A DNA stretch of 29,640 nucleotides from a virus, in the IMG/VR virus record IMGVR_UViG_3300042090_001080, positions 1 through 29,640 of that record. One strand, written 5' to 3'. How positions within the stretch are numbered: position 1 is the stretch's first letter; every line of letters begins with the position of its first letter. The notes under the pieces were generated by a model that worked only from the letters and a program-made list of their open reading frames with translations, searched no databases and had not been told where the DNA came from. A program made the translations under genes and the position numbers. This document shows positions 1-29,640 of this stretch, piece by piece.

Positions 1-3000
1 TGAACTCCACCACCACCACCGCCCGCTCCCACGCATTCAACGATGCAGTAGATCATGCCGGAAGTCGGAGTATACGTGCCTGAAGATGCAAAAGTTTGGA
101 CGTTGATAGATGCAAAAGTGCTTGGGATCGCTTGGAAAGAAGGTAAGTTTGATGATCCGTTTGAAGTCAGCACATAGCCACTTGTTGACAATCCTGTCGA
201 AGCAACTTGCAAAGCGCCTGTGGCCGTTGTCCCGGCACAAACGGGCGCATATGCTGTTGTCATGGTAGCGGTTCCTGTGCCCCCATTTCCAACATCCAAA
301 GTGCCCGTCAAATCTAAAGTAGTGCCGGAACCACTCGTAGTTAATCCTGTGCTTCCGCCGCTAATCGTAAATGAAGACCCTGTAAGCGTCCCGCCGGAGT
401 CTCCCGTCAAAGAAATGGAACTCGCAGATGATCCATACCCTAATTGACCTGTTGTTGAGTCAATGTATACGGGTAAAGGGCTTGTAAAACCGGAGGAGTC
501 GTTATTATATATCCCTTGAATGTACGCAGCGTTTAAATTGCCCGCAGAAGTTCCCGTTGCGCTGCCGATCCTAAGAATATTGGATTCACCAACAGTTCCA
601 TATACATCCGTTCCGATCAAAATATTAGAAGATTCGTTACTTGTGTAGACGGAACCAACACCTCCTGCTCCAAGTACTATATTATAAGAACCCGTTGTGA
701 GTTGTTCCAATCCGCTACCATCTGCTACCACGATGTTACCATTACCAGATGTCAGATGGTAAAGATTGGCATTCCCTGTAAATCCACCTAAACTAACATT
801 ATTGTATCCCGAAATGGTTGAATTTCCTCCGCCGTTTCCTATAATTGTGTTGCCCTGTGCATCTGTGACATTTAGTGTCAAAGTAGTTCCGCTTCCAGAT
901 ATAGAAACTGAAGATCCGCAATTATTGGCTGCTGTGTTGGTATAGATAGTGAACGAAGAACCCGTTAGCGCTCCTCCCGTATCTCCTGTCAGGGAAACGG
1001 AACTTCCCCCCGAAGCGGAATTGTACTGAGAATAAATGACAAATTCAGTCCCGTCGTACAGTAAGCAGACGCATCCGTAGTTGTCGGATATGACATACGT
1101 AGCTGAACCATTGATGTTGGTTGCTCCGCCATTCAGCGTGATGTTGTTTGTTGCCGCATTCCCCGTGTAATCGCAGATATAGATCGTTGAGTTCACCGGC
1201 CCCGTATTTAAGTCAATCGTGATAGCTGAGGAAGAAGTGTTGACTTCCAGGAATTGATCTGTTGAAAGCACATTATAGGGAGTGGTCGTCACCGTGGTGG
1301 TCGAAGCAGTGATGGTCGGAGCCTGCCACGTTTGATTTCCGGAACTGTCTGACGTACCGACAAACCCCTGCGCTCCCGAATATAAACTAATCGTTAGCCC
1401 TACCGGGTTCTCTTCTCCGGTTCCCCCGTTCGCAGATGAAATCGGCTCTCCGGATGCTAGATTAGTGACTGTAGTTGTGTTAATGCCGGAAAAAGAACCT
1501 GAGAATGTCAGGTTATTATAGTAGAGAGTCCCCGATCCGGTGATCGAATGGATTGATCCTGAGCTATAAGAGCCCCCTATTAATTGAGCTGCGCAACTTG
1601 AGCTGATCGAAACTGCGCTAGAAGAGCTTTGCACATAGCAATCCAATACTCTTGCAACTTCTATACTTCCGAATGTTAAAGTGGTCGCGCTGCCACCAAA
1701 AAATTGAGAATATTGAAGAACACAAGTGCAACCGCTAGAAGTGGTGATCGGATTGCTAATAGTGGAATAGTTTATATTCAGCGGGCCCGTTGCGGCCGTA
1801 TTAGCTGTAGTAGATGACCCTGAATTTGTGAAATTGCTGTAAGAAATATTCAATGAGCCGGAACTGCTATGAGTAAATAGTCCGATTCCGGTCGTTCCCA
1901 GATTGCCTTGGCATTTTATCAGATTTACCTGTGCGCTAGAACTGCTCGATGTAAAATCAATCCCTGTGTGATTCGAAGCGTTGATGTAGCAGTTTTCTAG
2001 ATTTACAATCGAAGCTGCGCTCCCGGTAACCGCAAGAGCATATCCCGAATTGGTCTCAAGGCGAATCCCGGAGATAGATACCGTTCCAGCTCCCGTAAAA
2101 GTACATACTCCATTGATCGTCACTTCCGGAGTAAGCGCATTGGCATCAAAAGCAACTAGATTCACTCCCGCAACAAGGGTCGGATTCTCAGTATAGGTTC
2201 CTGCTTTAATTAAGATATCCTGACCAGACGATGCCGCTGCCAAAGCCGCGCCGATGGTTGTATAATTCCCTTGTCCGGAAGTTGGCGAAACGATGATCGA
2301 CGCAGCATTGTACGTGCTGTTGACTGCACCATATCCCAATTGACCAGTTGAACTATCGACATAAACAGGAAGAGGGCTGGTAAATCCGGATGAATTTGCC
2401 GTGTTAATCCCGTCCGCATAGAAGCCAAGTTGCGAATGAGAACCGTTCAAAAATCCGATTCTAGTGATGTTTGTGTCGCCCGAAACGCCATTCGACCCAA
2501 GGTTAATATTGCCCGATTCCGATCCATTCCAGGCAGATCCCGACATATATCCGATTGATATGTTGTTAGTTCCGCTGAGAAGAGATCCGATACTTTGAGA
2601 GCCTACAATGGTATTTAGCCCACTTCCGCCTACATAATTTGGCCCTATTTTGTAACCGTAGAAAGAATCATCGGTCGTAGACGCAATGGCCCCTGAGCCA
2701 CAATCCGCTCCGAAAAAAGAGGAATTTGCGATGGTATTTGTCCCAGAAGTTCCCGAACATACACCCGCCTGGAATCCGTACGCGCATGTAAAACTCCAGG
2801 TGTTGCCATAGTAGGCCGCTGATTGTCCCACTACAGTGCAATAAGTGGCATCTGCCGTTCCATTGTCATAGAAAGCGTTGTTGCCTATCGCAATGTTTCC
2901 ATTAGCATCTGTAGTTGACAGATCAATCTCTGTTCCTGAAGCGGCGACAAAAGCCATTGTCGCCCCGGAATTTGCTCCTCCATCACCTGATGTTGCATAG

Positions 3001-3215
3001 AGTTGCAGTGTTGATCCCGATACAGATCCACTGGCATCTACTTGAATCGTGACTGACCCACTCGATGTAGCCTGAAAAGAAGGGGCAACTCCCGTCCCGT
3101 TGCTCGTTAAGACTTGACCGCTTGCTCCGCCATCAACTCCACTCCAAATCCCAGAGGAACTTATATATTGAGTTCCCTGGGTATGTGCGTTAACTGAATT
3201 TGCAAACTTAGTCAT
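1..3215 (-). CDS. Giant tail fibre / adhesin, C-terminus cut by window edge
   Basis: An open frame without a stop runs from an ATG at 3215 to the window edge, at least 1071 residues. The protein is rich in Ser, Gly, Thr and Asn. It starts MTKFANSVNAHTQGTQYI, which resembles the start of the neighbouring fibre gene. A middle part (about residues 330-520) has short repeating beta-strand rungs with Asn/Ser/Thr ladders, suggesting a right-handed beta-helix. A near-identical module (SGFTSPLPVY, then TGQLGYG) occurs twice, near 2340-2405 and 445-500. The last visible stretch (TYTPTSGMIYCIVECVG followed by Gly-rich sequence) resembles the glycine-rich C-terminal part of many phage receptor-binding fibres. 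It is the last gene of the minus-strand late region seen here. The role (host adhesion at the virion surface) is inferred from composition and position; the receptor is unknown. Confidence 0.8.
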   Translation of the reverse strand, partial: MTKFANSVNAHTQGTQYISSSGIWSGVDGGASGQVLTSNGTGVAPSFQATSSGSVTIQVDASGSVSGSTLQLYATSGDGGANSGATMAFVAASGTEIDLSTTDANGNIAIGNNAFYDNGTADATYCTVVGQSAAYYGNTWSFTCAYGFQAGVCSGTSGTNTIANSSFFGADCGSGAIASTTDDSFYGYKIGPNYVGGSGLNTIVGSQSIGSLLSGTNNISIGYMSGSAWNGSESGNINLGSNGVSGDTNITRIGFLNGSHSQLGFYADGINTANSSGFTSPLPVYVDSSTGQLGYGAVNSTYNAASIIVSPTSGQGNYTTIGAALAAASSGQDILIKAGTYTENPTLVAGVNLVAFDANALTPEVTINGVCTFTGAGTVSISGIRLETNSGYALAVTGSAASIVNLENCYINASNHTGIDFTSSSSSAQVNLIKCQGNLGTTGIGLFTHSSSGSLNISYSNFTNSGSSTTANTAATGPLNINYSTISNPITTSSGCTCVLQYSQFFGGSATTLTFGSIEVARVLDCYVQSSSSAVSISSSCAAQLIGGSYSSGSIHSITGSGTLYYNNLTFSGSFSGINTTTVTNLASGEPISSANGGTGEENPVGLTISLYSGAQGFVGTSDSSGNQTWQAPTITASTTTVTTTPYNVLSTDQFLEVNTSSSAITIDLNTGPVNSTIYICDYTGNAATNNITLNGGATNINGSATYVISDNYGCVCLLYDGTEFVIYSQYNSASGGSSVSLTGDTGGALTGSSFTIYTNTAANNCGSSVSISGSGTTLTLNVTDAQGNTIIGNGGGNSTISGYNNVSLGGFTGNANLYHLTSGNGNIVVADGSGLEQLTTGSYNIVLGAGGVGSVYTSNESSNILIGTDVYGTVGESNILRIGSATGTSAGNLNAAYIQGIYNNDSSGFTSPLPVYIDSTTGQLGYGSSASSISLTGDSGGTLTGSSFTISGGSTGLTTSGSGTTLDLTGTLDVGNGGTGTATMTTAYAPVCAGTTATGALQVASTGLSTSGYVLTSNGSSNLPSFQAIPSTFASINVQTFASSGTYTPTSGMIYCIVECVGAGGGGGGV

Positions 3216-3248
3216 ATTATCCCTTCTTAATCAATGTCAAATTGTCGT

Positions 3249-4496
3249 CTACGAACCTATCCAGTTCCCTAACACGGAAATTGCGACCCAGGCACCCGCC
3301 GATCCCGATGCTGCCACAGTGTTAATTAAAACTAAAGTGTCACCTTGAGCTTGTGAAGCTACGGAAGTGGAATAAGTCTGAGAACCGATTTGAATGCTCT
3401 GTCCTGTTCCCATTGTGATTGTGGCCACTCCAGACGCATTTACGACGGTAATACCTAATGCCGTTCCAACGCCTGCAGAAGAAGTGGGAAGAGACACAGC
3501 AATTGCCCCTGCGTATGTTGCAAGTACGCCTACGCCTGCAGATAATGCAACAGAGGCTGTCGAGTTAATCGCCCAATTCAATGCAGATATTCCACCTGAA
3601 GTTGCTTGCCAGGAAGGAGGCGCGCCACTATTTGCAGTAAGGACATAACCCGCTGTCCCTGAGTTAGCGAGCCAAGACACATCGCCCGAATTGTTTGTTA
3701 TCAGCACTCCGTCGTTTGCTGTGCTGAGTCCAACAATTGCGCTTGTCGATGCAGCAATTAAAAGAGAATTGGCTGAAAGAAATGATGGATAAGTCGAAGA
3801 AGACCAGGAAGGTGCGCTGCTAGCTCCTGACATTAGAATCTGACTAGCCGTTGCTGTTCCCGAAAGAATTGCACCACCGGTTGCTGTGCTATAAAAGATA
3901 CCGCCATTTGAAGCAGAGAGTGTCGCATTTGTTCCGCCGTGAGACAGATTCAATGTCCCTGTTATATCAAGAATAGCTAAAGATCCGCTGGTAGTTAATC
4001 CTGTGGTTCCCCCACTGATCTTTACTATACCAGAAGAATTTGGTGTCGCTGATCCGCTATCTCCGTCAATTATAACAACTGCTCCTGAAGCCGTTACAGA
4101 TTGCCAAGAAGGAGGTGCCCCAGTATTTGCAGTAAGGATGTAATTGGCCGTTCCAGAGTTTGCCAGCCAAGAAGGGACGCTGGAGTTAGAGGAAATGAGC
4201 ACTCCGTTCGCTGATGAAGAAATCTGCCCTACAACGTTGCTAGAGCTAGAATACAGAATGTCGTTTGCGGTGGTCGTGGCAGGGTAAGTCGCCGTGCTAT
4301 AAGCCGGATTCGCACTCCCTCCGCCCGATTGCAAAATTTGATATTGCGTTCCTGGCCCAACGGAACTAATAGCAGAAGAAGCACCGCCGACCAAAACCCC
4401 GTATTGTGTCAGTACAGAACCGGTCCATACTCCTCCGTTAATAGTTTGCACCCCCGCCTGAGTGGCGTTGACTGCGTTTGCCCAAATTGTTGCCAT
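3249..4496 (-). CDS. Tail-fibre-like repeat protein
   Basis: The 415-residue protein begins MATIWANAVNATQAGVQTI and is almost entirely Ser/Gly/Ala/Thr-rich. The unit ANSGTA(N/G)Y(I/V)LTAN(T/S)GAPPSWQ occurs twice and a related unit (GYVLTSNGSSNLPSFQA) occurs in the giant fibre downstream. A segment reading SGGTTGLTTSGS, followed by HGGTNATLS, also matches a segment of that fibre. The pattern fits a trimeric fibrous virion appendage. It lies 33 bp upstream of the giant fibre and 8 bp after the 229-residue gene, so it is probably co-transcribed with them. No catalytic motif is visible. The assignment rests on composition, repeats and context. Confidence 0.75.
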   Translation of the reverse strand: MATIWANAVNATQAGVQTINGGVWTGSVLTQYGVLVGGASSAISSVGPGTQYQILQSGGGSANPAYSTATYPATTTANDILYSSSSNVVGQISSSANGVLISSNSSVPSWLANSGTANYILTANTGAPPSWQSVTASGAVVIIDGDSGSATPNSSGIVKISGGTTGLTTSGSLAILDITGTLNLSHGGTNATLSASNGGIFYSTATGGAILSGTATASQILMSGASSAPSWSSSTYPSFLSANSLLIAASTSAIVGLSTANDGVLITNNSGDVSWLANSGTAGYVLTANSGAPPSWQATSGGISALNWAINSTASVALSAGVGVLATYAGAIAVSLPTSSAGVGTALGITVVNASGVATITMGTGQSIQIGSQTYSTSVASQAQGDTLVLINTVAASGSAGAWVAISVLGNWIGS

Positions 4497-4504
4497 ATAT
4501 ATAC

Positions 4505-5194
4505 CTAGTTGAGTGTTATTGATCCTTGTGGAGCGCTAGCAAGAAATACGTTGCTTCCCACGTAGAGAAATTCGATGAATGTTCCCAGAGCTTGTGATTG
4601 AGCGTTTCCGCTTCCTGCAGTTGAACTCTGAGTACCGACTTTAATAATTTGTGAGCCATTCTCAAAAATTTCAAACTGCGCTGTGTTGGACACAATCACA
4701 AATTCATCCCCAAGTGACGGGCTAGATGGAAGAGTGAAAGTAACAAGAGAAGAACCACCACAGATGTAGCCATTTGAAGCAGCGATCGGGATCGGATTGG
4801 ACGGGGATGCGCTCGTCACCGAATTCCAAGTAATTCCAGTCATACTTCCAATGTAAGAAGCAGTTAGGGTATGTGTGGAAGGATCTCCCGCAATGTCTAT
4901 TGTGGTGCCGTCTCCAACTACTTGAATAACTCCTGATCCATTAGGACCGACTGAACCGCCTGTATTTCCTTGTAGGAAGAATATCTCTCCACTGCTGCTA
5001 GAAAATGGCTGCCAATTGGCCACATTTAAGGGCTTCCCAAGCAAAATGAAGGCCACCCCAGTGGATGTGTTGATCCAGATTGTTGGAACGTTGAATGTAT
5101 AATTAGTTGTTGTCGGATCGGTGGTTCGAGCGATGTAAGGAGTGGCTATTGTCCCCTCATATGCGAGAGGACCGAAAGGCATTAAACCGCTCAT
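4505..5194 (-). CDS. Tail fibre-associated protein
   Basis: The 229-residue protein starts MSGLMPFGPLAYEGTIATPY and continues with a segment describing IWINTSTGVAFILLGKP, a short beta-rich module that recurs in phage fibre and baseplate-adaptor proteins and is similar in style to the N-terminus of the 262-residue gene upstream. The C-terminal half (about 110-229) is a beta-sandwich-like stretch with alternating hydrophobic residues. It has no enzyme motif. It lies between two other fibre-like genes with gaps of 8-9 bp, so a role in the adsorption apparatus is likely. Start ATG has GGAG about 8 nt upstream. Confidence 0.65.
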   Translation of the reverse strand: MSGLMPFGPLAYEGTIATPYIARTTDPTTTNYTFNVPTIWINTSTGVAFILLGKPLNVANWQPFSSSSGEIFFLQGNTGGSVGPNGSGVIQVVGDGTTIDIAGDPSTHTLTASYIGSMTGITWNSVTSASPSNPIPIAASNGYICGGSSLVTFTLPSSPSLGDEFVIVSNTAQFEIFENGSQIIKVGTQSSTAGSGNAQSQALGTFIEFLYVGSNVFLASAPQGSITLN

Positions 5195-5203
5195 TCTTTC
5201 TCC

Positions 5204-5521
5204 TTAGGAATAGGTGTAGGACGTGCGATTTCCCCAAATGAACTGGTAATCATTATTAGCCGATCCATGCACATCCTGGGGCCATGTGATCGCTGTTACT
5301 ACGTCGCTGGTATATGTGAGCTTCTGGATCTGCCACACCGGATCAGATGTTGAGGCGCCTGGTCTCGCGTATCCGATGTACACGGGGTACGAAGTATCAT
5401 TCAGATCCGCTTGGTAGGCCATGTTATTAAAGGAGCTCGGAATCACGCGCCCCTGGGCATCTAAGCGGCCGTAGGGGCGATTCTGGACTGTAGGAGCTTG
5501 GTTATAGACTGGTGTTGACAT
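5204..5521 (-). CDS. Small structural protein of the fibre cluster
   Basis: A 105-residue protein that begins MSTPVYNQAPTVQNRPYGRL and carries a segment AYQADLNDTSYPVYIGYARP followed by TSDPVWQIQKLTY. This is the kind of sequence seen in small phage virion proteins that describe a beta-sandwich, but I cannot name a family. It is flanked by fibre-like genes with 9-bp gaps. It may be a fibre adaptor or a decoration protein; function is unknown. Confidence 0.6.
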   Translation of the reverse strand: MSTPVYNQAPTVQNRPYGRLDAQGRVIPSSFNNMAYQADLNDTSYPVYIGYARPGASTSDPVWQIQKLTYTSDVVTAITWPQDVHGSANNDYQFIWGNRTSYTYS

Positions 5522-5530
5522 CAGTTATCC

Positions 5531-6319
5531 TTAGTTAATAATGAGCCAGTTCACAGTGCTGGTAGAGTCAGTCAAGTCTTGTGAAGTGATCGTGAAGTGG
5601 CCCGAGCTCGTGTAGGAAGCTTCCAGAGCGCAAGCATTGGCCGAAGCGCAGACGTTGTACGAAACAAAGATCAGCGAGCTTGAGTCAACCGCTGTGGTGG
5701 CTACCTCGAATACTCCAGAGGCTAAAGTTGCCGTCCCGATGGAGGCATTAGATCCTGTCGCAATCGAAAGTTTGTTCCCGGCGTGTCCTAGCACTAGATT
5801 GCCGTTTGTGGCCGTGATGGCGCCTGAAGTTGCAGTCAAGGTTGTAGCGGAAGTGATCGAGCCAGCGCTTGTGGCAATGTTGCCCGCTGTGACAGTGACG
5901 CCGCCCGTGGTGACAATCAGGTGGTTACCGACGGTCATCGAGGTCGTGGAGGCCAGAGATCCAGGAGCAATCACAGAAGAAGGAAGCGAGAACGTGATCG
6001 TGTGACCTGATCCAATGGTAGTGATTTCGTTAGACGTTCCAGCCAGCGTGATGGAGCCGCCAGAAGGAGCTGCAGATCCAGAGCTTGCTGCAAGACCCGT
6101 GAAGGAAGCGGACGCGCCCCCGACCAGATACCACGTAGCCGTGTTGTTTGCTTTAGCCACGAGGATATAGGCATTTGAGTTTGTGTAGTCAACTGCCAGT
6201 GTCCCAAGGCTGTTCTCTACCGCATGGACGCTTGGAGCGCCTACCACGGTAATAACGTTAGCTGGGGCTGGAACTTGGCCTCCGCCGTAATATGGCGTGC
6301 CTTGGGGAAGTATGGTCAT
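5531..6319 (-). CDS. Tail-fibre-like protein, first gene of the fibre cluster
   Basis: The 262-residue protein starts MTILPQGTPYYGGGQVPAP. Residues 20-70 hold a VHAVENSLGTLAVDYTNSNA module shared in style with the 229-residue gene (a value-assignment, beta-rich segment). Residues 70-200 are a long Thr/Ser/Ala/Gly tract with an internal repeat in which TATSGAITATNGNL and similar units follow each other, typical of fibrous shafts. The C-terminus (about 200-262) is a compact beta-rich cap ending in TVNWLIIN. It is the most upstream of five adjacent fibre-like genes. The ATG is preceded by a GGAG-type site. No catalytic residues are recognisable. Confidence 0.7.
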   Translation of the reverse strand: MTILPQGTPYYGGGQVPAPANVITVVGAPSVHAVENSLGTLAVDYTNSNAYILVAKANNTATWYLVGGASASFTGLAASSGSAAPSGGSITLAGTSNEITTIGSGHTITFSLPSSVIAPGSLASTTSMTVGNHLIVTTGGVTVTAGNIATSAGSITSATTLTATSGAITATNGNLVLGHAGNKLSIATGSNASIGTATLASGVFEVATTAVDSSSLIFVSYNVCASANACALEASYTSSGHFTITSQDLTDSTSTVNWLIIN

Positions 6320-6342
6320 GGGGGTATCTCCTATCCGATGAG

Positions 6343-6360
6343 TGTAAACTTTATTTTAGA
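6343..6360 (+). promoter_or_regulatory. Putative phage promoter, copy A (plus orientation)
   Basis: TGTAAACTTTATTTTAGA. It matches three minus-strand copies at 15175, 19051 and 21198 at 16 or more of 18 positions. This is the only copy on the plus strand, and it lies 70 nt upstream of the only plus-strand genes inside the structural region. Confidence 0.6.
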
Positions 6361-6429
6361 ATGAAAGTATCTTTATGACTACAGCAAAATATGAAGATCC
6401 TGTATAATATCTGGGAAAAGGAGAAAAAA

Positions 6430-6630
6430 ATGGACTGGTTTAAGAAACATGTAGATACGGTGGCAGTTATTTCGGCCATTGTTGGGTCGATGGTGTGGAT
6501 GAACGGGAAGTTCTCGGATATCGACAGTCAATTCTCTGATATTGAGAAAGAGATAGTTGTGATTAAAACTGTATTAATAATGAAAGACGTAATGCCAAAG
6601 GAATTGGCATCAACAAAAGAGGGAATATGA
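6430..6630 (+). CDS. Small membrane-anchored coiled-coil protein (holin/XhlA-like in layout)
   Basis: A 66-residue protein starting MDWFKKHVDTVAVISAIVGS. Residues 8-24 form one hydrophobic membrane segment, followed by a charged heptad-like stretch (GKFSDIDSQFSDIEKEIVVI). I chose the ATG at 6430 because AAGGAG lies 7 nt upstream; an in-frame ATG at 6391 lacks such a site. The layout, an N-terminal membrane helix followed by a short coiled coil, resembles XhlA/BhlA-type small phage proteins, but no clear homology can be asserted. It reads against all its neighbours and has its own copy of the phage promoter. It may be a lysis or superinfection factor. Confidence 0.6.
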   Translation: MDWFKKHVDTVAVISAIVGSMVWMNGKFSDIDSQFSDIEKEIVVIKTVLIMKDVMPKELASTKEGI

Positions 6631-6680
6631 ACTGGATATTAGCAGCAATTATAGCTTGGATTATTTCAAAGATTGATTAA
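6627..6680 (+). CDS. 17-residue hydrophobic peptide
   Basis: ATG overlaps the stop of the upstream 66-residue gene in ATGA. The product is MNWILAAIIAWIISKID, essentially one short membrane helix with a charged tail. Its stop codon overlaps the end of the convergent 559-residue gene. The start coupling and uninterrupted hydrophobicity support it, but at this length chance cannot be excluded. Confidence 0.4.
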   Translation: MNWILAAIIAWIISKID

Positions 6681-8356
6681 TCTTTGGTCTCTTTTGCAAT
6701 TTTATCGAGATCCCGAAATCTCTTTTCAGCTTGCGCAAAATCGCCTTTTTTCAATGCATCTAACGCGCTTTTCCATTCTACCGCAATCTGAGGTTTATCC
6801 AAGGCTGATTGATAAAGTCTTTTTGCCAATTTACCAGCAACATGAGTAGCAGCAATCTTTGGATGAATGACATATTCCAATCCCAATGCAAGAAGATCTT
6901 TGTTTCCTTCCGCCCCGGCTTTTTTCAGCATAGAATAGGCTTTTTCGCTAGATAACAGATCTTCTGTTAAAGACTTAAATTCTTTAAATCCTTCATCTCC
7001 CAATAATCTCTGAAAAGGTCGGCTAACATGTTCTTTATCTCGATTGAACAATTGTTTCGCTTTTCCATAATTTATTTTACCATCGAAAACACCATCAATA
7101 AATTCGGTAGCTGATTCTACATCGCTAATCTCTTGCCATCTTTTATTGGTAAATCGAAAAAGTTTTTCAAATTCACTTCCCGGATAATTTTGTTCAAATG
7201 AATCTGCGATAGCCCTGTTATAGTCCAAAAGAGCGTCACGTTTTGCTCTATTATGAGCCGAAGACTTTCCTGGTTCAAAATATTCACCAAGAGATTTGTT
7301 GTTTTTTCTAAATTGATCCACTCCGTTTTTAGGCTGAATTGGATTGTACGGAATTTCTTTTGTAAGACGCTTTATTTCTTTTCTATAGGCTCTTTCATAT
7401 TCATTGGGGGAGATTCCCTTCCCTGACCTTTCTGCTGCTTTTTCACGAAGTGTATCTCGAAGATCACCCGGAGAAATAGTGCCTTCCACATTTTCTGCCA
7501 ACTTATCAACCTCATCAAAAAGCCCGCTAACCTTTTCCTTGAAAAGAGGATCTTCCTTTATGGCTGAGTAAGTCTTATTTTTGCTAAGCAGTTGGTCACC
7601 AATTTTTCTGAAATCTTGTTCTATTGACTCAGTAATTTTTTCATGACGAGCAGGAGAAACTTTTGTGGGTGTCTCTAATTTTTCAAAGCGGCGCGTGGTA
7701 AGGCCAGAAGGTTTAGCAATTTTTGAGAAAGAAGGAGAAGGCACTCCTGCAGAAGCTCCAAGACCAATAAATTCAGATATTCCCTCTGGCACTCCTGCGG
7801 CTTCTAATGTTTTAGAAACCACTGGAGCCGTCACGCCCGCAGTAACTTTGGGGGCTACCCCTCCAGGTCGAAAAGAGGCGGCAGTAGTACCCAAACGGAG
7901 CGCTTTCTGAGTTCCTGTTTTAGGTTCAAGAGGGATGCCTGTCTTCTGTTCAATAGATCTTTCTATATTAGATTGGGTAGGAACAATAGACAAAGAAGCA
8001 TCAATCGCCTCTAACAACTTTTCTCGATCAAATCCTTTAAAATTCTCCCAAGGTGCAGTTGGAAATTTTTCTTTCAATTCGGCAATTCGTGCATCATCAA
8101 ATTCATCTAAAGTAGAATAAGCTTCTCCTTGCGCAAATAGGTTCAAAAGATCCAAAGGCCAAGTGAATCGTTTTGCTGCGCCTAAAGGAAGCTGAAGAGC
8201 TGTTCTGGCTACAGACTTTCCAATTCCTTCTGTTTTTGGAATTTCCCTACCATGTAGTTGACCCAAGAATCTATTTACAGGAGCAGATTCAGTCGCAGAC
8301 TCATTGCTGTTTTCAGAAGAATCTAGTTGTCTTAAAAATCTATTTTCGGTGGCCAT
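6677..8356 (-). CDS. Large internal virion / DNA-ejection candidate
   Basis: The 559-residue, highly charged, mostly helical protein starts MATENRFLRQL and repeats the same motif as NRFLGQL about 20 residues later. A Gly/Pro/Ala-rich, weakly hydrophobic stretch (about 160-215) could interact with membrane. The rest is alpha-helical with many Lys/Glu. It lies downstream of three small structural genes, where P22-like phages place their ejection proteins (gp7, gp20, gp16). No lysozyme or protease motif is visible. The start overlaps the stop of the upstream gene in TAATG. The gene is AT-richer than the neighbouring fibre genes. The role is inferred from position and composition. Confidence 0.6.
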   Translation of the reverse strand: MATENRFLRQLDSSENSNESATESAPVNRFLGQLHGREIPKTEGIGKSVARTALQLPLGAAKRFTWPLDLLNLFAQGEAYSTLDEFDDARIAELKEKFPTAPWENFKGFDREKLLEAIDASLSIVPTQSNIERSIEQKTGIPLEPKTGTQKALRLGTTAASFRPGGVAPKVTAGVTAPVVSKTLEAAGVPEGISEFIGLGASAGVPSPSFSKIAKPSGLTTRRFEKLETPTKVSPARHEKITESIEQDFRKIGDQLLSKNKTYSAIKEDPLFKEKVSGLFDEVDKLAENVEGTISPGDLRDTLREKAAERSGKGISPNEYERAYRKEIKRLTKEIPYNPIQPKNGVDQFRKNNKSLGEYFEPGKSSAHNRAKRDALLDYNRAIADSFEQNYPGSEFEKLFRFTNKRWQEISDVESATEFIDGVFDGKINYGKAKQLFNRDKEHVSRPFQRLLGDEGFKEFKSLTEDLLSSEKAYSMLKKAGAEGNKDLLALGLEYVIHPKIAATHVAGKLAKRLYQSALDKPQIAVEWKSALDALKKGDFAQAEKRFRDLDKIAKETKD

Positions 8357-9270
8357 TATTTCTTTTCTCTAAGTTCGTCGATAGCCTGAAAATATTCGTC
8401 TTTTACTTGCTTTATGAATGGAGATATTTGTTTATTGACCACAGATGGGATCTTCGATCTAGGCACGCCTTGTTCAAGTAACTGGTCGTATAAGCGCAGT
8501 TCTTCTTGCTTAATCATTAGATCCGACTGAACCGCCCACGCAGCAGCTAGGTTGGCTTCTGGTCTTACTCCAATTTCAGCCTGCACAGATTCGGCAATTT
8601 GGATCTCTCTAGCACTAGTTGTGCCGCGGAATGTATCCTTAATTGTTCGTCCCATTAGTTGCTTCACGCCACTATTGAATTCTTTGGAGTCTGTGCTTTC
8701 TAGAGCCTTAGTAATCGAATCTGGGACTCCTAAATCTCGGGCAATAGCTCCTATATGTGGCAGTGATCCAGGTCCTACATTCCCATTAATAATCGCGTCA
8801 ATGATTTGTTCGTTGGATTGCATGGCAGAAGGGAGAATTTTTCTGTTATTTGCAATATTCTCAAAGAAAGGGCTTAATTCTGTTTTTTCAAACTCTCTTT
8901 CAGAACTTCTCTCTTCTTTTCTTATATCTAAAGCTTCTTTATCCGCTAATTTTTGATCTTGAAGAATTTTTGTTACAATTGCATCCGCGCCCGCTTTGCC
9001 ATAAACTTGATTAGCAAGATTGGAAATTTCTGCTACTGCGGTTGGATTAAAACCTTGCCTTGGTGTAGCTGGTGTAGTGGTTCGTGGAGTGGATGAACTA
9101 TTAGGCGCACTATCATTTGCTCCTTGTACTGACTCAGGATTCATCAAAGCTTCCAAACGTTTAGCTGCAGATCTTTGTTTAAATCCTCCCGCTATGTCTG
9201 TAGCCGCTTGATTAATATAAGGAGTGAGTTGTTCAAGAGGCGATTGTACGTAAGGCAAAATTTGAACCAT
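8356..9270 (-). CDS. Helical virion protein, ejection-protein candidate
   Basis: A 304-residue protein starting MVQILPYVQSPLEQLTPYIN. The N-terminal 60 residues carry an amphipathic helix and an AGGFKQRSAAKRLEAL stretch; a Pro/Thr/Ser-rich linker follows (about 55-75) and then a long charged helical part with Glu/Lys heptads. It overlaps both neighbours by one base (TAATG), so it is translationally coupled to the 559-residue protein. Such paired helical proteins are usual for internal core proteins of podoviruses. Not recognised as a named family. Confidence 0.6.
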   Translation of the reverse strand: MVQILPYVQSPLEQLTPYINQAATDIAGGFKQRSAAKRLEALMNPESVQGANDSAPNSSSTPRTTTPATPRQGFNPTAVAEISNLANQVYGKAGADAIVTKILQDQKLADKEALDIRKEERSSEREFEKTELSPFFENIANNRKILPSAMQSNEQIIDAIINGNVGPGSLPHIGAIARDLGVPDSITKALESTDSKEFNSGVKQLMGRTIKDTFRGTTSAREIQIAESVQAEIGVRPEANLAAAWAVQSDLMIKQEELRLYDQLLEQGVPRSKIPSVVNKQISPFIKQVKDEYFQAIDELREKK

Positions 9271-9458
9271 TAGCTACCTCTTTTCCCGCGTTTGTAATCT
9301 TGTTTGCCCACTAATCCCGGCCGCGCTGCCGACATAGCCCCGTACTGAATGCCCATTCTCTTCTTGGAAGGAGGATTTGGCTCTTGTCTTTGCGCTCTGT
9401 TGTCCGGATCAATCGGCTGCACTGGAGCCGTTTTCCCGCGGAATTGGCGCTGATTCAT
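9270..9458 (-). CDS. Small basic protein between ejection genes
   Basis: A 62-residue protein, MNQRQFRGKTAPVQPIDPD at its start and ending in GKQDYKRGKRGS. I place the start at 9458, just after the stop of the upstream gene (9466), although the same frame opens further upstream inside that gene. It is Arg/Lys/Pro-rich with no hydrophobic core, so it may be a nucleic-acid-binding or virion accessory peptide. The stop overlaps the start of the next gene in TAATG. Confidence 0.5.
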   Translation of the reverse strand: MNQRQFRGKTAPVQPIDPDNRAQRQEPNPPSKKRMGIQYGAMSAARPGLVGKQDYKRGKRGS

Positions 9459-9465
9459 TGTGTTT

Positions 9466-9996
9466 TTAGCCAATTGGACCGCCAGTATTATAATTGTTCG
9501 TGGTTTGAGGCCGGCTAACCCAACCTTGCGCGACAGGTCCTGCCACACCTAAGCCCGTCTGGAGTAATTGCTGCCAAAGAGGAGGCTGTTTCTGCAAGTA
9601 TGCGAATCCCGGCGTTTGGATGCCTTGTTGCTGTTGACCTTGGCCAAGTCCGCCGAGCCCCTGGGAAGCCCCTAGCTGCATCTGAGCCAGCATTGAAGCT
9701 AGATTAGTGTTTAGATCCGCTCCGCTGGAAGCAAGCGCCTGATTGAGCCCTGTGCCCCCTTTAGAGCCTTGCCCAAATGCCTGCAGAATGTTCGGAACGG
9801 TCTGTTGACGGAAGTTGTTCTGCGCCTGATTTGTGATCGAACTGCCAGCCGTTCCCCCTGGTAGAAGATCCTTAAAACCCGCTGCGGCTGCCTGAGTGTT
9901 GGCCTGTCCAGAGGTAAGTTGCGAAAGAAGTGATTGCATCTGTTCAGGCAGAAGTGTTTGCTTTTGCGTGTAGCCGCCGCCCTTGCTTTGACCCAT
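9466..9996 (-). CDS. Gln/Gly-rich virion protein (gp7-like position)
   Basis: A 176-residue protein starting MGQSKGGGYTQKQTLLPEQ. Residues 17-140 are rich in Gln, Leu, Gly and Ala, including LGGLGQGQQQQG; the C-terminus has a WQQLLQTGLGVAGPVAQGW helix and ends NTGGPIG. Proteins of this kind (Q-L-S-Q-L-T-S-G-Q) are common in podovirus virion modules upstream of the larger ejection proteins. The gene is preceded by the GNAT gene with a 16-bp gap. Function in DNA ejection is inferred from context only. Confidence 0.55.
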   Translation of the reverse strand: MGQSKGGGYTQKQTLLPEQMQSLLSQLTSGQANTQAAAAGFKDLLPGGTAGSSITNQAQNNFRQQTVPNILQAFGQGSKGGTGLNQALASSGADLNTNLASMLAQMQLGASQGLGGLGQGQQQQGIQTPGFAYLQKQPPLWQQLLQTGLGVAGPVAQGWVSRPQTTNNYNTGGPIG

Positions 9997-10012
9997 GATT
10001 CACCTTGGAACT

Positions 10013-10453
10013 TTAATTTGGATTATATTCTAACAGCGTTATTTTAGATCTCTTAAATCCATGCTTAATAAAAAATCGCTCATTTGTACTGCACCACAAC
10101 ACGCGCGGCGCGCCCGTCTTTTCTTGCAGCGTAGCGAGAAACCCGATCGCTTTCTTAATGCCTTCGCCCTTTCCCCAGTAGTCTTTAGCGATTGAGAACG
10201 TGTTCACAAACAGCGTCTGATCTAGAGCATTTAGTTCAGCCCATAGATAGCCTTGAATCTTCTTTTCTGGGTCTATGAGGACGTAGAGGAAGTTGTACGG
10301 ATTTTCTATTTGCTCGCTCTGATAAGCCAAGAACTGATCGGCAGAGAACGTTCGTCCTTTCACCGCCTCTATCAGCTCCTGAGGAATTAAATGTGGGATT
10401 TTGAGCCGAACAAATTCTAGCTCATCTATTGAAAAAGTCGCTTTGGTTTCCAT
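10013..10453 (-). CDS. GNAT-family N-acetyltransferase-like protein
   Basis: A 146-residue protein of the usual GNAT length. The fold order is visible: an N-terminal helical part, strand YNFLYVLIDPEKKIQGYLWAE, a strand near TLFVNTFSIAKDYW, then the acetyl-CoA-binding loop GKGEGIKKAIGFL (about 95-107), a helix, and the late strand PRVLWCSTN with FFIKHGFKRSK, the FYxxxGF-type ending. Known GNAT enzymes acetylate amines with acetyl-CoA; the substrate here is unknown. It lies between tail and ejection-protein genes, in line with them. It may modify a virion protein or a host protein, or be a virion component. Confidence 0.7.
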   Translation of the reverse strand: METKATFSIDELEFVRLKIPHLIPQELIEAVKGRTFSADQFLAYQSEQIENPYNFLYVLIDPEKKIQGYLWAELNALDQTLFVNTFSIAKDYWGKGEGIKKAIGFLATLQEKTGAPRVLWCSTNERFFIKHGFKRSKITLLEYNPN

Positions 10454-10462
10454 TAATTGTAC

Positions 10463-10906
10463 CTATTGCGTACCGATTATTCGGATGTTGAAGTTTCCGC
10501 TTTTTCCGCTTGCTGAGTGCGCTATCTGAAAGTTGGTCGCTGTGCTCGTTATTGTCAGCGTAATCCCGCTCCATACTCCCGTCGATCCATTTTGTGAACC
10601 CAGTACATTTATCACACCAGCACTTGTTGCTGAAGCCTTTGAAAGTGCCGCCGTTAGGCAAGGCAATGTATTGTTTGTTCCGGACACACATACGATAAAC
10701 GCTCCGAAGTTTGCTAGATTTGGGATGTTCGTCGCAGCGGAAGTGATAGCTATCGTAAAGTAGGAATTGTCTTTGGCATTTACTGCCTGAGCAATAGCCT
10801 CGTAAGTGCGTGTGAAATAAGGAATAAAAAGTTCGTCTTGTTGAGGAACAATGGTCGATGTCGGAAGGATGCCCTGGTATATTGGATCATTCAGATTTAG
10901 ACTCAT
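10463..10906 (-). CDS. Tail-associated protein
   Basis: A 147-residue protein. The start is the ATG at 10906, which overlaps the stop of the tail hub gene in ATGA; the open frame extends further upstream but into that gene. It begins MSLNLNDPIYQGILPTSTIV and has a beta-rich C-terminal half (SGITLTITSTATNFQIAHSA then GNFNIRIIGTQ) like a small jelly-roll or fibre-cap domain. No catalytic motif is seen. Position suggests a tail accessory protein. Confidence 0.6.
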   Translation of the reverse strand: MSLNLNDPIYQGILPTSTIVPQQDELFIPYFTRTYEAIAQAVNAKDNSYFTIAITSAATNIPNLANFGAFIVCVSGTNNTLPCLTAALSKASATSAGVINVLGSQNGSTGVWSGITLTITSTATNFQIAHSASGKSGNFNIRIIGTQ

Positions 10907-12933
10907 GGCGTCAACCTGCCGGCTGGACGAGCCCACAGCACGAATCCCAGAATCTTGAAGGCAGCGTCCTCAGACGGATCAATGGTCATCTGGATGAATT
11001 CACCTATCAGATTGCAGTAGACACGCTTCCACGCGAATTCTGCATTTGCTGGTCCATCCAGTGTCAATGTACGTGTAGCCGCGCTTTCATCGCTATTCGA
11101 CACATAGAAATCGAGCGTTAATTGAATCGGCGTTGCTGGATTAACAGAAGAGACACTGTAATATATATCTATGTATCCAAACTGTGTCTTCTGCCCTAGC
11201 TGCATGAAGGGATTCCAACGCGTTGTGGTGATAGTCACTGGGAAGGAAACACCTGAGTCGGCAACTGTGGATTCCCCATCACGCACAGCCATAGGGTTGT
11301 CTAAGTGGTACACGTTGCCATTGGTGTCACCGCCCAGCAAAATTGGGGAAGTCGTCTGAGTCCCATAGGAATTCCAAGTCTGGTCCATGTTTTCCCAAAT
11401 GTCCACCCCAGCAACATCCAGATCTGCCCAGGTGATACCCGAAGTTGCATTGAAGAAACCCATACAGGTCATGGGGAAAGAATTTTCGTAAGTCGCCCAG
11501 GTATTCTCCAAAAAGTTGTACACTAAAGTCTCATCCGATCCTGGAGCAACACCCGCAACAGGGAGATTTTTGCATGCAACGCTCGGATAGAACATCCAAG
11601 TCTGGTTCAGATTGTCATAGCGAATCCCGTAATCTTGGGAGAAATACTGCTGCGATATTTGGGTTTCGTAGTAGTCGATAATGTTAATGTCGAAGCGCTG
11701 CACATTCACGCCATCACATCCGAGAAAACCGGTAGATCCAAGATTAGTCACGCGCTCATCGTATGACACCGAGGCATAAGGACACTTTATGCTCTTTGTT
11801 GAGTTAATGCGACGGAAAATGAAAGGATTGGCGCTGATTCCGCTGTTTTGGAACGTCCACGTAGAATTGGTAAACGACACTATCAAGTTGTCTCGTAGGA
11901 AATCCGCGGAGATAAGCTGGTCTCCAGTAGCTGCAGACACGGCTCCCCCGTTACCAGCCACGTCACCAATGAAATTAAATGGATTGAACGATGCACTAAA
12001 ATAGATATCTTGATTCGCCGCATTGGATTCTCCAAATATTGTAGGTCTAATTAACAAAAGCCTATTGTTATAGGTCTTCACGTCAAGAGCGGTTTCAATG
12101 TAGGAATCATATGTCGAATCAATGTAGAATATAGGGCGCGATAAGTTGGTGCCATCGAAAATGGTGACTGGGTCGTTGTTATTGGTCATGTAAAGATTGC
12201 TGGCGGCAAGTGCAGTGATTGAAGAAGTGGGTTGCCAGTTGGTCCAGTTAAAGAAGTTCGAAATGTTTCCAGAGAAATAGGCGCCTGTAGTTTGCGCCTG
12301 TATGCTCAGCGTCAAATTATAAGACGAACCTATTGTGACCGTAAATGACACAGCTCCACTCACATAGTCAATCGTCCCGCTTCCACCGGAAAAAATCCCA
12401 GATCCACCCGAAAATCCTCCAGATCCGTCATCGCTCACGACTCCTACAACACTCGGTGGAATAGTCGGGCTTGCCACCGTTCCGTTATTATAGGCCGTGA
12501 TTGTTACGGAAGAAGGAACCAAGTTCTGCCAAAAAGTTGAGATTGTTCCAACAGCAGGTAAAGCGCTGGTGGCTCCCGTTACAGCGTTTTCCCAGAATAT
12601 AGAATTAGATCCGCCAATGTTGGTTAACAGACTGAATGTTCCCGTGTCGGTAGTGCTACCGGGAGCATAGACATAAGCATTTTCGGTAGTCGCTACAATC
12701 AACTGAATTCCACCAGATGACTCATTCTGGTACTGCATGATGCCCATTACCGGATTTGTATCTGCTAGTTGATTGCCAAATACTGTGGACCCATTTCGCT
12801 TTTGGAGCACACCTCTGTAAACATAAGCATTCACAAGTGGCTCGAACGCATCTTGCGGCCTGATCCAGGGCTGCAAATAATTGTACAACCCTGTCTTGAA
12901 TTCAGAAATAAGGAAGGGTTGGTAGCCTGCCAT
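10903..12933 (-). CDS. Tail hub / gp10-like tail stabilisation protein
   Basis: The 676-residue protein begins MAGYQPFLISEFKTGLYNYL. It has repeated beta-strand blocks, FSASFNPFNFIGDVAGNGGA and AATGDQLISADFLRDNLIVS, and the pattern of seven-bladed propeller proteins that close the head-tail connector (P22 gp10, T7 tail tubular protein B). It follows a gp4-like connector gene and a small tail protein, with a one-base TAATG-type overlap at 12933. Its length and place fit the nozzle/hub. Family membership is by position and overall layout, not by a diagnostic motif. Confidence 0.65.
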   Translation of the reverse strand: MAGYQPFLISEFKTGLYNYLQPWIRPQDAFEPLVNAYVYRGVLQKRNGSTVFGNQLADTNPVMGIMQYQNESSGGIQLIVATTENAYVYAPGSTTDTGTFSLLTNIGGSNSIFWENAVTGATSALPAVGTISTFWQNLVPSSVTITAYNNGTVASPTIPPSVVGVVSDDGSGGFSGGSGIFSGGSGTIDYVSGAVSFTVTIGSSYNLTLSIQAQTTGAYFSGNISNFFNWTNWQPTSSITALAASNLYMTNNNDPVTIFDGTNLSRPIFYIDSTYDSYIETALDVKTYNNRLLLIRPTIFGESNAANQDIYFSASFNPFNFIGDVAGNGGAVSAATGDQLISADFLRDNLIVSFTNSTWTFQNSGISANPFIFRRINSTKSIKCPYASVSYDERVTNLGSTGFLGCDGVNVQRFDINIIDYYETQISQQYFSQDYGIRYDNLNQTWMFYPSVACKNLPVAGVAPGSDETLVYNFLENTWATYENSFPMTCMGFFNATSGITWADLDVAGVDIWENMDQTWNSYGTQTTSPILLGGDTNGNVYHLDNPMAVRDGESTVADSGVSFPVTITTTRWNPFMQLGQKTQFGYIDIYYSVSSVNPATPIQLTLDFYVSNSDESAATRTLTLDGPANAEFAWKRVYCNLIGEFIQMTIDPSEDAAFKILGFVLWARPAGRLTP

Positions 12934-13487
12934 TAATACCCTATAGCTATATAATAAATCGCTTCGCCCTCAGGGGATTTAACAGTCACGCCTGTAGTGG
13001 TAAATCCCATGATTTTAAGAATATTTCCGGTGAGAGGAGTATTTCGTCCCGTCGCTGTAACTGAGATACACGCGTTAGGAAATGCAGTAGAAAAATTATT
13101 CGTTATTCCCGAACCATTTGAATTTCCAGATCCGCATCTCACTTGCAATCCTCCGGGAATGAATCCTTCTCCACTCGATGCGTTAAGCGTAGAATCCGTC
13201 ATTTGTACAGATTCAGTCGCATTTGCAAACATCACTTCTTGGGTACTATAACCAGCAGGAACTGTAGGATAGATGACTGATTGAGTTCCACTTGGGGAAG
13301 GAACCGATGCTGCCTGATCGAAAGTGACTTGCTTGTGATGCCCAGTGCCATTGGCGCTCCCAGTCCAAAAAGGAGAGTGGTCTACTGAGAACTGCGTGTT
13401 GAGCTGACCAAAGTTTGCTAAAAGTTGGGATTGACTGATAGACAAGACGTTGTTTGGCTGCGGTATATTTGGATTGTAGCTGCTCAT
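12933..13487 (-). CDS. Tail protein with gp53-like C-terminal domain
   Basis: A 184-residue protein, MSSYNPNIPQPNNVLSISQS at the start. Residues 20-55 (LLANFGQLNTQFSVDHSPFW, then HHKQVTFD) match the N-terminal attachment segment found in many phage tail proteins, where FxVxH and GKHKxVTF recur. The C-terminus (about 130-184: FPNACISVTATG, then ILKIMGFTTTGVTV and YYIAIGY) resembles the gp53-type fibre C-terminal domain that ends in YWIAIGY. It sits between the connector and the tail hub, coupled to both by overlapping start/stop codons. Probably a short tail spike or needle-like component. Confidence 0.65.
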   Translation of the reverse strand: MSSYNPNIPQPNNVLSISQSQLLANFGQLNTQFSVDHSPFWTGSANGTGHHKQVTFDQAASVPSPSGTQSVIYPTVPAGYSTQEVMFANATESVQMTDSTLNASSGEGFIPGGLQVRCGSGNSNGSGITNNFSTAFPNACISVTATGRNTPLTGNILKIMGFTTTGVTVKSPEGEAIYYIAIGY

Positions 13488-14377
13488 TAGAACCTCGGTA
13501 CGCCTTGAAGTGGTGTGTATTGTTGAATCGTTCGGCTAAGCGCCACATTCTCCTCGCGCTTGAAGACCGCGTAATATCTGTCGTAGTTGTCTGTGTCGCC
13601 AATGTCGGCAAACCAATCCAGCGCCGCTCCATACGCAATGAGAGGACCCCATTCCATTTGGGTAGGCGTGCTAGTTGGAGTATCCAATCCCAAAGGAAGA
13701 ACAAATCCTTGCATTTGGATCTGATAGACTTGATCCGGCACTGGCATAAACTGGAATTCGTTTTGGAAGAACAACACGCCCTGTGGTCGGTTGCCTTGGT
13801 ACGCAATATATTTATCGTAAACCGTTAAGGCAGAGTTAGGTGCAACTCCGAATGTGGCTGAAAAGGCTCCCGTCAGATAGTTGATTGTGCCGTAACCGGT
13901 TGTAGGAGCAACGGGCTCTAAAATTCCCTGTCCGTTATCTTGTAAGACTTGCACGCTGTCGGTGATAAAATAGCTTCCTGGTATGATCGGAAAGCCTTGA
14001 GTATTCCCCGTGAAAGTGAACTGAGACCCAGTACCGGCAGCAACAACATCAACATTATACTGTTGTGGCCAATCCTGCAAAAAAATGTCAGGGTCTTCGT
14101 AAAAAATGAGCGGAAATCCATCTGCGTATGCTCCTGGTGAATCGGTTAAATACGCTCCCGGGAACGAATAAACGTTGATCCCAGGAGTCGTTTTAAAGGT
14201 CAGATAGTTGTTCTGAATCTGCACCTTCAACTCATTTGGCATCTTGTAAATGTAGTAGTTGTTTATGTACGCATTTACAGTCGCATCGGATGCCTGATCC
14301 GTGCTCGGGGTCCCCGTGATGTTTCTAAACTTCACATTTATGTTAGAAAGGGTCCAACCCGAAGTGGATATGCTCAT
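13487..14377 (-). CDS. Head-completion / tail adaptor protein (gp4-like)
   Basis: A 296-residue protein. The start is the ATG at 14377 that overlaps the previous stop as TAATG; an in-frame ATG ten codons upstream lies inside the previous gene. It starts MSISTSGWTLSNINVKFRNI and contains ATVNAYINNYYIYKMPNEL, the helix-turn characteristic of podoviral adaptor proteins that clamp the portal ring (P22 gp4 / tail tubular A). The C-terminal part (about 200-296) holds FQNEFQFMPVPDQVYQIQ and WGPLIAYGAALDWFADIGD, which fit the adaptor fold. It lies just upstream of tail genes, as expected. Confidence 0.65.
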   Translation of the reverse strand: MSISTSGWTLSNINVKFRNITGTPSTDQASDATVNAYINNYYIYKMPNELKVQIQNNYLTFKTTPGINVYSFPGAYLTDSPGAYADGFPLIFYEDPDIFLQDWPQQYNVDVVAAGTGSQFTFTGNTQGFPIIPGSYFITDSVQVLQDNGQGILEPVAPTTGYGTINYLTGAFSATFGVAPNSALTVYDKYIAYQGNRPQGVLFFQNEFQFMPVPDQVYQIQMQGFVLPLGLDTPTSTPTQMEWGPLIAYGAALDWFADIGDTDNYDRYYAVFKREENVALSRTIQQYTPLQGVPRF

Positions 14378-14787
14378 TATGCCGCTCTCCGTGGTGCCGA
14401 TCTGCACTGGAATATGTAGCGGCGAGATTCAATGAAGGACTCGGGATGGCCGTCAACGCCTTTTCGATACGAGTATTGAGGCTCATTGCAAGACTCAAGG
14501 TGATCAATCACTTCTTCTGGAAGCTCGTGTTCTAGCCCGTGATATAGCGTGTAATTCTTCAATGGATGTGTTGCACTTGCGTAGTGAAAACAAAGGGCGA
14601 CGCCCGGATCTCTGTTATTCAAAAACACAAATTTCTTCATTTTTGGGATGGACTTTGCGATCACAATCTTTTCTGGATCATAAGCCTGGATTGGAGGAAG
14701 CCCCTCTGGGTTTTCTTTAAGTAAGTTTTCAGCAATCACTTCTGATTTCGCATCATTAAGTCTTTGCATCTTGCGTGGTCTTGCCAT
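14377..14787 (-). CDS. Hypothetical head-region protein
   Basis: A 136-residue protein starting MARPRKMQRLNDAKSEVIAE. The N-terminal 30 residues are basic and helical. Residues 45-115 (MKKFVFLNNRDPGVALCFHY, then YTLYHGLEHELPEEVIDHLE) look like a compact alpha/beta domain of the kind seen in small phage head proteins next to connector genes. No named family can be assigned. It is coupled to the adaptor gene by the TAATG overlap and lies 10 bp after the 120-residue gene. Confidence 0.5.
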   Translation of the reverse strand: MARPRKMQRLNDAKSEVIAENLLKENPEGLPPIQAYDPEKIVIAKSIPKMKKFVFLNNRDPGVALCFHYASATHPLKNYTLYHGLEHELPEEVIDHLESCNEPQYSYRKGVDGHPESFIESRRYIFQCRSAPRRAA

Positions 14788-14796
14788 GTTATTGTC

Positions 14797-15159
14797 CTAT
14801 AAAATGTTCTGGAATGGGGTGTTAAAAGTTTGCTGGCCTTGAGTCTGCGTGACCGGCTGGCCTGTATCGATGCAGATCACTCCGCCGCCTCTATATGCTG
14901 GGAATTGCGTGGAGTTCACATCTACAACGAACTGAGTGCTATTTAAAACGTCTACAATGAGGCAAGTGACGCCGTTGATAGGTAACATACCTTGCACCTG
15001 TTTGACTGTAACCTGGGTCACGTATTGGTCCTTTACGGTAAATGAATAGGTTGGACACGTGATCGTAGCCTGTGAGGCATTCGTGATGCCTGTAATGGGA
15101 TAAACTGTCTGGAGCCATTCGTTTGGAGATGGATACGTGACAGATGGAGGATTGCCCAC
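14797..15159 (-). CDS. Virion protein with FCCH-like beta module
   Basis: A 120-residue protein starting with GTG at 15159, 16 nt after a copy of the phage promoter and with AAGG upstream. Most of it is a single beta module: ITGITNASQATITCP, QVTVKQVQGMLPINGVTC and FVVDVNSTQF followed by AYRGGGV. This order (sAxPavVt, GM..iNG, F.vdvnst.f..y..gG) is the module often annotated in phage structural proteins as similar to the ubiquitin-activating E1 FCCH domain. A second copy lies in the 246-residue capsid-region protein. It is probably a decoration or connector protein; there is no enzyme motif. The C-terminus (TGQPVTQTQGQQTFNTPFQ) is low complexity. Confidence 0.6.
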   Translation of the reverse strand: MGNPPSVTYPSPNEWLQTVYPITGITNASQATITCPTYSFTVKDQYVTQVTVKQVQGMLPINGVTCLIVDVLNSTQFVVDVNSTQFPAYRGGGVICIDTGQPVTQTQGQQTFNTPFQNIL

Positions 15160-15174
15160 AGTTTACCTTTTGTC

Positions 15175-15192
15175 TCTAAATAAAAGTTTACA
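15175..15192 (-). promoter_or_regulatory. Putative phage promoter, copy B
   Basis: On the minus strand TGTAAACTTTTATTTAGA, ending 16 nt before the GTG start of the 120-residue gene. Identical to copy C. It follows directly on the two hairpins that close the capsid transcript. Confidence 0.65.
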
Positions 15193-15204
15193 CTAAAGAT
15201 ACAA

Positions 15205-15224
15205 GGCTGTCAAAAAAGACAGCC
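15205..15224 (-). terminator. Hairpin between capsid and connector operons
   Basis: A perfect 7-bp stem GGCTGTC/GACAGCC with a six-base loop of A (plus strand), U in minus-strand RNA. No U-tract follows the stem, so it is an atypical intrinsic terminator. A second stem, GGCAGA/TCTGCC, lies at 15249-15266 between this hairpin and the end of the 246-residue gene. Placed after the capsid genes and before promoter copy B. Confidence 0.45.
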
Positions 15225-15248
15225 CTGGTCGAATCTAATTCAACTAGA

Positions 15249-15266
15249 GGCAGATCTCGTTCTGCC
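15249..15266 (-). other. Second hairpin in the same intergenic region
   Basis: Stem GGCAGA/TCTGCC (6 bp) around a 6-nt loop, 16 bp after the stop of the 246-residue gene. It may act with the 15205 hairpin to end or attenuate transcription, or protect the capsid mRNA 3' end. Confidence 0.4.
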
Positions 15267-15281
15267 CCTGCAACGAAAGCC

Positions 15282-16022
15282 TTATGCGCTAGTAAAATCC
15301 GCATCCAGGTAAGCAACATATTCCCACAAATCACTTGTGTTCACCATCAAAGAAGTGCCCATCGTCAATCCGATCGTTCCTGCGTTATAAATAGGAGCGT
15401 TCAAAATTTGCGAAGTGTTCGTCTGAGCAGGTGGGAATCCAGGCGCATTTCCAGAAGACAATTGTCCCCCTTGCAGCGCTGGAATACCAGTGATAATGTT
15501 GGCGATACCACCACTAACATAGCTGGAGAACCCAGTTGTGTTAATGTTGACTACGAAACTTCCGCTAGTCGCGCTCTGAACAACGCCCCGTAGAGTGTTG
15601 ATCTGAGTCATACCTACGACGTTGCTGAAGGTCACAGTGGTGACTCCGTAGTCGTTAGAAGTAAAGCTGTTAGCCGCCGTGATCACAGCCTGTGCTGCTT
15701 TAGAGATCCCCGTGATCGCCAAATTAGACGAAGGGAACAAAGAAGCATCAGGAGTTGCGTAAGGAGTGAATCCGTTCGAAACAATGAGACCAAAGCTCAT
15801 TACACCGTCTGCGCCAGATGTCCAGTTATAAGCCGAACCGTTAGCGAGATCGTTGTACCACTCGGACATCAAAACTTGAGGTTCAGCTGGATAGCTTCCG
15901 CCCGAGTTGTAAGTCTGAGTGTAGTTGGTCATTTTAAAATAGCTAGGGATAAATCCCAGGACTAAGTTTTGGGCAACGCCTCCATCTGCAACGGAGAAGG
16001 TGCCTTTTCTGATAACTGCCAT
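15282..16022 (-). CDS. Capsid-associated protein with FCCH-like module
   Basis: A 246-residue protein starting MAVIRKGTFSVADGGVAQNL, 10 bp after the capsid gene, with GGAG upstream. The middle (about 100-180) is the same module as in the 120-residue gene: ITGISKAAQAVITAANSFT, TVTFSNVVGMTQINTLRG, then FVVNINTTGFSSYVSGG. The N-terminal 100 residues and the C-terminal part (SLMVNTSDLWEYVAYLDADF) differ. A gene of this kind directly after the major capsid gene is usual in N4-gp56 phages, where it is thought to be a minor capsid or decoration protein. The module carries no catalytic residues. Confidence 0.6.
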   Translation of the reverse strand: MAVIRKGTFSVADGGVAQNLVLGFIPSYFKMTNYTQTYNSGGSYPAEPQVLMSEWYNDLANGSAYNWTSGADGVMSFGLIVSNGFTPYATPDASLFPSSNLAITGISKAAQAVITAANSFTSNDYGVTTVTFSNVVGMTQINTLRGVVQSATSGSFVVNINTTGFSSYVSGGIANIITGIPALQGGQLSSGNAPGFPPAQTNTSQILNAPIYNAGTIGLTMGTSLMVNTSDLWEYVAYLDADFTSA

Positions 16023-16031
16023 AGTGTCTCC

Positions 16032-17222
16032 TTATGCCGAAGCCAATGTTGAAGTCATTCTGGTAATCCAGTTGTCATTGAGGATACGAGTAGCGAATGG
16101 ATATTTATACCCAACCGTTCCGCGCTGATTCAATGGGTCGGCAGTACCGGAAGCCCCGAGAGGTTTCACGATAAATTCAGCCTCTTTGGCTCCAAGACGA
16201 ACAACGCCGTATGCTTCTTGTCCAAGGACAAAAGAGCTATAGACGTTAGGCGACGCGCCGTTGCTGTAACCGTTGGTGTTCAACAGCCAGCGAACGTTAC
16301 GCGTTGCGCCCCACTCTGCTTCCAGAGCATTCATTGGGTTTGGATAGTTAGCAGCTTGGATAAAGCTGGAAACTGCTTCCAAATCAGACTGCATGTCAAC
16401 CGACATGAAGCCCCAGTAGGAGCTACGTACGGGACTTGTGCCGAATTTATTCTCGCCAGGGAGAGGATTCGTCATCAATCGCGCATTGCCCTGTCTCAAA
16501 GCAACAATCGCAGTTTGGATATCTGCGTCTGTAATCTCAGTCGGCGATTGGCCGTTTAGTCCATGCGAACACGCAATGGTGCTGGCCGTCGACACCATCA
16601 TATCGCGGATAAGCGTATCCAAGGTCAAGCCGAGTTGGAGCGAAAGAACTTTCGTTGCTTCGTTTAAAACTCGATCCTGCACGACATATTGTACCTGATC
16701 CGTTCGAAAAAGGTCTGTTACTTTTATGACCACGTCGCAGTGGCGGAGGGTCTTGTTATTCCCCTCTCCCATGATTTCTCATAGGGCCCGACTATCGCAT
16801 CACCTTTCGGTGTTTTCTCACTTAGTCTGTCACGGTTGAATATAAATTCCGATTATAATCATTCCGCCTTGTTGTCCGTCCGCTTAAGCGGCGAGGAGAT
16901 CCAAGTCAATTAGAGAAAATTTATTTACTGCACCACAACGGTTTTTAATGGTGCAAAACGATCCATACCATTGGACCTGCGCTTTAAAGTCGGTAACCGA
17001 CAGTTGATCGCCTGGAGGCGTTTGCCCATCGGTGAGGGGGACCGACGCAGCTGTAAGAGTACCATATCTTCGGAATACCATCTGGTCGCCCGAATTTAAA
17101 GGGATCTGCCGTTTTTGCGCGAACAAATCGTAGATGAAGTATGGTCTCGCGAGAGCCAGCAACAATCTATCGAAGTATGTTCTCACTTCTGGCGGCAGTT
17201 GTGTTAAACCTGTAATTGCCAT
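16032..17222 (-). CDS. Major capsid protein, N4-gp56 family, split by a group I intron
   Basis: Read as two exons: 17222..16948 and 16704..16032 (minus). Exon 1 gives 91 residues plus two bases; exon 2 supplies the third base. Splicing gives 315 residues and the junction reads SFCTITDQVQYVVQDRVLNE, a run characteristic of N4-gp56 major capsid proteins. N-terminal LPPEVRTYFDRLLLALARPY and the NSGDQMVFRRYGTL stretch also fit the family. Without splicing, the first part ends at a stop inside the intron (16884) and the second part would need an ATG inside the intron (16772). The shell forms with the scaffold encoded just upstream. Family lengths are usually somewhat longer (about 350-400), so this is a short member. 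Confidence 0.9.
16705..16947 (-). ncRNA. Group I self-splicing intron in the major capsid gene
   Basis: 243 nt, minus strand. P1: exon end TGCACCAT pairs fully with intron GTGGTGCA, with the U-G wobble at the splice site. P10: intron CCGTT, just before the guide, pairs with the exon 2 start AACGG. Core: P7 strands GACTA (16823-16827) and TAGTC (16790-16794); a four-pair ACTT/AAGT P3 candidate; P8 CACC-GAAA-GGTG (16801-16812); P9 CCC(T)ATGA-GAAA-TCATGGG (16768-16786); a GGAGGG stretch with a downstream CCCTCC, and a CCAC/GTGG stem near the 3' end. The intron ends in G, as expected. The P4-P6 domain was not folded confidently. No homing endonuclease is present. Splicing gives an uninterrupted capsid frame. 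Confidence 0.9.
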
Positions 17223-17237
17223 TTTGTTTCTCTGTTA

Positions 17238-18056
17238 TTAGATCGCTTCTAAATGTTTCGAGGCGAACTTCATGAAATCGGCATCACTCATCGTCTCGAA
17301 GTAGTCCGCTTGACTTAAAGCGCTTTGGCCGCCCGCTTGAGCCAGAGTTCCTGGCTTGCGTGCATTGGCGACTATTCTTTGAGCATCGTTGCTCTTTTGA
17401 GGTTGTGGTGCTGGTGCTTTCAGTTGCGCCTCTAATTCCTGGATTCGCTGAGCTTGGGCGTTTCTTTCCGCGTACATTTTCGTGTACTGATATGCAAAGA
17501 GAGCCTTGTTCTCCGCGCCTCTAAGACCTTGAAGAAAAGCTGGATCTGTTTCTGCTAGTTGTTTTCCGTGTTTTGCTAATACTTCCGCATAGTCGGGATA
17601 CTTGTTAGCGACCTGCAATTCCTCGATCTTCTCGTTGTAAGCGCTCTCCCTTTCGTTCCAAGCCTTTCGAAGCTCTCCAACATTCGGGATATCGTTATCC
17701 TCCATGCCTTCAAACATCTTCTTAGGTTGGGCCTCAGGTTGACGCTGCATCTGATTAACTCGAAGCATGTCAAGTTGGAGCTGATGCTCCCGCTTTTCTA
17801 GTTCCCTTTCTGCTTTTAGCCGCTCAACGCTTTCGGATAGAGCCCTGAAATTTAGAGCCTGCGCATCTTCCTGTTGCACTGGAGCCGCGACTGGTTCTGG
17901 CGCTGTTTGTGCAGCAACAGCCTCATTCGCTGCGATTGCCTCAGGAGGAAGCACAGGATATTCGTACTCATTTCTCGCGTAAGAGTTAATTGGTTGTGGC
18001 TCCACGGCGGCTGGAGTCTCTATTTCGCCCGCGTAATTCTTAATGTCGATTGTCAT
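17238..18056 (-). CDS. Scaffolding protein
   Basis: A 272-residue charged protein directly upstream of the capsid gene, the usual place for a scaffold. It starts MTIDIKNYAGEIETPAAVEP. It has a Pro/Ala-rich, acidic N-terminal part (1-70), a central coiled coil with Glu/Lys/Gln heptads (SESVERLKAERELEKREHQL), another helical stretch near NERESAYNEKIEELQVANKY, and a short basic helical C-terminus (DADFMKFASKHLEAI), the type that binds coat protein. It is not recognised as a specific family member beyond these features. No protease motif is seen, so a separate maturation protease is not apparent. Confidence 0.75.
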   Translation of the reverse strand: MTIDIKNYAGEIETPAAVEPQPINSYARNEYEYPVLPPEAIAANEAVAAQTAPEPVAAPVQQEDAQALNFRALSESVERLKAERELEKREHQLQLDMLRVNQMQRQPEAQPKKMFEGMEDNDIPNVGELRKAWNERESAYNEKIEELQVANKYPDYAEVLAKHGKQLAETDPAFLQGLRGAENKALFAYQYTKMYAERNAQAQRIQELEAQLKAPAPQPQKSNDAQRIVANARKPGTLAQAGGQSALSQADYFETMSDADFMKFASKHLEAI

Positions 18057-18079
18057 TGCATTCCCTGCGTGATCTAATC

Positions 18080-18445
18080 TTAGGACAGAAGCACTCCCAT
18101 GCTTTGCCCGACCTCCATGATCCGAACGGACTGATCACTGCGCTCTTGTGAGAGAAGTGATTCGTCGAGCGGTACATCAGGAGGGATGGATAATTCTGGT
18201 ACAAAATCAAACTTGCCGTTCGCATGGTCGACATACCACACCAGCAGACCGATGATCTTTGGTGGTTTCTGTCGATAGAAGCGGAACGATTGTCTAAATG
18301 CACCTGGATTTGCTTTGTCTTGCTTTGCAGCGAAGACCACATAAAAGGGCTCCCTATCGCTTTTGAGGCCATTTGCGAACTCTTCGGCTTTCGCCCAGAC
18401 GTCGCGTCCCCAAGCTTCCCGGCTTTCTCCCATCTCTTGTGTCAT
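18080..18445 (-). CDS. Hypothetical head-assembly-region protein
   Basis: A 121-residue protein starting MTQEMGESREAWGRDVWAKA. The N-terminal helix is followed by a beta-rich core (DREPFYVVFAAKQDK, FRFYRQKPPKIIGLLVWYVD) and a C-terminal tail. It lies 23 bp upstream of the scaffold gene and starts directly after the previous stop. The family is unknown; given its location it could be a capsid-assembly chaperone or a minor head component. Confidence 0.5.
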   Translation of the reverse strand: MTQEMGESREAWGRDVWAKAEEFANGLKSDREPFYVVFAAKQDKANPGAFRQSFRFYRQKPPKIIGLLVWYVDHANGKFDFVPELSIPPDVPLDESLLSQERSDQSVRIMEVGQSMGVLLS

Positions 18446-18655
18446 TTAATACTCCGAGGGTGATTCCCAGTCGTAGTGCTTCATTTGACCGGAGATTTTT
18501 TTAGAATCGGATTTGCATCCTTTCTCCCCAGCCTGTCCGTAGGCAATGTCCATCGCCTCTTTCTTCATGTCGTCTACGCCCATGCCGGACATTTGATGCC
18601 CGTGTTTTGGGACGCTTGGACGATCCATTTCGTGCTCGTAGCTACCTTTTTTCAT
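18446..18655 (-). CDS. Small Met/His/Lys-rich hypothetical protein
   Basis: A 69-residue protein starting MKKGSYEHEMDRPSVPKHGH and ending MKHYDWESPSEY. It is charged, without a hydrophobic core, and probably disordered or a short virion peptide. It starts with the base after the upstream stop (18656) and its own stop abuts the start of the 121-residue gene, so it is part of a tightly packed head-region operon. Confidence 0.5.
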   Translation of the reverse strand: MKKGSYEHEMDRPSVPKHGHQMSGMGVDDMKKEAMDIAYGQAGEKGCKSDSKKISGQMKHYDWESPSEY

Positions 18656-18844
18656 TTACTTGCCCTTGTGCATTTTCTTTAGGGTTTCTGCCAACACAGC
18701 GCGTTTGCGAAGTGCCGGGTTCTTTGAGTGCTCAGCCTTTTTAATCTTGGCCTCCGGGATTTTCTCCCCTTCTTTCACACCCAACTCTTTATGGAGCGCG
18801 CCTTTATGCTTAATCGCCCCTTGAATCCATTTTTCTTTAGCCAT
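18656..18844 (-). CDS. Small basic protein with KKWIQ-type N-terminus
   Basis: A 62-residue protein, MAKEKWIQGAIKHKGALHKE at the start, then GVKEGEKIPEAKIKKAEHSK. I place the start at 18844 because its ATGGCTAA overlaps the upstream stop and a GAGG site precedes it; an in-frame ATG exists 30 codons upstream but lies in the neighbouring gene. This WIQxAIxxPGALHxxLGVxxGEKIP pattern recurs in small proteins of many tailed phages, usually with unknown function. It lies between the portal and scaffold genes. Confidence 0.6.
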   Translation of the reverse strand: MAKEKWIQGAIKHKGALHKELGVKEGEKIPEAKIKKAEHSKNPALRKRAVLAETLKKMHKGK

Positions 18845-19025
18845 TTTTCCTCGGTTGATGCTGGTTTCGCGTTTCTTTGGCTCTGGTATTGTAATCGCCT
18901 GAATCAGCCGAAGGAGGTTCTGCGGAATAGCCATAAGGCCGTTCTTCTGCTTGCACCCGGGAGTCCAATTCGCGCGAGTAAGAATCTTGAGGAACGGGAT
19001 GGCGGTAATCGTTGTCTTTGCTCAT
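18837..19025 (-). CDS. Small hydrophilic protein, first gene after promoter copy C
   Basis: A 62-residue protein, MSKDNDYRHPVPQDSYSREL at the start, ending NQHQPRKNG. It is hydrophilic, rich in Asp, Arg, Pro and Tyr. The start at 19025 is preceded by a copy of the phage promoter that ends 25 nt upstream. Its stop overlaps the next start. No known domain is visible. It is the first gene of the 19025-to-15282 capsid operon. Confidence 0.5.
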   Translation of the reverse strand: MSKDNDYRHPVPQDSYSRELDSRVQAEERPYGYSAEPPSADSGDYNTRAKETRNQHQPRKNG

Positions 19026-19050
19026 AAAAGCCTTTGTTTCTGTTAACAAT

Positions 19051-19068
19051 TCTAAATAAAAGTTTACA
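19051..19068 (-). promoter_or_regulatory. Putative phage promoter, copy C
   Basis: TGTAAACTTTTATTTAGA on the minus strand, identical to copy B, 25 nt upstream of the 62-residue gene that starts at 19025. It separates the portal gene from the capsid operon. Confidence 0.65.
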
Positions 19069-19094
19069 GCATGCGTAAAAATTTACAAGTTTAT

Positions 19095-21161
19095 TTAAGC
19101 TTCGGAAGGCTTAGCAGTTGGCGTAGCTCCAGTTTCTTTCCCTTCCAATTCTTTGATAAAAGCAAGTTTGCTTCTAAGATTCTCAATATCAATGGACTCT
19201 AATTCCTTAATGGCCTTGATCAGATTAAGGGCTCCCGCAGTGCGTTCTTCTTCGGCTCGAGTCATCCGCTCGGCGCTCAGCGCTGCATCCAAGCCCACTT
19301 TGTTGAGCCGTTCCGCCGCCAGCGCGCGATCAGAATCCGCTTTCGCCTCGACCGCGTTTGTGACCGTCGCTTGGTTCTGCATCTGGAGTTGCATTGCTTG
19401 CTGTTGCTGTTGCTGCGCTTGTTCCGCTTGAGCCGCCAATAACTGTTCGAGCTCTTTCTTGCCGTGCAGATTGGAATTCTTAATGATCAGGGAATCGGGG
19501 ATCGTCACGCCAATGGATTTAAGCCCCATTAACTGCACAAACTGATTCTGTTTCTGGGTATCAGTCAAGATGCCTTCCTCAACCGATACGTCATAACGAC
19601 CAAAGGCTTTGGAATAGAACTCGGGCGTCGGCTCTTTCTTCGTGATTAAGCGGATCTTCTCTGGAGTATAGTTCTCTTGTACCAACGCCAGGACTTTCTT
19701 GCCCAATAGGCGTTGGGATTCTCTCAACCCATCGAATATGTCCTGTAGATTGACTAAGCCCGCATCCTGACGCATTTTAGCCAGAGTCCCAGCCGTCTCC
19801 ACTTTGTCATTATCGGTCATGCCAAACAGCTCTTGGTTCACTCCCGCGATCTCCATCATGTCTTTCTCGAATTCTCCTTCGAGTTGGAACATCGAGGCTG
19901 GAATATCGGCTGCCTGTAGGCGCTGAATGTCCGTCATTTGAGCTTCTGGTTTCAGCCAGATTACCTGACCTTGACCCGTTTTATACAAAGAGGAAGGATT
20001 GCTAACTGAGTTTGTCTTTGCAATGAAGCCTGAATTGAGTTGATTATCTAATATATCAACCATTTTCGATCTACGTTTATTTATCTCTGTCTGCGGATCT
20101 CTAACTATCCTAACTAAAGATTGAATCTTCCAAGTATATAGATCGTAAGAAGGCTCAAAAGTACAAAAGAAAGGAACAAAAGGATAATCATTAAGACCTC
20201 CCGGATCAGTTCCATAATATAATAATTCTCCTTCAACTATAATTCCGAGTTCAACGGAGCGAACTGGTTTCTTGATCACTTGGATGTTAGGGAACATCTT
20301 CTGGAATAGGAAGAGACGCTTTTTGTCGCCATCCCACTTCTTCATCTCACCGGTCTCCATGTCAACTAATACGTTTTTAGTTTCCCATTTCGTGCGCCAG
20401 TATTCGTTATAATTCAAAAGCTTCTGCATCCCCCATTGTCTAGCATAGGGCATGTAAGTAAATTTATCGTCTCTACTTCCCCAAGGCAATCGGTCGATCA
20501 CATCTTGCTTTTCAGGGATAAGACTTGTGACCTCAGTTCTCGATAAATACTTTCGCCGAGCAATGAACGAGCAATCAGATAGGTCTTTCTTAGTGAGGAA
20601 TGGGTCCATGATAACCGCGTTCCAGCAATCGTGGTGCAGTCGGATATCTCCTGACACTGGATCAGATCGGTAATCGAGCCACGGCGAAACAAAAGACATC
20701 CCAGTAGTGAGAGCACCTTTAAATGCCTCACTGATGACCTCGTAGCCATCGGCATATTGCATGACATATTGGACGGCATCTGACATAATCTCGGCCGTAA
20801 GCTCAGATGAATCTTCAATAGGGCTGATAATTGTGGATAGTCGGTTCTTGCGCTGATATCCCTGTACCAAATTAATGAGTCGTCGGATCTTATTGTATGT
20901 GAAGGAGGAGCGTCTTTGGTTATTGAGGTAGGAGAGTTCTTCCAAACTCCATTGATTACCAAGATAGTATGAAAGATCCTTATACGCTTCGGCATAGTAG
21001 GTATTCCACAACTGATAGGCGCGCTGGTAGGATTCATTGAAGTCCTGAATTACATCTTGATGGAACTCTAATCGAGTGTCAGAAGCAACTTTTTTCTTAT
21101 ATTCGTTCAAAAAATCTTTAGAATCTGCGGACTTGGAGTAGTCGGACATGGGGCTGGACAT
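19095..21161 (-). CDS. Portal protein, P22-like
   Basis: A 688-residue protein, matching the size of P22-like portals (gp1, about 725). It starts MSSPMSDYSKSADSKDFLNE. Residues 50-110 hold LSYYLGNQWSLEELSYLNNQ and the KIRRLINLVQGYQRKNR stretch that are characteristic of this family. IVRDPQTEINKRRSKM, the long Tyr-containing stem (PFVPFFCTFEPSYDLYTWK) and AGVNQELFGMTDNDKVETA (about 465-480) also match the family layout. The C-terminal 100 residues are helical, with a run of Gln (about 560-585), the barrel region. It docks TerL and forms the DNA gate. It starts 37 nt after promoter copy D. No truncation is seen. Confidence 0.85.
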   Translation of the reverse strand: MSSPMSDYSKSADSKDFLNEYKKKVASDTRLEFHQDVIQDFNESYQRAYQLWNTYYAEAYKDLSYYLGNQWSLEELSYLNNQRRSSFTYNKIRRLINLVQGYQRKNRLSTIISPIEDSSELTAEIMSDAVQYVMQYADGYEVISEAFKGALTTGMSFVSPWLDYRSDPVSGDIRLHHDCWNAVIMDPFLTKKDLSDCSFIARRKYLSRTEVTSLIPEKQDVIDRLPWGSRDDKFTYMPYARQWGMQKLLNYNEYWRTKWETKNVLVDMETGEMKKWDGDKKRLFLFQKMFPNIQVIKKPVRSVELGIIVEGELLYYGTDPGGLNDYPFVPFFCTFEPSYDLYTWKIQSLVRIVRDPQTEINKRRSKMVDILDNQLNSGFIAKTNSVSNPSSLYKTGQGQVIWLKPEAQMTDIQRLQAADIPASMFQLEGEFEKDMMEIAGVNQELFGMTDNDKVETAGTLAKMRQDAGLVNLQDIFDGLRESQRLLGKKVLALVQENYTPEKIRLITKKEPTPEFYSKAFGRYDVSVEEGILTDTQKQNQFVQLMGLKSIGVTIPDSLIIKNSNLHGKKELEQLLAAQAEQAQQQQQQAMQLQMQNQATVTNAVEAKADSDRALAAERLNKVGLDAALSAERMTRAEEERTAGALNLIKAIKELESIDIENLRSKLAFIKELEGKETGATPTAKPSEA

Positions 21162-21197
21162 TAGTCATCCTGTGACATTTAACCCCATTGTATGAAA

Positions 21198-21215
21198 TCT
21201 AAATGAAAGTTTACA
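21198..21215 (-). promoter_or_regulatory. Putative phage promoter, copy D
   Basis: TGTAAACTTTCATTTAGA on the minus strand, 37 nt upstream of the portal start. It differs from copies B and C at one position. It is the first copy after the accessory region. Confidence 0.6.
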
Positions 21216-21269
21216 GCACTTTTAAATTAATGCTCCTTTTACTACTATGGAATCACAAGACTCTCGTGT

Positions 21270-21288
21270 CCCCACTGCAGTGGTGGGG
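21270..21288 (-). terminator. Hairpin at end of accessory operon
   Basis: Stem CCCCAC/GTGGGG (6 bp, perfect) with a 7-nt loop, directly after the stop of the 84-residue gene at 21293. No clear U-run follows, so efficiency is uncertain. Confidence 0.4.
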
Positions 21289-21292
21289 AACG

Positions 21293-21547
21293 TTATTTAT
21301 CTTCGTCTCTATTGAGCATGTCTTGCCCCGACGCAATCTCGTAGATTTCGACCAGGCTTTCTTCCAAGCTTTTCAGTCCATAAGCAACCGAATTAAACGC
21401 TTCCCACTTCTGCCCATCTGGTTTTTCCATCATGCTATCGGCGTAATCTTTAGTACGTATTGTATCCATGATGTCGAAAACAGAATGCCCCAAAAGCACG
21501 TTTATTCTCTCTAGGATGCGTCCAAGATCTTCCACCCTCTGTCTCAT
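21293..21547 (-). CDS. Hypothetical helical protein
   Basis: An 84-residue protein. The start is the ATG at 21547, which overlaps the upstream stop as ATGA; a more distant in-frame ATG lies inside the previous gene. It begins MRQRVEDLGRILERINVLLG and is almost entirely alpha-helical, with a likely four-helix character (DTIRTKDYADSMMEKPD, then FNSVAYGLKSLEESLVEIYE). There is no family match. It is the last gene of the accessory block and precedes the hairpin. Confidence 0.5.
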   Translation of the reverse strand: MRQRVEDLGRILERINVLLGHSVFDIMDTIRTKDYADSMMEKPDGQKWEAFNSVAYGLKSLEESLVEIYEIASGQDMLNRDEDK

Positions 21548-21744
21548 GGGCACCCACCTTGCCAATAGGCGCTTGGAAGCTGATAAACCACAAACCAGCC
21601 ATCCTCACATTGAACTTGAAAAATCACTTCTCCGTTAACCTCAAAGTAACGTCTCTTGAATGTCTCGTCATCGCTGAACGGGATACACCGTGTCACAATT
21701 TCACACATCGTAGGTTGATAATCGGAAATCATCTCACCATTCAT
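21544..21744 (-). CDS. Hypothetical small protein
   Basis: A 66-residue protein, MNGEMISDYQPTMCEIVTRC then EVNGEVIFQVQCEDGWFVVY. I choose 21744 as the start because GAGAGG lies just upstream and the previous gene stops there; an in-frame ATG 20 codons earlier is inside that gene. Short beta-strands in the second half suggest a small beta-rich domain. It has three Cys residues. Function unknown. Confidence 0.5.
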   Translation of the reverse strand: MNGEMISDYQPTMCEIVTRCIPFSDDETFKRRYFEVNGEVIFQVQCEDGWFVVYQLPSAYWQGGCP

Positions 21745-21745
21745 G

Positions 21746-21943
21746 CTATTGCCTCTCAACTTCTTTGTGTAAGTGATGATGCATGGTGATCTTTGTTTTT
21801 TCAACTGTAATTGTATCGGAACCAGAAGTTTCTCTGCGCGCGGGAACCTTATCCAGATCTGATTTTGGACATAAACAGCAGCAACACCGCCAATTACAAG
21901 AGTGATCAGCGTTCACTTTCACGGTAGGGACAACAGGGACCAT
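21746..21943 (-). CDS. Cys-rich hypothetical protein
   Basis: A 65-residue protein with a Cys cluster NWRCCCCLCPKSD near residues 17-29 (five Cys) and a basic His-containing C-terminus. GAGGTG precedes the ATG. It is upstream of the 66-residue gene with a 1-bp gap, so it is co-transcribed. The Cys cluster could bind metal, but the protein is too short to be sure. Function unknown. Confidence 0.4.
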   Translation of the reverse strand: MVPVVPTVKVNADHSCNWRCCCCLCPKSDLDKVPARRETSGSDTITVEKTKITMHHHLHKEVERQ

Positions 21944-21952
21944 CCAGCACCT

Positions 21953-21981
21953 CTGGTTTACAAAATCTTAATTGTAACCAG
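21953..21981 (-). other. Hairpin between tRNA-Asn and the Cys-rich gene
   Basis: Imperfect stem CTGGTT(T)ACA / TGTAACCAG, nine pairs with one bulged T, and a 10-nt AT-rich loop. It lies 43 bp downstream of the tRNA-Asn 3' end and 10 bp before the Cys-rich gene. It could be a processing or termination structure. Confidence 0.35.
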
Positions 21982-22023
21982 TGGCATTATAAAAATGAAG
22001 AGGTAGGGATAGAATGTAAAAAT

Positions 22024-22096
22024 CTGGGGATGTACGGATCGAACGTACGACTTCCACTTTAACAGAATGGCGCTTCTACCACTGAGCTAATCCCCA
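22024..22096 (-). tRNA. tRNA-Asn (GUU)
   Basis: 73 nt. Minus-strand acceptor TGGGGAT pairs perfectly with ATCCCCA. The anticodon stem CCATT/AGTGG has a U-G pair and the loop CTGTTAA gives the anticodon GTT. The T arm is GTACG TTCGATC CGTAC, and the D arm contains AGTGGTAGA. The discriminator is G, as expected for Asn. The 3' CCA is not encoded. It lies in the accessory block. Confidence 0.9.
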
Positions 22097-22101
22097 TTAA
22101 T

Positions 22102-22410
22102 TCACTCTCGGTGATCCTCGTGATCCCGATTCGGCTCACCCCAGATGTCATAAGAAGGGTCGTATTCGCCCTTGAAGTCATCCCAACTCCAATTCGTTGG
22201 TCGGTCGTGTTTACCCAGCCATTCGCCAAAGCTCATGTACTCGTCCATTTCGCAGTGGAACCGAGGATTAGCTTCGTGAATCTGTTTTTCGAGCAGATAT
22301 TCCGCCGCCAAGTTCTCTGGTTCTAAATCCAAAACATGGCAAAAAGCAATTGTTGCGCCGCATAGGAACATGCCTAGAGCGCAGTAGTGTAAAAAGCTAT
22401 ATAGTTTCAT
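22102..22410 (-). CDS. Small membrane or exported protein
   Basis: A 102-residue protein. The start is placed at 22410 (MKLYSFLHYCALGMFLCGAT), because the alternative ATG at 22431 abuts a GGGGAGG run with no spacing. Residues 3-28 form one hydrophobic segment. The rest is hydrophilic, rich in Asp, Glu and Trp (CEMDEYMSFGEWLGKHDRPT, then WSWDDFKGEYDPS). It ends 5 bp before the tRNA-Asn gene. It could be a signal-anchored periplasmic protein; function unknown. Confidence 0.5.
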   Translation of the reverse strand: MKLYSFLHYCALGMFLCGATIAFCHVLDLEPENLAAEYLLEKQIHEANPRFHCEMDEYMSFGEWLGKHDRPTNWSWDDFKGEYDPSYDIWGEPNRDHEDHRE

Positions 22411-22429
22411 TTGACATCCATTTATTGAC

Positions 22430-22692
22430 ATCCTCCCCTTCCTTTAGGAAGGGGATTCCTACGGCGTCTTGCAAGTTTTGCAAAATCGCTTCGGTAGGTA
22501 CTTTCGACCCGTGTGGACATTGTCCAGACCTTTCGCCAGGCACTCATGTCGTGAGTATCGCCCGTGGGAACTTGCTTTACGAAATCGCGATATCCTCGCG
22601 CATCGACATAGAAATATGTTAGCATGTGTATGATTTAAAAAAAAAGAAGCACGCTAACCCCGCCCTGAAGGACGGAGTTTGCGCGTGTCCAT
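22430..22692 (-). mobile_element. IS200/IS605-like hairpin remnant
   Basis: A 260-bp stretch with no clear gene. One end has a perfect 8-bp hairpin CCCCTTCC TTTA GGAAGGGG (22435-22454) framed by the GGAATCC and GGATGTC context typical of IS200/IS605-family right ends. The other end has CCCCGCCCTGAAGGACGG (about 22657-22675), also typical of such ends. The interior holds a 67-residue frame (22625 to 22422), MLTYFYVDARGYRDFVKQVP at the start, Arg-rich and ending in the hairpin; I do not recognise it as transposase. No TnpA or TnpB domain is visible. It is a possible internally deleted relic or a small non-autonomous element. Confidence 0.4.
22637..22690 (-). terminator. Terminator-like hairpin after the Gly-rich gene
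   Basis: In minus-strand RNA, an AACUCCGUCC / GGGCGGGGUU stem (10 pairs, two G-U) with a UUCA loop, extended by an outer CACGC/GCGUG stem, then four bases and nine U. Located 2 bp after the Gly-rich gene stop at 22693. It coincides with the IS-like end at this spot, so it may be an element end that now terminates the transcript. Confidence 0.5.
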
Positions 22693-22950
22693 TTAATCAT
22701 TTCCGAAAGTTCTACAAAAGCCGTCGCCATAGCCGTCGCCGTCGCCGGTGCCATAGCCGTTGCCGGTGCCGGTGCCGTCGCCGGTGCCATAGCCGTAGAC
22801 GTAGCCGTAGACGTAGCCGTAGCCGGCGCCATAGCCGTCGCCGGTGCCGTCGCCGTCGCCGTCGCCGGTGCCGTCGCCGTCGCCGTCGCCGGTGCCGTCG
22901 CCGTCGCCGTAGCCGGTGCCGAGAATACCTTCAATTTCGATTACTTCCAT
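22693..22950 (-). CDS. Gly/Asp/Tyr dipeptide-repeat protein
   Basis: An 85-residue protein. MEVIEIEGILGTGYGDGD is followed by a run of about 33 dipeptides of Gly with Asp, Thr, Tyr, Val, Ala or Asn, then FCRTFGND. The repeat is encoded by a 6-nt tandem unit. Its ATG overlaps the stop of the upstream 80-residue gene, and a terminator-like hairpin follows. Small phage proteins of this type with a short hydrophobic start and Gly-rich tail occur in other tailed phages, with unknown function. A flexible, metal-binding or matrix role is possible; nothing in the sequence decides it. Confidence 0.55.
   Translation of the reverse strand: MEVIEIEGILGTGYGDGDGTGDGDGDGTGDGDGDGTGDGYGAGYGYVYGYVYGYGTGDGTGTGNGYGTGDGDGYGDGFCRTFGND
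22720..22920. repeat. Hexanucleotide tandem repeat
   Basis: About 200 bp of imperfect 6-nt units, mainly GCCGTC, GCCGGT, GCCATA and GCCGTA on the plus strand. Units are multiples of three, so changes in copy number do not shift the frame of the Gly-rich gene. All three minus-strand frames stay open here. The units vary between copies, so it is not a pure slippage tract. Confidence 0.85.
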
Positions 22951-23183
22951 TTTCCCTCAGAACAATTAGTCATAAAAATCACCTTATCTTTGTGAAATTT
23001 TGTCAGACCCATTGGCTCCAATTTAGTGTCAGGGAGTGGCCCATTCGCAGCAAGTTCGCCTAGCCCCTTGGTAGTTCCCCACCTGCGAACAACGCATCCG
23101 TTTATCAGCAAATACCAATCGCCATCTTGTTCGATTTGGCCCACAACAACCCAACCTTGCATTAACACTACAATCTTTTTCAT
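22941..23183 (-). CDS. Hypothetical protein, conserved-looking WGTTKGLGELA protein
   Basis: An 80-residue protein: MKKIVVLMQGWVVVGQIEQD, then WYLLINGCVVRRWGTTKGLG and LAANGPLPDTKLEPMG. This is a compact beta-rich domain; a similar protein is found in other phages in the same relation to a Gly-rich gene, as far as I recall, but the family has no function I can name. The start overlaps the stop of the 46-residue gene at 23180 (ATGA), and the stop overlaps the start of the Gly-rich gene. Confidence 0.6.
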   Translation of the reverse strand: MKKIVVLMQGWVVVGQIEQDGDWYLLINGCVVRRWGTTKGLGELAANGPLPDTKLEPMGLTKFHKDKVIFMTNCSEGKWK

Positions 23184-23320
23184 ACGTAATCTCCATTCAG
23201 AAATTTTCTTACCATGATCTGCTCAGCCGTCGGCTTTGGTTTAGGCGGTTCCTGCTCATATTGAACCGCCATCACAATTACAGATACGACTATAAACAGA
23301 GCCGTTAATGCAATCTTCAT
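23180..23320 (-). CDS. 46-residue single-pass membrane peptide
   Basis: MKIALTALFIVVSVIVMAVQ then YEQEPPKPKPTAEQIM. One membrane segment (residues 3-20) is followed by a Pro/Lys/Glu stretch. The ATG follows directly on the stop of the outer-membrane gene, and its own stop overlaps the start of the 80-residue gene. It is too short to recognise; it may be an inner-membrane partner of the envelope pair upstream or a spanin-like peptide. Confidence 0.55.
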   Translation of the reverse strand: MKIALTALFIVVSVIVMAVQYEQEPPKPKPTAEQIMVRKFLNGDYV

Positions 23321-23797
23321 CTAAAAGCCAAATCCACTAGATACAGTCAGGAACTTGTCCACGCCCATTTGTGCTTCGATGAATGAGAGTCTTCCTTTGT
23401 CATTAACGGAAGAAAACCCAATAATTCCCGGAACCTGGATAATCCGCTGAGTAAAGACCCAACCTGGCTCGTGTCTCATGAAGTTGCCGAATTTCACGCC
23501 AGGACCGAAATAAACGCCCTGTAGAACCGTCGGTGCATAGTGATAAGCCACAGCTCCGGACATGGCCTGGTAGTTCGGGTGAATAAGGATGTCTGTAGAA
23601 ATGTCGAATGCGTGTTCGCCTCGGGCAAATCTCGATCCGAGTCCCAATTGTGCACATGACATGTGTTGCATGTGTTTCTTTGCGAAGACACCCGTCCCTA
23701 CTCGGACGTACTGGTGTTCCACCCACTTGGATTCGGGTTTGACATCGGCGCAGTATCCACACATTGCGAACGCGATTGCGAATAAATATTTAAGCAT
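23321..23797 (-). CDS. Small outer-membrane beta-barrel protein
   Basis: A 158-residue protein starting MLKYLFAIAFAMCGYCADVK, a signal peptide with a possible cleavage site after GYCA. The mature part shows alternating aromatic/hydrophobic strands: YVRVGTGVFA, CAQLGLGSRFA, HAFDISTDILIHP, MSGAVAYHYAP, GVYFGPGVKFGN, GWVFTQRIIQVPG, RLSFIEAQMGVDKF, and it ends SSGFGF. A C-terminal Phe is the usual BAM recognition residue. This fits an 8-stranded barrel in a Gram-negative outer membrane. GGAGAG precedes the ATG. A phage-encoded barrel could block superinfection by masking or replacing a receptor, by analogy with known lysogenic conversion proteins. Confidence 0.65.
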   Translation of the reverse strand: MLKYLFAIAFAMCGYCADVKPESKWVEHQYVRVGTGVFAKKHMQHMSCAQLGLGSRFARGEHAFDISTDILIHPNYQAMSGAVAYHYAPTVLQGVYFGPGVKFGNFMRHEPGWVFTQRIIQVPGIIGFSSVNDKGRLSFIEAQMGVDKFLTVSSGFGF

Positions 23798-23940
23798 GAT
23801 CTCTCCATTTTTGTTTTTTCAGCACAACTTACGGAATATTTTTCTCCCCAAACCACCTTAAATACAGCATCTTCTGGGTGCTCAACCACTTGGCATCCAG
23901 AAAGGAGGAATAGGAAGAGGATTTTCTTATAATTTTTCAT
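23698..23940 (-). CDS. Small lipoprotein
   Basis: An 80-residue protein, MKNYKKILFLFLLSGCQVVE, with a lipobox (LSGC) at residues 12-15 and mature Cys15. The start at 23940 is favoured over an ATG nine codons upstream because it gives a proper signal peptide and overlaps the stop of the preceding gene. Its last third (23698-23797) overlaps the first 100 bases of the outer-membrane gene in another frame, so the C-terminus may be an unselected extension. Mature residues HPEDAVFKVVWGEKYSVS are compact. The role is unknown; perhaps linked to the barrel. Confidence 0.6.
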   Translation of the reverse strand: MKNYKKILFLFLLSGCQVVEHPEDAVFKVVWGEKYSVSCAEKTKMERSCLNIYSQSRSQCVDTAPMSNPNPSGWNTSTSE

Positions 23941-24142
23941 CGTATTTGAACCACTTATGAACGGCATCGACGATTTCTTGGACCGCTTTGGCCACTTCTT
24001 GCTCGTAGATTTCGACTTCAGTTAGAGGACGATCCTTATGGGCTTGTTCCTTGGGCGGTAATACCGGTCTAAGTGCGCCGCGTTCACGTATATAGGCCCT
24101 GGCTTCCCATTGGTTTCCTTCTGAATTTTTCTTTGATCCCAT
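23927..24142 (-). CDS. Hypothetical protein, N-terminus uncertain
   Basis: The frame encodes 71 residues from the only standard start at 24142. The last 40 residues (EQAHKDRPLTEVEIYEQEVA then IVDAVHKWFKYDEKL) look like real helical protein, and its stop overlaps the lipoprotein start, as expected for the operon. The first 40 residues overlap the 3' end of the phosphoesterase gene by 121 bp in another frame, which is unusual. The true start may be a rare codon further down. Confidence 0.4.
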   Translation of the reverse strand: MGSKKNSEGNQWEARAYIRERGALRPVLPPKEQAHKDRPLTEVEIYEQEVAKAVQEIVDAVHKWFKYDEKL

Positions 24143-24690
24143 ACTCCATATCCTTCGTGGACGTGCCCAAAAACGTGCAATTTCAGAGTATTATAGTGAT
24201 CCGCCTGCCATTTTAAAAGAGATTTCGATCCGACACAATCCATTTTGTCTCCGTTTACGCACAGATCCATCATGCCATAGGCGGGGCTGTGGGTGATCAA
24301 TATGTCCGTGTCATCTGGGATCAAGCTCCACTTCTCCGACAATTGTGCGTCATTCTGGACAGTAAACGCCTTACAGCACGGGTTCATGCCCTCAAAAGCG
24401 GTAGTCCAAGGCGACCCCCAGATCTTCAGGCCTTCAAACTCCGTTCCGCAGTCGCACAGATATGTGCCATCAGGAGCCTCGTAAGAACAACAGCACGAAT
24501 GCAGCAAATTATCGTGATTCCCAGCGATAAACACCTTTTTTTTGTATTTCTGGCTGTCTAACCACTGAAAAAACATTTCCCATTCAAATGTCCTGTCTGA
24601 TCTCGTGTAATCCCCAGCGAGAATTAACAGATCTCCGCCCTCAAGTAGCGGATAAATCCCATGAAGATCCGATACGCAGTCAATGATCAA
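24022..24690 (-). CDS. Metallophosphoesterase
   Basis: A 222-residue calcineurin-like phosphoesterase with all family motifs in order: SDLH (7-10), GD (26-27), GNHD (57-60), a THSPAYG stretch (133-139) and GHVH (175-178). These residues bind two divalent metals. The substrate may be a nucleotide, phosphoprotein or polynucleotide end. It starts with TTG at 24690, overlapping the stop of the 46-residue Pro-rich gene as TTGA, so it is translated by coupling. It has several Cys pairs (CCCSY, CDC) not typical of the family. There is no signal peptide. Confidence 0.8.
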   Translation of the reverse strand: MIIDCVSDLHGIYPLLEGGDLLILAGDYTRSDRTFEWEMFFQWLDSQKYKKKVFIAGNHDNLLHSCCCSYEAPDGTYLCDCGTEFEGLKIWGSPWTTAFEGMNPCCKAFTVQNDAQLSEKWSLIPDDTDILITHSPAYGMMDLCVNGDKMDCVGSKSLLKWQADHYNTLKLHVFGHVHEGYGVWDQRKIQKETNGKPGPIYVNAAHLDRYYRPRNKPIRIVL

Positions 24691-24827
24691 TTGCTGCCTC
24701 CTGGAGGTGTTGTGCCAGGCGGCACGGGGATTCTAGGCGAAGGGCCGGTAGTTGACGGCGTCTGGCTGATCGGACTCATTGGAGAGCGCGGAACAGGGCT
24801 AGGAGGGATTTGCACTTGGACAGTCAT
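24687..24827 (-). CDS. 46-residue Pro/Ser/Thr-rich protein
   Basis: MTVQVQIPPSPVPRSPMSPI then a Pro-rich tail ending PPGGSN. Low complexity, probably disordered. Its ATG overlaps the stop of the 94-residue gene (ATGA) and its stop overlaps the TTG of the phosphoesterase. The strict coupling on both sides supports it although it is short and repetitive. Confidence 0.5.
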   Translation of the reverse strand: MTVQVQIPPSPVPRSPMSPISQTPSTTGPSPRIPVPPGTTPPGGSN

Positions 24828-25108
24828 GCTTTCACCACTGGGTTAGGAAGTCCGTTTAATTTTGGAGCGAAGTAAGGCCAGTATTGATTGTATGGGCCAT
24901 AATAAGGGGGCAGTGACACCGCAACTGCTCCTACTCCACCTGCGCCTCCAACCGCTCCTTGCTCTGCGCTATAAGGCAAAGGCCAAGGGAATTGACGTGC
25001 TCTAGGCGGATCCTGCACAGCCACCATCCCGAGACCAGCAAACGGCGAACCGTTGCCTCCAGCGGAAGTGATTTGACTGGGTGGATTTGGCGGATTTACT
25101 CCTGGCAT
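24824..25108 (-). CDS. Pro/Gly/Tyr-rich hypothetical protein
   Basis: A 94-residue protein starting MPGVNPPNPPSQITSAGGNG, with LPPYYGPYNQYWPYFAPKL near the end. It resembles the small Pro/Tyr-rich proteins that occur in virions of some tailed phages, but a function cannot be assigned. CAGGAG lies upstream of the ATG. It is the first gene after the tRNA-Met/Ile2 gene in the accessory block. The sequence has no transmembrane segment. Confidence 0.5.
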   Translation of the reverse strand: MPGVNPPNPPSQITSAGGNGSPFAGLGMVAVQDPPRARQFPWPLPYSAEQGAVGGAGGVGAVAVSLPPYYGPYNQYWPYFAPKLNGLPNPVVKA

Positions 25109-25164
25109 TTGGGACTCCTGTTTCGCTTATCTCTACTTATACCCTAAATTTCCATAAGTTGCTA

Positions 25165-25237
25165 TAGCGCCTCCCGGATTTGAACCGGGGCAACACAGGT
25201 TATGAGACTGCTGCTCTAACCACTGAGCTAAGGCGCT
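25165..25237 (-). tRNA. tRNA with anticodon CAU (Met or Ile2)
   Basis: 73 nt. Minus-strand acceptor AGCGCCT pairs with AGGCGCT. D arm GCTC AGTGGTTA GAGC, T arm CCCGG TTCAAAT CCGGG, anticodon loop CTCATAA giving CAT. The anticodon stem GCAGT/CCTGT has one mismatch next to the loop. The D arm resembles bacterial tRNA-Ile2, but the D arm of elongator tRNA-Met is similar, so both remain possible. Discriminator A. CCA is not encoded. The first ten bases lie in the 3' end of the co-chaperonin gene, including its TAG stop. Confidence 0.85.
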
Positions 25238-25545
25238 TCATTTCCTAAATCCATAGAGAAAGCCAGGATCTCGCTAAAGTCCAGAGACACAAGCTCTTGT
25301 CCCGCGTATTCCACCAACAATCCCGCATACTTGCGCGTAAACACGTAGCCTCCGATCGAAATTTCTCCGCCATTTTCACAAGTGTCCGCTCCGTAAGACA
25401 GCACTTGGCCGATCTGGTACTCTTTCTTCTCGTCCGGAACAATCAGGAGGCCTTTTTTCTTCTCGAATTCCACCAATTTCACTAAAACTCGGTTTCCAAC
25501 TGCACTAATCAAGGAAATCTCCGTATTGAATTTTTCTTTCATCAT
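25228..25545 (-). CDS. GroES-like co-chaperonin
   Basis: A 105-residue protein. The sequence from residue 14 on (VGNRVLVKLVEFEKKKGLLI then VPDEKKEYQIGQVLSYGADT) matches the N-terminal GroES strands and base loop. The hinge and last strands (YVFTRKYAGLLVEYAGQELV then LDFSEILAFSMD) match the family ending, in which xxDILA is conserved. The mobile loop (VEFEKKKGLLIVP) is short. The start is one of the two adjacent ATGs at 25545 and 25542, inside the end of the 93-residue gene; an upstream ATG would add 17 Arg/Cys-rich residues of that gene's overlap. By analogy with T4 gp31 it probably modifies host GroEL for capsid folding. Confidence 0.7.
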   Translation of the reverse strand: MMKEKFNTEISLISAVGNRVLVKLVEFEKKKGLLIVPDEKKEYQIGQVLSYGADTCENGGEISIGGYVFTRKYAGLLVEYAGQELVSLDFSEILAFSMDLGNEAP

Positions 25546-25786
25546 TTTTTTCTTGCAAAAACGACACAAAATCAACCGCATCCTCAAATTTCTCAAATCT
25601 CACGTCGTCCGCCACCATTTTTATCGCCTGCAGCACACTAACCCGGTCTGCGGCCTCCATTATGGCAAATGAAGACGTGAATATCGATGCTAGGATGACC
25701 TTGCCTTCGTAGCTGTCGCGCTTGTAAACGGCCAAAAAAGCCATCATAAAGTCGTCAAGAGCCTTATAAGCTTCAGGCGTCAGCAC
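25505..25786 (-). CDS. Hypothetical helical protein
   Basis: A 93-residue protein with GTG start at 25786, preceded by AGGAGTG. It starts MLTPEAYKALDDFMMAFLAV and is alpha-helical throughout, with a charged C-terminus (LQEKNDERKIQYGDFLD). It follows TerL with a 9-bp gap and overlaps the start of the GroES-like gene by 41 bp. It is not recognised. It may be a small packaging accessory, judged only by position. Confidence 0.55.
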   Translation of the reverse strand: MLTPEAYKALDDFMMAFLAVYKRDSYEGKVILASIFTSSFAIMEAADRVSVLQAIKMVADDVRFEKFEDAVDFVSFLQEKNDERKIQYGDFLD

Positions 25787-25795
25787 AATTCACTC

Positions 25796-27316
25796 CTATT
25801 CAAATAAGGGATGATGTTTATTGTATAACCGCTCTGCCTCAGCATCTGTAATATCACTCTTTTGTCCGTCCACATGCGTCTGAATGGCCATACAGGTGTA
25901 GCGAAAAGCGTCCGCGCCGTGGCTGTATTGGTCGTGAATGGGCTTATTTTTAAAGATTTGATAATTTACGTCAAACTCTTTTCGGTAGTTCTCCAAGCAC
26001 TTAATCAGCCGCGAACACCGCTCCTCATCAATCCAAACGCGCGGGAAGACACTTCGGACACACTCGATACCGTCTTCCAGTTTAGTTCTAAGAGTCGGTA
26101 GTGTGATAAGAGGAATGCCAAGCCGGGAGGCGACTTCTTTTGTTGAGAGCCCCACTGAAAATGCGTGAGATTCAATATCATGGGGGCCGTAAAATTTGTC
26201 ATACAAGTAGGGTTTGGACTTAATGATGGAAGCATAGAAAGCGAAAGCCTCTCCCGAATTTTCATAGTAGTCGATAATATGCACTTCTTGCCCGATAATC
26301 TGGAAGAACACAAGCGCCGTGGCGTCTCCGTATCCGATGTCAAATGCGACTGAAACAAGCGATCCTCGTTCCCAAGGAATATTTCCGAAGCGGCCTTCAA
26401 AGCGAGCTTCTCTAATCCATTTGGCATAGTAACTCCCGTCTATAGCTGATTCGAACGACTCATCGGGGGTAGATGGGTACTCCCGCTTCATGTCGTCCTT
26501 CTGGGTCAATAATTTCTTATAATACCAGCTCTTTTGTCCAGAAGAAAGTTTGATGCCCTTCTCTTCTAGCGTCTTGAAGTAGTCCTGAATCTCTTTGGGA
26601 ATAACGATGCGTTCGTCTAGAATGTAGTCCGGACAATCATACCAGGAATAAAAATGAAACTTGTAGTCTAGAGAAGTCAAAGCCTTCGCGGATTCCTTCA
26701 TCGCTTCGGCCTGCTTGCAAAGGTCATAGAAGTGGCCTTCTTTCCCCTCGGCAGTAGACTCGATGAACACATATTGCTTCGCTCCCAGTGTATTCAAGGA
26801 TCCAGTCACAATTTCGCGACTCTTCTCAGGCCAGTGCGCACAGATCTTTCCGAACTCGGAGACATGCAAGTACTGGAGCGTAGTTCCCCTCATGCTGGTG
26901 CCGACCCGCACGGAGGAGTGGTTGCTGAACACGAGCTCCCGAGCGGAATCGACAGTGGCCGTCCGCAACATTTTAAGAGCTTCGGGCAACTTGTCATATG
27001 CGAACTTGATACGTTTGAACATCAACTCAGCGTCCTCTCGCGTATGGGCAATAATCCCAGCTGCTATATTCGGCTTAAAAAGGCACGTATCGAGGAACAA
27101 CATGCACACGAAAGTGCTGATGCCCAGCTGGCGCGCCTTGAGGATTATGTTCGAGTACCACATTGTCGAATAAAGCTGCTCTTGAGCCCAGTTGAACTTA
27201 AACGTCCTCGGCACTCCCTGCTTATCAATGATCTGATAGAGATTGTTTAGCCGCCACCGCTGAGAAGACAGATTCTTCTCCAGCAACGCCATTTTATCTT
27301 GCTCAGCCTTAGACAT
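25796..27316 (-). CDS. terL: Terminase large subunit
   Basis: A 506-residue TerL. The ATPase domain has the Walker A-like KARQLGIST (60-68), a Walker B LQYLHVSEF (147-155) with catalytic Glu, and a C-motif ESTAEG (186-191). The conserved EYPSTPDESFESA stretch (279-291) follows, then the RNase H-like nuclease domain begins at VAFDIGYGDAT (Asp326), with GPHDIE and DAFRY as further acidic sites. It translocates DNA through the portal into the prohead and cuts concatemers. A separate small subunit is not identified; the 95-residue gene upstream is one candidate. The 48-residue membrane gene stops just before the TerL ATG. Confidence 0.9.
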   Translation of the reverse strand: MSKAEQDKMALLEKNLSSQRWRLNNLYQIIDKQGVPRTFKFNWAQEQLYSTMWYSNIILKARQLGISTFVCMLFLDTCLFKPNIAAGIIAHTREDAELMFKRIKFAYDKLPEALKMLRTATVDSARELVFSNHSSVRVGTSMRGTTLQYLHVSEFGKICAHWPEKSREIVTGSLNTLGAKQYVFIESTAEGKEGHFYDLCKQAEAMKESAKALTSLDYKFHFYSWYDCPDYILDERIVIPKEIQDYFKTLEEKGIKLSSGQKSWYYKKLLTQKDDMKREYPSTPDESFESAIDGSYYAKWIREARFEGRFGNIPWERGSLVSVAFDIGYGDATALVFFQIIGQEVHIIDYYENSGEAFAFYASIIKSKPYLYDKFYGPHDIESHAFSVGLSTKEVASRLGIPLITLPTLRTKLEDGIECVRSVFPRVWIDEERCSRLIKCLENYRKEFDVNYQIFKNKPIHDQYSHGADAFRYTCMAIQTHVDGQKSDITDAEAERLYNKHHPLFE

Positions 27317-27463
27317 TTACAACACCCAGCTAGCAACTTCCATCAAACCCGACAAAATACAGAACAGGCTCATGGCGCAACTGCCGACCATTAGAGGAAA
27401 CAGCACAAGCCAAAAGAAGAAAATCAACACCCACTCTATAATCCAACTCAATATTTCGTTCAC
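27317..27463 (-). CDS. Small two-helix membrane protein
   Basis: A 48-residue protein with GTG start at 27463, in TAGTG overlap with the upstream stop. The start reads MNEILSWIIEWVLIFFFWLV, then LFPLMVGSCAMSLFC and LSGLMEVASWVL: two hydrophobic stretches separated by a short loop. The stop is immediately followed by the TerL ATG. It has holin-like size and topology, but no family can be named. Confidence 0.55.
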   Translation of the reverse strand: MNEILSWIIEWVLIFFFWLVLFPLMVGSCAMSLFCILSGLMEVASWVL

Positions 27464-27750
27464 TACATCACCAATTTTTCATTACATTTTGTGCAGAAGA
27501 AAAAAGACTCTCCCGATCCTCGAATCTCTTCCTCTTCCCAGGCATGCTCACACTCGGCATAAGCAGTCTGCTTCTTCACCCTCTTAGGCGACCCCGTCAA
27601 CGCAGCGAACCGAGCCGCCACCGCCTTCTGGCCCTTCTTATCCACGCATTCCTCGATGCAATCCACCAAGGCCCACAGACACTTCCTCACGTTCACCAAC
27701 TCAAACTGGTCAACCTTCCTCACCTTCTTTCGCCAATCCTTCACTCCCAT
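27463..27750 (-). CDS. Small protein with C-terminal Cys-pair (zinc-ribbon-like)
   Basis: A 95-residue protein starting MGVKDWRKKVRKVDQFELVN, basic N-terminus, central helical part (LWALVDCIEECVDKKGQKAV), and a C-terminal CEHAWEEEE then FFFCTKCNEKLVM: Cys-x-His and Cys-x-x-Cys, compatible with a zinc site. It is the first minus-strand gene and lies two genes upstream of TerL; a small terminase subunit or a DNA-binding regulator are both possible. GGAGG lies next to the ATG. Confidence 0.5.
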   Translation of the reverse strand: MGVKDWRKKVRKVDQFELVNVRKCLWALVDCIEECVDKKGQKAVAARFAALTGSPKRVKKQTAYAECEHAWEEEEIRGSGESFFFCTKCNEKLVM

Positions 27751-27850
27751 CCTCCAGCTAAAACAAACCTTATATTATAGATTTTATTTGAGCAAGCACC
27801 TCTTGCTCGAAAGACACGGCTGTAGTAAACTAGACCCAACCAAGGCGAAC
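27751..27850. promoter_or_regulatory. Divergent intergenic region with operator-like inverted repeat
   Basis: A 100-bp region between two divergent transcripts. It holds a perfect inverted repeat GAGCAAG N5 CTTGCTC at 27790-27808, and a TATAAT-like box on both strands near 27770-27777. A plus-strand candidate is TTGCTC, 17 bp, then TAAACT, before the ATG at 27851. The repeat could be an operator for a regulator not seen here. None of the phage 18-nt promoters occurs here, which suggests host RNA polymerase control (early genes). Confidence 0.4.
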
Positions 27851-28009
27851 ATGGACAAAACAAGAATCATCCTGTGTCTTATATCCGCAGCACTGAGCGC
27901 CTTATGGGCATTGTCTGTAGATGGTCTCTGGAAGACCTTATGCGGTTGCCTCATCATAGGGGCAGTGGTGTCGCTCTTTCACTTTTATCTACGCACGAGT
28001 GGCAAATGA
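27851..28009 (+). CDS. Small two-helix membrane protein
   Basis: A 52-residue protein, MDKTRIILCLISAALSALWA then LSVDGLWKTLCGCLIIGAVV, with two membrane segments and a short basic tail. AAGGCG lies upstream. Its stop overlaps an ATG of the methyltransferase frame at 28006 (ATGA), so the two may be coupled. No family can be named. Confidence 0.5.
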   Translation: MDKTRIILCLISAALSALWALSVDGLWKTLCGCLIIGAVVSLFHFYLRTSGK

Positions 28010-28050
28010 GCGCACTTATTGAAAGTTTCGGCGATGGAGGACCCATCGAA

Positions 28051-29307
28051 ATGAATCAAATTCTTCTTGGAGATTGTCTCACTGTCTTGGATAAATTAGA
28101 GCTGAATACTGTTGATTTGGTCTATCTTGATCCTCCATTTTTTACTCAGAGAGAGCAACGACTCGTTACTCGTGATGGATTAAAAGAATATTCCTTTGTT
28201 GATAGCTGGAATAACATTACTGAATATAGAGAATATATCAAACTGCGCATTAAAAAATGCAGACAAGCGTTACGTGATACAGGTAGTATTTTTCTTCATT
28301 GCGATCGATCAGCATCTCATCATTTACGCTTAGTGTTGGATGAGGTTTTTGGAGCAGAAAATTTTCAAAGCGAAATTATCTGGTCTTATCGTCGTTGGTC
28401 AAATGCAAAAAAAGGTTTATTAAATACTCACCAAGTTATTTTTTTCTATAGCAAAACTAATAACTTCAAGTTCAATCAGATGTATGATGATTATTCTCCC
28501 ACAACAAATATTGACCAAATTCTTCAAGAAAGGGTTCGCGATGAACGAGGAAAGGCAGCTTATAAGACGGATGAAAATGGAAATAACGTTCTAGTCAAAG
28601 ATAAAAAAGGTGTCCCTCTTTCAGATGTTTGGCAAATTCCTTATCTTAATCCAAAGGCTACTGAAAGAGTCGGTTATCCTACTCAAAAGCCGATTCATTT
28701 ATTAGAGAGAATTATTTTATTAGTCACAAATGAGGGGGATACGGTACTTGATCCGTTTTGTGGAAGCGGAACTACTCTTGTAGCTTCTAAGCTTCTTAAT
28801 CGTAGCTATATCGGAATTGATCAACAAAATGATGCTGTTGAACTTGCAAACCAACGGATAGCAAATCCAGTAAAAACTGAATCTGCTCTTCTGAAAAATG
28901 GATTAGATTCGTATAAGAACCAGGATAAAGAAACTTCTAATATATTAAGAGAAATTGGAGCTGTAATAGTTCAGAGGAATAAAGGTATCGATGGTTTTGT
29001 TAAGACTTCTAGCGGACTTATCCCCATTAAAATAAGAAAGATGGGAGAAAGTTTTGAAGAAGCAAAAATGCACTTAATAAGATCGAGCTTGAAAAATAAT
29101 TACCCAAGAAAAATTCTATTGTTGCTCGATGACGTTATAGACGAACCAAGGCTTTTCGACATGTCAGAAAAAGATGTCATTGACGAGAGTATATTAATCT
29201 GTAGGGATATAGTTCAGTTAACGGAAGCTATCGGGTTATTAGAAAGAGAAAAGATCCGGCATATTACGGATGTGGGGAGAAGAAAAAATCCGAAGAGGTT
29301 TGTCTAA
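28051..29307 (+). CDS. DNA methyltransferase (N6-adenine or N4-cytosine, beta class)
   Basis: 418 residues from ATG 28051, chosen because GGAGG lies 10 nt upstream and MNQILLGDCLTVLDKL is a typical start; an in-frame ATG at 28006 overlaps the previous stop. Motif IV is DPPF (27-30), a target-recognition part follows, then TQKPIHLLERI (about 210) and motif I DPFCGSGTTLVAS (about 233-245). The order IV before I makes it beta class. From about 300 on there is an extra domain (IGAVIVQRNKGIDGFVKTSS then IPIKIRKMG), similar in layout to PD-(D/E)xK nuclease cores such as Mrr, but with KIRK where (E/Q)xK is expected. The gene is AT-rich and lies opposite to its neighbours. Confidence 0.8.
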   Translation: MNQILLGDCLTVLDKLELNTVDLVYLDPPFFTQREQRLVTRDGLKEYSFVDSWNNITEYREYIKLRIKKCRQALRDTGSIFLHCDRSASHHLRLVLDEVFGAENFQSEIIWSYRRWSNAKKGLLNTHQVIFFYSKTNNFKFNQMYDDYSPTTNIDQILQERVRDERGKAAYKTDENGNNVLVKDKKGVPLSDVWQIPYLNPKATERVGYPTQKPIHLLERIILLVTNEGDTVLDPFCGSGTTLVASKLLNRSYIGIDQQNDAVELANQRIANPVKTESALLKNGLDSYKNQDKETSNILREIGAVIVQRNKGIDGFVKTSSGLIPIKIRKMGESFEEAKMHLIRSSLKNNYPRKILLLLDDVIDEPRLFDMSEKDVIDESILICRDIVQLTEAIGLLEREKIRHITDVGRRKNPKRFV

Positions 29308-29450
29308 CAAAATTAGCTGACCAATACATTGACGAGTGGGATCCGCTTCCTTTTTGCAGATATGCAGAGATGGAAGAATCCTACATCAAAGGTGTATATG
29401 ACTTTTCCGACTGGTTAAAATTAAAGATCAGACCCTTAACCAAATCTTAA
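29283..29450 (+). other. Slippery heptamer and open frame after the methyltransferase stop
   Basis: A AAA AAT (29283-29289, in the methyltransferase frame) is a canonical -1 slippery heptamer. The -1 frame then stays open for 53 more codons to the TAA at 29448: SEEVCLTKLADQYIDEWDPL then CRYAEMEESYIKGVYDFSDW. This stretch looks like real coding sequence but has no ATG, GTG or TTG at its beginning. It could be a frameshift extension, an unusual start, or a single-base change in the gene. Confidence 0.4.
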
Positions 29451-29640
29451 CATAAGGGTAGGGGAGAAGAAAAAACCTGAAATTTTGGGAAAAATAAATG
29501 TGGGGTTAGGAGAATCCATCTCTCCAAAGTACCTGTTCTCTGCCAGCGAAGCACCCCCCTACCCAGTGCCGGGGTTGAGTCTTAAGTGTCTAGCTCTCAG
29601 TTCTTTCGGGATTGCATTTGGACATAGGTCCCCGAACACC
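29451..29640. other. End of window, no gene seen
   Basis: No reading frame of note on either strand. Contains a run of C (CACCCCCCTACCC) and an otherwise unremarkable mixed stretch. A gene entering from the right cannot be excluded. Confidence 0.6.

Follow-up and report, generated by a model that had tools for sequence, protein, structure and literature searches.

The window, meaning the whole 29,640-nucleotide stretch of viral DNA analysed here, carries downstream of its terminase gene a reading frame for what is, judged by its sequence, a divergent member of the Cpn10 (GroES) family. The best-supported reading of this gene, and one we consider likely, is that its product serves as a phage lid on the host GroEL during the folding of virion proteins. 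The reading is based on the family, the predicted fold, the hydrophobic motif of the mobile loop, the position on the terminase side, the finding of no GroEL in nine records and the trimmed roof of the protein. In such a scheme, the divergent Cpn10 would be made together with the packaging and structural gene products, its mobile loop would bind host GroEL, and the phage protein would stand in for the host lid, or supplement it, during the folding of virion proteins; we infer the formation of a heptamer, the binding to host GroEL, the timing and the client proteins. Phage-encoded lids for GroEL are already known, and the window gene adds another, trimmed one, in an uncultured phage with a short genome. 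Table 1 lists the features discussed.

Table 1. Features of the window (all on the minus strand) and the basis on which each was drawn.
Feature	Coordinates	Strand	Basis or remark
GroES/Cpn10-like co-chaperonin, probable CDS	25228..25512	-	TTG start, 94 aa; GGAG 6 nt upstream; length of relatives
Mobile-loop region, 22 residues, hydrophobic triplet LLI (E. coli GroES: IVL)	25411..25476	-	alignment; low pLDDT at residues 28-40
Shortened roof hairpin, 12 residues vs 17 in E. coli GroES	25354..25389	-	alignment
tRNA-Met (CAT)	25165..25237	-	5' end overlaps last 10 nt of GroES frame
Small upstream ORF, 93 aa	25505..25786	-	adjoins GroES in window-clade phages
Terminase large subunit	25796..27316	-	PF03354 20.8 bits (just under cut-off 23.7); phrog_2472, phrog_2
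Major capsid protein gene, N4-gp56 family	16032..17222	-	exon 1 16948-17222, exon 2 16032-16704; spliced product 315 aa
Group I-type intron, 243 nt, in capsid gene	16705..16947	-	P1, P10, P7, P8 pairings

The product of the open frame 25228-25545 (minus strand) scores 39.4 bits against Pfam PF00166 (cut-off 21.1; E 6.1e-10), and the match covers positions 2-91 of the 93 in the profile, which amounts to the whole domain. PHROG 3188, 'co-chaperonin GroES', matches it at E 2.6e-8, and a sequence search of the PDB retrieves Thermus Cpn10 at E 5.3e-8. Together with the predicted fold, these matches bear out the sequence-only reading of the gene as a phage-encoded GroES-like co-chaperonin. Against the 13 NCBIfam GroES models listed, the protein falls below every cut-off (best 36.4 bits vs 99), and since these scores lie so far under the cut-offs, it is best classed as a divergent Cpn10 and not as a standard bacterial GroES. 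No match at E 0.01 was returned by tblastn when the protein was compared with 50,697 phage records, and a profile search of viral contigs with a five-sequence alignment yielded six loci, all on contigs already in the set. The window clade comprises five distinct GroES-like proteins, all of them open frames; the other four are 53-60% identical to the window protein, and 30 alignment columns are invariant across the five. The protein encoded by G001 is identical to that of the window.

The span first proposed for the gene, 25228-25545, proved correct as an open frame but is 33 nt too long as a coding sequence, since translation probably begins at TTG 25512 rather than at ATG 25545, from which the frame would encode 105 aa. 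In the start region, CGGAGATTTCCTTGATTAG, a GGAG motif stands 6 nt before TTG 25512. A length of 94 aa is also that of the GroES-like proteins of G003, G004, G005 and G006, and in a larger alignment their starts align with the TTG. The gene does lie downstream of the terminase, as had been stated, with one small ORF between it and the large subunit. The stop codon of this ORF (25505-25507) overlaps the GroES start, and in G004 there is likewise a 4-nt overlap, which suggests that the two genes may be translationally coupled. Pfam and PHROG place the small ORF in no family with confidence; a weak match to it persists in G062 and G113, where GroES was not found. At the other end of the gene, the stop codon of the GroES frame is supplied by the tRNA-Met gene, and the C-terminus of the protein is thereby set by the tRNA. 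In the seven relatives searched, no tRNA was found next to GroES (G002-G006) or where it would stand (G062 and G113), and two tRNAs occur elsewhere.

Further out, a DNA N6/N4 methyltransferase gene (window 27874-29304, plus strand; PF01555, 186.5 bits) lies upstream of the terminase on the opposite strand. Two overlapping frames at 22635-22950 (minus strand), very low in complexity and rich in Gly-Asp and in Ala-Thr, apparently derive from one short repeat. In G004, an RtcB-like gene follows GroES at a distance of 1.7 kb downstream (L003 12000-13163, plus strand), the product of which is presumably an RtcB-like RNA ligase, and near it is a metallophosphoesterase-like gene that is common to G004 and the window.

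A first structural model built with five sequences reached a pLDDT of 72.2 and a pTM of 0.66, with residues 28-40, in the mobile loop, below a pLDDT of 50; a second model built with 17 sequences reached 80.9 and 0.71. Foldseek ranks Thermus Cpn10 (1wnr) first among the matches to the first model (E 7.5e-6) and T4 gp31 (1g31) at position 24 (E 9.4e-4). For the second model, VIA-align gives Z 10.9 with Thermus Cpn10 1wnr_G (2.1 A, 80 residues), Z 9.4 with gp31 2cgt_O (1.9 A, 71 residues) and Z 9.1 with gp31 1g31_A (3.8 A, 88 residues), and the first row that is not a co-chaperonin appears at Z 7.0. The Cpn10 beta-barrel fold of the window protein stands as a prediction. The GroES strand order had been noticed in the letters; the predicted models show the strands expected of the fold, and fold prediction against GroES and gp31 returned co-chaperonins as the best structural matches, with the mobile loop present.

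Lengths of the mobile loop and roof hairpin were counted in a 24-sequence alignment in which G006 (equal to G005), G098 (equal to G100) and G110 (equal to G111) have no separate rows and gp31 is not part of the count. Two of the bacterial references, Acinetobacter and Enterococcus, were taken from entries that had been deposited as phages; the gene from Acinetobacter lies beside groL. The phage proteins fall into clades I (window, G002-G006), II (G081, G086, G089, G093, G099, G100, G102, G111 and repeats) and III (G056, G057), to which IV (G080, G087) is added as a label only, these two not grouping in the protein tree. A loop region of 24 residues is common to E. coli, Acinetobacter, Enterococcus, clade III and four proteins from other phages; the window has 22 residues there, clade I 22-23, clade II 21-22 and IV 20. 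The window loop had been called short and unusual: it is indeed 2 residues shorter than that of E. coli GroES (22 vs 24), but it is not truncated. The hydrophobic triplet of the GroES mobile loop is the part that binds GroEL. In the alignment, its second and third residues are hydrophobic in 17/17 phage proteins and its first in 12/17.

The roof hairpin has 17 residues in E. coli and is shortened by 5 in the window. The remaining four proteins of clade I have roofs of 6-16 residues (6 in G002), each of the eight in clade II has one of 9, and IV has 8-9, with the full 17 in III. Among the proteins of other phages, it has 10 residues in the Microcystis phage, 8 in the Bacteroides phage, 9 in Serratia BF and 17 in Vibrio phage D93. 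A comparison with the Pfam profile, which measures total length and not the roof alone, puts Bacillota GroES, a control of one phylum, at -1 to +2 residues with 117 rows at 0 (150 rows listed, 149 genomes). The phage GroES-like rows lie at -3 to -14 in 19/19, the window at -7; these 19 leave out G001, whose protein equals that of the window, as well as G080, a partial match below the cut-off, and are not all independent, as G006 repeats G005, G098 repeats G100 and G110 repeats G111. The G056 and G057 proteins are 3 residues short despite a full loop and roof, and their deficit falls elsewhere. Shortening of the roof hairpin is common to many proteins of this phage group and to some unrelated phages, and it is the broader lead from this work. 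Among the matches listed in a literature search of titles and abstracts, a source that does not extend to most subscription journals, there is no paper on roof trimming in phage co-chaperonins.

The nearest known relatives are bacterial GroES/Cpn10 proteins, with Thermus 1wnr and 4v4o closest, and the likeness extends to the whole-domain match, the predicted barrel, the hydrophobic loop triplet and the structural Z of 10.9. Thermus Cpn10 is 35-36% identical to the window protein in structural alignment; a further difference from the bacterial system is that the window gene is encoded without GroEL. T4 gp31 (1g31, 2cgt) is 17-22% identical by the same kind of alignment and resembles the window protein as a phage co-chaperonin with a reduced roof hairpin and structural Z of 9.1-9.4. 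According to the available text of PMC6318259, the roof loops of gp31 are absent, its cage is enlarged by 8%, an increase presumed to make room for the 56-kDa gp23, and its mobile loop has 22 residues vs 16 in GroES by that paper's count. Set against that account, the window roof is shortened to 12 residues and not absent, and a shorter loop accompanies a capsid of 34.6 kDa here, whereas a longer loop accompanies a client of ~56 kDa there.

Other phages with a GroES gene can be likened to the window by description. In the available text of PMC9599517, the co-chaperonin GroES belongs to a core set of 13 genes in pelagiphage podoviruses of the HTVC023P type; these are marine SAR11 phages in which GroES is core, whereas in the window group the gene was not found in many records. 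The Pseudoalteromonas phage B8b encodes a GroES, as the window does, but is a siphovirus, and the available text of PMC4294664 adds that GroES had already been detected in myoviruses and podoviruses. As far as these two sources were available, they contradict the earlier remark that such genes are rare in podovirus-like phages. By capsid, the Pagevirus group (Bacillus phage Page and kin) is among the nearest named phages at about 27% identity, with genomes of about 40 kb and a podovirus-type head-tail joining protein. Only gene names were compared for phage Page, and no GroES appears among those annotated, many of which are 'hypothetical'.

The place of the gene in the genome was read across 35 records and the window. 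In 17/17 GroES-bearing genomes among them it lies 0.2-2.9 kb from the TerL match and on the portal-gene strand, and in 16/17 it is on the TerL strand, G086 being the exception; G076 gave no terminase match. Clade I, G080 and G087 have GroES downstream of TerL, whereas III and the analysed genomes of clade II have it upstream, G086 being unclear on account of its strand. A search with PF00118 found no GroEL in 9/9 records (the window and G001-G008), and the 14/14 control genomes were positive. Because neither the window nor the eight relatives show a GroEL, the window lid most likely caps that of the host. A capsid pattern search of genome contigs for the host gave 17 matches, none of them a relative.

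The GroES protein tree supports clade I firmly (99/96). Clades I and II, G080 and G087 stand apart from the sequences of bacteria, clade III and other phages at 89/88, on long branches and not strongly. They may go back to a single old phage GroES lineage, with clade III captured later. A bolder proposal, which we offer tentatively and regard as rather doubtful, is that clades I and II and the two lone sequences are an old Cpn10 lineage of their own, distinct from host GroES, in which roof and loop have been trimmed repeatedly, with phages repeatedly selecting open-topped lids for GroEL. The case for repetition comes from the roof loss in T4 gp31 and the short roofs in the Microcystis, Bacteroides and Serratia BF phages. 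If it were true, part of a virion protein may protrude through the open-topped lid, instead of the cage simply being enlarged.

The sequence-only reading had proposed a partnership between the co-chaperonin and the capsid, and the distribution of the gene bears directly on it. Among terminase relatives, a Cpn10 match above the cut-off occurs in 6/50 records searched (80 loci kept), G001 among them. Among capsid relatives, taken as the best 80 of 111 confirmed loci, it occurs in 10/50 and 3/24 records; an eleventh match in the 50, that of G080, has E 1.7e-5 and is below the cut-off. When a phage-protein profile was applied to whole records of the capsid type of at least 34 kb, a GroES-like gene was seen in 16/36 and not in 20/36, with the reservation that records may be incomplete. 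G117 belongs to this 36-record count only, and the neighbourhood and tree analyses cover the remaining 35 records and the window. For the G-records, the ORF tables were compiled from each genome in two pieces divided at base 20000 and reach as far as base 40000. On the capsid tree, 7/33 inner branches of which are well supported, the fewest changes in presence of the gene are 10. A supported set of nine on this tree has the gene in six (window, G002-G006) and not found in three (G062, G073, G113). In G062 and G113, no GroES lies between its usual neighbours, both of which are present (the upstream ORF, 31% and 33% identical, and the next gene); their terminases are 69% and 64% identical to that of the window, and in the C-terminal part their capsids share 94% and 95% identity with its capsid. 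No GroES-like gene was seen in G007 either, a record of 18 kb whose terminase is 65% identical. Conversely, the full-roof canonical GroES of G056 and G057 accompanies a capsid that is 90-91% identical. A strict capsid partnership was rejected as a rule on the 20/36 records and the at least 10 presence changes, and an obligate tie to the capsid type is not upheld. Rather than being a partner that this type of capsid requires, the GroES lid appears to be a useful accessory, gained and lost within the phage group. Since the gene was not found in G062, G073 and G113, which belong to the capsid group of the window, any function of GroES would be dispensable in some hosts. Two points tell against the accessory reading, namely that virus records may be incomplete and that G002-G006 all carry the gene.

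The same evidence serves to weigh the alternatives to a general lid. The protein could be a gp31-like lid dedicated to the capsid, enlarging the cage so that the capsid subunit can fold. Its location beside the terminase, the reduced roof hairpin (gp31 being without roof loops in the available text of PMC6318259), the good structural match to gp31 and the presence of the gene in 6/9 records of the window's capsid clade (window, G002-G006) would all fit. A dedicated lid is nonetheless unlikely, given that the mobile loop is shortened and not lengthened, that the capsid is only 34.6 kDa, that 20/36 long records of the same capsid type have no detected gene, that the capsid tree (7/33 inner branches well supported) demands at least 10 presence changes, and that a full-roof GroES (G056, G057) occurs with a capsid 90-91% identical. 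The cage enlargement of the gp31 type that had been suggested by analogy is accordingly not borne out: the loop is 2 residues shorter, the capsid is 34.6 kDa and the shortened roof is the one gp31-like trait. Loop lengthening in the style of gp31 was itself rejected, as the window has 22 residues vs 24 in E. coli GroES and the gp31 loop is longer than that of GroES.

A takeover function is also conceivable, in which the phage protein displaces host GroES as a competitor and slows or redirects host folding without helping phage proteins. A lid with trimmed loop and roof could bind and yet work differently, and a gene that comes and goes in the group would suit such a role. We think this quite improbable, because the terminase-side position on the portal strand fits late morphogenesis better and because gp31, by contrast, replaces GroES in vivo in the available text of PMC6318259. 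Less credible still is a captured host gene that is decaying and has no present function, for which one could cite the 3 to 14 residues missing relative to the Pfam profile in 19/19 phage rows counted, the frequent absence of the gene and the window frame that now ends inside a tRNA gene. An open frame with 30 invariant columns in the five window-clade proteins and an upstream ORF that overlaps the GroES start in the window and in G004 make decay very unlikely. The general lid on host GroEL is the reading that we prefer. A phage GroES should not be read by default as a capsid-specific equivalent of gp31. The group also offers a natural series of lids, with a full, half or nearly missing roof, and of phages with and without the gene, set against closely related capsids, and this series allows one to ask what purpose the roof and loop of a co-chaperonin serve.

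Turning to the capsid gene, it had been described as a short member of the N4-gp56 family. The family name stands, in that the uninterrupted capsid of L093 matches TIGR04387 (N4-gp56) with 200.4 bits over positions 3-321 of 324. The shortness does not, and a short capsid was rejected: ORFs 16884-17222 and 16032-16772 match the head-protein profile phrog_1357 consecutively, at positions 22-120 and 120-345, and are parts of one full 315-aa protein split by an intron of 243 nt. Excision of 16705-16947 gives a product of 315 aa and 34.6 kDa, with 301/315 residues identical to the capsid of L093, and in L093, L094 and L095 the capsid is a single uninterrupted 315-aa frame. The insert is preceded by T and ends in G, and it can form an 8-bp pairing with exon 1 (P1) that places a U.G pair at the splice site, as well as a 5-bp pairing with exon 2 (P10). 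When the first 40 nt of the insert were shuffled 200000 times, P1 arose in 11 shuffles and P1 with P10 in 0. Motifs like P7 and P8 are also present, and these we take to be group I intron elements. Rfam gave no group I match over the window at the gathering score, nor over 16600-17200 at E up to 5. At 243 nt, the intron is too short for an endonuclease gene.

Among the best 80 of 111 confirmed loci, the capsid gene is a hot spot of interruption, with 17/80 split (L137, L140, L161, L162, L168-L173, L175, L177-L179, L181, L182 and L184) and 63/80 uninterrupted. L173 is a near-identical twin record of the window, and the group I pairings were examined in the insert of the window alone. With a gene so often interrupted, the length of the capsid in such metagenomic phages can be misread. 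The splits fall after residues of about 56, 87, 92 (the site in the window), 222 with 256, and 287, and the capsid genes of L171, L172, L177 and L184 apparently hold two inserts each.
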